In this document: positions 1-64,000 of the stretch, piece by piece
How positions within the stretch are numbered: position 1 is the stretch's first letter
Layout of the letters: each line of letters starts with the position of its first letter
Assembly (NCBI GenBank): GCA_030550395.1
Contig: JAUQPL010000002.1
Coordinates: 1 to 64,000, forward strand
Length of the DNA stretch: 64,000 nucleotides
Direction: 5' to 3'
DNA from: Bacteroidota bacterium
GTDB taxonomy: Bacteria; Bacteroidota; Ignavibacteria; Kapaibacteriales; HRBIN21
Notes under the pieces: model-generated
Database searches by the model: none
Seen by the model: only the letters and a program-made list of their open reading frames with translations
Told to the model about the DNA's origin: nothing
Program-made: the position numbers and the translations under genes

Positions 1-1470
1 TTCATCCAGCTCCTGCACAATCCCCAAAATCTGCCTTTCGCGTTCCAGCAGGCTGGCCACGATTTCCATGGGTGGTGGAAGGGATTCTGTATCCTTGCGA
101 TTGGGGTTGCGGGCCGTGAGGTCATAGCCGCGCGACCTGACCTCCTCCACAGGCACGATCCAGGAATGCTCCGATAAACAAGCCTCGCGTGGACCTTGAC
201 CTTTGCGGTAGGCATCCCAGGCCTGCCAGAGGCTACGGGCTTCCGTAAAGTGCTCATCTTGGATGGGGCTGCCTTTGCTGAACTTCTTGAGCCCCTCGGG
301 CAATGGGAGCTCGTAATACCAAATCTCCCGCGTGGGTCCCGGACGCTCGAAGAAGATGAGAGCGGTCTTGACATCGGAGTAGGGGGCAAAAGTTCCAGGC
401 GGAAGGCTCACGACGGTGTGAAGGTTGAAATCCTCCAACAGGGTGCGCTTCACTTCGGCAAAGGGTCCGCCCCGGAAGAGCGTGCCCTCGGGCACGACCA
501 TCCCACAGCGGGCGCCGTCCCGGGGCTTGAGTTTCTTCATGATGTGCTGAAGGAAAAGGAGCTCTGTTGCTTGCGATTGCACCGGGAAGTTTTGCTGGAT
601 GTGGCGTCCTTCGGTCCCGCCAAAAGGCGGATTGGTCATAATGACATCATAACGCTCGGTGACCTGGCGGATGTTCTCTTCCAGCGTGTTTTTGCGTAAG
701 ATGCGCGGTGCAGTCACCCCATGAAGGACCATGTTCATCAACCCAAGGAGCGCGGGAATGGGTTTCTTCTCCTGTCCGAAGAAGGTACGCTCTTGCAGGG
801 TCTTGTGGTCTTCAATGGTTCTTTCCTTGCGCTTCATCCAGAGGTAAGCCTCTGCCAGAAAGCCGCAGGTGCCGCAGGCGGGGTCATAGACTGTTTCGCC
901 AATCTGAGGGTTGACGAGTTCCACGATGAAGCGCACCACGGGGCGAGGAGTGTAAAACTCTCCTGCCAATCGGTTTTCGCTGCCGAGGCGTCGGAGCAAC
1001 TCCTCGTAGACCTGGGAGACCGTGAAGATGTCGTCCTGGCTGTGGAAGTCAATGCCATTGATGATGGAGAGCACGTCTTTCAGGTTGTAACCCGAGGCGC
1101 AGACGATGACATTGCGTTCGGCAAAGACGCCCCGGATGGTGTCGCGTAACGGATCGCCGCCGAGGGCTTGCAGATGAGGGATAAGCTTGCCGTGGACAAA
1201 GCTCAGCAAGTCATCGGCAGGCCAATCTTTCGTCGCCCAGTCTCGCCAACGATAGGGGGCCTCCAGAATGGGGTGGTATGCGCGCCCTGCAAGACGAGCC
1301 TGGGTTTCCCATTCCTTTTCCTGCGCGTCCAGGAAGCGCAGGAAGAGAAGCCAGGAGAGGTGCTCGATATATTCCATGATCCCGCCGCAGTTGTTATCGC
1401 GGCGCAGGATGTCGCAGGCGCGCCAGATTTCGTTGGCCAGGGTCTCACGGGTCTGTGGACGGTTGTTCAT
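1..1470 (-). CDS. hsdM: Type I restriction-modification system DNA adenine methyltransferase subunit (HsdM), 3'-truncated by window edge
   Basis: Cytoplasmic N6-adenine methyltransferase subunit of a type I R-M complex, transferring methyl groups from S-adenosylmethionine to DNA. My translation of the minus strand from the ATG at 1470 is open for 490 codons and runs off the window at base 1. It shows an HsdM_N-like helical region, then the N6-MTase domain with SAM motif I as DPACGTCGF and catalytic motif IV as NPPF, plus the typical GLMNMVLHG segment between them. The family usually has DPACG(S/T)GGF, so the Cys is a small variation. The start overlaps the hsdR stop by 4 bp (ATGA), so the two are co-transcribed and probably translationally coupled. 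No hsdS is visible; it is expected beyond base 1. Family assignment is firm. Confidence 0.93.
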   Translation of the reverse strand, partial: MNNRPQTRETLANEIWRACDILRRDNNCGGIMEYIEHLSWLLFLRFLDAQEKEWETQARLAGRAYHPILEAPYRWRDWATKDWPADDLLSFVHGKLIPHLQALGGDPLRDTIRGVFAERNVIVCASGYNLKDVLSIINGIDFHSQDDIFTVSQVYEELLRRLGSENRLAGEFYTPRPVVRFIVELVNPQIGETVYDPACGTCGFLAEAYLWMKRKERTIEDHKTLQERTFFGQEKKPIPALLGLMNMVLHGVTAPRILRKNTLEENIRQVTERYDVIMTNPPFGGTEGRHIQQNFPVQSQATELLFLQHIMKKLKPRDGARCGMVVPEGTLFRGGPFAEVKRTLLEDFNLHTVVSLPPGTFAPYSDVKTALIFFERPGPTREIWYYELPLPEGLKKFSKGSPIQDEHFTEARSLWQAWDAYRKGQGPREACLSEHSWIVPVEEVRSRGYDLTARNPNRKDTESLPPPMEIVASLLERERQILGIVQELDE

Positions 1471-4151
1471 GCTGTAACCTCCGAGACAGGGTAGATACGT
1501 TCGCGCATTTCTTGCAGTGAAGTTCCAAGATTCTCAACGCCGCCGAACCAGTGGCTAATCGTTACGGCGCCACCCCATTCTTGGAATGGGGAAACGCTGA
1601 AGATTTCCGGCTCCAGTTGCTCTATGCCGCCTGAGCGATACTTATCCACAAGCTCTAAGATGACCCGGCGAGCATCGTCGCCATGGCGTCGGATGAAGTC
1701 TTGCTCACGATTGAGAAAAGCCGTGGCCCGTTCGCTGCGGGTGCGGATCGGCGCCCCAAAAGCGATATGGGCAAGAATGTCATAAGCATCGGCTTCGGCA
1801 TTCCCTTCCACCTCAGCCAGGATCTCTGGGTGAACGCCGGAGCGGCGCAGATCCTCCAGGAAAGCCCGGCGAAGTTGTGAGTCTATCCAGATGCGACGAA
1901 GGTCAGAGAGGGTTGGCGCATGGTGAAGTACTTGCTGGCGGGTGTAATCCCGGTACTCCGCCAGCGACAATTGTTGACCCGTGGCGTCTATGGTGAAGAC
2001 AGCCTCATCGGCAATAGTGACCTCAAGCCCCTCTACGCGAATCTTGCTGGAGGATTTGCGTTCAGGCTTGAGGGGGACTTCTACGGAGACGGTTTGATCA
2101 GCGATTGTGTCCACCTTGATCTCGCGCCGGACAAAGCCGGGCGCGCTCACCATCAGGACGAGCGTTCCCTCGGGAAGGTTGTCAAACGCAAACCTCCCTT
2201 CGTTGTCGGTGCGGATGGGACCCTGCTGCGTGTTCGGACCTGTGCGAACGCTGACGGAAGCGCCGACAATTCGGCCTTTCGTCTCTGCATGGAGGACTTC
2301 GCCTTCCAAACGCGCCGTAAAGGGTCCCTTTGGCGGCTCAAGCGGTGGACTCGGCGGGCGATCCCATTGGTCAAAAAGACGCGAGGCGCCTGTAAAATCA
2401 ATGATGCGGAACCAGTATTTATCGGTAGCGGGGTCTAAGCGGCTTCCACGCCCGATGATTTGCTTGAAGAGAACGGGGGAAGAAAGCGTCTTCATGAAGA
2501 CGATATTTCGGCAGGCGGGTACATCCACACCGGTGGAGAGCAGTTCGGCGGTGGTAGCCACAACAGGAGCCCTTTTGTCAGAGTCAGCGAAATCTTCCAG
2601 CCAGCGACGAGCCTCCTCTCCCTCCTCAGAGATGATGGGCACCGCATAATTGTCTAGACCCGTTTCCGGGCCGAACTCGTCCTGGAGAAGCCGCGCTACT
2701 AGGCGGGCATGCTCCATGTCCACGCAGAAGACCATGGTCTTTTCCATGGGCCCAAAGCGGCGCAAGAGCCGAGCCAGGTGCTCCACCATAGCCCGAGTGC
2801 GGTCGGGGAGGGTAATCTCGCGCTCAAATTGCGGCGTTGTGTAGACCTCGCGTGGTTCCACATCCTCTGGAATGAAGACTTCTGCTCCTTGTTCTATGGC
2901 GTCTTCCAAGCGTAGCCCTGTAGCGTCCACGGTAGTGCGCACGCGGTGGACTTTGTACGTCGCCAGGAAGCCATCCTCGATGCCTTGCCCCAAGCTGTAC
3001 TGAAAAGCCGGAGGCCGCCACGTACCCTGCTCCGGCTGCGTAGGATCAATGGCCACTTCCGGCTCTTCTGCGCAGAAGTACGCATAGGTGTCCACATTCT
3101 CATCTTGTTTGGGCGTTGCCGTCATGCCAAGGTGAATGGCGGAAGCGAAGTGGTCTAAAATCTCGCGCCAGGTGCCCCAGCCGGAGCGATGGCACTCGTC
3201 AATGATGATGAGGTCGAAGAAGTTTTGTGGGAACTTCTCAAAGAGGCGTTGGCCGGTCTCATCCGGACTCCATAGGGTCTGGTAGATGCCGAAATACAGG
3301 TCCCGGTTCAAATTGGGCGGATGTCCTTCGATGAGACAACGCGGGTCGCTGGTGCCGGCGGCCAAAGGGGAGAAGGTGTTATACGCCTGATTGCGGAGCA
3401 CCACGCGGTCGGCCAAAAAGAGCACGCGCGCTGGGCGTTCGGGGTGACGCGCTTGCAGCCATCCAGACTTGAGGAGTTTCCAGACCACCTGGAAGGCAAC
3501 GAAGGTCTTGCCCGTTCCCGTAGCCATTGTCAGGAGAATCCGCTTTTGCCCACGCATGATGCGCAGGATCACCTCGCGAATCGCCCGCTCTTGAAAGTAG
3601 TATGGGCGCTTGCCGCACTGGTTTTGCGGGCAGTAGGGGTAAAGGAGGGGATTGCGCTTGACGTCATCTTCGACGACGCCGTAGACGGCAGGCGCTCCCC
3701 GGATCATCCCAACAGTGGGTTGTTCCAGACCGGTGTTCTCCTTCCAGCGCTGCCACAGTTCCTGGGGGGTGGGGAAGGCGGAAAGCTCGCGGCTGGTGTG
3801 CGTGAAGAAGTCGTACTCGAGTATCTCGTGGCCATTGGTGGCATAGGCGAAAGCCAGGCCAAGATCCTGGGCGTAGCGTTTCGCTTGCTCCAAGCCAGCC
3901 TCGGGCGGTTTGCTTTCCGGTTCCGCCTCCACCACGGCAATGGGGAAGCCATCGGTGTAGTGTAAAAGGTAGTCCACCCTTTTGGGTTTTCCCCGTTGCA
4001 CCCTGTCCCCTACGAGGATGATCTTGCCCGGAGCGTATTGGTGATTGGTGCTGTAATAGAATTCCCGCGAGATCGCTTGGTCCGTCCATCCTGCGGCTTT
4101 CAACTTTGGGTCAACCAATCGTATCCGGGTATCAGCTTCGTTGAGTAGCAT
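1467..4151 (-). CDS. hsdR: Type I restriction enzyme R subunit (HsdR) with inserted carboxypeptidase-regulatory-like domain
   Basis: ATP-dependent translocase and endonuclease subunit, 894 aa. The N-terminal HSDR_N-type nuclease region covers about residues 1-150. The helicase core follows, with Walker A ATGTGKT (210-216), DECH box (318-321), TAT motif (344-346) and the helicase C-terminal half ending near 595 (GRGSR motif at 567-571). The EcoEI_R_C-type C-terminal domain covers about 705-894. Between helicase and C-terminal domain, after a proline-rich linker, residues ~612-695 look like a CarboxypepD_reg beta-sandwich (TDNEGRFAF...LPEGTLVL...APGF pattern), a fold normally found in secreted or outer-membrane proteins. 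It lies upstream of hsdM with a 4-bp overlap. All helicase motifs are intact, so it looks functional. Confidence 0.93.
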   Translation of the reverse strand: MLLNEADTRIRLVDPKLKAAGWTDQAISREFYYSTNHQYAPGKIILVGDRVQRGKPKRVDYLLHYTDGFPIAVVEAEPESKPPEAGLEQAKRYAQDLGLAFAYATNGHEILEYDFFTHTSRELSAFPTPQELWQRWKENTGLEQPTVGMIRGAPAVYGVVEDDVKRNPLLYPYCPQNQCGKRPYYFQERAIREVILRIMRGQKRILLTMATGTGKTFVAFQVVWKLLKSGWLQARHPERPARVLFLADRVVLRNQAYNTFSPLAAGTSDPRCLIEGHPPNLNRDLYFGIYQTLWSPDETGQRLFEKFPQNFFDLIIIDECHRSGWGTWREILDHFASAIHLGMTATPKQDENVDTYAYFCAEEPEVAIDPTQPEQGTWRPPAFQYSLGQGIEDGFLATYKVHRVRTTVDATGLRLEDAIEQGAEVFIPEDVEPREVYTTPQFEREITLPDRTRAMVEHLARLLRRFGPMEKTMVFCVDMEHARLVARLLQDEFGPETGLDNYAVPIISEEGEEARRWLEDFADSDKRAPVVATTAELLSTGVDVPACRNIVFMKTLSSPVLFKQIIGRGSRLDPATDKYWFRIIDFTGASRLFDQWDRPPSPPLEPPKGPFTARLEGEVLHAETKGRIVGASVSVRTGPNTQQGPIRTDNEGRFAFDNLPEGTLVLMVSAPGFVRREIKVDTIADQTVSVEVPLKPERKSSSKIRVEGLEVTIADEAVFTIDATGQQLSLAEYRDYTRQQVLHHAPTLSDLRRIWIDSQLRRAFLEDLRRSGVHPEILAEVEGNAEADAYDILAHIAFGAPIRTRSERATAFLNREQDFIRRHGDDARRVILELVDKYRSGGIEQLEPEIFSVSPFQEWGGAVTISHWFGGVENLGTSLQEMRERIYPVSEVTA

Positions 4152-4381
4152 CGGGTGCCCTCCTTTCAGGCAATGCGCGCAGTTTGCGGTAAGACGTTGC
4201 TTGGCTATTTGACCTGTAAGGCGCGTTGATGGGGATCATCTGCACCTTGCTTGCCATAGCCTCTTTGAGGGGGGGTGAGCCCATGTGTGCCACTGGTGCT
4301 GCCTTTGGGAGTGGGCGGGGGAGCTGGCTTTGCAAAACTCGGAAATTCAGGCTTCAATGCAGGCATTGGGGCGGGCTGCAC

Positions 4382-5290
4382 TTAGCGGTATTGGGTGAGG
4401 ATGACCCCGGCGATAATCAGCAGTCCTCCTAGAAGGAAGGCGGGGGTTGGGGCGAAGCCGAAGAGGGGAATTGTAACCACGGTTGTAAAGACTGGCTGCA
4501 GGGTGGAGAAGATCGCTACGCGGCTTGGTTCCATGTGGCGGAGCGGGACAAGCCATAGGAAGTATCCGATGCCCGAGGTTACAATGCCCATGTAGAGGAG
4601 TTCTGCCCAGAGGATCGGCGTCAATTGGGCGAACTGGAGAGGGGCGCCAAGGAGAAACCAGATCGGAAGGTAAAGAAGCCATCCCGTCAGCATGCTGACG
4701 GCCGTTGTAGGCAGAGCACCGTACCGGAGGGCTAACCGTCGGCTCAGAACGGTGAAGCTTGCCCATGCAAGGCTGGCGCATAGGAGGAGGAGATTGCCAA
4801 GAGTATGGTGAGGTCCGAAAGCGAATTCTTTCTCTGCAAGGACGAACAGAACTCCAGTGAAGGAAAGCAAGATGCCCAGCACTTTGGGGCGGGTAATGCG
4901 CTCTTGGTGCAGCAGCCGGCTCAGGAGCAGTGCCCAAACGGGGGTGAGGGCATAGAGGAGAGAGGCATTGGCAGCGGTGGTGAGCCGGACTCCGGCGAAG
5001 AAACACCATTGGTTCAATGGCACGGCTAAGGCACCCAGGAGCAGAAGTTGGAGCATATCTGACGGAGGAGCAAGGTGGAAGAGGCGCTGCAGATGGCGGT
5101 GTCGCAAGAGCCAAAGAAGGGCAGCTGTGGCGGCAAATAGGCTTCTCCAGAACAGGACTGTCGGCGGTAGGAGTTGGGAGAGAGCATGTTGGGCGACCAC
5201 ATGAGTACTGGAGCCAATGACTTGCTGCAGTGTTAGCAGGAGGGAGTCTCCAGCAGCTCGGCGAGTTTGGGGTGTTGTGCTTCCCAGCAT
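4382..5290 (-). CDS. EamA/DMT-superfamily transporter
   Basis: Inner-membrane permease of the drug/metabolite transporter superfamily, about 302 aa, with roughly ten hydrophobic segments in two EamA repeats (about residues 20-150 and 165-300). The second repeat begins with LLLCASLAWASFTVLSRRL, typical of the family. The substrate cannot be told from sequence; members export amino acids, nucleosides or other metabolites. I chose the ATG at 5290 over a TTG at 5314 because the first membrane segment begins about 16 residues after it. The start lies inside the 3' end of the glycosyltransferase gene (58-bp overlap), which suggests co-transcription. Family call is firm, function open. Confidence 0.85.
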   Translation of the reverse strand: MLGSTTPQTRRAAGDSLLLTLQQVIGSSTHVVAQHALSQLLPPTVLFWRSLFAATAALLWLLRHRHLQRLFHLAPPSDMLQLLLLGALAVPLNQWCFFAGVRLTTAANASLLYALTPVWALLLSRLLHQERITRPKVLGILLSFTGVLFVLAEKEFAFGPHHTLGNLLLLCASLAWASFTVLSRRLALRYGALPTTAVSMLTGWLLYLPIWFLLGAPLQFAQLTPILWAELLYMGIVTSGIGYFLWLVPLRHMEPSRVAIFSTLQPVFTTVVTIPLFGFAPTPAFLLGGLLIIAGVILTQYR

Positions 5291-6372
5291 AAGTGTGTTG
5301 CAGCTTTCCGACAACGGTCGTGGTACTGCTGCCAGACTTCGGGAATCCGGAGAGTGCGAACGGCACGTCCCAGTTCTTCCAGGGAGAAATCCACAGACAG
5401 CAGGATGCCGATACGATACTGTTCAAACAGTTCTCGCAATGCTGGCAAAGCGGTGGCGATGGTTGGGATGCCTGCCATGCAGTATTCAAAGACCTTGTTG
5501 GGGAGTGCCAGTTCGTAGCTCTGGCTAATGGGTTCTATGAGAGCTAAGCCGATATCGGCAGAGGCCGTCCAGTCCAGGAGCTCATCGTACGGGCGCCATC
5601 CAAGCCAGAAGACTCGGTCGCTGACGCGGAAGTCTGCCGCCATTTGCTCCAAGGTGGGGCGGTATGCTCCATCACCCAAGATGCAGAGAACAACTTCAGG
5701 GAGGCGGCAGAGGAGGCGAATCCCGTGTTCGATGCCCCGTCCCTCATGTACAGCGCCTTGGTAAAGGAGCACGGTGCTATGCGGAGGCAAGCGGAGATGA
5801 TGGCGAATTCGGTCTGTCCGTACGGGGACGCGATAGGGTGGGACATTGAGCAGTACCAAGGGAGCTGTGCGGAGGTGATAGCGCCGCTGGAGAAGTTCGG
5901 CGTCAAGCTTACCGGAGACGATGCAGCGGTGTACGGAGCGGATGTACCGCCTTTCTACCCATTGGTGAATCCGCTGCATCAAAGGGCGCTTCCGGAGCGC
6001 TGCCAGGGCGGCGAAGATTTCCCGGGAGTCATAGAACAGACAAGCTTGGTGCATGCGAGCTAAGGAGGCGGCGAAGGGAAGGCCGTACAGATCCGCTGCC
6101 CAATATGCCCGTGCGTGCAAACGCTGCCAGTGCTGGAGAAGCCATAGGGCGAACAGAAGCCATTGCCATCGGACCCGGCGTGCGGTTGGTCGGGGACGCA
6201 GCAGTGCGGCAATTCCATACGGTTGGAGCTGTCGGTAGGCAGCGGCGTCTCCCCAACCAATCAGGCATATGCGATATCCCTGCCGAGCAAAACTCCGGGC
6301 AACGTTGAGCGTCCGGGCATCGTAAGCCACGTCGGACATACTGAGGATGCAAACGTCCCAGCGATTGTCCAT
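5233..6372 (-). CDS. Glycosyltransferase family 4 (group 1) protein
   Basis: GT-B-fold glycosyltransferase of about 379 aa, probably cytoplasmic or membrane-associated and acting in surface polysaccharide or glycolipid synthesis. The N-terminal half has the SMSDVAYDARTLNVARSFA segment seen in GT4 enzymes. The C-terminal half carries YQGAVHEGRGIEHGIRLL, LGDGAYRP and the donor-site region with KVFEYCMAGIPTIA, where the conserved Glu is present. The open frame extends upstream to 6633, but that part lies inside the FemAB-like gene; the ATG at 6372 starts the Rossmann domain directly and leaves a 5-bp gap to that gene's stop. Donor and acceptor are unknown. Confidence 0.86.
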   Translation of the reverse strand: MDNRWDVCILSMSDVAYDARTLNVARSFARQGYRICLIGWGDAAAYRQLQPYGIAALLRPRPTARRVRWQWLLFALWLLQHWQRLHARAYWAADLYGLPFAASLARMHQACLFYDSREIFAALAALRKRPLMQRIHQWVERRYIRSVHRCIVSGKLDAELLQRRYHLRTAPLVLLNVPPYRVPVRTDRIRHHLRLPPHSTVLLYQGAVHEGRGIEHGIRLLCRLPEVVLCILGDGAYRPTLEQMAADFRVSDRVFWLGWRPYDELLDWTASADIGLALIEPISQSYELALPNKVFEYCMAGIPTIATALPALRELFEQYRIGILLSVDFSLEELGRAVRTLRIPEVWQQYHDRCRKAATHLCWEAQHPKLAELLETPSC

Positions 6373-6377
6373 CGGGT

Positions 6378-7358
6378 TCAGAGAAAGCGGTAGTAAAACG
6401 TGCTTCGCAGGATACCGCGGCTGTCGAACCGTTCCTTGAAGTGGATCAGGCTCAGGGCGGGCGTCATTGGATTGGGGCTTTTCGTATCCTGGGAAACGCC
6501 AATGTCTACCCACTCGTAGCCCTGCTCGGTTGCCCAGCGGACGATTTCGTACATAAGCAGGTAGATTGGTCGCAGATGCTGGTATTCGTAGAGCATCATG
6601 TTGTAGAAGCACAGCACCACCTTCGGATTGCATAGGAAAAGAAGCGAGCCAGCGATGGGGGTCTGGTTGTAGTAGACCATGAGGAGGCGGAGATGTTCGG
6701 GAACCAGCTGCTGGAGCCGATAGAGGTCTTCCAAGGAGTGAGTGGGTTTGGCTCCATGCCTTGCTTTATTCTGCACCAGGATGCGGTAAAAGGTCTCGTA
6801 GTCTTGACTTTCTTCCACCCGGAGGCTTGCTTGACGGAGAAGCTTCCGGATGGTTTTCCGGGCGGTCTTGTCGAAAAAGCGTAAGAAAGATGCGCCATGC
6901 TTGAGGTGGATTGCATGCGAGATGTAGTGGTACTCAAAACCGAAGCGACGGTAGAGGAGGGCGTATTCCAGATTCTGGGAGTAGTTGCGGCTGTAGATGA
7001 AGGGAGGCGGGATCAGATAGAGTTCCCGTAGACCAATCCGACGTCCATAGGCCAGGAGAGCGTCCACAATTTCCAAAGCTAAGGCAAAGGGAATATCGCC
7101 TGTGACAATGCCACCGTAGCTGGCACCTACTGGGGACCAAAGAATCCGTCCATTGTCCATGAGTCCACCGGGCATGACGCCGACGAGGGCACCATTTTTG
7201 CGGAAGAGGAGGTGGTGGAAATGGAACTTCCCAGGGGGGTGGTAGTCCAAGAAGCATAGTCGGTGGAACATTGTCCCGTTGTTGGAGTTCTGGACGAAGG
7301 CTTCCCACTCGTTGCGGTGTTCGGGACGGTATTCTTCGACAATGACGGAAGACTCCAT
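6378..7358 (-). CDS. FemAB-related GNAT-fold transferase (Acetyltransf_6 type)
   Basis: Predicted aminoacyl- or acyltransferase of the FemAB/BioF2-like branch of the GNAT fold, about 326 aa. The features are the N-terminal EYRPEHRNEWEAFVQ...NGTMFH region, the central GASYGGIVTGD segment, a basic KTARKTIRKLLRQA helix, and a C-terminal domain ending in DIGVSQD and LIHFKERFDSRG, where an F-K-x-R/G pattern is common in this family. Relatives act on peptidoglycan bridges or on exopolysaccharide; the neighbouring glycosyltransferase favours an envelope role (inference). The frame opens at a GTG at 7409, but the ATG at 7358 matches the usual family start. No clear Shine-Dalgarno is seen at either. 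Confidence 0.8.
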   Translation of the reverse strand: MESSVIVEEYRPEHRNEWEAFVQNSNNGTMFHRLCFLDYHPPGKFHFHHLLFRKNGALVGVMPGGLMDNGRILWSPVGASYGGIVTGDIPFALALEIVDALLAYGRRIGLRELYLIPPPFIYSRNYSQNLEYALLYRRFGFEYHYISHAIHLKHGASFLRFFDKTARKTIRKLLRQASLRVEESQDYETFYRILVQNKARHGAKPTHSLEDLYRLQQLVPEHLRLLMVYYNQTPIAGSLLFLCNPKVVLCFYNMMLYEYQHLRPIYLLMYEIVRWATEQGYEWVDIGVSQDTKSPNPMTPALSLIHFKERFDSRGILRSTFYYRFL

Positions 7359-7418
7359 CGGAGCGATAGACAGAGCGATGCCGTAGAAGTGCAAAAGTAC
7401 AGGGTTCACGGATTCATG

Positions 7419-8942
7419 CTACACTGGCTCAGGGAGGGCAGACGGTTGCAGCGGGAGTTCTACGTGGACGGTTGTTCCCTTCCCCAAGGTGCTGCGAATG
7501 CGTACATGGCCGTGGTGAGCTTCTACCAATCGCTTGACAATCCAGAGCCCTAAGCCAGAGCTAGGTTCCCCACCGGTGGGTTGAGCACTAAGGCGAGCCC
7601 CGCGTTGGAAAGCGTTGCGCACATCTTCTTCGCTCATTCCCAGACCATTGTCCTCAACCTCGATATGCATGCGTCCTTCGCGGACGTAGGCTCGGATGAT
7701 GGCCGTGGCGCCGTGAGGGGAGTATTTGATGGCATTGCTGACCAAGTTGTCCAGCACTTCTTCTATGCGTTGGGGATCGGCGGGGATGAGCGGGAGTCCA
7801 GGCTCTATTTCCTGGAGGAGAGCGATAGACTTGCGCTCTGCTAAGGGTTTGTTCTGATGGGCAACGGACTGGATGAGAGTGGGAATGTCGACCGGTTGCA
7901 AATTCAGCTGCAAGAGCTCCGCCTCTAAGGCGAGGATGCGGGAGATTTCCTGGGAGAGCTCCACAATGCGGCTTGTGGTTTCTACGATGTCGTTGATGAT
8001 CTGCTGCTGCTCTTGAGCACTGAGGTCGTACGAACGCAGAAGCTCGACCAAGCTCCGGATGATGAGCGCCGGATTTTTAATGTCGTGGACCAGCATGGCA
8101 AAGAGGGTATCCTTCTGCTCCTGGAGTTGGAGCAGTTCTTCCTGTTTTGCCGACAGGCGTTCAACCTGTTCCCGGAGCGTTTTGTTCTCCTGTTGGAGAT
8201 AACGGCTCCGTGCTTCCAGAGCGCTGATTTGTCCCCGTAGATTCTGAAGTTCTGCCTTCAGGCGGCTGTTTTCTCCGAGGAGACTGTCGTACTCTGCACG
8301 GGAGATTGCGTTGGAAGAAGCTGCCTGCCGGGCTTTCATGGCAAGCTTGCGGCGGATAGTAAGACGGTACCACGTGAGGAACCCCAGTAGGAGGAGGATA
8401 GTTCCGGCAGCTCCGGAGGCAAGAAGGAGCCATGTCCATCCATCACCAGCCTGGACATGCGGGGAAGCGGATGGCTGGGCGGTCTCGGAAGACAGCGCAG
8501 TGGCTTTCTGTCGTTGCTTCCACCGTTCTTTCCACTGCTGAGCAGCTTCCGCATTGACGGAAAAAGAAAGGCTGACAGGTTTTGCGTACCATCCTTCTGC
8601 GGGGGCGAAGGCTTGAACAGTAAAGCGGTAGCTCCCTTCGGGGAGGTTCGTATAGAGGACGCTGTCTACCCCAAGGGAACGCTCCTGTTGCCGGTTATCC
8701 TCAAGCCGGCGTAGGGCGATGCGGAACAGCAATGGGGTAGGGCTCGGGGGGCAGCGGCATGCATAGGCGAGGCTCAGCGTGTCTGTAGGAGCAATAGCGA
8801 GGCTATCCCATTCGCCATTTTGTAGATTGGCCCCGTTGAGGGCGATAGAACGCAGGATCGTCTGCCGTTCCACGGGCTGGGCTGAAGCTATAAGGGCAAA
8901 ACCGACCCAGAGGAGAACCCTATGGATTACTCTTCCACCCAT
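7419..8942 (-). CDS. Membrane sensor histidine kinase with Y_Y_Y-like sensory domain
   Basis: Two-component sensor kinase, 507 aa. In order it has a signal peptide (1-21), an extracytoplasmic beta-rich region ending in LPEGSYRFTVQAF...GWYAKP (about 95-130) that resembles the Y_Y_Y domain of hybrid sensors, a transmembrane helix (about 170-192), and a long coiled coil (about 205-280). A HisKA domain follows with phospho-acceptor His286 in VHDIKNP, then a HATPase domain with N box (DNLVSNAIKYS), G1 (DNGLGMSEED) and G2 (GLGLWIVKR). No response regulator is adjacent, so its partner is elsewhere. It overlaps the upstream HAD phosphatase gene by 16 bp, which argues for an operon. The signal sensed is unknown. 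Confidence 0.9.
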   Translation of the reverse strand: MGGRVIHRVLLWVGFALIASAQPVERQTILRSIALNGANLQNGEWDSLAIAPTDTLSLAYACRCPPSPTPLLFRIALRRLEDNRQQERSLGVDSVLYTNLPEGSYRFTVQAFAPAEGWYAKPVSLSFSVNAEAAQQWKERWKQRQKATALSSETAQPSASPHVQAGDGWTWLLLASGAAGTILLLLGFLTWYRLTIRRKLAMKARQAASSNAISRAEYDSLLGENSRLKAELQNLRGQISALEARSRYLQQENKTLREQVERLSAKQEELLQLQEQKDTLFAMLVHDIKNPALIIRSLVELLRSYDLSAQEQQQIINDIVETTSRIVELSQEISRILALEAELLQLNLQPVDIPTLIQSVAHQNKPLAERKSIALLQEIEPGLPLIPADPQRIEEVLDNLVSNAIKYSPHGATAIIRAYVREGRMHIEVEDNGLGMSEEDVRNAFQRGARLSAQPTGGEPSSGLGLWIVKRLVEAHHGHVRIRSTLGKGTTVHVELPLQPSALPEPV

Positions 8943-9685
8943 GCACGCTGCCGGCGCTGCTGTGGTAGGTAGCGCGGAGAAAGGCCCCGATGGCGGAGAA
9001 GTTGCTCCAAGGTACGTCGGACATCAAAGAGCGAGCTGTACGGCAAGAAGTTCAGACCGTGTTCTCGGCACCACAGAGCTAGTTCTCCAGAAGCGAAGAC
9101 AATATCGGCGTAGAAAGCAGGGCAGAAGTCCGAGAGGCCGTCACCCACATAGAGCACGGTAGCATCGGGCGGAGACCAGCTGAGCAGAACTGCGCGCTTA
9201 CAAGCCGCACAGGGATAGGGACTTGGGCAGTTCTGCTGGCAGTTCTCAAATGCCCAAGGGAAAACAGCCTGCGGGCGCCCGCATTCCCACCGGAGGAGAT
9301 TGCAAGCAATTGGGACCTGGGTAAGGTCGGCCTCTTCTATGAGAGGCAAAATGTAAGCATCCAGTCCGTCGCTGACGATAGCGACATCAATACCAATCCG
9401 ACGGCAGAAGGCGAAGAACTCACGAACGTATGGGCGCAATCCGATTTGGCGGGCGAATGCCGCAATGCGATCCGGGGTTGCTTCGGGAACAAAGGCAGCG
9501 CAAGTGCGCTGGTAGAATTCTATCACGGAAATCTCGCCCTGAATCAGCGCTTTCTCCAGTTCAGCCCCAATGCTATAGGAGCGCAGAAGCGCCGTCCCGA
9601 TATCCGTTGGAGTCAGTGTTCCATCAAAATCGCAGAAGAGCACGATGGAGGAGTTCAGCGGGTATGAGCCGGGGACCTCAACCAT
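8927..9685 (-). CDS. HAD-IB family phosphatase (MtnX/phosphoserine-phosphatase-like)
   Basis: Cytoplasmic HAD-superfamily phosphomonoesterase, about 252 aa. Motif I is FCDFDGTLT (nucleophile Asp19, acid/base Asp21), motif II is the Ser of VAIVSDG, and motif IV is YVGDGLSDF. A helical cap insert with IEFYQRTCAAF follows motif I, as in MtnX and phosphoserine phosphatase relatives. A four-Cys cluster (ENCQQNCPSPYPCAACK) between motifs II and IV could bind a metal and is a point of interest. The frame opens at 9832, but the ATG at 9685 fits the domain start and overlaps the preceding stop by only 8 bp. The physiological substrate is uncertain; methionine salvage partners are not seen nearby. Confidence 0.8.
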   Translation of the reverse strand: MVEVPGSYPLNSSIVLFCDFDGTLTPTDIGTALLRSYSIGAELEKALIQGEISVIEFYQRTCAAFVPEATPDRIAAFARQIGLRPYVREFFAFCRRIGIDVAIVSDGLDAYILPLIEEADLTQVPIACNLLRWECGRPQAVFPWAFENCQQNCPSPYPCAACKRAVLLSWSPPDATVLYVGDGLSDFCPAFYADIVFASGELALWCREHGLNFLPYSSLFDVRRTLEQLLRHRGLSPRYLPQQRRQRAWVEE

Positions 9686-10481
9686 AAGAGTAGAATCCGT
9701 GCCCGGTATGACATCCCAGCCAGCGAGCGCGAACGTATTGGCGCAGAAGTACACACGCTCGGTACCGTTCCTGGTGGTACTCGTTGTAGAGGGCATCCAG
9801 GATAGCCACGATGGTATCCAGGCCAATGTCATCGGCCCATTCCAGGATACCTCTGGGGTAGTTCATGGCCAGACGGAGGGCGGTGTCAATATCCCGAGGA
9901 GCAGCAACCTGCTCCATAACGGCGAAAGCGCCTTCGTTGACGAGCATCGCCAGGATTCGAGGGATAACTAGGCCGATGCGATCTTCCACAATTTCTGGAC
10001 GGAACCCCAGGTGGGAGAAGAATGCGGCAGCTGCTTGTCGGGCTTGCTCCGAGGCGGTCAGGGCTGGGGCTAACTCCAGCCTTTCCAACCGTGCAAAGAG
10101 ACCTGGCAGTCCGTTGAAGGATACTACCTCGGGGTATTCCAGGACATGGGCGCACATTGTAGCAGTCTCGGTCAAGCCAGAACGGAGCCACCAGGCGGAA
10201 GGATATCGTGCTCGCAGGACCCGGAGTTCTTTCAGGCGCTGGGCTGTCGGGCTGAGGCAGACATCCAGGATGGCGTAGACAGAGTCGGGAGCATTGGATT
10301 CCGTAGAAGGGTATTCCTGTTGAAGCTCCGCCCATTCTTGCGCCCACGGGGTGTCTTCGGCTTTCCCTAACAAGTGGAGGAAGACCGACAGATGCGTGCG
10401 GCATCGCCTGGCAAGTTCACCAATACCCCGTGGGTGCTCGGCATACGAACCGACGAGGATGACCGTATGCTCGTTAGCCAT
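9678..10481 (-). CDS. 3-hydroxyacyl-CoA dehydrogenase-like protein with degenerate NAD-binding half
   Basis: About 267 aa. The C-terminal half matches the 3HCDH helical domain: EIVEDRIGLVIPRILAMLVNEGAFAV and DIDTALRLAMNYPRGILEWADDIGLD follow the family pattern closely, including the final HTGHGFYSYG seen in 3-hydroxybutyryl-CoA dehydrogenases. The N-terminal half begins VILVGSYAEHPRGIGEL, where the family has a clear GxGxxG, and is shorter than usual, so NAD binding is doubtful. It may be a non-catalytic or altered member. It is the first gene of the minus-strand run of six and diverges from cdsA across an 84-bp gap. Start is an ATG with nothing in frame upstream to compete. Confidence 0.72.
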   Translation of the reverse strand: MANEHTVILVGSYAEHPRGIGELARRCRTHLSVFLHLLGKAEDTPWAQEWAELQQEYPSTESNAPDSVYAILDVCLSPTAQRLKELRVLRARYPSAWWLRSGLTETATMCAHVLEYPEVVSFNGLPGLFARLERLELAPALTASEQARQAAAAFFSHLGFRPEIVEDRIGLVIPRILAMLVNEGAFAVMEQVAAPRDIDTALRLAMNYPRGILEWADDIGLDTIVAILDALYNEYHQERYRACVLLRQYVRARWLGCHTGHGFYSYG

Positions 10482-10503
10482 TGGTCCCGGAGGGCTCCCA
10501 GTG

Positions 10504-10538
10504 TTGTTAACAGACTGTGCGAAACTACGGTAATTTTG
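10504..10538 (+). promoter_or_regulatory. Candidate Bacteroidota-type promoter for cdsA
   Basis: In the gap between divergent genes, TAATTTTG at 10531-10538 fits the TAnnTTTG -7 element, and a TTG lies at 10504-10506. The 24-bp spacing is one longer than the usual 17-23, so the upstream element is uncertain. The -7 element lies 28 bp before the cdsA ATG. Confidence 0.35.
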
Positions 10539-10565
10539 GTACTGTTGAACGGAGCGGATACCTGC

Positions 10566-11417
10566 ATGAGAAGATCGGACAATGGGCGGAAAACCTTAGC
10601 CCAGCGCGTGCTTGTTGCCGTAGTGGGCATCCCTATCATCGTCGGCGCAGTTGTCGTGGGTTCATGGCTTTTCGGCAGCGTTGTTTCCTGTGTGGCGGCG
10701 TTGGCAGCATGGGAGTACGGAGAGTTGATGCGTCGGCGCGGGGTAGCGCCACAGATGCTGCTTCTCATCGTGGGGGCTGCTGCACAGGTATGGGTAGGAT
10801 TTTTCGAAAAGGCTCCTTTGGCCTCCCTCGGTGTGCTCGGGATTGTGGTAACCCTTGTGGCATGGGGGGTGGAGCTGTGGCGACGGACAGGCTCGGCACT
10901 CCTGAATACAGCAGCGACAGTTGCAGGAATCATTTACTGCGGAGGACTGCTGAGCGTGTTTCCCCTTCTCCGCCATGGTGAGCTGGCGGGAATAGAAGAA
11001 GTGCCTGGGGCGTGGGTGCTTGCGCTGCTGGGAGCTATCTGGATTGGAGACAGTGCCGCTTATGCAGTCGGACGGAAATGGGGACGCCATCGCTTAGTCC
11101 CGGTGATTAGCCCTCACAAGACTTGGGAAGGAGCACTTGCCTGCTTTTTGGGGACAACCCTTGCTTTTTGGGGATTTTTACGGTGGTGGGTCCCGACTTT
11201 CCCTGCTGGGGAAGCGATGGCTATTGGGGCATTGTTAGGCATCGTCGGACAGATCGGCGACCTTGCGGAATCAAAGCTCAAGCGCGATGTCGGGGTTAAA
11301 GATAGCTCTGCCCTCTTGCCAGGGCATGGAGGGATGTTGGATCGGATTGACAGCTTGCTCTTCGCGGCTCCATGCCTCTATCTTTGGTTGCTTGTGCGGG
11401 GGTGGCTTGGGAGCTGA
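10566..11417 (+). CDS. cdsA: Phosphatidate cytidylyltransferase
   Basis: Integral inner-membrane enzyme making CDP-diacylglycerol from phosphatidate and CTP, the branch point of phospholipid synthesis. About 283 aa with some eight hydrophobic segments. The CDS signature is near the C-terminus: SESKL-type motif as AESKLKRDVGVKDSSALLPGHGGMLDRIDS, which I cite only in part (KLKRDVGVKDSS, LPGHGGMLDR). The upstream GDSAAYAVGRKWGRHRL and ISPHKTWEGAL segments are also typical. The open frame begins at 10374, but those codons lie inside the divergent gene; the ATG at 10566 begins just before the first membrane helix. It is followed by the TonB receptor gene 45 bp downstream. Confidence 0.93.
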   Translation: MRRSDNGRKTLAQRVLVAVVGIPIIVGAVVVGSWLFGSVVSCVAALAAWEYGELMRRRGVAPQMLLLIVGAAAQVWVGFFEKAPLASLGVLGIVVTLVAWGVELWRRTGSALLNTAATVAGIIYCGGLLSVFPLLRHGELAGIEEVPGAWVLALLGAIWIGDSAAYAVGRKWGRHRLVPVISPHKTWEGALACFLGTTLAFWGFLRWWVPTFPAGEAMAIGALLGIVGQIGDLAESKLKRDVGVKDSSALLPGHGGMLDRIDSLLFAAPCLYLWLLVRGWLGS

Positions 11418-11462
11418 CACGAGGGGGAAGGAGATTTCGTCTTTCCAGGGGAGTCTTCACCG

Positions 11463-14015
11463 ATGAGAGCTCTGATGCTTTACCCTGTGTTGGTACTATG
11501 CATGGTCACGCTGACATATGCCCAGTGGGGCACTATTGTGGGGACGGTGTCTGATACGACTGGAACCCCTCTGCCGGGAGCGATCATTCAGGTAGAGTCC
11601 TTAGGGAAAGGGGCGGTAAGCCGTCAACAAGGGCGTTTTCGGTTGGAGCTTCCCCCAGGGGAGCACGTGATAGAAGTCCGTCTACTGGGCTATGAGCCGG
11701 AGCGGGTATCGGTCCGGTTGCAGGCTGGGGAGGAGCGCCGCCTCTCCATCCGGCTGCGTCCGAAGCCAATTACCCTTAGCGAAGTTCAGGTTGTTGGGCG
11801 GGGAAGCGTAAGGATGTCAGAGGATACTCGTCCAAGCGTGGTTACGGTGGAACCACGGCAGGTCAAGTATCGGGCAGGCGCTGTGGAGGACCTGTTGCGG
11901 GCACTCCAGAGTGTGCCCGGCGTGGTTGCTGTGAGCGATTTCTCTTCTCAGCTCGTCATCCGAGGCTCCACCCCCGACCAGAACCTGATCCTGATTGATG
12001 GCTTTGAAGTTTTCAACCCCTACCGTCTCTACGGCTTTGTCTCCATGTACAACGCCGAAACGCTTGCGGATGTGCAATTGCTCACTGGCGGGTTCCCGGT
12101 GCAATATGGGGATCGGATCTCGGCCGTTCTGGATGTGACGAACCGAAACGGGAAGCGGGAATCGCTCATCGGTGGGCATGTCTCCGCTAGCATAGTCAGT
12201 GCCAATATCATTGCCGAAGGAGCTCTGCCTGTGTGGAATGGCTCATGGCTGTTGAGTTCTCGCCGGACGTACTACGACCTGATAGCTGGTCCGGTTGTCC
12301 GCTCCCTCAAGCTGCTGGAGGGGGATGTTGCTCTTCCAAACTTTGCTGACCTGCAATTGAAGGTAACCGTTACGCCAGCCCTCCGTCATACGCTTTCGGC
12401 TCTGGTGATTGTGAACCGGGACAACACGGAGCTCACCAGTGGTTCTAGACGGAGGCGCCCGGATAGTGTGACTATCTTTGATGAGTCGTACAACACCCTC
12501 TTTGGGTTGACGTGGTTGTGGCAGCTGCATCCGGATGTGCTGTCTCGGGTTGGCGTATCGGCATATAGTAACCACGGCTTCAATGCGTTTGGGGGTGAGG
12601 GAGGAAGTGAGGTGGTGCTTGGCAGGGAGGAGCCAACACTGGAGGAGTTTCGGCGTTTGCAGGACTCCCTTCGACAGCTTGGGTTGGAAGTCCCACGGCT
12701 GTTTCAAGTAAAGGGAGGGGGTGAGTTTGCTTTTCGGCGTTATGGGCTCCAGTGGGAAATCCAGTGGGAGCCCTCGCGCAAGCACAGGCTGCAGTGGGGG
12801 ATAAGCGCCGATGTGATAGACAATGAGCTTGGGTTCCAGTTAGAGATAGACCCTCGGCTGAAAGCGATTCGGGAAAGCAATCCCCGTTTCCCGCAACTTC
12901 CCAGTTCCTATAGCGCGATGATGCGCTATCCTCGGGTGAGTTTGTATGTCCAGGACCGTTTCCGTCCCAATGCAGGGTTGACTCTGCTACCGGGCATACG
13001 GTGGGACTACTTCGGTTCCCTGCGGCGCGGTGTTCTTTCCCCACGGCTGTCGCTTTCCTATGCGCTGTCACAGGTGACGACGCTGCGGGCAGCGTGGGGA
13101 TTATACTACCAATCACCGGGATATGAGAAACTCTTTGACCGGCAGACATTTCTTGATTTTACTTCGCCCCGTGCGCGTCAGCTCCGTCCAGAGGCGGCGA
13201 TGCATTCGGTGCTTGGCATTGAGCATATGCTGGGTCCGGAATGGCAAGTACGGATCGAGGGCTATTACAAACGTTTCTGGGACTTGATTGTCCAGGAGCG
13301 CCTTCTGGGAACGGTATGGCAGACGCAATTGCTTCCGGGTGCTGATCCACGTAAGCTTGAAAGCTGGACTCCACCGGTTGCCACCGTAGGGGATTCCGTC
13401 ACCATTATTCCCGTCAATGGAGCTATAGGGAATGCATACGGGGTTGAGTTTTTGCTGCAGAAGCTCTATGACATGGACCGGAGTCCTTTCTATGGGTGGA
13501 TTTCCTATGCACTGTCGTGGGCATATCGGGAGCAAAATGGAATCCGGTATCCTTTTGAGTTTGACCGACGCCATGTTGTGAACCTTGTGCTTGGTTGGCG
13601 CATTAGCCCCCGTCTGGATTTGAACGCGACTTGGACTTACGGTACAGGGTTCCCCTGGACGACACCTGTGGGAATCAAACCTCGGATTATCACGGAGCGG
13701 GATTCTTCAGGGGCATTGCGTCCACGGATTGATACGGATTGGCGTGGAGTTACCTTTGTCGTTGACCGAGGAGGTCTGGAGAACCGCAACCGTGGGCGTC
13801 TGCCCGACTATCACCGATTGGATGTTCGGTTAACGATGTATGCCCACTGGTTCGGCAAGGAGTGGAGCTTTTATGTGGATGTTGCCAATTTATACAACCG
13901 TGCGAACCTCTTGTCGATTAGCTATCGGGTCAATTCGGAAACTCTCACCATTGAGCCCAATCCCATCCGAATGCTTCCGATTTTGCCGACATTTGGATTT
14001 TCCGTGCGTCTTTAG
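11463..14015 (+). CDS. TonB-dependent receptor with N-terminal carboxypeptidase-regulatory-like domain
   Basis: Outer-membrane active transporter, 850 aa. A signal peptide (1-20, ending TYA-Q) is followed by a CarboxypepD_reg-like domain (about 22-105; GTVSDTTGTPLPGAIIQV is its usual opening), a plug domain (about 115-230; LQSVPGVV...SQLVIRGSTPDQNLILIDGF, written here in pieces) and a beta-barrel to the C-terminus, which ends in an aromatic-rich strand (TFGFSVRL). This architecture is common in Bacteroidota. No SusD partner is adjacent and the ligand cannot be told. The stop overlaps the stop of the convergent ABC gene by 4 bp. A GGGGAG sequence lies about 9 bases before the ATG. Confidence 0.92.
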   Translation: MRALMLYPVLVLCMVTLTYAQWGTIVGTVSDTTGTPLPGAIIQVESLGKGAVSRQQGRFRLELPPGEHVIEVRLLGYEPERVSVRLQAGEERRLSIRLRPKPITLSEVQVVGRGSVRMSEDTRPSVVTVEPRQVKYRAGAVEDLLRALQSVPGVVAVSDFSSQLVIRGSTPDQNLILIDGFEVFNPYRLYGFVSMYNAETLADVQLLTGGFPVQYGDRISAVLDVTNRNGKRESLIGGHVSASIVSANIIAEGALPVWNGSWLLSSRRTYYDLIAGPVVRSLKLLEGDVALPNFADLQLKVTVTPALRHTLSALVIVNRDNTELTSGSRRRRPDSVTIFDESYNTLFGLTWLWQLHPDVLSRVGVSAYSNHGFNAFGGEGGSEVVLGREEPTLEEFRRLQDSLRQLGLEVPRLFQVKGGGEFAFRRYGLQWEIQWEPSRKHRLQWGISADVIDNELGFQLEIDPRLKAIRESNPRFPQLPSSYSAMMRYPRVSLYVQDRFRPNAGLTLLPGIRWDYFGSLRRGVLSPRLSLSYALSQVTTLRAAWGLYYQSPGYEKLFDRQTFLDFTSPRARQLRPEAAMHSVLGIEHMLGPEWQVRIEGYYKRFWDLIVQERLLGTVWQTQLLPGADPRKLESWTPPVATVGDSVTIIPVNGAIGNAYGVEFLLQKLYDMDRSPFYGWISYALSWAYREQNGIRYPFEFDRRHVVNLVLGWRISPRLDLNATWTYGTGFPWTTPVGIKPRIITERDSSGALRPRIDTDWRGVTFVVDRGGLENRNRGRLPDYHRLDVRLTMYAHWFGKEWSFYVDVANLYNRANLLSISYRVNSETLTIEPNPIRMLPILPTFGFSVRL

Positions 14016-15100
14016 GGGGGGAAGAGCCTTTCTCCACTCGGGTGGGCGAACAAACACCACGGCTGTGGTGCAAGGAAAAGGGGCAGCTGAGTCCCGCGGG
14101 GAGGCGGGGGATTATCTGCGGGAAGTCGTACGAGAATGGGAGAAATCTGCGCTGCCGGGTGGCTGAGAGCGACTAAAAGCTCGTGACCGCTGTATTCTAT
14201 CGCCTCCACCTGTCCACTCCCGAGAGGGTATCCTGCATCGGTGCAAGGGGAGAGCGCTTCCGCCCGAACCCCTAAGCTCCAGTGCGAATCCTCCGGGAGT
14301 TGTATCGGGCACGGCAACGAGAGTTCTGTCCCGCGGAGTCGGAGTCTTCCCTGAGAGACGGAGACGGCAAAGAGGTTCATTGGAGGAGTGCCGATGAAAC
14401 GGGCTACGGCCACGGAGGCTGGTCGGAAGTAAAGCTCTTTCGGTGAAGCGACTTGGAGCAGACGTCCTTGGGAGAGCACCGCTACTCGGTGTCCCAGAGC
14501 GAGAGCCTCAACCTGGTCGTGGGTGACGTAGAGTGTTGTAATGCCGAGCTGCTGTTGGAGGGCTGCTAGCTCGGCGCGCATTGTAGAGCGTAATTGTGCA
14601 TCCACGTTGGAGAGGGGTTCGTCGAAGAGGAAAACACGGGGGGAGCGGACCAACGCCCGTCCTAAGGCAACACGCTGGCGTTGCCCTCCGGAGAGCTCGC
14701 GAGGATAGCGCTCCAGAAGATGCTCTACTTCTAGAAGGCAGGCAATCTGGCGGACGCGCTCGCGAATCTGCTCCCGTCTCCACCGTCGGAGTCGGAGAGG
14801 AAAAGCCAAGTTCTCAAACACAGTCATGTGGGGGTAGAGAGCGTAGTTCTGGAAGACCATGCCCACGTCGCGTTTTTGTGGTGGTACGTGGGTGATGGGG
14901 GTGTCGTCGAAGAAGATTTCGCCCTTTGAGGGAAACTCCAGTCCAGCGATGAGGCGCAGGAGGGTAGACTTCCCACTGCCCGATGGACCGACGACGGTAA
15001 GGAATTCTGCTGGTTGAACAGTCAACGATATATCGGCCACGGCTGTGACGTGTCCATAGTATTTCGTCAGTTGCTGTAGGCGCACTTGAGTCATATTCAC
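14012..15100 (-). CDS. MalK/UgpC-type ABC transporter ATP-binding protein
   Basis: ATPase subunit of an importer of the carbohydrate-uptake CUT1 type, 362 aa. Walker A is GPSGSGKST, the Q-loop is in [13 protein letters not shown], the signature is [15 protein letters not shown], Walker B is [10 protein letters not shown] and the H-loop is in YVTHDQVEA. The C-terminal ~120 residues form the TOBE/MOP-type regulatory region found in MalK and UgpC. No permease or binding-protein genes are adjacent, so this may be a shared ATPase serving several transporters, as MsmX does in Bacillus (known of the family; here inferred). Start is GTG at 15100, overlapping the J-protein stop by 4 bp, or ATG at 15094. 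Confidence 0.9.
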
Positions 15101-16056
15101 GCGATGGTTTTCCGCAGGCGTGCCAGCTTTTGGAAGAGTTCTCGCTCTTGAGGGGTGAGGTTGCGCGGCAGTTCCACCGATAATCGTACGTAGAGGTCAC
15201 CGCGCTGGTGGGGTGAACCGTAAACAGGCATTCCCTGTCCGCGCAAGCACAATTGTGAGCCAGGTTGGGATTCTGGCGGGATCCGGATTTGGAGGGTTTT
15301 GTTGTCCAGCGTCCGCAAGGTCGCCATTCCTCCCAAGATGGCTGTGTAGAGATCTATGCTCAGCGTTGTGTATAGGTCATTGCCTCGGCGTTCAAAGCGG
15401 CTGTGGGGGAGGACTCGGACTGTCAGGTACAAATCACCGGGAGGGCCCCCGGTAGGGCTAGGGGCGCCCGCCCCGGGGACTTTGAGGACATGTCCATCCA
15501 GGATGCCTGGGTGGATGCGGACTTCAATGGTTTTACCTCCGGCGCGAAGGCGGCGGACGGTCCCGATAAAGGCTTCTTCTAGGGTGATCTCCACAGTTGC
15601 GGAGTAGTCTTCCCCTCGGATAGCCGTCCGGGTACGGCTGTGGTGGGGGCGGCGGGTATGGGCAGAGGGGAACCCACCGAAGAGGCGCTGGAAGAACTCC
15701 GAAAAGCCACCAGTGAGCAAATCTTGCAGATCGGGGAAATCTTCCGTGACGAACTGCACGCGGAAGCCGGGGGATTCGGTTGTCCAGGGCGCCCAGTCAA
15801 AGTACTCAGGGCGTCCACCGTGGCGTTGGTATTCCTTCCATTGAGTGTAAAGCTGGTCGTACTTGGCACGTTTGCTCGGATCGGCTAAGACTTCATATGC
15901 TTCGGCAATCTCTTTGAAACGTTCTTCAGCAGCCTTATCCCCAGGGTTGCGGTCGGGGTGGTATTGGAGAGCCAGTTTGCGGTATGCCCGCTTGATCTCC
16001 TCGCTGCTGGCGGTTGGTTCGACCCCGAGGATCTTGTAGTAGTCCTTGAACTCCAT
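15097..16056 (-). CDS. CbpA-like DnaJ-family co-chaperone
   Basis: Co-chaperone that stimulates DnaK ATPase and delivers clients, 319 aa. The J domain occupies residues 4-68, with the HPD motif at 33-35 and the [18 protein letters not shown] pattern. A linker with [13 protein letters not shown] follows, then the DnaJ C-terminal substrate-binding domains (about 130-310, including [20 protein letters not shown] and [10 protein letters not shown]). The four CxxCxGxG zinc repeats of true DnaJ are absent, which places it with CbpA (class B). It lies between lpxH and the ABC ATPase gene in a minus-strand run; the link to lipid A synthesis is probably incidental. The ATG at 16056 begins the J domain directly. 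Confidence 0.92.
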
Positions 16057-16070
16057 GGCAGCGCACGATG

Positions 16071-16844
16071 TTAAGCTGTATTGGCAGACGAAGAAAAATT
16101 TTCCCCCATTGCACGCAAGAACTCTCGTACTCGGAGCAGGGAGAGCCCTTTACCATCAAAGCAGGCGAAGAGGGGATCTCCATTGAGCCACCCGCCGGGG
16201 TTGACGTACCACCCTTTGTCGAAGGATTTCAGGGCAGGGGCGTGGCTGTGTCCGAGAACGACTACGTCGTAGCCTTCGGCCAGTTTCTTTCGGGCGAAGC
16301 GCTCCAGGCTGTCGATGAGTCGCTGGGGGGCTTCAGTGCCGTGGTAGCGACTCATCCGGGATGCCCATCGGGCGAGTCCAATTCCAAGGTCCGGGTGCAG
16401 CATTCGGTAGAGACGCTGTGCCGTGCGATTCCGCAAGACAGAACGGAGGATGAGGTATCCCCAATCCCCTGGTATCTTGTCATCCCCGTGAGCGATATAG
16501 AAGCGGAGTCCGTACCATTGCCGCTCGAGGTCACCTGGGTGAGGTTCAATACCGAGCTCTTCACGGAAGAAGCGCCAGTGACCGAAGTCGTGGTTTCCAA
16601 TCAAGTAGTCTACAGTGACTCCACGGTCCCGCAGGGCTCCTAATGCGGCGATGGACTGCCAGAACGCTTTCGGAATCACCGTGCGGTAGTCAAACCAAAA
16701 GTCGAAGAGGTCTCCCAGGATAACCACGTGCGAGCAATAGCCCGGCAGCACTGAAAGGAGAGCCCGGAAAAGCTGGAGGCGTTGGGATTCTGTGGCGTGG
16801 TCGCACCCTAAATGCACATCCCCAAGGAAGCAGATCCGTGACAT
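16071..16844 (-). CDS. lpxH: UDP-2,3-diacylglucosamine diphosphatase (LpxH-type)
   Basis: Metallophosphoesterase of about 257 aa that hydrolyses UDP-2,3-diacylglucosamine to lipid X and UMP, the fourth step of lipid A synthesis, at the inner face of the inner membrane. The metal-binding motifs are GDVHLG (Asp9, His11), GDLFDFWF (Asp45), GNHD (83-85) and the later histidines in IAHGD and GHSHAP. The GDLFDFWF form is the LpxH signature. It implies a lipopolysaccharide- or lipid-A-bearing outer membrane, in keeping with the TonB receptor. No other lpx gene is in the window. It diverges from the carboxylate-amine ligase gene across an 84-bp gap. Confidence 0.92.
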
Positions 16845-16928
16845 AGAGCGCTATCTTCCCCAAAGTGCGTACTTTCGTGGCAGTAGACGTCCAAGTTCCA
16901 AGATGTATCACACGATAGCCGGGCAGTG

Positions 16929-18137
16929 ATGAATCCGGAAGAGCTCACCCCACAGCCCGAAGAGTACGATCCCTACCAGCGCCCGAGCTTTACCATTGGG
17001 ATCGAGGAGGAGTATATGGTCTTGGATCCGCAAACCTTGGATTTGCGTTCGCACATTGGGATGGAGCTTCTCTCCCAAGGGCGCCTGCTCCTCCATGAGC
17101 ATATCAAGCCGGAGCTACATGGCTCCATTGTGGAGATTGGAACAGGCGTCTGTCGGACAATTCAGGAGGCACGCCAGGAGTTGGTTAAAATCCGTTCCGT
17201 TGTCGCTCATCTTGCTCGGCAGAATGGACTCTTTATCGGGGCGGCCAGTACGCATCCGTTTGCTCGGTGGCAAGAGCAGGAGATCTATCCCGACGAGCGC
17301 TATTGGGGGATTGTGGAGGATATGCAAATTCTGGCGCGCTCACTGCTCATCTTCGGTTTGCACATCCACATTGGCATTGAGAACCGGGAAACCCAAATCC
17401 AGCTCATGAACGTGATGCGCTATTTCCTGCCCCATGTGCTAGCGCTTTCTACGAATTCACCCTTCTGGATGGGGATGAACACGGGCTTGAAATCGTATCG
17501 GTCCAAGATCTTTGAGCGTTTCCCGCGAACGGCTATCCCCGACTTCTTTTCCAGTTGGGCAGAATTTGAAAATTATGTCAAGCTCCTCATTCGGACAGGC
17601 TGCATTGATAACGGCAAGAAAATCTGGTGGGATATCCGTCCCCATCCCTTCTTCCCAACGTTGGAGATTCGGATTTGCGATATCCCGATGCGGGTGGATG
17701 AGACGATAGCTTTGGCAGCGCTATGTCAGGCAATCGCTGCGAAATTGTTCTCACTGTACGAGAAGAATCTAAGCTTTCGGGTTTACCGTCGTTCCCTCAT
17801 CATGGAGAACAAATGGCGGGCTGTCCGCTATGGGCTAGACGGCAAGCTAATTGACTTCGGGAAGCAGAGAGAGTTTCCTGCGCGAGACCTTGTGCGGGAG
17901 TTACTGCAATTTGTGGATGATGTGCTGGATGAGTTAGGGACTCGCCGAGAGGTGGAGTACATCTACGAGATTTTGGACATGGGGACCGGGGCTGACCGAC
18001 AGCTCAAGGTGTGGCGTGAGACTGGCTCGCTGCATGAGGTCGTCCGCTATATCCACCGGGAGACAATGTGCGGTATTCCAGAAGATGCCACCCCGTATTT
18101 GGACTTGTTGAAGTCTGTTCGTCCTCTGGAGCCTTAG
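16929..18137 (+). CDS. Carboxylate-amine ligase, GCS2/YbdK family
   Basis: ATP-dependent ligase of the glutamate-cysteine ligase 2 superfamily, about 402 aa. The N-terminal TIGIEEEYMVLDP motif (with the metal/ATP-site glutamates), the central HIHIGIENRE and the IWWDIRPHPFFPTLEIRICD segment are characteristic of YbdK-type proteins. Family members form gamma-glutamyl or similar amide bonds, but E. coli YbdK has only weak glutamate-cysteine ligase activity, so the substrate here is open. A GTG at 16926 directly precedes the ATG at 16929; I chose the ATG. The DUF58 gene follows 18 bp later, suggesting one transcript. Confidence 0.88.
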   Translation: MNPEELTPQPEEYDPYQRPSFTIGIEEEYMVLDPQTLDLRSHIGMELLSQGRLLLHEHIKPELHGSIVEIGTGVCRTIQEARQELVKIRSVVAHLARQNGLFIGAASTHPFARWQEQEIYPDERYWGIVEDMQILARSLLIFGLHIHIGIENRETQIQLMNVMRYFLPHVLALSTNSPFWMGMNTGLKSYRSKIFERFPRTAIPDFFSSWAEFENYVKLLIRTGCIDNGKKIWWDIRPHPFFPTLEIRICDIPMRVDETIALAALCQAIAAKLFSLYEKNLSFRVYRRSLIMENKWRAVRYGLDGKLIDFGKQREFPARDLVRELLQFVDDVLDELGTRREVEYIYEILDMGTGADRQLKVWRETGSLHEVVRYIHRETMCGIPEDATPYLDLLKSVRPLEP

Positions 18138-18155
18138 ACAGCAGAGAGGAGACTC

Positions 18156-19067
18156 ATGCCCGTATATACAGAAGGGACGTCGTGGCGCCAGGCTCTGAAA
18201 CCTGAGTTCCTGATGCGCTTGCAGTCGTTGGAGTTGCGCGCCCGATATGTGGTGGAGGGGTTTTTAGTGGGACTCCATCGCTCACCCTATCACGGTTTCA
18301 GCGTGGAGTTTGCCGAATACCGTCAGTATCAGCGTGGTGATGAACCGCGTCTTATTGACTGGAAGGTTTACGCCCGTACGGAGCGGCTCTACATCAAGCA
18401 GTTTGAAGAAGAAACAAATGTCCGCACAGTCATTGCGCTGGACTGTAGTGCTTCTATGGGCTTTCGTTATGAAAGTCCTATGCCCAAATGGGGATATGCT
18501 GCCCTCTGTGCGGCGGCTTTAAGCTATCTTTTGCTCCGGCAAAAGGATGCAGTTGGAGTGGCGCTGTACGATATGGCGCTGCGTGCTTACCGTCCTCCGA
18601 GTGCTCGCTCATCTCAGTTTCGGGATATCCTCCGTCTGCTGGAAGAGACAGAACCAGGGGGTGAGACCGATATTGCTTCTGCTCTTGCCGCATTGTCCGA
18701 ACGCCTCCGACGTCGGAGCTTGGTAGTGCTTATCAGCGACTTTCTCGACAGTGCTGAGCATAGTGTTGCGGCACTGCGGCGCTTACGGGCTCAGAAGCAT
18801 GAAGTTATCGCCTTGCAAGTGCTTGAGCCCGTGGAGCGGACTCTGGAGCTGAGTCGCATTGCAGAGTTTCAGGATATGGAGACGGGGGAACGCATGGCGG
18901 TGCATCCAGCCTTTCTCCGAGGCGATTATCGTCGCTCCTTTGAATCCCATCAACGCCAGCTTACCACCGGATGTGCAGACTATGGGATTGATTTCTTCTC
19001 TGTGGACACTACGACGCCCTTTGACCGGGTTTTGCGCCAATACCTGGCAAGGCGACGTCGTATGTAA
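18156..19067 (+). CDS. DUF58 domain-containing protein (vWA-like)
   Basis: Cytoplasmic 303-aa protein of the DUF58 family, which usually accompanies MoxR-type AAA ATPases. The signature GFSVEFAEYRQYQRGDEPRLIDWKVYA lies at residues 48-74 (RQYQRGDEPR and IDWK are the diagnostic parts). A MIDAS-like DCSASM follows at 96-101, so a vWA fold is likely. No MoxR ATPase gene is adjacent, which is unusual for the family. A GAGAGGAGAC sequence precedes the ATG by a few bases and supports this start. The sensor-kinase gene follows after 24 bp. The biological role of the family is poorly known. Confidence 0.88.
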   Translation: MPVYTEGTSWRQALKPEFLMRLQSLELRARYVVEGFLVGLHRSPYHGFSVEFAEYRQYQRGDEPRLIDWKVYARTERLYIKQFEEETNVRTVIALDCSASMGFRYESPMPKWGYAALCAAALSYLLLRQKDAVGVALYDMALRAYRPPSARSSQFRDILRLLEETEPGGETDIASALAALSERLRRRSLVVLISDFLDSAEHSVAALRRLRAQKHEVIALQVLEPVERTLELSRIAEFQDMETGERMAVHPAFLRGDYRRSFESHQRQLTTGCADYGIDFFSVDTTTPFDRVLRQYLARRRRM

Positions 19068-19091
19068 GCAGAGCCAAGGGCACTCGGCACA

Positions 19092-20168
19092 ATGGGGCGG
19101 GAACAGGGAAGGAGAGGCCAGGTTCAGCGTGACACAGAGTGGTACCGTTTTCTCTTCGAGCAAGCTGCCCTGGCGTGGTTGGTTGTGCAACCGGAAAGTT
19201 GGATTCCTGTTGAAGCCTCGGAGGCAGCGGCTCGTCTGCTTCAGCTGCCGCTAGAACAGCTTCGCTCTACCCCTTTGCCAGGCTTTCGGCGTCTTTATAA
19301 GCTTTTACAGCGGGAAGCCCCCGGTAGCCATGTCCGTGCCGATGTTGTTCTCTCGCTTCCCGATGGACGTACGCAGGTTGTACAGGCACAGGCGGCTTTG
19401 GCTTCATTTCGAGGAACTCCCTATCTCTGGACTCTGCTGCTGGATGCTGCCCACGAGCAAGGATGGGTGGAACGCTTGGTGCTCACCGATAAGTTGGCAT
19501 TGTTAGGGCAATTGTTGGTGGGTATTGCCCACGAGATCCGGAATCCACTGGCGGCAATTCAACTGAACTTGCACGTGGTACAGAATGCTGTTGAGCGCGA
19601 TGAGGCATACCGCTCCTCTATTGAAATGGCGCTGAAAGGAACACAGCGAATCGCTGAGCTCATTGAGACGACATTGAACTTTGCTCGGCCGGCCTCACAA
19701 TTCGTCCAGAGGCACAACGTGCATGATATTTTGGAGACCGTGCTGAAGCTGTTGCAGATGTTCCTGTATCGGAGGAACATCACCATTGAGCGGCATTACG
19801 CTGACAACGTTCCACCTATCTATGGGGATGCACGACAACTGCAGCAAGTTTTCGTCAACCTCCTCACCAATGCAGCCGACGCAATAGAAGGGCAGGGTAC
19901 GATTGCTCTCAGCACGGGACAGGAAGAACAGGAGGGGCGCTTGTACGTCGTTGTGCACATTGCCGATACAGGCGTTGGTATCTCCCCGGAGGACTTAGCC
20001 CATATCTTTGAGCCCTTCTTTACTCGGAAGCCGCACGGTACGGGTTTGGGGTTAACAATAGCGCGCCGAATTCTCCTCCAGCATCGGGGCGAGTTACTGA
20101 TTGAGAGCCGTCCCGGTCATGGAACCCGTTGTACAGTTCGTCTTCCAGCGGCGGAAGAGATACCGTGA
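19092..20168 (+). CDS. PAS-type sensor histidine kinase, NtrB-like
   Basis: Soluble sensor kinase, 358 aa, with no obvious membrane helix. Residues about 15-125 look like a divergent PAS domain (FLFEQAALAWLVVQPE...; end in YLWTLLLD). The HisKA domain has phospho-acceptor His147 in GIAHEIRNPLAAIQ, and the HATPase domain has N box VNLLTNAADAIEG, G1 DTGVGISPEDL, F box FEPFFTRKPHGTG and G2 GLGLTIARR. This organisation matches NtrB/HydG-type kinases. The stop overlaps the start of the sigma-54 response regulator by one base (TGATG), so the two are translationally coupled and form a cognate pair (inference from coupling). The signal is unknown. Confidence 0.92.
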   Translation: MGREQGRRGQVQRDTEWYRFLFEQAALAWLVVQPESWIPVEASEAAARLLQLPLEQLRSTPLPGFRRLYKLLQREAPGSHVRADVVLSLPDGRTQVVQAQAALASFRGTPYLWTLLLDAAHEQGWVERLVLTDKLALLGQLLVGIAHEIRNPLAAIQLNLHVVQNAVERDEAYRSSIEMALKGTQRIAELIETTLNFARPASQFVQRHNVHDILETVLKLLQMFLYRRNITIERHYADNVPPIYGDARQLQQVFVNLLTNAADAIEGQGTIALSTGQEEQEGRLYVVVHIADTGVGISPEDLAHIFEPFFTRKPHGTGLGLTIARRILLQHRGELLIESRPGHGTRCTVRLPAAEEIP

Positions 20169-21622
20169 TGACAAAGGAAATGACCACCATGCGCCAAGAC
20201 ATTGCCAATTACACGCTGCTCATTGTGGAAGATGATCCGCAGCTGGGGGCTTCACTCCAAGCGTACTTGTCTCGGCGCTACCGGAAGGTCCATTGGTTTA
20301 CAGACCCCATGCGAGTGTTTGAGCAATTCCCCACGCTTCGTCCAGACCTCGTGCTGTTGGACATCTTTCTGGGGCGATACAATGGACTGGACATTTTGGA
20401 AAAGCTTCGTGAGGAGGGCTTTACGACGCCGGTCATCGTTATCACGGCTTTTTCCGACATCAAGATGGCTGTTCGGGCAATGAAATTGGGAGCGGAGGAT
20501 TTCATCGTCAAGCCGATTGAAATTGAGCAGTTAGAGATAGCCATTGAGCGAGCGCTTCGCCACTACGATCTCCGTCGGCATGTCCAATTGTTGGAAGAAC
20601 AGCTGCGGTTGGAGCAGCCCCATGATATCATTGCTGTCTCTGAAGGGCTGCGTTCAGCTCTGGCGCTGGCGCAAACACTGGCGCCCGTGGATACAACTGT
20701 GCTCATTGTCGGCGAAACAGGTACGGGCAAGGAGTTGCTGGCGCGCTATATCCATCGCCATTCCACGCGGGCATCAGCTCCTTTTGTGGTTATTAACTGT
20801 GGTGCAATCCCGCGAGAGCTTGCCGAAAGTGAGCTCTTTGGCTACGAACGGGGAGCCTTTACCGGGGCCTTTGAGAAGATGCATCCGGGCAAATTCGAAT
20901 TGGCCGATCGCGGAACCATCTTCCTGGACGAGATCTCTGAGCTGCCGCTAGAACTGCAGGTCAAGCTGCTCCGTGTGTTGCAAGACCGGAGTTTCTATCG
21001 GCTCGGAGGCAAAGAAGAAATCCAAGTGGATGTCCGCGTCATCGCCGCAACCAACCGTGACTTAGAACAGATGGTGCGCGAGGGCAAATTCCGGGAGGAT
21101 CTTTATTACCGACTCAATGTCGCGGTCATTACTGTTCCCCCACTCCGGGAACGCCCAGAGGATATTCTTCCATTGGCAACAGCCTTTGTCAACGAGTTCA
21201 ACAAGAAGTTCAACAAACGGATTACGGGATTTACACCCGAGGCGGTCGCCCTACTCCTTGCCTATCCTTGGCGGGGGAATGTCCGCGAGTTGCGGAATGC
21301 TATTGAGCGGGCCGTCCTGTTGGAACCGTCGGAGGTGATTACCCGAGAAACACTGAGTTTTCTTCGGACCCGTACCTTTGGTGGGGGCTCCTCGGATGCC
21401 TTTGAGACGCTCAAGCGCTTTGAGCTCCCACCAGGGGAGCACTTTTTAGCAATTTCGCCCTACGGAGTCTCGTATGACGAGGTCATTAAGGACCTCATCC
21501 GTCAGGCTCTGACGTATGCGAAGGGGAATGTTTCAAAGGCAGCGAAGCTCCTGCGCATTACGCGGGATAAGCTGGAGTATCGGCTGAAGGTGTACGATAT
21601 AGACCCAAAGCAGTTCCAATGA
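20168..21622 (+). CDS. Sigma-54-dependent response regulator, NtrC family
   Basis: Transcription activator, 484 aa from the ATG at 20168. The receiver domain (13-130) has acidic residues at 21-23, phospho-acceptor Asp65 and Lys115. The AAA+ domain (about 155-390) has Walker A GETGTGKE (183-190), the sigma-54-contacting GAFTGA loop (229-234) and Walker B FLDE. A Fis-type helix-turn-helix closes the protein (KGNVSKAAKLLRITRDKLEYR). The domain order and intact GAFTGA indicate activation of RpoN promoters. The frame extends back to 20129, but those codons overlap the kinase gene. The downstream FapA-like gene overlaps by 4 bp. Targets are unknown; I found no convincing sigma-54 promoter in the window. 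Confidence 0.95.
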   Translation: MTKEMTTMRQDIANYTLLIVEDDPQLGASLQAYLSRRYRKVHWFTDPMRVFEQFPTLRPDLVLLDIFLGRYNGLDILEKLREEGFTTPVIVITAFSDIKMAVRAMKLGAEDFIVKPIEIEQLEIAIERALRHYDLRRHVQLLEEQLRLEQPHDIIAVSEGLRSALALAQTLAPVDTTVLIVGETGTGKELLARYIHRHSTRASAPFVVINCGAIPRELAESELFGYERGAFTGAFEKMHPGKFELADRGTIFLDEISELPLELQVKLLRVLQDRSFYRLGGKEEIQVDVRVIAATNRDLEQMVREGKFREDLYYRLNVAVITVPPLRERPEDILPLATAFVNEFNKKFNKRITGFTPEAVALLLAYPWRGNVRELRNAIERAVLLEPSEVITRETLSFLRTRTFGGGSSDAFETLKRFELPPGEHFLAISPYGVSYDEVIKDLIRQALTYAKGNVSKAAKLLRITRDKLEYRLKVYDIDPKQFQ

Positions 21623-22527
21623 GCATTTCCGGGATACCGGAACACCTTATGGAGCACATACAAGGTTTCTTGCTCCGGCGGATACAGGGGGAGACTGTCC
21701 CGGAGGAAGGGGAGGAAGAGGTCCTGGAGAGCATTCCACCGGGGGAGGTTCGATATGTAGAGGGCTCGCGGCTGCGTGTCCCGGCGCGCCTTGAGAATGC
21801 CTCTGTTGTTGTGGCGGGGCATGTCATCTGTGAGGCCGATGTGTATAGTGCCCAAATAGTGGCTTTGGGAGATGTCACTGTAGAGGGATGGTGCTCGCAT
21901 GCGGTCATTGTGGGAATGCAGGATGTAATGCTCCATTCGGCGGTGTACGCCAGTATTTTTTCCCGGCAGACACTCTGCTTGCGAACGGAGGCGCGCTCGA
22001 GTGTTCTCCAGGCAGCCGTTGTGGATGCTGGTGAAGCGGTGCTCTTTGGGGGACAGGTTGTTGCGCTCCAGCGGATCCGAGTGCGCCAGCTTCGGGGAGC
22101 CTTCGGCGAAAATGCGTTGGTGCTTTCCATCGGGACCCCTTATCTGCAGCAACTGGAGCAGCAGTACTGGCGGAAGCAATTGAGCGAGTTGCGAGAACAG
22201 CTGCGAGTAGTTCAGCGTGAGCTGGAGACACTCCTGATGAGCCGCTACGGGCGTCTGTCCGAGCAAGCTCACCGTCTGCGAGCTGAATACAATAGCATTC
22301 AGGAACAACTCCAACAGGTTGAGCTTCGCAGTTATGGTGTGATTCCACAGAAACCGGTCATAGAAGTCCGGGAGAATGTGCCTGCCGATACTATCATTTC
22401 CATCCAAGGGCTCATCTACCGTGTGCCATCGGAGCTGCTTGGGGTTCGGTTCAGCAGCAATGGCATGCGAATTGTTTTAGAATCTCTTCCTGATAGCGAA
22501 GAGCAAGCGGGGGGAGAGGGGAGATGA
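21619..22527 (+). CDS. FapA/DUF342-like polymer-forming beta-solenoid protein
   Basis: 302-aa protein with a right-handed beta-solenoid pattern across residues about 40-170: short repeats such as VVVAGHVICEADVYSAQIVALGD and EGWCSHAVIVG, followed by AAVVDAGEAVLFGGQVVAL, typical of DUF342/FapA proteins. A coiled-coil segment (about 185-240, EQQYWRKQLSELREQL onward) follows, then a short beta region. FapA-like proteins are linked to signalling and cell-envelope roles in several phyla, but their function is not settled. It sits between the NtrC regulator (4-bp overlap) and CheR (4-bp overlap), so all three are translationally coupled. It is smaller than many DUF342 proteins. Confidence 0.72.
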   Translation: MSISGIPEHLMEHIQGFLLRRIQGETVPEEGEEEVLESIPPGEVRYVEGSRLRVPARLENASVVVAGHVICEADVYSAQIVALGDVTVEGWCSHAVIVGMQDVMLHSAVYASIFSRQTLCLRTEARSSVLQAAVVDAGEAVLFGGQVVALQRIRVRQLRGAFGENALVLSIGTPYLQQLEQQYWRKQLSELREQLRVVQRELETLLMSRYGRLSEQAHRLRAEYNSIQEQLQQVELRSYGVIPQKPVIEVRENVPADTIISIQGLIYRVPSELLGVRFSSNGMRIVLESLPDSEEQAGGEGR

Positions 22528-23432
22528 GTTCATTGGCAGCGGTACTTCGGTTTACGCCGCCGGAAGCCTTCCTCCCATTTGCCGAAGCGGAGCGACAGAA
22601 GCCCCCTTTGTCCATGCAGACTTTCCAACGTCTGCGAGAGTTCATCTATCAACTCAGCGGGCTCTTCATCGCAGACACTCAGCGATACTTCCTGAAGGTT
22701 CGCCTCTTGCGGCGGATGGAAGAGTTGCGGATCGCTACCTTTGAGGAATATTTCGCCTTCATAACCGATGCTACGCCGCAGGCAGCCCAGGAGCGCCGAG
22801 CACTGTTAGATAGCATCGTCGTTGTAGAAACTCAGTTTTTCCGCACGCCAGAGCATTTTTTCGTCTTGGGACGGCAGATATTGCCGGAGCTTGCGCCCAA
22901 GAGGGAGCGAATCCGTCTCTGGAGTGCTGGCTGTGCTACGGGAGAGGAGGCCTATACTATGGCAATGGTCGTCCACCGGGACTTCCTTCCTTTGTATCCG
23001 CAAGTATCGGTAGAAATTTTGGGGACGGACCTAAGCTCTGAGGCAATTGCTCGTGCGCAGCGGGGACGGTATCTTCCCCCAAGTCTCCGTGGAATGCCCG
23101 AGGAGTACCGGGAGTATGTGCGGGAAAGTTTTGGAGAGTATGAGGTGATACCGGAGATTCGCTCTCTGGTCCGCTTTGAGCTTCTCAACTTAGTAGATGA
23201 ACAGGCTCTCTGCGGGGTAGAACCTGTGGATGTGCTGTTCTGTCGGAACGTGCTTCTGTACCTTGCTCCAGAGGTGCGCCGCCGGGTAGTGGAAGCCCTG
23301 GTTGATCGGCTCTTGCCGGGGGGATATTTCATCGTTGGTGCGACGGAGACGCTATCGCAGATGACGGAGCGACTTCGTTTGGTTCATTTCCCCCAGGCAT
23401 TGGCATACTGGAAGCCAGCGAAAGCTTCTTAG
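22524..23432 (+). CDS. cheR: CheR-type protein-glutamate methyltransferase
   Basis: SAM-dependent O-methyltransferase of the CheR family, 302 aa. An N-terminal helical domain (FQRLREFIYQLSGLFI...RLLRRMEEL) is followed by the methyltransferase domain with SETQFFR-like VVETQFFRTPEHF, SAM motif LWSAGCATGEEAYTMA, the GTDLSSEAIARAQRGRY segment and FCRNVLLYL. CheR normally methylates chemoreceptors, but no receptor, CheA, CheW or CheB gene is in the window, so this is an orphan copy in a sigma-54 signalling block. Orphan CheR proteins often act in alternative chemosensory or biofilm pathways (family knowledge). It ends 2 bp from the convergent ahcY stop. Confidence 0.9.
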   Translation: MSSLAAVLRFTPPEAFLPFAEAERQKPPLSMQTFQRLREFIYQLSGLFIADTQRYFLKVRLLRRMEELRIATFEEYFAFITDATPQAAQERRALLDSIVVVETQFFRTPEHFFVLGRQILPELAPKRERIRLWSAGCATGEEAYTMAMVVHRDFLPLYPQVSVEILGTDLSSEAIARAQRGRYLPPSLRGMPEEYREYVRESFGEYEVIPEIRSLVRFELLNLVDEQALCGVEPVDVLFCRNVLLYLAPEVRRRVVEALVDRLLPGGYFIVGATETLSQMTERLRLVHFPQALAYWKPAKAS

Positions 23433-23434
23433 AC

Positions 23435-24769
23435 TCATGTGCCGGCTAGGTAATCATCGCGATAGCGGAGTTGCTCAGGGGTTAGTTCGTCAATGCGGAT
23501 CCCCATGGTCTCCAACTTCATCCGGGCAACGAGCTCATCTTGGGCAGGGGGAATAGGCAGAATTGCCGGACTAAGGCGTTCCCCGCGCTTATGCGCTTCC
23601 ACCAACTGGAGATGGGCCAGGAATTGATTTGCAAACGACATGTCCATGACCTCAGAGGGGTGACCTTCCGCGGCTGCTAAGTTAACCAGACGCCCTTGTG
23701 CCAAGAGGTAAAGCCGCTTACCCGTGCGGAGGGTATACTCCGTGCAATTGGGACGCAGTTCTCGCTTGCGTACAGCCAGGGCTTCTAACTCCTGGATGTT
23801 GATTTCCACGTCGTAGTGCCCAGTGTTGCAGAGAATTGCTCCATCCTTCATCAGCTCAAAGTGGTGACCGCGGATGACGTCTCGCATCCCGGTTGCCGTA
23901 CAGAAGATGTCCCCGATGCGAGCGGCTTCATCCATGGGCATAACCTGGAAGCCTTCCAGCACAGCTTTCAGGGCAGCGATAGGGCGAACCTCCGTCACAA
24001 TAACCTGGGCTCCCATGCCCCGGGCGCGACGAGCAACACCGGAGCCGCAGTGACCATAGCCTGCAACGACGAAGACCTTCCCCGCTAACATGACCGATGT
24101 TGCCCGGAGAATGCCATCAATGGTGGATTGCCCTGTGCCGTAAACGTTGTCAAAGTCCCATTTCGTCTCCGCATCGTTGACGGCGATAACGGGGAAGGCG
24201 AGTTTTCCTTGGCGAGCGCGAGCACGGAGGCGGTTAACGCCGGTGGTCGTCTCTTCCGTTCCTCCAATTAATCGGTTGGCAATGTGGGGATAGCGTTCGT
24301 GGATGGTGGTAATGAGGTCAGCTCCATCGTCGAGTGCCAAATGGGGCTCAATGTCCAACGTCCGCTCAATGCACCAGTAGAAGTCCTCCGCATTCCCATG
24401 CCAAGCGAAGATACGGACTCCTTCGGCAGCTAAGGCAGCGGCCACCGTGTCGTTCGTGGACAGCGGGTTACAGCCTGACCAAGCAACTTCTGCTCCGGCT
24501 GCGACAAAGGTGCGAATCAGGACAGCGGTTTCCTTGGTGACGTGGAGGCAACCGGCAATTCGGTACCCAGCGAAAGGTTTGCTTTCACTGTATCGACGCC
24601 GCAGCTCCATAAGAACGGGCATATGGGCTTCCGCCCATTCAATGAGCTTCCATCCCTCTTCGGCAAGGGAGAGGCTGCGGATGCAGTACTGACCGGGTTT
24701 CTCATCCAGCGGCTCTTGGGAGCGACGCGGAGGATAGGACATCGTGTGAGGCCCAGCGTTTTGAAACAT
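23435..24769 (-). CDS. ahcY: Adenosylhomocysteinase (S-adenosylhomocysteine hydrolase)
   Basis: Cytoplasmic NAD-dependent enzyme that splits S-adenosylhomocysteine into adenosine and homocysteine, removing the product of methyltransferases. About 444 aa. Recognisable parts are GYRIAGCLHVTKETAVLI, the substrate-site NDAETKWDFDNVYGTGQS, the NAD-binding AGYGHCGSGVARRARG, CNTGHYDVEI and the C-terminal YRDDYLAGT (bacterial enzymes often end in YRY). It lacks the ~40-residue insert of the long type, so it is the short archaeal/thermophile-like form. The frame opens at 24820 inside metK; the ATG at 24769 leaves a 5-bp gap after metK. An ATG at 24742 is also possible. Pairing with metK forms a SAM-cycle operon. 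Confidence 0.95.
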   Translation of the reverse strand: MFQNAGPHTMSYPPRRSQEPLDEKPGQYCIRSLSLAEEGWKLIEWAEAHMPVLMELRRRYSESKPFAGYRIAGCLHVTKETAVLIRTFVAAGAEVAWSGCNPLSTNDTVAAALAAEGVRIFAWHGNAEDFYWCIERTLDIEPHLALDDGADLITTIHERYPHIANRLIGGTEETTTGVNRLRARARQGKLAFPVIAVNDAETKWDFDNVYGTGQSTIDGILRATSVMLAGKVFVVAGYGHCGSGVARRARGMGAQVIVTEVRPIAALKAVLEGFQVMPMDEAARIGDIFCTATGMRDVIRGHHFELMKDGAILCNTGHYDVEINIQELEALAVRKRELRPNCTEYTLRTGKRLYLLAQGRLVNLAAAEGHPSEVMDMSFANQFLAHLQLVEAHKRGERLSPAILPIPPAQDELVARMKLETMGIRIDELTPEQLRYRDDYLAGT

Positions 24770-24774
24770 CGGCT

Positions 24775-25914
24775 TTAGGCAAGACGTTGTAGTTCGGGCA
24801 CTAAGTCTAATTGCTCCCATGGAAACTCTGGGCGACCAAAGTGCCCGTACGTTGCTGTTTGCCGATATATGGGGCGTTGAAGCTGGAAGCGCTCAATGAT
24901 ACCCTGGGGGGTCAGGTCAATGTGCTCCCGAATGAAGCGCTCCAAGAGTTCGGCAGGGACGATGCCAGTACAGTGAGTGTTGACGTGGATGGAGATAGGC
25001 TCCGGCATACCGATGGCGTAAGAGAGTTGGATACTGCACTCCCGTGCTAATCCCGCTGCGACAATGTTTTTCGCTAAGTATCGTGCCATATAGGCGCCGG
25101 AGCGGTCTACCTTTGTAGGGTCCTTCCCGGAGAAGGCTCCACCCCCGTGGGGAGCACGTCCGCCGTAGGTGTCCACGATAATCTTCCGTCCTGTCAATCC
25201 CGTGTCGCCGTGAGGACCACCAATTTCAAAGCGTCCTGTAGGGTTGATATAGAAGCGAGTGCGCTCGTCCAGAAGATGTTCCGGGATCACGGCTCGGATG
25301 ACGTGCTCGAGGACGTCCTCTCGGAGCTCTTCTTGAGAGATGTCAGGATCGTGCTGAGTGGACACTACAACGGCATCGACGCGGAGGACCTCCCCGTTGT
25401 CGGCATACTCGACCGTTACCTGGGATTTCGCATCGGGGCGTAGGTAGGGCATCCGATGGGGCTCGTGCTTGCGGATGTATGCTAGGCGGCGTACCAGTGC
25501 ATGGGCTAACATAATCGGTAAAGGCATGAACTCGGGGGTTTCTATACAGGCGTAGCCAAACATAAGCCCCTGGTCTCCGGCCCCACCGCGGTCTACACCG
25601 ATGGCAATATCGGGCGATTGGCGATTCAAAACGTTAATGACACAACATGACTCGCTGTCAAAGCGGTACTCTGCTTTCGTGTACCCAATATCCCGGATCA
25701 CACCCCGCACCAAGGATTGCAAATCCAGGGAGGCATGGGTATTCAGCTCCCCCCCGACGATGACCAATCCGGTGGTCACAAAGCACTCACACGCTACGCG
25801 TCCTTTAGGATCCTGTTGCAGGACAGCGTCCAGGACGGCATCGGAAATCTGGTCGCAAATCTTGTCTGGATGCCCTTCGGAGACGGATTCCGAAGTGAAG
25901 AGGTACGTACGCAT
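24775..25914 (-). CDS. metK: S-adenosylmethionine synthase
   Basis: Makes S-adenosylmethionine from methionine and ATP; about 379 aa, close to the usual 380-400. The start [19 protein letters not shown] carries the ATP-site His, [12 protein letters not shown] is the hexapeptide-region signature, and [20 protein letters not shown] is the P-loop-like signature. I chose the ATG at 25914 because MetK normally begins within a few residues of YLFTSESV; the frame also has an ATG at 25944. ahcY follows 5 bp downstream, so the pair supplies and recycles SAM together. The divergent neighbour is the amidohydrolase gene. Confidence 0.96.
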
Positions 25915-25951
25915 CTCCCGCACTACGTACACGAGGTCCGACATTCCAGCA

Positions 25952-25959
25952 CAAAGCTA
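25952..25959 (-). promoter_or_regulatory. Candidate -7 promoter element for metK-ahcY
   Basis: Read on the minus strand this is TAGCTTTG, an exact match to TAnnTTTG, 38-45 bases upstream of the preferred metK ATG. No TTG was found at the expected distance upstream, so only half of the promoter pattern is met. If used, transcription would begin near 25945, which favours the inner metK start. Confidence 0.3.
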
Positions 25960-26025
25960 CATGTTTTGCCTCCCATGGACGAGTGAAGAGGCTAATTTCG
26001 TAGGTAGGTCAGATGGAGCAACGGA

Positions 26026-29000
26026 ATGGTGTGGCTTTTCTTCTTTGTCACCTTGGGGACTGCTTCCGCGCAGCTTCTTCGGACACGTCCCGTGGAGGGT
26101 ATTCGGGAAAAGCCTGTCCGGCACATAGCGTTGACGAACCTTACGCTTGTCCCTCGGCCAGGGCAGAAGCTAGAGAGGGCAACAGTTATCCTCCGCGGAG
26201 AACACATTGAAGCGGTCGGTGTTGGGATACCGATTCCGCCGGGAGCAACCGTGCGTAACTGTGAAGGGCTTTGGCTCTATCCGGCCTTCATTGACCCGTA
26301 CGTAGAGGTCAAGACGACGCCTTCGGACTCTGGTGCGGATGAAGAGCCCGTAGGAGCTTCCACTCCGGAAGGAGCACGCCATTGGAATGCTGCCGTCACT
26401 CCAGAGCGGGACATTCTGGAGCGCTTAGAATTGTCGGCCCAAGAGGCAGAAAAGCACCGCTCTATGGGCTTTGCTCTTCTCCATGTTGGCAGCTCAGAGG
26501 GGATTTTCCGGGGACGTTCAGCACTTCTGTTTGCTCGGGCGGGCAAAGCGCCAGACGTTGTCTTCCGCTCCGACGTGACCCAATGGGTGGGCTTCCGGAA
26601 GGGGCGCTCCACGGCTCCCTATCCGAGCTCACTGATGGGCACCTTAGCACTCATTCGGCAAACGCTCAGCGATGCTCACTGGTATCGGCAGGCCTGGGAA
26701 GCCTATCGCCGGAACCCTCACCAACCCCGTCCAGAAGTCAACCTTTCCCTTCAGGCCCTGGCAGATGCCCTGCAGAGGCGCATGCCCTTTGTCTTTGAAA
26801 CGGAGAACGAGCGGACTCTGCTGCGGGCACTGCGATTAGCCCAGGAGTTTGCTCTCCCTGCGCTCTTCGTTGGGAGCGGACGGGAATACCGGCGTCTGCC
26901 TTCCCTGCTTCCCTTCCGGCCGCGCATGATTCTCCCGTTGAAATTTCCCGATGTGCCCGATGTCGCTACACCAGAGAAAGCAGCGGATATAACGCTGGAG
27001 GAGCTTAAGCACTGGGATGCTGCTCCACAGAATCCGTTTTGGTTAGACTCGGTTGGGATACGCTTTGCCTTCACCCATCATGGGCTGGCGGAGCCGAAGC
27101 TCTTCTTTGATAACCTCCGTCGGGCATTGCGTCGTGGATTATCACCCGAAAAGGCGTTAGAGGCTCTGACCCTGATACCGGCAGAGTTTCTCGGTGTGGC
27201 AGACGTGGTCGGTACGGTAGAACCAGGGAAACTGGCGAACCTGCTCCTCTGCGATGGGGAACTCTTCTCTGAGGACACGGAGCTGCTCAGTATCTTCGTT
27301 GCGGGAGAGGAATTCCCATTTGTACCGGAGCCCTCTGTGGATGCCCGTGGGGGCTGGAGTCTCACAATTGCGGAGGTCCTTCCACCGTTGCGGCTACGAG
27401 TGGAAGGCAAGCGCACGGCACCGGAGGTGTCCGTGTGGATGGATACCGTGCGCCTACCCGTACAGTGGACTCAGCAACGGGCGATGATCAGCTTCTCCTT
27501 TGCTACCGATACGCTTGGAATTCCCGGTATTGCTCGCTTTTCCGGTACGTTGGACAGTGCAACGGCTTCTGGCATAGTTCTTCTGTCCGATGGACGGAGC
27601 CTTTCGTGGAAGGCGCGGAGAGATTCCGCCTTTGTTCCTCCTCGGAAGCGGTGGGAATACAAGCGTGAGTACGCTCTCGGTCCTCGTACCTTCCCAGATG
27701 GACCCTTTGGCAGGGAGGCGCTGCCGCCGCAGCGGAGTGTGCTCTTTCGGAATGCAACCGTCTGGACGTGCTCTTCCCAAGGGGTTTTGCCGAACACCGA
27801 TGTGCTCATCCGTGATGGCAAAATTGCTGCTATCGGCAAGCGGCTTTCTTTGCCAGCCGACACGGTCATCGATGCTACGGGGAAACATCTGACCCCGGGA
27901 ATTATTGATGAGCATTCCCACATTGCTATTGAAGGGGGGGTTAACGAGGGGACTCACGCTGTAACAGCGGAGGTACGGATTGGAGATGTCATAGACCCGG
28001 ATGACATCAATATTTACCGGCAATTGGCCGGTGGGGTCACGGCGGCTCATCTCCTCCATGGTTCTGCCAATCCTATCGGCGGACAATGTCAGCTTATCAA
28101 GCTCCGATGGGGCGCCGATGCAGAGCAGATGAAGTTTGAGGACGGACCGGCAACGATTAAGTTCGCTCTGGGCGAGAATGTGAAGCAGTCCAACTGGGGT
28201 GACCGCTACACGCGGCGCTACCCACAGACCCGTTTAGGCGTGGAAGAAATCATGCGTGATGCCTTCCAAGCGGCGTTGGAGTACGAAGCAGCATGGAATC
28301 GCTGGAAGGCACTTCCCCCACGGGAGCGTGAACGCACGATACCGCCACGGCGTGATTATCAGCTGGAGGCTCTCGTGGAAGTCCTCCGAGGTAAAAGGCT
28401 CATTCACTGTCACTCCTATGTCCAGAGCGAAATCCTTATGCTGATGCGGCTTACCGAAGAGTTCGGCTTCCGGGTCAATGTCTTCACGCACGTGCTGGAA
28501 GGATACAAAGTGGCCTCAGAGATTGCCCGCCATGGGGCTGGGGCTTCTACTTTCTCCGATTGGTGGGCGTACAAGTTTGAAGTCTATGACGCAGTTCCTC
28601 AAAATGCAGGCATTATGCACGAGCAGGGAGTGCTGGTTGCGATTAACAGTGACGATGCAGAGATGGGACGTCGCCTCAACCAGGAAGCGGGAAAATCCGT
28701 CAAGTACGGCGGGGTTCCAGAAGAGGAGGCGCTGAAGTTTGTGACCCTGAACCCTGCTCGGATGCTCCGGGTGGACCATCGCGTCGGGAGTATCCAGGTT
28801 GGCAAAGACGCCGATATCGTGCTGTGGTCCGATACGCCCCTTTCCTCGTATGCTGTGGTGGAGCAGACATACGTAGACGGACGTCTCTACTTTGACCGCC
28901 AACTGAACGAGCGGCTACACCAGCGCGATGTCCAACTGCGAGCAGCTTTGGAGCAACGAGCTCTCCAAGCACTGCGCCAAGGGCAAAAGACGGCTCCACC

Positions 29001-29076
29001 AACGCCGCAGCGACGGCGGCTGTACCATTGCGAAGATTTGGATGATGAAGTGCGAGGCTATGAGGAGGGTTTTTAG
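26026..29076 (+). CDS. Secreted two-domain amidohydrolase, first domain degenerate
   Basis: 1016-aa protein with a signal peptide ([15 protein letters not shown], about 1-16) and two tandem amidohydrolase/imidazolonepropionase-like halves. The C-terminal half (about 560-980) has the metal-site HSH in [14 protein letters not shown], further histidines in LIHCHSY and VFTHVLEGY, the catalytic Asp region [12 protein letters not shown], and the closing [16 protein letters not shown]. The N-terminal half has the same frame ([20 protein letters not shown], then [16 protein letters not shown]) but its HxH is replaced by DPYVE, so it is probably inactive. Such double proteins of ~1000 aa occur in Bacteroidota. 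The substrate is unknown, perhaps a cyclic amide or dipeptide. The stop overlaps the convergent clpX stop by 4 bp. Confidence 0.88.
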
Positions 29077-30359
29077 AAAGAGGTCCCTAAGCGGGTCCCC
29101 AGCTCTGGGGTGCGGATATACAAGGGTTCAGCTCCGTGTTCAACGGTGTCTGCCGTAATAATGCAGCGCTGAACCCCCTGTTGGTCGGGCAGCTGGAACA
29201 TAATCGGGAGCATAATCTCTTCCATCACTGCTCGTAGGCCCCGGGCACCCGTTCCCCGACTTTGGGCCCTCCGTACAATTGCTCGGAGTGCTTCGGGGGT
29301 GAACTCTAGTTCTACTCCCTCCATGCGGAAGAGTTTTTGGTATTGCTTGACCAGGGCATTCTTTGGTCGGAGAAGGACCTCCGTGAGTCCGGCTTCATCC
29401 AATGGGTGAAGGGGCACTATGACGGGGAGGCGTCCGATAAATTCGGGAATGAAGCCGAATTTGAGGAGGTCGTCCGGCTCAATGCGACGCAGGAGAGCGT
29501 AGATGTTTTCAGTGTCAACGGGATCGGCTATCTGAGCGGTGAAACCGATACTTCCACTGCGGAGCCGACGAGCGATAATGCGTTCAATTCCTTCGAAAGC
29601 CCCGCCGCAGATGAAGAGAATGTTGCGCGTGTTTACGTAGATGAGGGGCTGTTCCGGATGCTTGCGCCCGCCCTTTGGCGGAACCCCGGCAATGGTTCCT
29701 TCTAGGATTTTCAGCAGCGCCTGCTGGACTCCTTCGCCAGAGACGTCACGGGTAATGCTGGGTGAGTCGCTCTTGCGAGCGATTTTGTCAATTTCGTCAA
29801 TGTACACAATCCCGCGCTCGGCTTGCTCCACGTTGTAGTCGGCATTCTGGAGGAGGTGCAGGATGACGGTCTCCACGTCATCGCCGACATAGCCGGCTTC
29901 CGTTAGCGTTGTAGCATCGGCGATGGCGAAGGGGACGTCTAGGATGCGGGCCAAGGTCTGCGCCAGGAGCGTCTTTCCTGTTCCTGTCGGGCCAATGAGC
30001 AGGATGTTGCTTTTCTCAATTTCTACATCGTCAAGGGTGCCGAAAAGCTCGCGGGCTTGAATACGTTTGTAGTGATTGTAGACGGCCACCGAGAGCACCG
30101 TCTTGGCGTACTCTTGTCCGACGACATACTCGTCTAGCTTCGCCTTGATTTCAGATGGCTTCGGAAGCTCTGCCAGGCGACGTCGGGCGCGCTGGGTCGC
30201 GCTCTGCTGGAGAATGCGAACGGAGTTCTGGATACAGATGTCGCAGATGTAGACGTCGGGACCTGCAATGAGGCTTGTGACTTCACTGGAGGAGCGTCCG
30301 CAGAAAGAGCAGCGAAGCTCTTCCGGTCGGAAGGTTGGATAACGTGGAGGAGCGGTCAT
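29073..30359 (-). CDS. clpX: ATP-dependent Clp protease ATP-binding subunit ClpX
   Basis: AAA+ unfoldase that feeds tagged substrates to ClpP; 428 aa. The N-terminal zinc-binding domain has cysteines at 17, 20, 39 and 42 (CSFC and CDIC). The AAA+ domain has Walker A GPTGTGKT (123-130), the pore loop GYVGDDV and Walker B VYIDEIDK, followed by the [23 protein letters not shown] region (cited for [13 protein letters not shown]) typical of ClpX and the IGF-type ClpP-binding loop as IGFTAQ. The start overlaps the clpP stop by 4 bp, so clpP-clpX are coupled behind tig, the standard bacterial order. All catalytic features are intact. Confidence 0.97.
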
Positions 30360-31027
30360 GGGCGCTCATCTTCCTTCTTGGAACGCCGCTCTAAGACTTT
30401 GTCAATGATACCGTACTCCAATGCTTCCTCCGGAGACATGTAGTAATCCCGCTCGGCGTCTTGTCGGATCTTCTCAATAGGTTGCGATGTGTGATGGGCG
30501 ATGATCTCATAGAGCATGTCCCGGATGCGCAGCATTTCGCGGGTGTAGATTTCTATGTCCGAAGCCCGTCCTTGGGTGCCGCCCAGGGGTTGGTGCATCA
30601 TGATACGGGCGTGGGGGAGTGCGTAGCGCTTCCCTTTTGTACCAGCACACAGCAGAACTTGAGCCATAGAGGCTGCCAGCCCAATGCAGATAGTGCAAAT
30701 ATCCGGGCGGACGTATTGCATGGTGTCATAGATTGCCAAACCTGCCGTCACGCTCCCACCGGGGGAATTGATGTACAGATAGATGTCCTTGTGTGGGTCC
30801 TCGCTTTCCAGGAAGAGGAGCTGGGCAATGGTGAGGCTTGCGACATAGTCATCTATTGGTGACCCTAAGAAGATGATGCGTTCCTTGAGGAGGCGCGAGT
30901 AGATATCATAGGCTCGCTCACCGCGGCTTGTTTGCTCTACAACGATCGGCACCAGCTGTTCATGGAATATGCCCTGGTGCAGCCAGAGGATGTCCCCTGT
31001 GGAGGAGAGGAGATGGTTATTGGGCAT
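30356..31027 (-). CDS. clpP: ATP-dependent Clp protease proteolytic subunit ClpP
   Basis: Serine protease that assembles as a tetradecamer and works with ClpX; about 223 aa. The catalytic triad is Ser120 in GLAASMAQ, His145 in RIMMHQP and Asp194 in ERDYYMS. Most ClpPs have GQAASMGA around the serine, so the Leu and Gln-Val here are mild changes. The N-terminus before [17 protein letters not shown] is ~28 residues long, allowing a short propeptide. I chose the ATG at 31027, which overlaps the tig stop by 11 bp; an upstream in-frame start at 31060 would overlap by 44 bp. Operon with tig and clpX. Confidence 0.95.
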
Positions 31028-32288
31028 GTTCGGTATAGGGTACCGGTTCAACATGCACACGTTGCAGGAGAGATTGCCAAAGCTTCCGACGTTGGATATC
31101 GTAGGTCAAGTCAGGGTCTTCGCTTAGACGTTTCTCCAGCTCCGCCGGCGAGAGGCCGAGAGACTGTGCTAGTTCTTGGAGCTCTTCCGGCTCCAGTTGC
31201 ACGGGATACGACCGTAAGAGCACCAGTTCCAGGATGGAGATCCGGGCGTAGAAGTCTGCCAACTCTGCTAAGAAGCGGTAGATACCCGACTCTCCTTGAC
31301 GCAGGTATTCGGGGGGAACTTGGAGTTCTCCTCGTTGCAGGGCTTGGATGAGATCCTTGATGATGCTGTGTACAATGGGTTTGGGAGGGGTGAAGGGATG
31401 GCGTCGTGCTAGCTCTGTTTCCAGTTGGCTGCGGAGTAAAGACTGCACGTGTCGTTCCCATCGACGCTGGAGTTCTTGGCGGATAGAGCTGCGGAGTTCC
31501 TCCACGCTGTGAAGCCGCCCTCGGCTGATGTTTTGGACAAATTCCGGTGTGAGTTCTGCCAGCTGGAGACGGCGGATAGAGCGGACGGTCACGCGATAGG
31601 TCTGCGGCGCTTGCTCGGGCTGACCGAGCTCTGCCCCAGAGAAGGTATGCAGGAAGTTGTCTTCCCGGCGAGCGTGTAAGAGCTGCTGCCGCAGCTCCGG
31701 GAGGATATCCGGCTCATAGAGTGCCACAGTAATCTCTTCGGCTTCACTCCCAACCAGTGGCATCCCGCTATCGGGATCAACGGGCTGGAAGTGCAGGGTA
31801 ACCTCGTGGTAGTAGTCTGTCACCTCGTCCACGTCTTCCTGGATTGAACCGTAACGGAGTCGGAGCTGCTCCAGTTGGGCTTCTACTTCTTCGTCACGGA
31901 TGTCACGAATGGGTTTTCGGAGGGTAATGCTGGAGAGGTCTATGTTCAGCTCTGGGAGGGTAAAGAGACGGAAGGTGAAACCGACGGTGTCGGAAGAACG
32001 CTGTAGGTCTATGAGCTGTGGTTCGCCAAGCAATGTCCACTGCTGTTGGTGAGCCAGTTCGCGCACTAGCCGTTGTCCAAGCTTCTCTAAGGCGTCGGCT
32101 TCAATTTTATCGCCATACCGCTGTTTGATGAGCTCTCTCGGGGCTTTCCCTTTCCGGAAGCCTTCAATGGTGATATCTTCGCGCGCACGCTCATAGGCTT
32201 CCTCAATTGCTGGAGCTACTTCGGCGAAGGTTAATTGAATGCGAACTTCGTGTTCGCAATCGGCAACTTGGGTTCGCTGATGTTCCAC
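31017..32288 (-). CDS. tig: Trigger factor (ribosome-associated chaperone)
   Basis: Chaperone that binds nascent chains at the ribosome exit tunnel; about 423 aa. The N-terminal ribosome-binding domain has the signature EGFRKGKAP (GFRxGKxP). The middle region, where other trigger factors have an FKBP-type prolyl isomerase, is short and divergent ([14 protein letters not shown]...[12 protein letters not shown]), as is common in Bacteroidota. A long helical C-terminal domain follows. The open frame runs upstream to 32456, but that would read through the tRNA-Leu gene; no ATG exists in frame after the tRNA, and the GTG at 32288 gives a normal N-terminus. First protein gene of tig-clpP-clpX. Confidence 0.92.
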
Positions 32289-32327
32289 GGTGCACCTGCA
32301 TTTTGAAGTGGGACTGCTCTGGAGCTG

Positions 32328-32410
32328 TGCGGGCGGGGAGAGTCGAACTCCCACGGGTATTCCCCACCAGATCCTAAGTCTGGCGCGTCTGCCAATTCCG
32401 CCACGCCCGC
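32328..32410 (-). tRNA. tRNA-Leu (anticodon TAG)
   Basis: 83-nt class II tRNA on the minus strand. The acceptor stem pairs GCGGGCG with CGCCCGC, with discriminator A at 32328. The D arm is GCGGAATTGGCAGACGC, the anticodon arm CCAGACTTAGGATCTGG (anticodon TAG), the variable arm TGGGGAATACCCGT, and the T arm GGGAGTTCGACTCTCCC. The long variable arm fits leucine. CCA is not encoded. It lies 39 bp upstream of tig on the same strand and could share its transcript. Confidence 0.96.
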
Positions 32411-32503
32411 TTCGCAAGCAGAGTATGGAGACGGCAAAGGGAGAGCCTTCGTGCACGGGCTCAGAGATGGCATTGCTGTAGGGCTTGGCAAGGGAGGGAC
32501 GGA

Positions 32504-33799
32504 ATGGCGCATGCTGTGGTTGTCGGTGCCGGTGTCGCGGGTATCAGTGCCGCTATTCACTTAACCCAGCGCGGATGGCGTGTTACCCTTGTGGAAGCCC
32601 GTTCCACCGTCGGCGGGAGAGCAACCTCAGTGTGGGATGAAGTTGCGGGGGAGTTCGTAGACTGCGGACAACATGTCTTCCTCGGGGCATATCGGGAGTT
32701 GCGGGGTTTACTCCACATACTCCAGACGCATCCATTTGCAGGACCGGGGGAGAGACTCCGCTTCCTCTTTTGCAATGGCGTGCAAAGCTTCCTTTTTGAT
32801 GCGGGACGTCTACCGGGTCCACTTGGATTCCTTGCTGCCCTCCGGCATATTCCGGGATTGAGTTGCCGTGACTACGAGCACCTTCTCCGGGGACTCCTAC
32901 GCTTGCTCCTGTTTGGGAATGCTGAGATGACGGTTGCAGCTTTCCTCCGGCGCTTTCGACAAGCAGAGCCAGCTATTGCCGCTTTCTGGAAGCCCCTGAC
33001 CTTTGCCACGATGAACGCGGCGCCCGAGGAAGCTGCCCTATCCCTGCTGCAGGTCGTGTTGCGCCAGGGGTTTTTCCGGGATACGGAGGCAGCTCGGTTT
33101 TTCGTACCTCAGAGAGCTTTGGTGGAACTTTTCCAGCCCGTTGGGGAGTGGCTTGTCCGGCATGGGGGGGAGCTGCGTCTCCGTACGGTCGTCCGTGGTC
33201 TCGTATTTCATGGCTCAGGAATTAGGGGAGTGCTGACGACGACTGGTGAATGCATCAGAGCAGATGCGGTGGTGGTGGCTACTCCGCCCTGGACACTGCC
33301 CTACCTGATCCCTGCCTTGCAGAGGGTTCCCGCTTATGCCGAATTCTTCCGTACTGCACAGTATTCACCGATTGTCACAATATACCTCTGGCTCAAGGAG
33401 CCCGTTTTACCAGCGGCAATCTGTGCCTTCCCACATCCGGACCTCCATTGGGCTTTCCGGCGCCCGACTCAGTATGCCGCTGAGTCTGTAGCTCTCTTGG
33501 TCAGTGCAGCGGAGCATTTGGTCAGTCTGCCCCGGAGGCAGCTCTTAGAGCGCTGTTTTGCCGCTTTTGCTTCCGCTGTTCCGAGCTTCCGTTCCGAGCT
33601 AGTCTTACATTTCCGGCTTATGCTGGAACGGCGGGCAACGCTTCGCTTGACGCCGCAGCTCCAGGCGCTACGTCCTGATGGGATGACCCCTTGGCGCAAT
33701 CTCGTGCTGGCAGGCGATTGGGTTCAGACGGGACTGCCGTGCACGCTGGAGAGCGCTGCCCGAAGCGGGCGTGCTGCAGCGGAGAGGCTCATGCTGTAA
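32504..33799 (+). CDS. hpnE: Hydroxysqualene dehydroxylase (HpnE-type FAD-dependent oxidoreductase)
   Basis: FAD enzyme that reduces hydroxysqualene to squalene in the HpnCDE route that supplies hopanoids; 431 aa. The dinucleotide-binding motif VVGAGVAGISAAIHL and VEARSTVGGRATS open the protein. FVDCGQHVFLGAYRE is characteristic of HpnE as opposed to carotenoid desaturases, and the C-terminal NLVLAGDWVQTGLPCTLESAARSG completes the FAD site. hpnC and hpnD are not adjacent and no squalene-hopene cyclase is in the window, so the pathway must be completed elsewhere; a carotenoid-type role cannot be excluded. The ATG at 32504 begins the Rossmann fold immediately. Confidence 0.85.
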   Translation: MAHAVVVGAGVAGISAAIHLTQRGWRVTLVEARSTVGGRATSVWDEVAGEFVDCGQHVFLGAYRELRGLLHILQTHPFAGPGERLRFLFCNGVQSFLFDAGRLPGPLGFLAALRHIPGLSCRDYEHLLRGLLRLLLFGNAEMTVAAFLRRFRQAEPAIAAFWKPLTFATMNAAPEEAALSLLQVVLRQGFFRDTEAARFFVPQRALVELFQPVGEWLVRHGGELRLRTVVRGLVFHGSGIRGVLTTTGECIRADAVVVATPPWTLPYLIPALQRVPAYAEFFRTAQYSPIVTIYLWLKEPVLPAAICAFPHPDLHWAFRRPTQYAAESVALLVSAAEHLVSLPRRQLLERCFAAFASAVPSFRSELVLHFRLMLERRATLRLTPQLQALRPDGMTPWRNLVLAGDWVQTGLPCTLESAARSGRAAAERLML

Positions 33800-34216
33800 A
33801 GGATGCCCGTGTGTGAAGTCTCTGCCGGACCTGTTTCAAGACCCTGCCGTGTCACAACGGTGCAGCGTCGGGGTGGTCCCCCTCATCACGATAGCGATGG
33901 AGCCCCAAGAAAACCCGTTCCAATAAGGCAACAGAAGGAGCCGGTGGCACGGTTCCGGTAGAGCATCTACCACCTCTCGAACCCGTGTCGAACCCCTGCA
34001 TTGCCCCTGCGGTTGGAGCCTCTGATAGAGATGGAGGTGCTGTTCATTGGGCAAAACACGCCGCTTGCAAAATCCTCTGTTGCAAAGATGGGGGATGACA
34101 GCACAGCTTTGCCAGTGCCGTGATGTTGTTCTTGACATTGTTGGAAGTGATGGGATGGCAGCGAGGGTGGTAGTATATTTGTGGGCAGCCCGAGTGCAAG
34201 CAGGTGGATACTCAGG
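33800..34216 (+). other. Non-coding stretch between hpnE and the recombinase gene
   Basis: About 417 bp without a convincing gene; the open frames here have no recognisable product. It holds a short perfect hairpin (GGTAGA-GCA-TCTACC, 33957-33971), a minus-strand segment at 33945-34007 whose first ~21 bases resemble the 5' end of tmRNA, and a candidate -7 element at 34174-34181. No direct repeats suitable as attachment sites were found by eye. It is by far the longest intergenic stretch in an otherwise tightly packed window. Confidence 0.6.
34174..34181 (+). promoter_or_regulatory. Candidate -7 promoter element for the recombinase gene
   Basis: TATATTTG matches TAnnTTTG exactly and lies 36 bases before the preferred ATG at 34217. 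No TTG occurs 17-23 bases upstream; a TTGACA at 34132-34137 is too far away to pair with it. If used, it rules out a GTG start at 34181. Confidence 0.3.
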
Positions 34217-35182
34217 ATGGTAGCCGAGCAGGGACAGAGGGAAGATTTTCCAGCTATTCGGCTGAAGCTACAGCAGGTGCTGGAATACGTTAACAATTTC
34301 CTCTCGGCGATGGCACAGAAGAGTGAGGCAACGCAGCAGACATATAAGCGGACGCTGCGTGAGTTTTTGTACTTCTTCACCCGGGATCGGCGCTTTTTCT
34401 TCCGCCCGCGGGATGTAGTACGGTACCGTACATACTTGGTTCGGATCAAGCGGCTCAAACCGGCGTCGGTGGCGACGTACATGACGGCATTGCGCCGCTT
34501 CTGCCAGTTTTTGGTGGATCAGGGAGTGCTGGTGAGAAATCCAGCTCGGCGGGTACCAGGTGCTCGACGTCCGCAGCAACACAGTCGTACGTTCCTGACG
34601 GCTGCAGAGATAGAACGCTTGTTGGCAAGCCTTGAACCATCCACGCTCGTTGACTTGCGTGATCGAGCTTTGGTGCTTATGATGTTGGGGTGTGCGTGCT
34701 CGGAACGGGAGCTTGCGGTGCTGGATGTAGCGGATATTCGGAAGCAGGGACGCCATTGGGTGGTTTACGTCCAGGGTAAAGGGCGGAAGGCAAAGGATGA
34801 GGCGATACCGATTCCCCCAAAGGTCTATGAGGCACTGCAGGAGTATCTGAAAGCCCGGGGTGAAGTTGCCCCGAAAGAGCCTCTCTTCCTCAGCCATAGT
34901 CCTCGATCGCGTGGACAGCGCATGAGTACTCGGGGAATTCGGGAGGTCGTTAACGCACGTTTGCGAGAAAGCGGAATTAAGGGTGACCGGCGACTATGTC
35001 TGACGCCGTTTTCGCTGCGGCACACAGCAGGACTACTGTTGGCCGAGGGCGGAGCCTCTGTGGAAGAGATCATGCAGCGGATGCGCATCCGCTGGCGTCC
35101 AACAGCACTGCTGTATTTCCGCCAACGGGGGAAGGTGGGAAGTGGTCCCGAACTGCAACAGCTGGTGCAATTACCGCCGTAA
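34217..35182 (+). CDS. Tyrosine recombinase/integrase-like protein with altered catalytic residues
   Basis: About 321 aa, of the XerC/XerD-like phage-integrase family. The SAM-like N-terminal core-binding domain (about 20-110; EATQQTYKRTLREFLYFF and RTYLVRIKRLKPASVATY) and catalytic domain (about 125-310; DLRDRALVLMMLG, VYVQGKGRKAKDEAIPI) are clear. The active site looks changed: where the family has G-L-R-x-S-E-L, this has A-C-S-E-R-E-L, so the first Arg aligns with Ser; box II reads PFSLRHTAG, with Phe for the first His. Lys in GKGRK, the second Arg, and Tyr in ALLYFRQ remain. It is either a divergent or a partly inactive recombinase. I chose the ATG at 34217 over a GTG at 34181. Confidence 0.85.
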   Translation: MVAEQGQREDFPAIRLKLQQVLEYVNNFLSAMAQKSEATQQTYKRTLREFLYFFTRDRRFFFRPRDVVRYRTYLVRIKRLKPASVATYMTALRRFCQFLVDQGVLVRNPARRVPGARRPQQHSRTFLTAAEIERLLASLEPSTLVDLRDRALVLMMLGCACSERELAVLDVADIRKQGRHWVVYVQGKGRKAKDEAIPIPPKVYEALQEYLKARGEVAPKEPLFLSHSPRSRGQRMSTRGIREVVNARLRESGIKGDRRLCLTPFSLRHTAGLLLAEGGASVEEIMQRMRIRWRPTALLYFRQRGKVGSGPELQQLVQLPP

Positions 35183-35208
35183 CATGCTGAGATAACCGCG
35201 GAGGAGTC

Positions 35209-37284
35209 ATGCGGACGCTCGGTGTTGTGCTCTGCAGCATAGGGATAATGGCGTGCTCTGAGATGCCCACGCGGTTTCTGCCACCGGAGGTCCCACTGAC
35301 ACTGCAGCTTCCTCTGGTGGATTCTCTGTTGCTTCTGGAGGAACTGATAGAGGACACCACGCAGATTCAGGTGGAGCCGGGGACAGGTAATCTGGCACTG
35401 GCGTTAGAGGGAGAGTTATCACCCGTTTCGTTGGCAGAGCCGTTAGGACGTGTCGGAGAGATACGCCATGAGAGGAGCTTTCGCCTCCAGGATATGGAGG
35501 GAATTCAGCAGCATTTGCAAGGGTGGGGACACGCGGCGGTTGAGCTTCCCCTTTCGGTATTGGCTCCCGGACTTCCGCCGCCTCCAGCAACGGTGGTTGT
35601 GCCTCCTACTGCAGGGAATGTGCAGGTAGATTCAGGGATTCAGCTGCCTGAGGAAATTCTGGCTGTCTCCTATCGCCAGGGGGTGTTGCAGCTTGTCTTG
35701 AAAAACCAATATCCGGTCCCAGTCGCCATTGAAGAGGTCCCGAGTTACGGACAGCCTGGCGTACTTTTGCGGACAGCAGGGTACGGGGAGTGGTTTTTCC
35801 CATTGACGGCAGAGCAGCGCACGATTCCGCCTGGAGGGCGGCGCGGGACATCATCGGATCCAGGGGGGCCGATCCAGATTTCCCTTGCCGGTGTTGTGCT
35901 AACCCGTGCGTCGGAGATTCTTCTCTGGCTAAGTTCTCCAGGAAGCGGCGGACAGGGGGTACCGTATACGTCAGAGAGTCTATTCCGAGTTTTTCTGCAG
36001 CCGCAGGAGGCAGTGGTGGAGTGGGCGCAGATCTTTCCATCGTCAGCGTGGGAAGAGGAGTTTGTATTGGAAGTTCCCCTGCCGCAGCAGGCAGAGCTCA
36101 ACGGTGGAGAAGTCCGAGAGCTGAAAGTTTGGTTCATGCTCCAGAACGACTTGCCGATTACTTTCCGTGGGCGATACCTGTTGCCTCAGCTGCGGCAGGG
36201 AGGAAACTCAGTGAGTGGAAATTTCACCGTAAGGGCGTTGAGCACGGAGCGGGAAGAGATTGTCCTGGATGGTCCGGCTGCTCTTGTCCCCGAGCCAGAG
36301 GATGGCGGTGCCGTTCGGGTGCTTCGCATAAGGGTGAGACTCTCTGTAGAGCCGCCAGTGGAACCGGTTATCGTTCGGGCAGAGCATGGAGTAACAGTGC
36401 AGAGCGTGGTGGAGGCATTCCGACTTGGCTGGGCGTGGGGTTCTCGGTTGCCTATTGCCAGCTTTGAGGTTCAGACACAAGCAGAGGTGTGGCTCCAGGG
36501 GAATCTGGGACTTTTGTCGCATACGGAATTGGAGTTGGCGGAGCTTATCGTGGAAGCGGCAATAGAGAACACGGCAGCTGTAAGCTTCCGAGTAGAGGGG
36601 ACCATTGACATTGCTGATCGCAACGGTACGGTTATGGCGCAATTGCCGTTGGCGCCCCAGGTAATCCATGCAGCGTCGTGGCAAGGGGGTGTATTTACAA
36701 AGCGGCAGAGTCAGTGGCAGCTCCGGTATTCGGATATCCGTCTGACGGCACGCCCACGCTTTGTTCGTTTCCAGTGGCGTGTGGAGCCGGAGAGCAGTGT
36801 GCCATGGGCATTTGCTGATACAAGCCGGCTTCAGGGTAAGGTTCGCGTACTGATACCCGTTCGTATGCGTGTGCAAAGGCTTAGGTATGAGGGCAGCTGG
36901 GCTTTCACCGGCGGAGAAATCCTTCGGCGTCAGGGGCAGAAGATAGAGGAGGCGGTCGTTATGGTAGAAGTTCGGAATCACTTCCCCATCGCCGTCCAGG
37001 TGCGATTGCGATTTGTGGATTCCCTCAGTGTGGTCTCGGTTCCACCGGAAGGCTATCTTACCTTTGCCGCTGCCCCGGTGACCAGCAATGGTACTGCGGA
37101 GAGAGAGCAGTATGCCTTTCAGCAGTTTGTGCTTGACGAGCGCCATATTCCCATACTGCTCCAAGCCGATAGTCTCGCCGTTGAGCTCGTGGCATGGACA
37201 ACGGCGCAGCAGTACGTCCGTATCCGAACGTCGGACTATGCCCATGTGCGGGCAATGGCACGAGTCTCATTGGTGGTTCCTTAA
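35209..37284 (+). CDS. Large predicted lipoprotein, beta-rich, unknown function
   Basis: 691 aa with an N-terminal lipoprotein signal: a short charged start, a hydrophobic stretch and the lipobox GIMAC with Cys16, so it is likely anchored by lipid to the outer membrane. The rest is rich in Val, Leu, Glu and Pro with alternating patterns expected of beta strands, and contains two similar-looking segments of the form AVVEVRNHFPI/LVLKNQYPVPV (NHFPIAVQ and NQYPVPVA), suggesting repeated Ig-like or LEA-like domains. I do not recognise a family. A GAGGAGTC sequence precedes the ATG. The DUF5723-like barrel gene follows after 17 bp, so the two are probably co-expressed and may work together. Confidence 0.8.
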   Translation: MRTLGVVLCSIGIMACSEMPTRFLPPEVPLTLQLPLVDSLLLLEELIEDTTQIQVEPGTGNLALALEGELSPVSLAEPLGRVGEIRHERSFRLQDMEGIQQHLQGWGHAAVELPLSVLAPGLPPPPATVVVPPTAGNVQVDSGIQLPEEILAVSYRQGVLQLVLKNQYPVPVAIEEVPSYGQPGVLLRTAGYGEWFFPLTAEQRTIPPGGRRGTSSDPGGPIQISLAGVVLTRASEILLWLSSPGSGGQGVPYTSESLFRVFLQPQEAVVEWAQIFPSSAWEEEFVLEVPLPQQAELNGGEVRELKVWFMLQNDLPITFRGRYLLPQLRQGGNSVSGNFTVRALSTEREEIVLDGPAALVPEPEDGGAVRVLRIRVRLSVEPPVEPVIVRAEHGVTVQSVVEAFRLGWAWGSRLPIASFEVQTQAEVWLQGNLGLLSHTELELAELIVEAAIENTAAVSFRVEGTIDIADRNGTVMAQLPLAPQVIHAASWQGGVFTKRQSQWQLRYSDIRLTARPRFVRFQWRVEPESSVPWAFADTSRLQGKVRVLIPVRMRVQRLRYEGSWAFTGGEILRRQGQKIEEAVVMVEVRNHFPIAVQVRLRFVDSLSVVSVPPEGYLTFAAAPVTSNGTAEREQYAFQQFVLDERHIPILLQADSLAVELVAWTTAQQYVRIRTSDYAHVRAMARVSLVVP

Positions 37285-37301
37285 GCAAGTGCGGAGGGGT
37301 G

Positions 37302-38687
37302 ATGTGGCTTCTGTTTGGTCTTATCAGCGAAATCGCCCTGTTTGCCCAAAACTTGGGGGAGGCGCAAGGGGGGACGTTGAGCATCAATGCTGGAGGTATA
37401 GAGGCGTTGGGGGCAAATCCGGCAGGCATCCTGCAGGGTGTGGGGAAATGGGAATTCTCCTTACCTGCCTTCTCGGCGGAGATGAGTGGTATGACGTTGA
37501 GTGAGTACGTGTTTTACTTCGGTGGGGTGCGAACCGCTACTGGGTGGCGGCCTCGGCGCTTGCAAGAGAGAGAGAGGGTGGAATTGGCGCATCTATTGGA
37601 GACTCGTCCTATTGCCTTCCACGTGCGGGGGGATGTTGTAGCAGGGGTCTGGCATCCAACGGAGGACTATGCCTTCGGGATCGCTTTTGGAACAGATACA
37701 TGGCTTCGGTTCCAATTGCCTGTAGGGATAACCTCTGCCGCCCAACAGTCGGTCATCGGTGCCGATACCTTGGAGCTGCGCGGTGGACTTTTTTCAGCAC
37801 GGCTCTACTCAACGATAACGGCGACATATGCCCGTACGCTTTGGCGCTTTCCGGCAAGCGATGATACAGCTTCGCCATGGCGTTGGAGTACGATTGCAGG
37901 GGGTATTGCGGTGCATTTCTACCGTGGGCATTTATATGCAGAGCCATATGTCCATGGACTGGTGCGATTGTATCCATTTGTCCCACCCCTGTGGGACAGC
38001 ACGGTCAATTGGGAGGTCACTGCTGTGCAAACATGGCGTCTGATTGGTTTTGATGCCTCGTGGACGGCTCTCTTGGGGGTTGCTCCTACTGCTGGTTGGG
38101 GATTGGGGGTGAGTGTTGGAGCTCACTGGAGTTGGCGTTCGGCAGACACGGTGGAGATGGCGCTTATTGGGATTTCACTGGAGCAGCTTGGGTTTGTGCG
38201 ATGGAATGTAAGGGAGTTGCAGCTACAGGTTGAGCAAGACACAATGACGGGCATTATTGGTGCAGACCAAGAACAGGTTCGAGAGCGGTATACACCGGAT
38301 AGGCGATCGGTTACTGTGACCGAGGGGATGCCGGTGCGGTTTCGGCTCGGTGGGGCACTTGAGTTGGAGCGCCTTGGGGTAGGACTTCCCCTCCGGCTGT
38401 CGGTGGAGTGTGGGTATGGCGCTGGGAAGTCCTGGAGTCTGGGTGGTTTACAAGGAGGCGTGGGTGTGCTTTGGCACTTACCGAACCCTTGGTTACCGTG
38501 GATTGGGCTCGGATGGGCTTGGGGTCAGCAGATGGCCCCGCGGGGGACTATGGGACTGCGGTGGAGCCCTCCATTAGGAGGATTTCGGATAGCAGTTGAG
38601 TTGACGACGGGCTCACTACTGGGCTGGATTTTCCGGGAGGAAGTGCGGAGCACGGCTGTCGGCGCACGGTTGCGAATGTGGCTGTAA
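37302..38687 (+). CDS. Outer-membrane beta-barrel protein, DUF5723/PorV-like
   Basis: About 461 aa. A signal peptide (MWLLFGLISEIALFAQ) is followed by the SINAGGIEALGANPAGIL segment, where NPAG is typical of FadL/PorV/DUF5723-type barrels, and the SLPAFSAEMSGMTLSEYVFYF region, which fits DUF5723. The remainder shows alternating aromatic and polar residues expected of outer-membrane strands and ends on Leu after RLRMW. The frame runs upstream to 37194 inside the lipoprotein gene; the ATG at 37302 has GCGGAGGGGT just before it. PorV itself is a T9SS shuttle protein; whether this one has such a role is unknown. It ends 3 bp from the convergent asparaginase-family gene. Confidence 0.78.
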   Translation: MWLLFGLISEIALFAQNLGEAQGGTLSINAGGIEALGANPAGILQGVGKWEFSLPAFSAEMSGMTLSEYVFYFGGVRTATGWRPRRLQERERVELAHLLETRPIAFHVRGDVVAGVWHPTEDYAFGIAFGTDTWLRFQLPVGITSAAQQSVIGADTLELRGGLFSARLYSTITATYARTLWRFPASDDTASPWRWSTIAGGIAVHFYRGHLYAEPYVHGLVRLYPFVPPLWDSTVNWEVTAVQTWRLIGFDASWTALLGVAPTAGWGLGVSVGAHWSWRSADTVEMALIGISLEQLGFVRWNVRELQLQVEQDTMTGIIGADQEQVRERYTPDRRSVTVTEGMPVRFRLGGALELERLGVGLPLRLSVECGYGAGKSWSLGGLQGGVGVLWHLPNPWLPWIGLGWAWGQQMAPRGTMGLRWSPPLGGFRIAVELTTGSLLGWIFREEVRSTAVGARLRMWL

Positions 38688-38690
38688 GGC

Positions 38691-39569
38691 TTAGTCGGCC
38701 CTCCACGGCTCATCCCGAAAGATGGCTGTGAGGATGTGACCGTCGGAGGTACCTATAGCGCGATACATTGCTGGGCTTGTGCAGAGGGCAACTGAATTGC
38801 CTTCGGCATCAACAGCGATGAGGCCACCACTGCCACCCAGAGAGGAGACCTCCTCAAGCACGTTGCGAGCAGCCTGCTCTAGGCTGAGTTGAGCCCATAA
38901 GAGGCGAGCGTGGACACTGTAAGCGGCGACTGTGCGGATGAAGTATTCGCCTATTCCCGTAGTGGAGACAGCACATGAGCGGTTATCGGCATAGGTTCCA
39001 GCTCCAATAAGAGGGCTATCGCCAACGCGACCAGGGAGTTTCCGTGCCATGCCTCCTGTTGAAGTTGCTGCTGCCAAGTTGCCGTAGATATCTAACGCTA
39101 CTGCGCCGATGGTATCCTCGGCATTAGAGAAGGGAGGGGTACAAAAGTACTCAGGGGATACATGGTCAGCGCCGTGGGCAAAGGCGAAAGCTTCGGCTCC
39201 ATCGGCAACCAGAAGCACGTGGGGGCTTCGTTCAGCAACCAGGCGCGCTGCAAGCACAGGATTCCGTAGCGAAGAGACAGCGGCAACGGCGCCTGCGCAA
39301 CGAGATGCCCCGTCCATGACAGCAGCATCCATTTCCACAAGCCCATCTCGGTTGCGCACGGAGCCACGTCCAGCATTGAATGCCCCACTGTCTTCCAGTA
39401 TGCGGACGGCAGCGACCACAGCATCTAGACTTCGTCCCCCGACAGAGAGAACAGAAGCAGCTTCTTCCACTGCTTTCCGGAGCCATTGACGGCAGTTACG
39501 CTCACGCTCAGGAGTCAGGTTGTTTATTTCTCCAGCGCCGCCGTGCACGAGAACAACCCAGCGTTTCAT
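38691..39569 (-). CDS. Isoaspartyl peptidase/L-asparaginase family protein (Ntn hydrolase)
   Basis: Plant-type asparaginase family, 292 aa, made as a precursor that cleaves itself to expose a catalytic threonine. The N-terminal VLVHGGAGE, the central NAGRGSVRNRDGLVEMDAAVMDG (cited for NAGRGS and EMDAAVMDG) and the autocleavage site DTIGAVALD, where Thr becomes the nucleophile, are all present; GDSPLIGAGTYAD and STTGIGEYFIR complete the substrate pocket. It hydrolyses beta-aspartyl dipeptides or asparagine. No signal peptide is seen, so it is cytoplasmic. It overlaps the coaX stop by 4 bp (coaX lies downstream of birA), forming a three-gene minus-strand run. Confidence 0.92.
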   Translation of the reverse strand: MKRWVVLVHGGAGEINNLTPERERNCRQWLRKAVEEAASVLSVGGRSLDAVVAAVRILEDSGAFNAGRGSVRNRDGLVEMDAAVMDGASRCAGAVAAVSSLRNPVLAARLVAERSPHVLLVADGAEAFAFAHGADHVSPEYFCTPPFSNAEDTIGAVALDIYGNLAAATSTGGMARKLPGRVGDSPLIGAGTYADNRSCAVSTTGIGEYFIRTVAAYSVHARLLWAQLSLEQAARNVLEEVSSLGGSGGLIAVDAEGNSVALCTSPAMYRAIGTSDGHILTAIFRDEPWRAD

Positions 39570-40381
39570 AGAGGGAGAGCATCAAGTGGTTGGACATATG
39601 GCCGAATCTGTTCTGGGGGAAGCTGTTCAACAGCGTATTGCATTCCTTCCAGCACGAGGTAGGGCCTATGGGCGAATTGCCCATGCCACCATTGTTGGAG
39701 GGTAGCGGCAAACGGTTGGCTCCCTCCGCCGGTGAGGATGACAGCGGGAACCGCCCCGAGTGAATGAGCAAATGTGCTGATAAGTAACTGAATTCCTCCA
39801 AGGACGCTAGCGAAGGTCCCACTAAGCAACGCCTCCTCTGTCGTACTTCCAATACAGACGACAGACGTTGAAGGCGCCTTCACCGAGGGAAGTAGTGCCG
39901 TATGTGTAGCCAGCGCTTGAAGCTGCAGAGCTGCTCCTGCAAAGATTGCGCCACCCAGGCATTTCCCCTCTGCGGAGAGGAGGTTGATCGTCACGGCGGT
40001 TCCACAGTCCACTGTTATCAAAGGTGGGAGGAAAAAACGGCGTGCTCCAAGAAGTCCCAGGATTCGGTCTATGCCGATGCCGCGTACACCTTCATAAGGT
40101 ATTGCTGGATTCGTTGGCGGAAGGAGGTCGGTCATCCAGCAAATCAGACAGTTTTCTTCACGCCGCCGGAGTTCGGAGAGGAATTCTGCTGTCCGCTGTG
40201 GGACGACAGTGGCAATGAAGAGAACGGGAGTAGACAGGGGGCGGAGTAATTCAGAAGCGTGCCTTGTCCACTCGGGATCGTGGGTATAGGGAAAACTATG
40301 CACCCGCCGGTTCCAGCAAAGCTTGAGACTGGAATTTCCGAAGTCACAGAACACGGTGGTAGTGGATTCAATCCAAGACAT
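39566..40381 (-). CDS. coaX: Type III pantothenate kinase
   Basis: First committed step of coenzyme A synthesis, phosphorylating pantothenate; about 271 aa. The ASKHA-fold motifs are CDFGNSSLK (phosphate 1), GIDRILGLLGARR (pantothenate/Asp region), TVDCGTAVTINLL and GGAIFAGAALQLQAL, and the later TGGGSQPF (adenosine). All are typical of CoaX rather than of CoaA. The preferred ATG at 40381 overlaps the birA stop by 14 bp; another ATG lies at 40399. Its neighbour birA also acts on a cofactor, and birA-coaX pairs are seen in many bacteria. Confidence 0.93.
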   Translation of the reverse strand: MSWIESTTTVFCDFGNSSLKLCWNRRVHSFPYTHDPEWTRHASELLRPLSTPVLFIATVVPQRTAEFLSELRRREENCLICWMTDLLPPTNPAIPYEGVRGIGIDRILGLLGARRFFLPPLITVDCGTAVTINLLSAEGKCLGGAIFAGAALQLQALATHTALLPSVKAPSTSVVCIGSTTEEALLSGTFASVLGGIQLLISTFAHSLGAVPAVILTGGGSQPFAATLQQWWHGQFAHRPYLVLEGMQYAVEQLPPEQIRPYVQPLDALPL

Positions 40382-41102
40382 AGCGGAGGGAATCCCCATC
40401 GGAGATCAGTAAGCGTTCGCCACCTTGCTCAACCTCGAGCTGACCACTATCGTGGAGTGCCACGGCCTTCCAGAGTCCGTGCTTTCCCTGGATGCGGAGA
40501 AGGCGTCCCTCAATCTGAAGGAGTGCTCGCCAGCGTTGAAGGAGTTCGCGAAGAGAGCTCTCACATAGACTCTCTGCAGTTCTTTTAAGTTGCTGTAGCA
40601 CCCGCTCTGGGGTCAATTCAAATCCCAACAGGGCTAAGGAGGTTGCCTCTGTTGCTAACGATGGTGGGAAATCCCTCTGTTGAACGTTGATGCCAATACC
40701 GATGAGACAGGCATGAACTTGCCCGACGACGGTTCGCTCTACAAGGACTCCGGATAATTTGCGCCAGGCACCATCGGGGCATCGTCCCAGAAGGTCGTTC
40801 GGGTACTTCAGAAGGAAAATCGGTGCAACGCCCACCAGGGTTGTCAGAGTGTCCCAGACGACGACGGCTCCAAAGGCTAACGGGGCAGCAATATGGGTAA
40901 GGAGGGTGCTCTGGGACTGTTGGATGCCAATAGTGCAGTAGACATTTTTGCCCCATTCTCCAAACCATGAGCGACCATGCCGGCCACGCCCATGGGTTTG
41001 GTAGAGGGCGGAGACGAGCACAGCGGGATAGTCCCGTAAGAGCTCACGGGCGATATCGTTGGTAGAAGTGACGCTGCCGTAATGGAAGTGCAAGAGCTCC
41101 AT
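40368..41102 (-). CDS. birA: Biotin--[acetyl-CoA-carboxylase] ligase
   Basis: Activates biotin with ATP and attaches it to the carrier protein; about 244 aa. The catalytic domain starts VTSTNDIARELL, with the biotinyl-AMP loop GRGRHGRSWFGEWGKNVYC, then LKYPNDLL (Lys contacting biotin) and the GIGINVQQRDFP segment; a short C-terminal SH3-like domain follows. There is no N-terminal helix-turn-helix, so it is a monofunctional ligase and not a repressor. The open frame reaches 41204, where it would overlap the divergent mnmE start; the ATG at 41102 fits the domain start. The 100 bp before it would hold the divergent promoters. Confidence 0.93.
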   Translation of the reverse strand: MELLHFHYGSVTSTNDIARELLRDYPAVLVSALYQTHGRGRHGRSWFGEWGKNVYCTIGIQQSQSTLLTHIAAPLAFGAVVVWDTLTTLVGVAPIFLLKYPNDLLGRCPDGAWRKLSGVLVERTVVGQVHACLIGIGINVQQRDFPPSLATEATSLALLGFELTPERVLQQLKRTAESLCESSLRELLQRWRALLQIEGRLLRIQGKHGLWKAVALHDSGQLEVEQGGERLLISDGDSLRYVLD

Positions 41103-41202
41103 GGCACGGTTAGCAAACTTTAAGACGAATGACTCCACACTAACTGCGATGCATCCTTCGTATCCTACTTTGAAGCCCACAGGGCACCCACCTAATTGAG
41201 TC

Positions 41203-42582
41203 ATGCGATGGGAGGATACAATCTGTGCAATCGTGACACCGCTTGGGATCGGTGGATTGGCGGTCGTCCGCCTATCGGGTCCCGATACTTTCCCAATAGC
41301 TGATCGCTGCTTCCGAGGAAAAATCCCTTTGCAGGAAGCGCCGAGCCATACTATCCATTACGGTCGTTTCCTGCGGGGGGAGGAAGTCATAGACGCAGTC
41401 ACAGCTTCTGTATTCCGAGCTCCACGCTCTTACACGGGTGAGGATACGGTGGAATTTGGCTGTCACGGAGGCATGGTGGTTGCGGAGCTTATAGTAGAAA
41501 CCCTCGTAGAGGCAGGAGCACGCCGAGCGGAAGCGGGGGAGTTTACGAAGCGAGCATTTTTGAATGGCAAGTTGAATCTCATGCAAGTGGAAGCAATCGC
41601 TGACTTGATATATGCGACTTCTGTCCCTGGTGCTCGTTTTGCGGCGCGCCAGTTGGTGGGTGGTCTTACGAAACAGCTGAGCGAATTGCGGCAGCAGTTG
41701 ATCGAGACTGCTGCCCTGCTGGAGTTGGAATTAGACTTTGCGGAGGAAGAAGTGGAATTTGTTTCGCGCTCAGAGCTTCTTCGCCGTCTGGAGGAGGCAG
41801 CACGTTGGTGCGAGCAGTTAGCAGACTCTTACCGTGCTGCGGAGATCCTCCGTTCAGGCTTCTTTGTTGGGTGTGTGGGATATCCGAACGCGGGAAAATC
41901 CTCTCTGTTTAATGCCTTGTTGCGGCGGCAGCGGGCCATCGTTAGCCCGATTCCGGGAACAACCCGAGATTACTTGGAGGAGAGCTTCTTTGCTCAGGGC
42001 ATTCCCATTCGTTTGGTGGATACGGCTGGGCTACGGGAGACGGACGACGTCCTTGAGTTGGAGGGCATTCGCCTAGCTGAGCAGGTTATTCGTCAGTGCA
42101 ATGTTATTCTCGTTATCAATGACGTCACGGAAGGAATAGAGCATTCTGAGGCTCTTCTCCGTAGACTTCAGCAACACTTCCCCGAGGCAACCTATGCCTA
42201 TGTGCAGAATAAAATTGACCTGCTTGGTGATGGGGGAGTACCGACTTCGAATGGGGTAGACGCGTTGGGTGTACCGGTCTTTTGGATTTCGGCTTTACGT
42301 GGAGATGGAGTGGAAGGGTTACGAAATTGGTTAGGGGAACAAGCGCGACGGAGTTCGGAACTTGGTGTTGATGCCCTTATTAATGCACGGCAGGCAAGCC
42401 TTCTCCGGGAAGCTGCACGGGCATTGACCGCAAGCCAACATGCTTTACGGTCGGGGCTTTCAGGAGAATTCGTTGCGGCAGACTTACGGCAGGCGGTAGA
42501 ACGACTCAGCGAGCTGACGGGAGAAACATGGCGGGAAGAGGTTTTGAATACAATCTTCGCCCGTTTCTGTATTGGCAAGTAG
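41203..42582 (+). CDS. mnmE: tRNA uridine-5-carboxymethylaminomethyl(34) synthesis GTPase MnmE
   Basis: GTPase that, with MnmG, installs the carboxymethylaminomethyl group at wobble uridine-34; 459 aa. An N-terminal tetrahydrofolate-binding domain (DTICAIVTPLGIGGLAVVR start; PRSYTGEDTVEFGCHGG) is followed by a helical domain interrupted by the G domain: G1 GYPNAGKSS, G2 TTRDYLEE, G3 DTAGLRE, G4 NKID. It ends in the C-terminal FCIGK motif whose Cys is conserved. The mnmG gene follows after 47 bp, the usual partner. In many genomes the pair lies near oriC and the parAB genes. Confidence 0.97.
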   Translation: MRWEDTICAIVTPLGIGGLAVVRLSGPDTFPIADRCFRGKIPLQEAPSHTIHYGRFLRGEEVIDAVTASVFRAPRSYTGEDTVEFGCHGGMVVAELIVETLVEAGARRAEAGEFTKRAFLNGKLNLMQVEAIADLIYATSVPGARFAARQLVGGLTKQLSELRQQLIETAALLELELDFAEEEVEFVSRSELLRRLEEAARWCEQLADSYRAAEILRSGFFVGCVGYPNAGKSSLFNALLRRQRAIVSPIPGTTRDYLEESFFAQGIPIRLVDTAGLRETDDVLELEGIRLAEQVIRQCNVILVINDVTEGIEHSEALLRRLQQHFPEATYAYVQNKIDLLGDGGVPTSNGVDALGVPVFWISALRGDGVEGLRNWLGEQARRSSELGVDALINARQASLLREAARALTASQHALRSGLSGEFVAADLRQAVERLSELTGETWREEVLNTIFARFCIGK

Positions 42583-42629
42583 GCGCTTTACCTGATGGAA
42601 GGAGCCCAGGGAAGGCAGAGGAAAAGTAG

Positions 42630-44531
42630 ATGTTTCACGTGAAACATGGCACCGGCATGGGTCGGATAGTACATCGGGGAAACGGGCAATATGACGTGAT
42701 TGTTGTCGGTGGAGGACATGCGGGGATTGAAGCCGCAGCAGCTGCGGCCCGCATGGGATGCCGTACAGCTTTGGTGACGATGGATGTCCGGACTATTGGA
42801 CGCCTCTCTTGTAATCCCGCTATCGGGGGGACAGCGAAAGGGCACATGGTGAAAGAGATTGATGCTCTCGGTGGGGTTATGGGAGTATTAGCAGACAGGA
42901 CAGGATTGCAATTCAAACTGCTCAACCGCTCTAAAGGGCCGGCAATCTGGTCTCTACGCTCGCAGAATGATAAGCGCCTTTATCCGCTTTGTGCCCAAGA
43001 GCTATTGCTACAGCTGCCAAATGTGGAAATTATTCCAGCAACGGTGACGGAAATCCTCGTACGACGAGACCAGATCTATGGAGTCCGAACAGCAACGGGT
43101 GAAGAGCTCCGTACCCGTGCCGTTGTGCTTTGTTCTGGAACTTTTCTCAATGCCGTGATGTGGACGGGAACCCGTTGCATGAAGGGGGGACGGGTAGGAG
43201 AGCCACCGGCGGAAAAGGTGTCTGAATTATTGGAAGCGTACGGCTTGCAGCGGGGGCGGCTTAAAACAGGGACTCCGCCTCGGTTGGCGGCTGAGAGTGT
43301 AGATTTCTCTCGCTTGGAGCCAAGCTATGGAGATGAGCCACCACAGCCGTTCTCCTATCGGACGGCGGAGGTGCGGAATCGCATTGTGTGTTACGTGACC
43401 TATACGACTCCCCAGACCCATGATATTCTGCGGCGCGGTTTTGACCGCTCCCCGATGTTTACTGGGCTCATCAAAGGACGCGGTCCACGGTATTGCCCTT
43501 CTATTGAAGACAAAATTGTCCGATTCGCTGATAAGCCAGCACATCGCCTTATCCTGGAGCCAGAGAGTTTGTGGAGCAACTCTATCTACGTCAACGGGTT
43601 TTCAACGAGCTTGCCCGAGGAGATTCAGGAAGAGGGGATTCACAGTATTCCAGGATTAGAGCAAGCCGTCATCCTGCGTCCAGGTTACGCCGTGGAGTAC
43701 GATTACTTCTATCCTTGGCAGCTCTTCCATACGTTAGAGACGAAAGCTATTCGGGGCCTTTTCTTTGCTGGGCAAATCAATGGAACTTCAGGGTATGAGG
43801 AGGCGGCAGCACAGGGAATCATTGCGGGAATTAATGCAGCGCTGTTTGTGCAGGGACGAGAGCCATTTGTTCTGCGTCGGTCGGAAGCGTACATTGGTGT
43901 TCTGATTGACGATCTCATCACAAAGATGGGGGATGAGCCCTATCGTATGTTCACGGCCTTGGCAGAATATCGTCTGCTCCTCCGTCAGGATAACGCAGAC
44001 CGGCGGCTGATGCGCTATGGTTATTCTTTCGGGCTAATTGATGCTAGAACGTATGAGCGCATGCTAGCTCGCGAGGAACTTCTTCGGAAGCTTCTCGCGG
44101 AGCTTCAAAACGATCGAGCTGCGCCAGAGGAAATCAATCCGTTCTTGGAGGCGCAGGGGGAGAAACCAGTGGAAGAAGCTGTCTCGTTAGCGCAGATAGC
44201 ACGGCGTCCCACAGTGTCACTGAGGGATCTACTCCAGCACTACAATGGGCGCTATGCATGGGCGCTCCGTTTCCCCACGGTCGTGGAACAGGCAGAGATT
44301 GAACTGCGATATGAAGGCTATATTCACCGCCAGCTCCGAGAAGCAGAAATACTAGCCCAGAGCGAGCGCATTTTAATTCCAGAAGACTTTGACTACACGA
44401 AGGTGCGTGGTCTTTCCGCCGAAGCCATAGAGAAACTCCAGCGAATTCGTCCGCGCTCATTGGGACATGCAGCTCGGATTGCGGGGATTTCCCCGGCGGA
44501 CCTTGCAGTCTTGGCACTGTACCTTCGGTAA
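42630..44531 (+). CDS. mnmG: tRNA uridine-5-carboxymethylaminomethyl(34) synthesis enzyme MnmG (GidA)
   Basis: FAD-dependent partner of MnmE; 633 aa. FAD-binding [23 protein letters not shown] and the GidA signatures [27 protein letters not shown] and [19 protein letters not shown] are present, with the helical C-terminal domain ending in [13 protein letters not shown]. The preferred start, an ATG at 42630 with an AGAGG 11 bases upstream, makes the protein begin MFHVKH, which is the translation of the parS site at 42631-42646. A second ATG at 42657 would exclude parS from the reading frame. A further parS copy lies 9 bp after the stop. Operon with mnmE. Confidence 0.96.
42631..42646. promoter_or_regulatory. 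parS centromere-like site (ParB binding)
   Basis: TGTTTCACGTGAAACA, a perfect 16-bp palindrome that matches the bacterial parS consensus TGTTNCACGTGAAACA. It overlaps the first codons of mnmG. ParB spreads from such sites to organise chromosome-origin segregation; parS sites usually lie within the origin-proximal part of the chromosome. parA and parB are not in the window. Confidence 0.88.
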
Positions 44532-44539
44532 CTGACAGA

Positions 44540-44555
44540 TGTTTCACGTGGAACA
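44540..44555. promoter_or_regulatory. parS centromere-like site (ParB binding), second copy
   Basis: TGTTTCACGTGGAACA, 9 bp after the mnmG stop codon. Its reverse complement, TGTTCCACGTGAAACA, is the classic Bacillus subtilis parS sequence. It lies 1.9 kb from the first copy, so the two sites bracket mnmG. It is not in a coding region. Confidence 0.88.
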
Positions 44556-44699
44556 CATAGTGTTGATGGGGAAACTACAAAGTTGGAGACTGACAATTTG
44601 TCGTACTCGGGAAAGTCGGAACATGTCTGACAAGATGTCTTCTCCCACAGAGGTCCCTCGCTTTCCATATTGGCGGAATCGGGTTGGAGAAGAGCAGGA

Positions 44700-45626
44700 A
44701 TGCGGGTGCTGGTAGTTGGGGCGCGGAGTAAAACGACGGAAGCCTTGCTCCGTCAGCTGCGCCGAAGGGGAGTAGCCTGGGATGTCCGGCTTATATCCCA
44801 TCGCAGGGAGGAGCCGATGCAGGTGCATGGTTATCCTATATACGTTATTCCCAACTACGCACGGCAGCCCCTCAAGAATCTGTGCTTCTCATGGGAACCG
44901 GATGTAATCGTGAACACAGCTGCGCTGACGGATGTGGATGCTTGTGAACGGAATAGAGAATTGGCGTGGCAGAGAAATGTTGAGCTTGTTGCTACCTTGG
45001 TTGGAGTCTGCCGTGTGCTGGGAGCTCGGTTGCTCCAGGTTTCCTCCGACTACGTGTTTGATGGCTCCAAAGGTCCGTATGCCGAGCATGAGTGTCCGAG
45101 ACCTATCAACTACTATGGCAAAACGAAACTCGCAGCGGAAAACCTCTGTCAGACAGCGCTTTTGTCCGTGCTTATCGTGCGGACAACCCATATCTACGGT
45201 ACTCCCGCTCCGTGGTGCCACGATATCCTCCGTTGGGCTTTCCGAAAAGCACGCCGCCGTGAGCGCATATCTGTTGCGTGTGATGTTTACACAAATCCGA
45301 TACTGGTGGATGACCTGGCTCAGGCGCTGATATGTGCTCTCCAGGGGCAACACGAAGGTATTATCCATGTTGGTGGGGACCTGTGGGAAAGTCGGTATGA
45401 CTTCCTCCGGAGAGCGTTTGAATTAGCTGGGCTTTCAATTGACCTCCTGGAACCGGTTCCTGCCTCGGAATTGTACCGTAACCGTGCTCCTCGTCCCCGC
45501 TATGCTGGGCTTCGCTATTCTCGGGCCGAGTCATTATGGGGCTTTGCCCCTACTCCTCACACAGAGGCTTTACTGCGTGTCCTACAGCGCACTTATTCCG
45601 GTGATTCTGGTGACAGCACGGAGTAG
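44700..45626 (+). CDS. dTDP-4-dehydrorhamnose reductase-like protein (RmlD/SDR family)
   Basis: Extended short-chain dehydrogenase of about 308 aa resembling RmlD, which makes dTDP-L-rhamnose. DVIVNTAALTDVDACE is nearly diagnostic, followed by QVSSDYVFDGSKGPYAE and the catalytic YYGKTK (Tyr-x-x-x-Lys). The N-terminal nucleotide-binding loop reads VGARSKTTEALL, where RmlD has a clear GxxGxxG, so cofactor binding may be altered. No rmlA, B or C lies nearby, so a different sugar-nucleotide substrate is possible. The ATG at 44700 follows GGAGAAGAGCAGG and begins the Rossmann fold. Its 3' end overlaps the convergent thpR gene by 34 bp. Confidence 0.83.
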   Translation: MRVLVVGARSKTTEALLRQLRRRGVAWDVRLISHRREEPMQVHGYPIYVIPNYARQPLKNLCFSWEPDVIVNTAALTDVDACERNRELAWQRNVELVATLVGVCRVLGARLLQVSSDYVFDGSKGPYAEHECPRPINYYGKTKLAAENLCQTALLSVLIVRTTHIYGTPAPWCHDILRWAFRKARRRERISVACDVYTNPILVDDLAQALICALQGQHEGIIHVGGDLWESRYDFLRRAFELAGLSIDLLEPVPASELYRNRAPRPRYAGLRYSRAESLWGFAPTPHTEALLRVLQRTYSGDSGDSTE

Positions 45627-46162
45627 AGAGGTCCGTTCGGGGTGAGGATGCTCCGGACGAGAACAGGATGGAAGCCATCAAATTGTGCGAAAACCTGGTC
45701 ACTATAAGGGGAGAGGACCTTTCGCAACTGTTGGGGAGATGGGAAGGATTTCAAGCGAGCTATGGTGAGGTGGGGCACAAAATGACGCTCCTGTCGGGTG
45801 AGTCGGAGAGGTTCCAGGGCTTCCTGAAGGCGGCTGTGGAGGAGCCAGAGCTGTTTGTCAGGATTCTGGATTCGGAGGAATAGGACACGAGGAGAGTGCC
45901 AATTCGGAAACACTCCGACGCCAGTAACCAGGAGGGGAGAATGATATTCACGGAGTAGCGCTCCTATGCGCTGAAGGAGCTCAGGGATACGGTCGGAGGG
46001 AATATCTCCTAAGAAGATGAGGGTGAAGTGCAGATTCTCCGGTTCAACCCACTTAGCATGGCAGAAAGAGGCACAAGCGTGCTGGATTTGCTGATATGCT
46101 GCCAAGAGGGCTTCGCTCTGGAGAAAGCAGCCAATGAAGAGACGCCACGATGTTGCCGTCAT
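45593..46162 (-). CDS. thpR: RNA 2',3'-cyclic phosphodiesterase (ThpR/LigT)
   Basis: 2H-phosphoesterase of about 189 aa. The two HxT(x) motifs are HFTLIFLGDIP and HLTIARLK, each carrying a catalytic His and Thr, and the N-terminal WRLFIGCFL segment is typical of the LigT/ThpR group, which opens 2',3'-cyclic phosphates on RNA ends. It lies 14 bp downstream of the phosphatase gene on the minus strand. The frame extends upstream to 46228 inside that gene, but the ATG at 46162 fits the family start. The 3' end overlaps the convergent RmlD-like gene by 34 bp, so the last codons are shared on opposite strands. Confidence 0.9.
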   Translation of the reverse strand: MTATSWRLFIGCFLQSEALLAAYQQIQHACASFCHAKWVEPENLHFTLIFLGDIPSDRIPELLQRIGALLREYHSPLLVTGVGVFPNWHSPRVLFLRIQNPDKQLWLLHSRLQEALEPLRLTRQERHFVPHLTIARLKSFPSPQQLRKVLSPYSDQVFAQFDGFHPVLVRSILTPNGPLYSVLSPESPE

Positions 46163-46176
46163 TAGGATAGTACCTG

Positions 46177-46860
46177 CTAAAACCACACAGCCACGGACTC
46201 CACGTTTTCCTGGGCAATGAGTTCCCAACTATTGAGCTCCAAAGCACAGAGGTAACCATACCCGGAGGAGCGTCCGTAGACGCAGCCACCGTCCAGAAAG
46301 ACTTTTTCCCATGCTAAGCTTTGGCGGATAGTGGACAGAGGCATTGGGGTATGCCCGACAATAAGACGGCGTCCGCCAAGGGCGGAAGAGTCCACCTGAA
46401 AGCTGCGATCCCATAGCATTGCTTCTGTGTCAGCGAAAGGATCGGGAGCGTGGAAATTCAAGCCTGCATGCACAAGTACGGCGATGTCTACGATGGCATA
46501 TAAAGAAGTGCGTGCGAAGAAGTCCAGGTATTCTTCTGAAAGTTGTCGTGGGTGCTGAATTCCAAAGCTTCGTAGTGTAGATTCCGCTCCGTTAAGAAGC
46601 CAGAGGTAAAACATTGTGGAAGAAGAGCATGCATCGAGTAAAAGTTGCTCATGATTGCCGCGGAGGCAAGTGAGTGCATAGCCCTCATAGCGGAGATGTA
46701 GTAGTAGATCGATCACAGCTTTACTCTCGGGACCCCGGTCAATGTAGTCTCCCAGGAAGAAGAGCTCGTCTTCTTGGGTTGGAGAGAGGGAACGGAGCAG
46801 TGCTTCTAAGGTGCGGATGCAGCCGTGTATATCTCCAATCACAAAGCGTCGCTTGACCAT
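46177..46860 (-). CDS. Metallophosphoesterase, serine/threonine protein phosphatase-like
   Basis: About 227 aa, PPP-family phosphatase of the bacterial PrpA/ApaH-like group. The metal motifs are FVIGDIHGC, FLGDYIDRGPES and LRGNHEQLLLDA, with later histidines in LVHAGLNF and IVGHTPM. Such enzymes act as protein phosphatases or on dinucleoside polyphosphates; the substrate cannot be decided here. The ATG at 46860 begins the catalytic core; the frame continues to 46941 without a reason to prefer it. The gene diverges from gatB across a 136-bp gap and is followed by thpR. Confidence 0.88.
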   Translation of the reverse strand: MVKRRFVIGDIHGCIRTLEALLRSLSPTQEDELFFLGDYIDRGPESKAVIDLLLHLRYEGYALTCLRGNHEQLLLDACSSSTMFYLWLLNGAESTLRSFGIQHPRQLSEEYLDFFARTSLYAIVDIAVLVHAGLNFHAPDPFADTEAMLWDRSFQVDSSALGGRRLIVGHTPMPLSTIRQSLAWEKVFLDGGCVYGRSSGYGYLCALELNSWELIAQENVESVAVWF

Positions 46861-46940
46861 AGGCTGATCCCGTTGCAATGATAGAGACGTGAAGAGGTCA
46901 GGTTTCGGTGGAGAGAGAAGCGGAGGACATACCACTGCCA

Positions 46941-46968
46941 TTGCTCCACAAGCTTTTTCGTAAGTTTG
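46941..46968 (+). promoter_or_regulatory. Candidate Bacteroidota-type promoter for gatB
   Basis: TTG at 46941-46943, a 17-bp spacer, then TAAGTTTG at 46961-46968 fit the TTG-N17-23-TAnnTTTG pattern. The -7 element lies 28 bases before the gatB ATG, in the gap between divergent genes. Confidence 0.5.
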
Positions 46969-46996
46969 CTGGGTATTGTAGGCAGAATTCTCGGTA

Positions 46997-48466
46997 ATGC
47001 ATCCAGACTACGAAGCGGTAATAGGCTTGGAGGTTCACGCACAGCTCAAGACGCGCACGAAGGCTTTTTGTAGTTGTTCTACAGAGTTTGGAGCCCCGCC
47101 GAACACAAACACCTGTCCAGTCTGTCTGGGCCACCCAGGGGCATTACCGGTGCTGAATCGGCGGGTGGTAGAACTTACGCTTCGTATTGGGGTCGCTACT
47201 CATTGCCGTATCCGATACCGGTCTCTATTTGCCCGGAAGAACTACTTCTACCCTGATCTGCCGAAAGGATACCAGATTTCGCAGTACGATGAGCCTCTCT
47301 GCACAGATGGCTGGATAGACATTGAGTTGGATGATGGGACTATCAAGCGGGTTGGGATTACTCGCATCCACATGGAGGAGGATGCGGGGAAATCTATCCA
47401 CGATCTGGACGTGGACACCCTCGTAGACTTGAATCGTTGCGGCGTTCCATTGATTGAGATTGTGAGCAAACCCGACTTGCGTTCGCCACGGGAGGCATAC
47501 CATTACATGCGTCAAATCCGGCAATTGGTGCGCTACTTAGGAATCTGTGACGGAAATCTGGAGGAGGGATCTCTGCGGTGTGATGCCAATGTCTCTGTCC
47601 GGCGTCGGGGAGAGCAAACGTTGGGGACAAAGACAGAGATCAAGAACCTGAACAGCTTTCGCAACTTGGAGAAGGCTTTGGAGTATGAGATTCAGCGCCA
47701 GATAGCCATTTTGGAGTCTGGCGGAGTTGTGCATCATGAAACGCGGCTCTGGGATGCCGTCCACCAAGAGACCCGCCCCATGCGGGTCAAAGAAATGGCG
47801 CATGACTATCGCTACTTCCCTGAGCCGGACTTAGTGCCGGTCGTGGTTACGGAGGAATGGATTCAACGAGTGCGATCGACTTTGCCGGAGCTCCCTCTCC
47901 AGAGGAAACAGCGCTTGATGGCACAGTATGGGCTTCCAGCTTACGATGCTGGAGTCCTGTGCGAGGAGCGGGAAATTGCGGATTACTTTGAAGCCTGCTG
48001 TGCTGCTCTCCGCCATCCTTCGCCCGAACGCTACAAGCTGGTGAGCAACTGGATCATGACCGAGATACTCCGCTTGGTGGGGGAGCGGCAAAGAGAGTTT
48101 CAGGTTCCTATTGTGCCACAGCATCTGGCCGAGCTTGTAGAGCTCTATGCTGAGGAGGTTATCAGCAGCCGCATAGCCAAGGATATTCTAACAGAGGTTC
48201 TCCAGAGCGGGAAATCTCCACGAGCAATTGTCCAGGAGCGCGGGTTGAGCCAAGTTTCCGATACAGATTGGCTCCGCCAACTTGTTGAACAGGTCCTTGC
48301 GGAGCATCCAGAAGTGGTCGCCAAGTACCGCAACGGCAGGACGAATGTGTTGGGGTATTTAGTAGCGCAGGTCTTGCAGCGGTCCCAGGGACGAGCCAAT
48401 CCACGCTTGGTTACCCAGTTACTTCAGGAGCAGCTGCAGGTCCACGAAAGTCCGACAGCGCAGTGA
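46997..48466 (+). CDS. gatB: Asp-tRNA(Asn)/Glu-tRNA(Gln) amidotransferase subunit B
   Basis: Subunit B of the transamidation complex that makes Gln-tRNA(Gln) and/or Asn-tRNA(Asn) from misacylated tRNA; 489 aa. It starts [15 protein letters not shown], followed by a zinc site (FCSCS...CPVCLGHPG), [15 protein letters not shown] and the IHMEEDAGK segment, all strongly conserved in GatB. The helical and YqeY-like tail domain closes the protein. gatA and gatC are not adjacent, so the complex is encoded in separate places. ilvE follows after 7 bp, which suggests a shared transcript. Confidence 0.97.
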
Positions 48467-48473
48467 GGCAACA

Positions 48474-49472
48474 ATGCCCCTAAAGCCGGTTCCTTACATT
48501 TGGATGAATGGGCGGTTCGTACGGTGGGAGCATGCGCGTATCCACGTGCTTTCCCATGTTGTCCACTATGGCTCCAGCTGGTTTGAGGGAATCCGTGCTT
48601 ATGCGACGCGACGTGGAACGGCGATTTTCCGTCTCTATGACCATCTGCGGCGTTTAGAGCGCTCGGTGCGGATGTACCATGCAGAGCTTCCGTATAGCGT
48701 TGAGGAGCTTACCCGAGTGTGTGTAGAAGTTGTTGCTCGTAACGGTTTGCGGGAGTGTTACATTCGACCCATTGTCTACCGGGGTTATGGAGATTTGGGA
48801 GTCTATCCCCTCAACTGCCCTATTGAAGTTGCTGTTGCTGCGTGGGAATGGGGGGCTTACTTAGGAGCGGATGCAGTTCGCCACGGAGTGGACGTAGGGG
48901 TCAGTTCGTGGCAGCGAATTGCGAGCAATACGATGCCAGCAATGGCGAAGGCGGGTGGCAATTATATGAACTCCCAGCTTGTTCGCATAGAGGCAGCTCG
49001 ACACGGATATGCTGAGGGTATTAGCCTGGATGTCTTTGGCATGGTAAGCGAAGGAAGTGGAGAGAACATTTTCCTGGTAATGGATGGGGTGCTCTATACA
49101 CCACCTCTTTCGGCTTCTATCCTGCCCGGAGTAACGCGGCAGACAATAATGACATTTGCGCGTGAGGAGGGCATTCCAGTAGTGGAGGCCGATATTCCTC
49201 GGGGAATGCTCTATGCGGCAGACGAGCTTTTCTTCACTGGGACGGCAGCAGAGGTTATCCCGATACGTACCGTTGATGGTATCCCGGTGGGTTCGGGGAC
49301 TCCAGGTCCTATTACTCGGCTGCTTCAGGAGCGTTTCTTCCGGGTTGTCCGAGAGGGGGAAGATCCCTACGGATGGCTTACCTTCGTGCCGGTAGACGCT
49401 TCGGACGCCGCACGTTCCCGAAAAAAGAAGAAAGTGACGGTTGAAAGTTCCACGAACTTCCGTTCGCGCTGA
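48474..49472 (+). CDS. ilvE: Branched-chain amino-acid aminotransferase
   Basis: Class IV PLP aminotransferase, 332 aa, interconverting Leu/Ile/Val and their 2-oxoacids. It begins with [22 protein letters not shown] and the [13 protein letters not shown] signature; PLP is bound by the Lys of [23 protein letters not shown] and the [12 protein letters not shown] segment are typical of IlvE. A basic tail (SRKKKKV) ends the protein. It lies between gatB (7 bp) and the fused E1 gene (4 bp), so its 2-oxoacid products can pass directly to the dehydrogenase, either for catabolism or for branched-chain fatty-acid primers (inference). Confidence 0.95.
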
Positions 49473-49476
49473 AGTC

Positions 49477-51609
49477 ATGGCTACAACGCGGGCTCGCCAA
49501 GCGAAGACGGCACCGAAACGGAATACACGCTCTGTCGCTCAAAGGACGGTGTCCCAGACGGATCCTTATGGACCGTTTGATCCTACTGGATTTGACCGGG
49601 AGACGGTCCTACGCTGGTACAAGCTGGTGCATCTGGGACGTCGGCTGGATGAACGGGCTCAGTATTATCTCCGCATTGGCAAAGGATGGTCCTACCATGC
49701 TCCCTTTGCCGGACACGATGGGATTCAACTGGCAATAGGGGTTACTTTCCGCCCAGGGAAGGACTTCCTTTTCCCTTACTACCGGGACTTGCTGACTTGC
49801 TTATCCGCTGGGATTAGCGCGGAGGAAATCATCTTGAACGGGCTCAGCAAGGATACTGATGTAGCCGGTGGTGGACGTCATATGAGTAATCATTTCGCCA
49901 AGCCTTCCATCCGAATTCAGAATGTGTCTTCTACCACGGGAAACCATGCTCAGCACGCCGTTGGTGTCGCCCGGGCTATCAAAAAGTATGGTGGGGATGA
50001 GATCGCCATCTACTCCGGTGGAGATTCGGCCTGCTCGGAAGGCTTTTTCTACGAAGCCGTCAACGGAGCATCGCGAGAACGCTTGCCGGTTATTTTCGTT
50101 ATCCAGAACAATCGGTACGGTATCTCCGTTCCTGTCACTGAGCAGACAGCCAACCCCGACGTAGCCGATAATTTCATCGGCTTCCGTCATCTGAAGATCA
50201 TTAAGTGTGATGGACGTAACCCGTTTGATTCGTATCGGGCTATGCAGGAGGCGCGAGCATACGTGCTCTCCGGTGCTGGTCCGGCAATGGTCCATGCCGA
50301 TTGCGACCGGATTGGTTCCCATTCCAATTCGGATGACCACCGGCTCTATCGGAGCCCGGAGGAATTAGAGGAGGTCAAGCGACGAGATCCCCTGCCTCGC
50401 TTTCGCCGAACATTGCTGGAGTGGGGAATTGCAACGGAGGAAGAAGTCCGAGCCTTGGAAGAGGACAACGAACGGATTATCCGTGAAGCAGCCGCTCGAG
50501 CTGAAGCAGCTCCAGACCCCGATCCGAACTCATGGTCGCTGTTCCTGCTTCCAGAACCGTACGTAGGCTACGACGACCGCTCAGAAGAGCAATACCGGAA
50601 TGATCCAACCCAACCTCAGCTGACCCTCCGAGAGGCCATCAACATCACGCTGAAAGAAGAGTTCCGCCGGAATCCGAACACCTTCCTCTGGGGACAGGAT
50701 GTCGCTTCCAAGGACAAAGGGGGAGTCTTTAACGTAACCAAGGGAATGCTGCAAGAGTTTGGGAATGAGCGTGTCTTCAATGCTCCGATTGCGGAGAACT
50801 TCATCCTGGGAACGGCAAATGGTTTCTGTCGCTATCGGGAGGATATTTGGGTTGTGGTGGAGGGTGCTGAATTCGCAGACTACTTCTGGCCGGCCATGGA
50901 CCAGCTTGTAGAGTGTTCGCATGAGTACTGGCGCACGAAAGGACAGTATGTTCCCAACATTGTCGTGCGGATTCCCAGCGGTGACTACATCCAAGGAGGT
51001 CTCTACCATTCACAGAGTATTGAGGGGGCGTTGGTAACACTGCCGGGGATTCGGATTGTTTACCCCGCGTTTGCCGACGATGCTATTGGGTTACTACGGA
51101 ACGCAATGCGCTCCCGGGGAGTGACCGTGTTCCTGGAGGCGAAGTTTCTCTATAACTATCGTCCAGCAGCGGCTTCCAAGCCACCGGAAGATTTCGTCAT
51201 TCCTTTTGGCAAAGCGAAAATCCGACGCTCAGGCACGGATGTAACAGTGATTGCCTACGGTACGGCTGTCCATTGGGCATTACAGGCTGCTGAAGAAGTG
51301 GCACAAGAGGGGATTTCCGTTGAGGTAGTGGATCTTCGCTCGTTGGCGCCATGGGATAAAAAGACGGTGCTGGACTCCGTGCGGAAAACCAACCGGGTTG
51401 TTGTAGCCCATGAGGATAAGCGCACGGGAGGATTTGGGGGAGAAGTAGCGGCCGTCATTGCAGAAGAGGGCTTCCCTTATTTGGATGCACCTGTCATACG
51501 GCTTGGCTCCCGAGATTGCCCCGTTGGTTTTGCGAAGCCGTTGGAGCAGGCAATTATGCTGCAGCCAGCCGAGATTGCGGAAGCAATCCGGAAAGTGGTA
51601 CGGTATTGA
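49477..51609 (+). CDS. Fused alpha/beta E1 component of branched-chain 2-oxoacid (or pyruvate-type) dehydrogenase
   Basis: Thiamine-diphosphate enzyme of about 710 aa with E1-alpha (residues ~30-360) and E1-beta (~380-710) in one chain. The alpha half has the GRHMSNHF segment and the ThDP motif IYSGGDSACSEGFFYEAVN...IQNNRYGISVP (cited in pieces), where Gly-Asp-Ser replaces the usual Gly-Asp-Gly. The beta half has LREAINITLKEEF, GQDV, FNAPIAENFILGTANG and the C-terminal VAHEDKRTGGFGGEVAA. Such fusions are known in Bacteroidota. Context with ilvE favours branched-chain 2-oxoacids. E2 and E3 genes are not in the window. I chose the ATG at 49477, after the ilvE stop; the frame opens at 49441. Confidence 0.92.
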   Translation: MATTRARQAKTAPKRNTRSVAQRTVSQTDPYGPFDPTGFDRETVLRWYKLVHLGRRLDERAQYYLRIGKGWSYHAPFAGHDGIQLAIGVTFRPGKDFLFPYYRDLLTCLSAGISAEEIILNGLSKDTDVAGGGRHMSNHFAKPSIRIQNVSSTTGNHAQHAVGVARAIKKYGGDEIAIYSGGDSACSEGFFYEAVNGASRERLPVIFVIQNNRYGISVPVTEQTANPDVADNFIGFRHLKIIKCDGRNPFDSYRAMQEARAYVLSGAGPAMVHADCDRIGSHSNSDDHRLYRSPEELEEVKRRDPLPRFRRTLLEWGIATEEEVRALEEDNERIIREAAARAEAAPDPDPNSWSLFLLPEPYVGYDDRSEEQYRNDPTQPQLTLREAINITLKEEFRRNPNTFLWGQDVASKDKGGVFNVTKGMLQEFGNERVFNAPIAENFILGTANGFCRYREDIWVVVEGAEFADYFWPAMDQLVECSHEYWRTKGQYVPNIVVRIPSGDYIQGGLYHSQSIEGALVTLPGIRIVYPAFADDAIGLLRNAMRSRGVTVFLEAKFLYNYRPAAASKPPEDFVIPFGKAKIRRSGTDVTVIAYGTAVHWALQAAEEVAQEGISVEVVDLRSLAPWDKKTVLDSVRKTNRVVVAHEDKRTGGFGGEVAAVIAEEGFPYLDAPVIRLGSRDCPVGFAKPLEQAIMLQPAEIAEAIRKVVRY

Positions 51610-51688
51610 TGGGCGTACCTCCCAGGGATGCGGCGCGTAGCTCTCAGGGGTGTGACGGAAATGTTACGCTTTCGTCGATTGGTCTCCT

Positions 51689-51718
51689 TTGGAAGAGGGG
51701 AGAATTAGCATAATTTTG
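51689..51718 (+). promoter_or_regulatory. Candidate Bacteroidota-type promoter for tRNA-Arg and the TPR gene
   Basis: TTTG at 51688-51691, a 19-bp spacer and TAATTTTG at 51711-51718 give the best match in the window to the -33/-7 pattern. Transcription would begin near 51724, about 17 bases before the tRNA. Confidence 0.62.
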
Positions 51719-51740
51719 CAAGTCGTAAAAGTGGCGCACT

Positions 51741-51814
51741 GCGCCCGTAGCTCAACTGGATAGAGCGTTGGATTCCGGTTCCAAAGGTTGGGGGTTCGAG
51801 CCCCTCCGGGCGCA
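51741..51814 (+). tRNA. tRNA-Arg (anticodon CCG)
   Basis: 74-nt tRNA. The acceptor stem pairs GCGCCCG with CGGGCGC, with discriminator A at 51814. The D arm is GCTCAACTGGATAGAGC, the anticodon arm TTGGATTCCGGTTCCAA (anticodon CCG), and the T arm GGGGGTTCGAGCCCCTC. CCA is not encoded. The TPR gene starts 5 bp later, so its leader is essentially the tRNA. Confidence 0.96.
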
Positions 51815-51819
51815 CAAAA

Positions 51820-52569
51820 ATGGAAAGACAGCAGATGCAGCAGGAAGAGCTGAAAGAGCGGGTGGAGTTAGGGCAACAACAGAAAACCCTCGAGGACATC
51901 TCCCAGCTGAAGTTAGGGGAGCGTGTCTGGTATTGGGTGCAAACGCACTGGAGGCTTGTAGCTATTTTGGGCACTGTCGTCGTAGGGGTAGGGGTAGGGA
52001 TTGTGTACTGGCAGATTTCGGAAAAGAAACGTGCAGAAGAAGCGGCAGCACTACTGGCGCGGATTTACGCCTACTACGATAACAGCGATTATGAACGCGC
52101 CCTCTATGGGGATACAACGAAGACGGTTCGCGGTGAACCAATTCGTGGGCTTGTTGACATCGTCCGGCAATACAAAGGAACGGAGCCGGGGAAGGTAGCA
52201 GCTTTCTATGCCGGAAGCGCTTATCTACTTCTGGGCAAGATAGCAGAAGCCCGACCGTACTTTGAAATTGCTGCGAAGGCGAAAGCACCACTCCTACTGG
52301 TGGGAGCATACGCTGGATTAGCAGCCTGCAAGGAAGATGAAGGAAAGATAGCAGAGGCAGCTCAGCTATACGAACGAGCGGCAGCTATCGGTGCTCCTCT
52401 TGGAATGGCGGAGCGCTATCGCTTTTTTGCGGCGTATTGTTATGAGCTGGCAGGTAATGCGCCAAAGGCTGTACAGCTGTACCGTCAGCTGTTGCAGGAA
52501 AATGAGTTCTCCGACTTTGCAAACGAAGCCAAGGCAGGGCTTGCTCGCCTTGGCACGGTATTTGAGTAA
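51820..52569 (+). CDS. Membrane-anchored tetratricopeptide-repeat protein (YfgM-like)
   Basis: 249 aa. An N-terminal cytoplasmic coiled-coil-like segment (1-43, EELKERVELGQQQKTLED) is followed by one membrane helix (about 46-64) and a periplasmic-side region of three or four TPR-like repeats (AAFYAGSAYLLLGKIAEARPY, GLAACKEDEGKIAEAAQLYE, FFAAYCYELAGNAPKAVQLY). The architecture resembles YfgM, a partner of the SecYEG-bound chaperone PpiD in proteobacteria; relatives with this form are common in Bacteroidota. The start codon lies 5 bp after the tRNA-Arg, so the mature tRNA would be cut from a joint transcript. The specific role is unknown. Confidence 0.85.
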   Translation: MERQQMQQEELKERVELGQQQKTLEDISQLKLGERVWYWVQTHWRLVAILGTVVVGVGVGIVYWQISEKKRAEEAAALLARIYAYYDNSDYERALYGDTTKTVRGEPIRGLVDIVRQYKGTEPGKVAAFYAGSAYLLLGKIAEARPYFEIAAKAKAPLLLVGAYAGLAACKEDEGKIAEAAQLYERAAAIGAPLGMAERYRFFAAYCYELAGNAPKAVQLYRQLLQENEFSDFANEAKAGLARLGTVFE

Positions 52570-52645
52570 GTGCTTGTGAATCCAAAGCTGTGGTGATTCA
52601 ATGCAAACACAGGACAACAAGTGGTCTTTAGTCGGTGGAGGAGCC

Positions 52646-55600
52646 ATGAAGCAGTGGTTGCGTCTTTGTGCCTCCTTTGTGGTGGGATTAGTAGCAATCA
52701 GCGTGAGTTACGCTCAACTACCAGTCATAGAAGTCAGCGGGCGCTTGGGGCCCGGCGAGGTCCGCATTTTCCTCAAGGATACGCTGTACCGGATTAGCGG
52801 AACGTATATGATTGCCGGGACGCTCATCATTGAGCCCGGTACTATTGTAGAATTCATGCCGAATGGGCGTCTCATTGACTCCGTTGGTGGACGGATCATT
52901 GCCGACGGCTACGTCTCGGCAAATTACGTACAATTCCCTGGTGGGTGTAATCCGGTAGATCCTTTTAACCCATGCGGATACACAGGCTATGCCGACCTCA
53001 ATTATTTCCAAGCCGCTGCACAAAGCAGCATTGTGGGTGATCCGACGATAGATCCCAGCAAGCACGGAGAGATTTTCTTGGTTAACCTGGGAGCTGCTCC
53101 TCAGTTGCAGAACCTGACTCCAGGGCAGGCAATTATGTATGCTGCTGCCCGCCTACACTTTGCTGCTTACGACCCGAATATTAACCAGACGCCGTGGAGG
53201 CGTGCAGGAGGCGGAAGTGTAAATGTCGCGCAAGGACAAATCATCTTCCGAGGACGCCCGGTTAACAACTTCTCTCGGGAATGGGGACACATTATTGTAT
53301 TGCCAGGTGCGCGGGCGGCTTTCTTCCGGAATGTCCGATTTGAGAACTTCCGCAAAGACACTACAGTCGATCGGTTCCCCATCTACCAGCCCAATACGGG
53401 CGCTATTGCGGCGTTGAATGCCAATCTCATTCAGCAGACAAATGGCAGTGGCGGGGTTATCACAAGCTTTTCGTCGCGTACATGGCTACTGCTGTGCGAA
53501 TTCCAGAACAATATGGCGCGCTACCGTGGAGGAGCTGTGCAGCTGCTCCAAGCACCTGTTGGAACGGGGGTTTATCCCCAACCCGATATTTCGGGACTAC
53601 CGGACTATGGAGCGATCAATCCATACTTGACCGATAACGCCTCTGGAGTGCCTATAGCGCAGGCAGTAAAGGCGATAGACCAGATTTATAGCGCCAATCC
53701 GGAGCCTCTGACCAACAGTGACCGCCAGGCGTACGACGATGCCCGGTTAGCGGTTCTACTTGGGCGGGTCCGCTATTTAACCTTTACCGGCAATCGTGTA
53801 TTGCTCTCTAGTGTGGTGCTCCAGCAGATTGCGCCAGGCGTGTGGGCGATAATAGATGACATCAACAACCCTGCTCCGCTAGAGCCGCAGGCTTGGAAGA
53901 ACCAAGCGTATGGTGGAGCAGTCTATATTGCTGGGCGAACGCCGTTAGAAATTGGTCTGGGGATGAATGATTACCAAGCCCCGAACGTGTATGACTATGT
54001 CTTCTTTGACGGCAACAGCGCAGCGAACTTGCAGAACAATCCAAACACCGGCGGGGCTCGTGGTGGAGCGCTCTACGTGGGTGGGGCAACATCGGTAACA
54101 CTCCGTGGACGCTTCCTGTCAAATCAAGCCTCTGTACCGTTCTTTACAGATCCCAACCAAGTAGGAGCCCTGTCTCAAGGTGGCGCTGTCTACGTTAGCA
54201 CAGATGCTGGGCGCCTCCAAGTCCGAGGACGGCAAGGTGGGGAGGCGCGCCAAGAGACCTATTTCGTGGGCAATCAAGCAGGCCGCGGAGGGGCTATTTA
54301 TGTTGCTGCCGGTGTGGATACGCGCCCCTCTCCCGTCATTGGTGGCTCGGACGCTCTGATAGACACCCGTAACTATGGCTATAACATCAAGTTCCGGAAC
54401 AATCGCGCGGCCGATCACGGCGGAGCAATCTTTTCAGGGAAGAACTTCACTGTCTATGGCGCTGGTGGAACAGTAGGACCGCTGTCGCTCTACGGGGGTA
54501 ACTATCCAGTAGAATTTGACAACAATGTAGCAGGTTTTTCTGGAGGAGCTATCGCAGCACATTTGCCCTGTCCACCTCCGGACTGTTTGCCGATTGAGAG
54601 ACGGTATATCCGGATTGTGCGGGCGGTATTTACGAACAACGTTGTTGGGCAGGTTCAACAGGGCTATGAACCTCAAGTTCGCGGCGGAGGGGCTGTCTAT
54701 ACACTCAATGCAGATCTCAACGTAGTCAAGGGAGTAGAATTCCGAGCGAATAAGGCGTACAACGGGAACGGTGGTGCCGTCTGCATTGTGCATCCGCAGA
54801 CCTCTTCCCATCGGTTCTTCCTGACAGATGTTGACAATGTAGTTACCCTACCGTCAGGGGTAGCGGTAAGCTTTACCTCGCGAGACGACATCTTCACCTG
54901 GGATCCAACTCCTGGGACACCGGTGCCGGATGTGCGGATGTTAACTCGCTTCTTTGATAATGAGGCTGTTCCAAACATGGCGGAGATGGGTTCGGGAACG
55001 ACCCAGGTAGGGGACATCCGGCGCCAACACCCAGGCACGAATCTGCGAGAGAATGGGACAGGATTGGGAGGAGCCCTCTATGTGTTGGATGAAGTAAGCC
55101 TGAACCGTTCTGGGCGGACAGATTCTATCTTCTTCAACCGAGTGCGCATCCAAGGAAACAGGGCGTATACGGGAGCAGCAGTCTATTCGGATAACTACAA
55201 TCTTCAATTAGTCTTCAGCCGGAGCCTGATTACAAATAACACAGCAACCTCCGATATCGGTGCCCAGCAGAATGCTATCACTGGTCCCCTGGTGTCGGGG
55301 ACAAATCTGGCGTCCAGCGATTTAGCGGGAGCAATTCTCTACGGCGATGTCGTCGGCCCGCTGCCATATGAGAGCTATCACTGGGCAGCGAATGCGATTT
55401 ATGATAACTCCGCTCGTTTCCTCATTCGCCTCCCTGATTATCCGGATACAAAAGGAGCGCGAGCGGGCACAGGAGTTGGAATGGGCGGCGTTGATACTCT
55501 CCGAGGCAATTATTGGGGAAGGACCGAAGCAAACGTTGTTACTATTCTGCCAGTAAGCGGGCGTGTTCAGGAAACCTTCTTCGTGGCAGGTGATGGTACG

Positions 55601-58600
55601 CAACAGTTGGGCTTTGTCCTTGGTGGTACGGGGAAGAATCAGGGGCCATTTGAGTCACGGCATCTCTACAACTACACGCCGATCCCAGTCCTCAACGCGG
55701 GGAATGAGAATACTCCTGATCCAAGCAGCATCCCCGAGCGCCTGCTTATGCAGGGACATATTTACGACATATTTGACAAGGGAACGGATATCAAAACGGC
55801 GGACTACTCCAACCGTCGGATGGCCCCGATAGAAGATTTTGCCGTTGGGATTCCAAAGACGTTGCGGAAGTTCAGTGATCCGACTCTGCCCTCGTATGGG
55901 AAGTACGTCCGCCGATGGACCCGCAATCCATTTGATGCAGAAGCCGATCCCAATATCGCAGCACTTCAGACAGAGTTCCGAAGCGAAAAGCATCCGATAG
56001 GATATCCGCTCTTCCTAGAAGCTCGGGCAGATTATTCAGGGACAGCAGAATTAAACAACAACGATCCACGGGCAATCAACGAGACGGTCTTCTTTGTCAT
56101 TAACACTAACACGGGGGACTACATCCGGGTCAATCTGCAGCAGACAAGCCCAACTAGCGAGGTATTCCGAGCTCGAGTAGAGTTAGTTCCTGATTCTGTG
56201 GGGCGGCGCCCTGCGGATCGGCGCACGATTGAGGGGCTAGCGAACATCGGCACCAATCTAGGGGCAATCTTGTCTGCTCTCCAACGGGATGCACAGATAG
56301 AGGACCTGGCTGCTTTACAGGGACGGAAGTATCAGGGATTTGTAAACGAGCTTGGTGGTCCTGGATTTGGATATGTCAATCGGATTTTGCCTGCTGACGG
56401 TGCTATTAGCCCACAAAGGGTAACGGTGTTTGCTGGTGAGCGGTATAGTGCCTTGCCGGTGCAAATCGGCGACATTGTTGCCGTCGTATCGCGGACAGCC
56501 TTATGGCAAGGCTCTGTTGCTGATGCAATTAAGGGGGCTCTCATCTTTGAGGTCGGAGCAACAGTTGACCCGCCAGTGTTTACGGGTAATAAAGTGGAGT
56601 TGGAGAACGTTACACCACCGGAGTTGCGAAATATGGTCTTCTTGACGGAGGACGTTAGCTATCCGCGTCCGCCGACGGGTCCGGGACGGGATTCTATCTT
56701 CACGATAACAGCCATTGACTCCAACCTCTTCTATGACCCGCGGTCCGTTCTATTCCCTGACCGGTATACTCAGCTTGCGTACTTCTGGAGCGTGCCTCCG
56801 GGATCGGGGTTATCGTACTGGCTACAGGCGGATACAATCCGGGCAGGGGATCCACGCAATCCTTACTACGGAGCTCGTGGGTACGTTATTTTGAAGGGAC
56901 GTCCTACGAATCCGTTTGTGGTGCCTGGTGGGGAGGTGGTGACTGTTGCAGTTCGGAATTATCCTCCGAGTGCTCGAACTGTGGATTCACTCAAAGCGGC
57001 GGGGTTGAGCGATAGTGTGATTGCAAAGTACATCTATCTTTACCCGCCGTACTTCAACGCGCAGGCTTATGATGGGAGCAATGCCCGGTTCCTGCAGCAG
57101 GATACGGTTGACTTTGGGAATACAGCAGCGACAACGGTGACATACCAGTTCCGGATCTTTGTCATTGACAGTACGCCTCAATTCACCGGGTTTGAGGTCG
57201 CCTGCGAACGAGGGGGTCTCTGGTTAGCGAACCTGACGGACAGCCTCCGCTTCAAGGTAGATATCAACACAGATGATGAAGCGGAAGATGCCGAGGCTGG
57301 AGCCCGCGGATGGGACTTCCGCTATGGGCGGACGACATACGGCTTTGCTTCCATAAGCCTGCGGGATGCGCCACCGGATACGGTCGTTGAGCCCACCACG
57401 CAAGTGCGTCCCGTGTGGATGAGCAATCAATACTTGCGTCGCTACAACAATAGTGGACAACCCGATCCGCTGGCGATAGACTTTAGCGTGAACGGGCAAA
57501 TCAATGTGCGGATTGACTCGGCCACCGCATGGCGGTTGCTAACACCAGCAATCCAGCATCATGGTGCACTGAATACAGACACGCTGGTTTCAATCGTGGT
57601 TAACGATGGACACGGAGGGGTTAACTATCTGACGCGTCCGATTCTTGTCAACGTTGCTCCGGTCATTATTACAAGCACATTGCCGGATGCTATAGAGGAT
57701 CAAGACTACAACCCAACGCTTCTGGATTCCAGCCGCCGTATCGTCGTGTATGACCCGAACTTTGGTCAGGCACATCAGTTTGAGCTCATCTATCCGGGTG
57801 ATCCACGGGACTTCGTGCCACGTGATCCATGCTTCCCTGAGGCGGGAGCGTGGGATCTGCGGGATAAGAAGACAACACCGCGCTGGCTCAAGATCGATCC
57901 AGTCAGTGGCTTGCTCTACGGAACACCTGGGGTCTACGATGCTCCGCGGCAGGAAAAGGTGACAGTACTCGTAACGGATGAGTTTGGGTTGACTCACGTG
58001 AAAGTCTTGGATCTGAATGTGCGGATGGTGAATCATCCGCCACGGTTAGCACAGTTGCCGGTGACCAAGTGTGTGGAGCTTGGGAAGCCGTACGTGGATA
58101 CGCTCGTAGTTATCGATCGGGATCTGCTGCGCCAAGAGCCGCAGGATGCTCGAGAACAGCTGACTATCGAGGTCGTGGAGCCAGCGGGATTCCAAGTGAG
58201 CCCGGCAACAATCAATGGTCCACAATCTTCTGACACAGTGCGGGTTATCATCAGCACGGCAGCGCTGAATGCGACGCCGGGCCCGGATGGGAAGGTTACT
58301 ATCCGTGTCCGAGTCGTAGACCGGCAAGGGGCTCAGCACGAAGTGACCTACAAGCTGAATGTCTCCGAGCCAACAGACTTCGTGGTTCCCATGCGGATTG
58401 AAAATCGTTTCGGTGCCTTCCAGACTCTGGAGTGGGGAACAGCGCCGTTGGCGACCACAGGCGATGATCCCAACCGAGGTGGTATAGGAAAGTTGGATTC
58501 CAACTATTGCGAGTACGAACTTCCGCCGATTCCGCCGAACGACGTCTTCGACGCTCGGTGGACGATTGCCTCTACTAATGGAACAGTACGGAATATCTTC

Positions 58601-59245
58601 CCGCGAGCCGTGGCTGGCGTAGAGGGGCAAGCGATCTACAAAGGGCGGTTCCAGGCAGGGAGTGTGACAGGAAATGCTTCGGAGGCGTATCCAGTCCGCA
58701 TTACGTGGAGCTTCCAGGATGTCCCCGACCGGAATGATGCTACGCGTAACCCTGCCGGTTCTACGTGGTACATCCGTGATGGGGCTTCCAACGGGAACAT
58801 CTTCAGCTTCAATATGCGCACGGGCGAAGGGCATTCTATCCCAGCGGTGGCATTGGAGCGGAACGGGGATTCGTTGTCGGTGGTAATCTACACTGATGCA
58901 GTCACGAACTTTATCATCGTATACGACTTCATCAGCAATGCCCCTGAACCGGCGGCTGCCATCGCAGGCCCTGTGCAAATACTGGGCAATATTCCGAACC
59001 CGTTTGCGCAAACCACACAGATCCGCTTCCGCCTCGCAGAGCCTTCTACTATACGGCTGGAGGTGTACGATGCGCTGGGTACGAAGGTGGCTACCCTAAT
59101 GGAGGGCTTCTATCCAGCGAACGAATACGTTGTCCCGTGGAATGGGAGCAGGGCTGATGGTGTAGAAGTGCCCAGCGGTGTCTACTACTATCGAATCACA
59201 GCTGGGGAAGTGACCCTTGTGCAACCGATGGTGCTTGTCCGATAA
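52646..59245 (+). CDS. Giant secreted T9SS protein with PMP-like beta-helix repeats
   Basis: 2199 aa. It has a signal peptide (MKQWLRLCASFVVGLVAISVSYAQ, cited by position 1-24), then a long region (about 200-900) rich in paired motifs of the form F-x-N-N and G-G-A-[IV]-[YF], at least ten times (e.g. FRNNRAADHGGAIF, FDNNVAGFSGGAIA, FVGNQAGRGGAIY), as in chlamydial polymorphic outer-membrane proteins and other parallel beta-helices. Putative Ig/cadherin-like domains follow (LPDAIEDQDYN, KIDPVSGLLYGTPG), then a C-terminal T9SS type A sorting domain (NPFAQTTQIRF...GVYYYRI...VLVR). It is likely exported through T9SS to the surface. I chose the ATG at 52646, with GGAGGAG just upstream, over 52601. 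Function unknown; adhesion is plausible. Confidence 0.88.
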   Translation: MKQWLRLCASFVVGLVAISVSYAQLPVIEVSGRLGPGEVRIFLKDTLYRISGTYMIAGTLIIEPGTIVEFMPNGRLIDSVGGRIIADGYVSANYVQFPGGCNPVDPFNPCGYTGYADLNYFQAAAQSSIVGDPTIDPSKHGEIFLVNLGAAPQLQNLTPGQAIMYAAARLHFAAYDPNINQTPWRRAGGGSVNVAQGQIIFRGRPVNNFSREWGHIIVLPGARAAFFRNVRFENFRKDTTVDRFPIYQPNTGAIAALNANLIQQTNGSGGVITSFSSRTWLLLCEFQNNMARYRGGAVQLLQAPVGTGVYPQPDISGLPDYGAINPYLTDNASGVPIAQAVKAIDQIYSANPEPLTNSDRQAYDDARLAVLLGRVRYLTFTGNRVLLSSVVLQQIAPGVWAIIDDINNPAPLEPQAWKNQAYGGAVYIAGRTPLEIGLGMNDYQAPNVYDYVFFDGNSAANLQNNPNTGGARGGALYVGGATSVTLRGRFLSNQASVPFFTDPNQVGALSQGGAVYVSTDAGRLQVRGRQGGEARQETYFVGNQAGRGGAIYVAAGVDTRPSPVIGGSDALIDTRNYGYNIKFRNNRAADHGGAIFSGKNFTVYGAGGTVGPLSLYGGNYPVEFDNNVAGFSGGAIAAHLPCPPPDCLPIERRYIRIVRAVFTNNVVGQVQQGYEPQVRGGGAVYTLNADLNVVKGVEFRANKAYNGNGGAVCIVHPQTSSHRFFLTDVDNVVTLPSGVAVSFTSRDDIFTWDPTPGTPVPDVRMLTRFFDNEAVPNMAEMGSGTTQVGDIRRQHPGTNLRENGTGLGGALYVLDEVSLNRSGRTDSIFFNRVRIQGNRAYTGAAVYSDNYNLQLVFSRSLITNNTATSDIGAQQNAITGPLVSGTNLASSDLAGAILYGDVVGPLPYESYHWAANAIYDNSARFLIRLPDYPDTKGARAGTGVGMGGVDTLRGNYWGRTEANVVTILPVSGRVQETFFVAGDGTQQLGFVLGGTGKNQGPFESRHLYNYTPIPVLNAGNENTPDPSSIPERLLMQGHIYDIFDKGTDIKTADYSNRRMAPIEDFAVGIPKTLRKFSDPTLPSYGKYVRRWTRNPFDAEADPNIAALQTEFRSEKHPIGYPLFLEARADYSGTAELNNNDPRAINETVFFVINTNTGDYIRVNLQQTSPTSEVFRARVELVPDSVGRRPADRRTIEGLANIGTNLGAILSALQRDAQIEDLAALQGRKYQGFVNELGGPGFGYVNRILPADGAISPQRVTVFAGERYSALPVQIGDIVAVVSRTALWQGSVADAIKGALIFEVGATVDPPVFTGNKVELENVTPPELRNMVFLTEDVSYPRPPTGPGRDSIFTITAIDSNLFYDPRSVLFPDRYTQLAYFWSVPPGSGLSYWLQADTIRAGDPRNPYYGARGYVILKGRPTNPFVVPGGEVVTVAVRNYPPSARTVDSLKAAGLSDSVIAKYIYLYPPYFNAQAYDGSNARFLQQDTVDFGNTAATTVTYQFRIFVIDSTPQFTGFEVACERGGLWLANLTDSLRFKVDINTDDEAEDAEAGARGWDFRYGRTTYGFASISLRDAPPDTVVEPTTQVRPVWMSNQYLRRYNNSGQPDPLAIDFSVNGQINVRIDSATAWRLLTPAIQHHGALNTDTLVSIVVNDGHGGVNYLTRPILVNVAPVIITSTLPDAIEDQDYNPTLLDSSRRIVVYDPNFGQAHQFELIYPGDPRDFVPRDPCFPEAGAWDLRDKKTTPRWLKIDPVSGLLYGTPGVYDAPRQEKVTVLVTDEFGLTHVKVLDLNVRMVNHPPRLAQLPVTKCVELGKPYVDTLVVIDRDLLRQEPQDAREQLTIEVVEPAGFQVSPATINGPQSSDTVRVIISTAALNATPGPDGKVTIRVRVVDRQGAQHEVTYKLNVSEPTDFVVPMRIENRFGAFQTLEWGTAPLATTGDDPNRGGIGKLDSNYCEYELPPIPPNDVFDARWTIASTNGTVRNIFPRAVAGVEGQAIYKGRFQAGSVTGNASEAYPVRITWSFQDVPDRNDATRNPAGSTWYIRDGASNGNIFSFNMRTGEGHSIPAVALERNGDSLSVVIYTDAVTNFIIVYDFISNAPEPAAAIAGPVQILGNIPNPFAQTTQIRFRLAEPSTIRLEVYDALGTKVATLMEGFYPANEYVVPWNGSRADGVEVPSGVYYYRITAGEVTLVQPMVLVR

Positions 59246-59257
59246 CGCGGGAACGAG

Positions 59258-59290
59258 GGGGAACCCCCTGGATATGACTGGGGGTTCCCC
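59258..59290 (+). terminator. Strong hairpin after the giant T9SS gene, no U-tract
   Basis: GGGGAACCCCC (59258-59268) and GGGGGTTCCCC (59280-59290) form a perfect 11-bp stem with an 11-base loop, 13 bp after the stop codon. It lacks a T-run after the stem, so it may be a stabilising or Rho-aided 3' end instead of a standard intrinsic terminator. It is the only strong hairpin noticed at a gene end in the window. Confidence 0.55.
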
Positions 59291-59345
59291 ACCAATATAA
59301 CGCAGTGTATGCCAAAAGAGAAGGTCTCACACACGTACGAGGAAA

Positions 59346-61226
59346 ATGATGGCGATGCGGACACTTGGAGCAATTGTCACACTGCTTGTTGGTGGGTGGC
59401 TCATTGCGGAAGCACAGGTATATGCGGAGTTCTATCCTGCCGTTAAAGTAGGAAATAAGCCCTATACGACCCTGGCGGGGGCAACAGTGCTGGATGCTAA
59501 CCAGTTTGTTGATCCTGCAACCAACAATCCTGATCCTGACAATGGGTATGCGGTGGTTCCATTACCATTCCTCTACGAGTACCAGGGATACCGATATAGC
59601 CGATTAGCAATCTCCGTAAATGGGTTTGTCATCCTACTGAGAGCTGCTGAAACTCCTCCACTAACGGGGGGCAATATCCCGGGGCGTCTCTTTGTTAACA
59701 CAGAGCCCTTCAACGTCATAGCTCCTTTCTGGGGAGATCACTATTACCGAACGGTGGAGCCTGGCTATACCCCATCCCAGATTTCCTACAAGACAGTGGG
59801 AGCAGCTCCGAATCGGGCGTTCGTCGTTGAATGGAAAAACTTGAACATCAATAATAAGACGTTGCCTTCTAGCGTTGCTAGCTTCCAGCTGTGGTTATAT
59901 GAATCGTCACTTCCGGGCAATTTCCAGGGGGATATAGAGTTCGCGTATGGATTGACAGGGTCTGGTGGACCTGTACAAGTGCAGGGAGCTGCTATCGGGA
60001 TTAAAGGAGGATTTGGAGACTATCTCAATGGCTTAGTCTTCACTGGGGACGTTAACCAAGCCCGTACTTCAACGATTTTGAGCACGACATGGCAGCCTTC
60101 AGGCGGCAGTGATACGGTGATTCGCTTCAATGCAATCCCTCGGCTCTTCCTGGAGGGGTGGGGTGACGGAGACGTAGACTTTTCTCAGGTAGGTAAGCAT
60201 GCGAATATGGGACAGGATCGGTTCGTCACGGTCAACGACGTGATGCTAATCCTCCGCTCCGTTGCAACGGACCGTCGGTTAGATAGTCTCAAAGGGCGAC
60301 CGGCGTATCACGGTGATGTAAACCACAACGGGCGCTTTTACTACTCTACTCGGAATTTGGATAACAGTGGTGATTCAGTCTACCACCGCCGTGCCATTAC
60401 GACGCGGTCTCTCTATTACTGGCAGGACTTGCCTGCGGATAACTCGCTCCCTTATATTGGAGGTGATCCGGTGCTCTTCTTTGAGGCAACCGAGTACGAT
60501 GCTGCGATCATCATGCTGTATATGGCGGGTCGTATTCCCTACCTTCCGTGGCTGCTGGATCTGACAGTGTTGCCGCCGTATGGACGAGGTGCTGCTGCGG
60601 TGGAAATTGCTCGCCGTGTGCAAATTGGACAGCCCTATGCTGTTGCGCCAGGTGCCTATCAATTTCCAGTGGCTCTTGACGGTGCGTGGAAGGGGGCTCT
60701 GGGATTACGGGCACAGTTCAAAGGGGAGATTGTTGGTGTTGAGGTACCACCGCACTTTGCGGAAAAACTTCTACTTGACCGCGAGGGGGGGCGGATAGCT
60801 GTCGCTGGTGTTGTGGAGTGTGAGCCGGGTGAACCCCTGCTGTACGTGACCGTGCGAACAGAAGAGCCTGTGGTGCGGGTAGAAAAGATACGGTTCAATG
60901 ACATCGAACTGCCAGATATCGTGGTGCCACTGTCAGCGACACCGGTAACAGGGGTAGCTGTACATGCTGCTCCTAATCCGGCGGTTGATCGCACACGGAT
61001 AAACTTCTGTGTGCCTGAAGCTGGACGATATCGGCTCTGCGTTTACGATGCGGTAGGACGACTCGTGCGTGTATTAGCCGATGCAGAGTATGCGGTAGGG
61101 AACTACTGGGTGGAATGGGATGGGACCAACGCCAGAGGCGAGCGCATCGGCGCGGGTACCTATGTATGCCGGCTTGAGGGACCATCGGGGAGCTACGAAG
61201 TCCTTCCGGTAGTATGGTTGCGATAG
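59346..61226 (+). CDS. Secreted T9SS protein with dockerin-like segment
   Basis: 626 aa. A signal peptide (about 1-23, ending AEA) is followed by a beta-rich N-terminal domain (NGYAVVPLPFLYEYQGYRYSR, NVIAPFWGDHYYR) seen in other T9SS proteins. Residues ~275-400 hold two calcium-loop-like repeats, GDGDVDFSQV...RFVTVNDVMLILRSV and GDVNHNGRFYY...TEYDAAIIMLYMAG, that follow the GDVNxDGxVNxxDxxxLxxxL dockerin pattern with longer inserts. A T9SS type A sorting domain closes the protein (NPAVDRTRINF...CVYDAVGRLVRVL...GTYVCRLEG). It lies between the giant PMP-like protein and two cohesin-like proteins. Export to the surface is likely; binding to the neighbours is inference. Confidence 0.85.
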   Translation: MMAMRTLGAIVTLLVGGWLIAEAQVYAEFYPAVKVGNKPYTTLAGATVLDANQFVDPATNNPDPDNGYAVVPLPFLYEYQGYRYSRLAISVNGFVILLRAAETPPLTGGNIPGRLFVNTEPFNVIAPFWGDHYYRTVEPGYTPSQISYKTVGAAPNRAFVVEWKNLNINNKTLPSSVASFQLWLYESSLPGNFQGDIEFAYGLTGSGGPVQVQGAAIGIKGGFGDYLNGLVFTGDVNQARTSTILSTTWQPSGGSDTVIRFNAIPRLFLEGWGDGDVDFSQVGKHANMGQDRFVTVNDVMLILRSVATDRRLDSLKGRPAYHGDVNHNGRFYYSTRNLDNSGDSVYHRRAITTRSLYYWQDLPADNSLPYIGGDPVLFFEATEYDAAIIMLYMAGRIPYLPWLLDLTVLPPYGRGAAAVEIARRVQIGQPYAVAPGAYQFPVALDGAWKGALGLRAQFKGEIVGVEVPPHFAEKLLLDREGGRIAVAGVVECEPGEPLLYVTVRTEEPVVRVEKIRFNDIELPDIVVPLSATPVTGVAVHAAPNPAVDRTRINFCVPEAGRYRLCVYDAVGRLVRVLADAEYAVGNYWVEWDGTNARGERIGAGTYVCRLEGPSGSYEVLPVVWLR

Positions 61227-61238
61227 TGGTCATGGTGG

Positions 61239-62372
61239 ATGCTCCGTGGGCGAGTGGCGCTGTTAGCAATTGCCGTGGTGGGGGAAGGGCAGATGCTTGG
61301 TGCCGGACAAATAGCACGATTCGCCGTTCGGGTGTGGGACACCGTGGATGTCTGTGGGCGAAGAGAATGCGTGCTTGTTGTGGATGTTACTCCTCCTGTG
61401 GAATCGCAGGATAGTCTTATGGGTTTCAACCTCGCCATACGGTTTGATCCGGAAAAGCTGGTCTTCCACACCTTGTTGACCAGCGGGACGCTGGCGGAAG
61501 CAATGGACCAGCGGGGATTCAATGCATCGTATGGTGAGATTCGGGCATATGCCTTTACACTTACTCGGACGATCTCTGGTGCCCGACCTTTGGTAGCCTT
61601 TTTGGGAGACTACCGTCAGGAATGCCCGGACACAACCTCTGTGCAGTTGTTGTACGTAGAGTTCAATGAGGAATTTGAAAGGCGGAGAACGGTGGTAGTA
61701 GATACGACACCGGTCCCTGTTTATGCGCGAGTCATGGAGCTCCCCTCTCGGGTTATGCGGACCAAAGCCTCCGACCATGAATGGCAAATCCAAGAGGAGG
61801 ATACAGCCCTGTGGTGGGAGCTCCGTGTGGGGTATGATTCTTCACTCTCCCTGAGGATAGCACAGACTGTTGTAGATGGGCTCCCGCGGTGGGTACAGGT
61901 CCACGGCGTTGCCACTGTTGACAGTTCTGCAGTGAGGGCATGGGAGCGCCGAGACAGCGCTCTTATGGTGACGTGGCGTCCTTCACCGAATGTAGGGATT
62001 CGTGTGGGATTGTCTGTGATTGAGAGAAAGAGCGATACGGCGCTTCTGCAGGCTTGGACTTATCCCCTGGATTCATGCTCTTGCATAACTCAGTGGACAC
62101 GGGATAGCTTGAGGGTGGTGAACTCCGCGGTGGTATCTGTCCCCTTTGTTACTGAGAGCGGGCATAAGATAGTGTGGTTCGCCAACTCTTCTTTCTCCGT
62201 TGGGGTAGGCGAACGGTTAGAGTTGTACGATCTACTGGGACGGCTTTTCTACAGCAAGGAGGCACAAGGAGAACGGCATCGCATTTCCTTGCAGGGAGTT
62301 CCTGCAGGGATATATCTTGGGCGATGGCATCGTGCCGGGGGAGTATACCCCGTTATGGTAATTGTGCAATGA
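61239..62372 (+). CDS. Secreted protein with cohesin-like domain and T9SS-like C-terminus
   Basis: 377 aa. A weak signal peptide (LRGRVALLAIAVVGEGQ) precedes a beta-sandwich region (about 30-150) with LMGFNLAIRFDPEKLVFHT, the pattern found in cohesin domains where a strand contains xDPxxL. A middle domain is unrecognised. The C-terminus (ELYDLLGRLFYSKEAQGERH...GIYLGRW...PVMVIV) resembles a T9SS sorting domain but lacks the usual NPF-type opening. It begins 12 bp after the dockerin-like gene, and the next cohesin-like gene begins 33 bp later, so the three are probably one transcript. Assignment of cohesin is by pattern only. Confidence 0.72.
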   Translation: MLRGRVALLAIAVVGEGQMLGAGQIARFAVRVWDTVDVCGRRECVLVVDVTPPVESQDSLMGFNLAIRFDPEKLVFHTLLTSGTLAEAMDQRGFNASYGEIRAYAFTLTRTISGARPLVAFLGDYRQECPDTTSVQLLYVEFNEEFERRRTVVVDTTPVPVYARVMELPSRVMRTKASDHEWQIQEEDTALWWELRVGYDSSLSLRIAQTVVDGLPRWVQVHGVATVDSSAVRAWERRDSALMVTWRPSPNVGIRVGLSVIERKSDTALLQAWTYPLDSCSCITQWTRDSLRVVNSAVVSVPFVTESGHKIVWFANSSFSVGVGERLELYDLLGRLFYSKEAQGERHRISLQGVPAGIYLGRWHRAGGVYPVMVIVQ

Positions 62373-62405
62373 GGGTCTGTTGAATTTGCTCCGTGAGGAG
62401 AGACA

Positions 62406-64000
62406 ATGCGACAGTGGGTGTCTGTGTGGAAGATGGTAGCAGTTCTAATTGTTGCGGTTATTGGCAACACTGTATCACGGGGGCAAACATTTGATGTCAA
62501 GCTCCCACTATTGAGCTTGACTGGAAGTGGTCCGGGATATGACGCGCAGATTTATCCGGCAGGCTTTATTGTTGTGCCCCAGGAGGCGACTCCGCAACAA
62601 CCGAGGGAATTATTAGTGCCGGTTTATATCCGAAACTGTTGGGTTCCCTCTAACCATCCCGTATGGGGGAAGGTGTGGCCGATTTATAGCTTTGAATTCA
62701 AGCTCAAGTACGATGGGGACCTATTGGAGTTCTTGGGAATCCAGAAGGTAAGTCCAAGGGGAGATAGCGTGTTAGCCAAAGACTTTACCTTCGTCTTTGA
62801 TGATGTCCCGATCACGGCATCACACATGTTGGGGGCATTGGTGGATTGGCACAACTTAGGGAGTGTTCCTCCGGTCTACGGTCCACGGCGCATCCGCATC
62901 GTTGCAAGCTCGGCCAAGCCTCTACCACCCAGTCCTGCAGGACCTGGCCAAGATCCATGGGACCCGACGATACAGTGTGATCAGCGACAATATGTGCCTG
63001 TTATCTACTTGCGTTTCCGGGTCCGGGGAGTGGCGGGCACGATAGCGCGGTTGATCCTCTCCAATGACACTCTCAAGTACAATGACCTTAACCTGAGCGT
63101 TTTCCCAGCAGAGCCGTTCCCCAACAATCCGTCGGGTTCTCGGTATCGGGATTTTATAACGTATCGTACAGGTGGAGCTACGGGGAATGTGTCGTATGAA
63201 GGCCTGGAGGGGGTTGATAACCGAGGGCTGCTTCCGATTGCCAACCTATACCCGAGTATGCCAGGGATGATTTACGTGTTCGTCACAGAAATTCCCCAAA
63301 TTGGTTTTGAACCGCGGCTTGGGGTTGATGCTGTGGTACGACAGGTTTCCCCCAGCGGGGATGAGTGGGAGGTTATCCACCCCATTGTGTTGGACTCTGC
63401 TTCTTGGACACGCGGGGTCTTCTATGGTCGGCGGGAACTGGTAGTGACCAACGAGGTAGAGGGCACGCGATTGACAAACATTATTGTTGAGTCTAACGCA
63501 CAGTGGCTCAAATTCCAGACCTTCGCTGCAGCTCCGGGTGATAGGAATCCTATACCACAGATCACCCGCTCGGGAGTGATTGACTATATAGACCGAACAT
63601 TGGGCGAGACTATCCTGCAAGACATCCAGAACAATCCCCAGGCGCCATCGCGTCCGCAGAATTTCCGCATCCTCTGCGATCCACAGGCACTGCCGCAGAA
63701 TACTGATGCTGCAGGTATTTACGTGGGCTATATCACCTTCCGAACTCTATCGGCATCGGTGTCTCCGGTCCGTCTGCGAGTGACGTTCATCTACGTGCGA
63801 AATCCGGTTGAGCCGAACAATGATCCACGGAACCTATCTGCATTGGGTCAAGGAATCCGGATTACGGTAACCAACTCCGCTGCTACGCCGCAATCGGCGA
63901 CGCTGGTCTTTGGACTGGGGATTCGGGCAACAGATGGGATAGACACCCTCTTTGGGGAGACGGTATACGACAACCCACCTGTTGCGGGGAGCTTCTATGC
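62406..64000 (+). CDS. Secreted protein with cohesin-like N-terminal domain, 3'-truncated by window edge
   Basis: The frame from the ATG at 62406 is open for 531 codons and runs off the window. A signal peptide (about 1-26: WKMVAVLIVAVIGNTVS then RGQ) leads to a cohesin-like beta-sandwich (about 60-215), with LLVPVYIRNCW, YSFEFKLKYDGDLLEFLGI and YLRFRVRGVAGTIARLILSND, in the order seen in cohesins. Further beta domains follow (GRRELVVTNEVEGTRLTN; AAGIYVGYITFRTLSASVSP), which look like BACON- or Ig-type folds. No C-terminal sorting domain can be seen because the gene is cut. It is the last of the secreted-protein run. Confidence 0.85.
   Translation, partial: MRQWVSVWKMVAVLIVAVIGNTVSRGQTFDVKLPLLSLTGSGPGYDAQIYPAGFIVVPQEATPQQPRELLVPVYIRNCWVPSNHPVWGKVWPIYSFEFKLKYDGDLLEFLGIQKVSPRGDSVLAKDFTFVFDDVPITASHMLGALVDWHNLGSVPPVYGPRRIRIVASSAKPLPPSPAGPGQDPWDPTIQCDQRQYVPVIYLRFRVRGVAGTIARLILSNDTLKYNDLNLSVFPAEPFPNNPSGSRYRDFITYRTGGATGNVSYEGLEGVDNRGLLPIANLYPSMPGMIYVFVTEIPQIGFEPRLGVDAVVRQVSPSGDEWEVIHPIVLDSASWTRGVFYGRRELVVTNEVEGTRLTNIIVESNAQWLKFQTFAAAPGDRNPIPQITRSGVIDYIDRTLGETILQDIQNNPQAPSRPQNFRILCDPQALPQNTDAAGIYVGYITFRTLSASVSPVRLRVTFIYVRNPVEPNNDPRNLSALGQGIRITVTNSAATPQSATLVFGLGIRATDGIDTLFGETVYDNPPVAGSFY

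Follow-up and report, generated by a model that had tools for sequence, protein, structure and literature searches.

Kapabacteria carry a conserved gene cluster in which a secreted protein with a dockerin-type domain, concealed from standard profile scans by inserts in both of its calcium loops, is followed by two proteins whose N-termini are supported as cohesin-type domains. The fixed gene order suggests a dedicated surface assembly. Contig C3 (255,590 bp) of a 1.94 Mb genome begins with the window that we analysed, 64,000 bp in all. The genome has its relatives among the Kapabacteria/OPB56, the nearest named ones being Bacterium HR21 and a Candidatus Kapabacteria MAG. Within the window lie the following genes of the cluster:

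52601-59245, plus strand: giant secreted protein of 2214 aa, the first gene of the cluster (Pfam, TIGR04183, synteny, hhalign)
59346-61226, plus strand: 626-aa dockerin protein with signal peptide, N-terminal domain, interrupted dockerin, beta-sandwich and T9SS-type C-terminus
61239-62372, plus strand: 377-aa cohesin protein
62406-64000, plus strand: start of a 1025-aa protein with an N-terminal cohesin, several beta domains and a T9SS-type C-terminus

The 1025-aa gene crosses the window end and runs to contig position 65483; it is followed, at contig positions 65554-66276, by a gene for a small T9SS-type protein of 240 aa. The first-pass annotation had singled out the 626-aa, 377-aa and 1025-aa genes as adjacent ORFs, and its placement holds, including the spacers of 12 bp (626-aa to 377-aa gene) and 33 bp (377-aa to 1025-aa gene). 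Export by the T9SS, which it had also proposed, agrees with the T9SS-type C-termini of the encoded proteins and with the presence of SprA (944 bits), which indicates that the source genome has a T9SS. The C-terminus of the giant protein lies above the TIGR04183 cut-off and that of the 626-aa protein above the FlgD_ig cut-off, and a Por_Secre_tail match occurs in 21 of the 31 orthologues of the 377-aa protein. By sequence, the proteins of the cluster resemble cargo of Sec plus T9SS.

The giant protein is composed of Chlamydia-PMP-type beta-helix repeats (Pfam Chlam_PMP, 1.7e-14), an Ig-like segment and a T9SS-type C-terminus, with a Pfam FlgD_ig match (1.6e-6); no dockerin or cohesin domain was found in it. 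It shares with the 1025-aa and 240-aa proteins a domain (hhalign 99%) that has no Pfam match, carries a motif like FG...ATDGxD..GE..PPxPP..FDARF, and is placed mid-chain or near the T9SS-type C-termini:

52601-59245, plus strand: giant protein, shared domain at about residues 1970-2135
4407-7484 of locus L003: 1025-aa protein, shared domain at about residues 480-650
7555-8277 of locus L003: 240-aa protein, with the shared domain

The cluster order is giant beta-helix protein, dockerin protein (626 aa), cohesin protein (377 aa), cohesin protein (1025 aa) and small T9SS-type protein (240 aa). Its first four genes occur in this order in all 33 neighbourhoods from relatives, and in most of these the 240-aa gene comes next (BLAST). 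Order and strand are likewise kept in the best 80 named Kapabacteria/OPB56 loci, which overlap with the 33 neighbourhoods in that many loci come from shared genomes; the gaps are mostly contig ends, with one divergent locus (L140). The suspected association with the upstream giant beta-helix gene is thereby borne out as co-inheritance. Across 395 genomes sampled from the phylum, matches are found only in the order and in three other genomes of the class. A comparison of 61 genomes (the source genome plus 60 from relatives) found no dockerin protein in any of the ten that represent one family, nor in two further genomes. In those ten genomes, the 1025-aa profile matches only at the C-terminal end among the matches listed; one of the two further dockerin-less genomes has an intact 1025-aa gene, located at a contig start.

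The domain layout of the 626-aa protein is as follows:

59418-60143, plus strand: N-terminal beta-rich domain, residues 25-266 (AlphaFold pLDDT mostly about 90)
60159-60551, plus strand: dockerin-type domain, residues 272-402, with two F-hand repeats and an insert in each calcium loop
60171-60239, plus strand: calcium loop 1, residues 276-298, ligands D276, D278, S280 and D298 (orthologue alignment)
60315-60500, plus strand: calcium loop 2, residues 324-385, ligands D324, N326, N328 and D385 (orthologue alignment)
60603-60941, plus strand: beta-sandwich after the dockerin, residues 420-532 (pLDDT about 83-92)
60963-61223, plus strand: T9SS-type C-terminal (FlgD_ig) domain (Pfam; hhalign 99.9% to the C-terminus of the giant protein)

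The loop motifs are GDGDVDFS (residues 273-280) and GDVNHNG (323-329), and an alignment of 34 orthologues gives the repeat consensus GDxDxS-(insert)-RFVTxxDxxxILRSVA and GDVNHNGR-(insert)-(V/A)NxYDAALIMxYxxG. Across the 74 orthologues with parsable loops, the insert in loop 1 is 11-16 residues long (median 13) and that in loop 2 is 33-98 (median 47); the latter sits between positions 7 and 8 of the canonical 12-residue loop and is shorter in two outgroup genomes from another family of the class (L154 and L155). The calcium ligands are kept throughout this variation in insert length. D276, D298, D324 and D385, which occupy positions 1 and 12 of the two loops, are invariant in 77 of 77 aligned orthologues, and the remaining ligand positions are nearly so (278 is D/N in 74/77, 280 is S/T in 76/77, 326 is N/D in 77/77 and 328 is N/D/S/T in 77/77). 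This pattern is consistent with calcium binding by the dockerin loops, which we infer. In the AlphaFold model, a helix follows each loop (296-308 and 383-393), and pLDDT falls below 50 in parts of the dockerin loops.

Neither the intact 626-aa protein nor its intact dockerin region has a Pfam Dockerin match. After in silico excision of the inserts, the window sequence matches Pfam Dockerin_1 (PF00404) at 25.2 bits (E 1.9e-5, curated cut-off 22.9) and spans profile positions 2-55 of 57. All eight excised sequences tested match, and five of six order members do so above the curated cut-off; we chose the excision boundaries from the alignment, using identical columns for the order members, and trimmed two outgroup sequences by hand. 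Five shuffles of the excised sequence gave no Dockerin_1 match. Excision raised the hhalign probability against Pfam-recognised dockerins of the order from 4-16% to 89-91% over 55 columns that cover both repeats, and the excised profile scored 33.2 against a maximum of 14.6 among 60 column shuffles. Motif alignment, model helices and profile match all point to the two tandem F-hand repeats, loop then helix, that characterise a dockerin. Intact Pfam scans miss the domain because both calcium loops carry inserts, and the verdict of no dockerin and no cohesin to which intact Pfam and NCBIfam scans lead is misleading, since the inserts hide the dockerin. The two-repeat, calcium-loop dockerin pattern read earlier in this protein stands, calcium ligands included; its recognition by the Dockerin_1 profile holds with the loop inserts excised but not for the intact protein.

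Other parts of the 626-aa protein are less readily named. The N-terminal domain has a weak Nidogen-like (NIDO) match (E 0.074) in one distant orthologue (L154). A profile of the intact dockerin region retrieved an unrelated prefoldin, weakly, from PDB chains, and the beta-sandwich profile retrieved nothing; Foldseek with the full 626-aa model returned mainly generic Ig-like tandems and was set aside. The beta-sandwich at residues 420-532 reaches only 31-34% hhalign probability against cohesins, and we do not claim it as a third cohesin.

The two genes that follow encode these domains:

61341-61733, plus strand: cohesin-type domain of the 377-aa protein, about residues 35-165 (hhalign 94.3%; Pfam Cohesin in orthologues)
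62487-63095, plus strand: cohesin-type domain of the 1025-aa protein, about residues 28-230 (hhalign 95.2%; AlphaFold pTM 0.75; Foldseek)

The hhalign reference for both was the set of Pfam-recognised cohesins from the Kapabacteria order. Most of the other domain profiles stay under 1% against this set; the exceptions are the middle domain of the 377-aa protein (9.5%) and the post-dockerin beta-sandwich (31%). The intact window proteins lie below the Pfam Cohesin (PF00963) cut-off, with no match. In the 377-aa family, Pfam Cohesin matches 5 of 31 orthologues (best 1.3e-4), and at the orthologous position in one relative (G048) it reaches 26.1 bits against a cut-off of 24.1. Genome-wide Cohesin searches of G048 and two further genomes (G007 and G035) found a match just 3' of the dockerin gene, above the cut-off in G048. 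In the 1025-aa family, 8 of 34 proteins match (best 0.05). For the AlphaFold model of the 1025-aa N-terminal domain, Foldseek ranks 1-32 among 350,542 PDB chains are all cohesins, with no CBM; the best E is 2.9e-4, and the TM-scores to target peak at about 0.55, a modest value that the insertions in this domain would lead one to expect. Profiles of both domains against 177,635 PDB sequences also have cohesins as their top matches, although these are weak (E 0.26-0.73). The cohesin jelly-roll fold is thus predicted by the model for the 1025-aa N-terminal domain, and for the 377-aa domain it is suggested by the 94% profile match. Overall, these results support the cohesin-type N-termini ascribed to both genes by the first-pass annotation; the Cohesin profile itself matches some orthologues of both proteins, passes its cut-off at one 377-aa locus and leaves the window proteins below it. 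In the 377-aa family, Cys39, Cys129, Cys280 and Cys282 are invariant, a sequence pattern that points to a conserved CxC motif and suggests that the cohesin domain contains a disulfide.

We give an even chance to the reading that Kapabacteria use these genes for a dedicated cohesin-dockerin assembly at the cell surface, free of enzymes, in which the giant beta-helix protein would be the stalk or adhesive part. The proteins would leave the cell via Sec plus T9SS, and outside it the calcium-loaded, interrupted dockerin would plug into one or both of the cohesin domains, that of the 377-aa protein and that of the 1025-aa protein, joining the 626-aa N-terminal domain to these proteins. The giant protein would belong to the same surface complex as stalk or adhesive part and would attach by means other than a dockerin, possibly through the domain that it has in common with the 1025-aa and 240-aa proteins. 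Domain identities, conserved ligands, gene order and T9SS signals are what the sequences show; the binding of cohesin to dockerin within the cluster, the composition of the complex and its structural or adhesive role are what we infer. Somewhat more tentatively, we envisage a core Kapabacteria surface complex that is built of T9SS-exported single-cohesin proteins and the interrupted dockerin and carries the giant beta-helix protein; structured inserts in both calcium loops would provide a new recognition surface, and the role of the complex would be solely structural or adhesive. Inserts of this length could instead prevent or change the contact with a cohesin. Interruption of a loop is in itself compatible with binding: ScaA and CttA of Ruminococcus flavefaciens have dockerins that still bind cohesin with inserts of 12 and 13 residues in the second calcium loop (PMC5934362).

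Compared on residual evolutionary distances, the dockerin shows correlations of 0.22 and 0.23 with the two cohesin domains, a weak hint, against -0.17 to 0.09 with the other domains of the two cohesin proteins. The corresponding value is 0.26 for the dockerin protein's own N-terminal domain and 0.04 for the adjoining beta-sandwich. Assigning partners from such mirror-tree residuals was abandoned as too weak. The last of these values bears on an unlikely reading in which the dockerin packs on the beta-sandwich of its own chain (residues 420-532), acts as a hinge stabilised by calcium in the manner of the X-module and dockerin of Ruminococcus CttA, and leaves the cohesins of the neighbours unbound. 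The dockerin directly adjoins this beta-sandwich, with L400-P401 invariant and W402 near-invariant at the junction; the sandwich is itself weakly cohesin-like, and the CttA inserts serve as buttresses (PMC5934362). However, residual co-variation between the two domains is absent, and a pair of separate cohesin-type genes comes next at every locus where the contig extends far enough.

It is quite improbable, in our estimation, that the cluster takes part in a genome-wide network in which its dockerin pairs with cohesins encoded elsewhere and its cohesins accept other dockerin proteins. Further candidates do exist in the source genome, as a dockerin in a 717-aa frame and a near-threshold cohesin in a 770-aa frame, and Pfam dockerins and cohesins are found in 64 and 81 of 119 order genomes, respectively, but the tight synteny and the joint absence in one family suggest that the cluster proteins serve one another. 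Similarly doubtful is the proposal that the folds persist and the binding is lost, such that an adhesin set retains cohesin-type domains as generic beta-sandwich or ligand-binding modules and a dockerin that serves stability in a calcium-dependent manner: both loops are interrupted, the intact proteins fall below Pfam cut-offs, and cohesin and CBM folds are related, yet Foldseek places cohesins rather than CBMs at the top, the calcium ligands are retained despite variation in insert length, and a dockerin adjoining two cohesins would be an unlikely coincidence.

The dedicated surface assembly that we favour would resemble known cohesin-dockerin systems in its modules more than in its architecture. 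With the cellulosomal type I pairs of Clostridium thermocellum (PDB 2ccl, 1ohz), it shares a two-repeat F-hand dockerin with D-x-N/D-x-N/S ... D ligands and a loop-helix pattern, as well as jelly-roll cohesins. The Kapabacteria cluster departs from those pairs in that inserts break both calcium loops, each cohesin protein has a single cohesin where cellulosomes have a tandem scaffoldin, the proteins bear T9SS-type signals, and no catalytic or cellulose-binding domain was found. In the cluster proteins scanned, Pfam and NCBIfam detected no catalytic or CBM family, and we found no tandem-cohesin scaffoldin, only one N-terminal cohesin-type domain in each of two proteins whose other domains are unconvincing as cohesins. 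A cellulosome is ruled out by this lack of enzymes, CBMs and tandem cohesins. The insert in the second calcium loop recalls R. flavefaciens ScaA and CttA, but the Kapabacteria dockerin carries inserts in both loops, has a far longer second insert, is non-cellulosomal and belongs to another phylum.

A cellulosome-like complex combining T9SS with cohesin and dockerin has been proposed for Candidatus Stygibacter of the Cloacimonadota (PMC8542988). There too, a cohesin protein is proposed to attach to the surface by a C-terminal domain and to have partners with dockerins, but it is one large tandem-cohesin scaffoldin served by dockerin-bearing hydrolases, whereas the Kapabacteria proteins are separate, single-cohesin and enzyme-free. 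Enzyme-poor or non-cellulosic cohesin-dockerin systems are reported from ANME archaea and from Planctomycetes, the ‘planctosome’ (PMC9012536, PMC6461901). These likewise have cohesin and dockerin modules that lack a cellulose-degrading role; however, ANME proteins are described as varying between species, whereas the Kapabacteria gene order is fixed across an order. A literature search that took in few subscription papers yielded no published description of the Kapabacteria cluster. The earlier impression that such a system was undescribed in this lineage therefore stands for Kapabacteria, with the Cloacimonadota proposal as precedent for the combination.

If the proposed assembly exists, cohesin-dockerin plugging, elsewhere described as a lineage-variable add-on, would be a conserved, enzyme-free surface scaffold of a widespread and poorly known lineage. 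The cluster offers one dockerin and two cohesins for mutual testing, and a dockerin in which large inserts are tolerated in both calcium loops. Since standard Pfam scans miss such interrupted dockerins, cohesin-dockerin systems are probably under-counted.

Canonical dockerins and cohesins also occur outside the cluster in genomes of the order. In the source genome, the 717-aa and 770-aa frames are encoded on contigs C8 and C9 (L001, L002). A separate family of ~450-520 aa proteins (L161-L183), with a Pfam-recognised dockerin and a long stretch between its repeats, recurs across the order. In the dockerin-less family, f7 (G011, G019, G026, G032, G037, G042, G047, G052, G056 and G060), no full-length 1025-aa protein was seen, and some members (e.g., G037, G042 and G056) have canonical dockerin and cohesin modules adjoining within single proteins. 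Kapabacteria bacterium KatS3mg039 has two cluster copies about 45 kb apart (L071, L076), the second with its dockerin gene in two frames.
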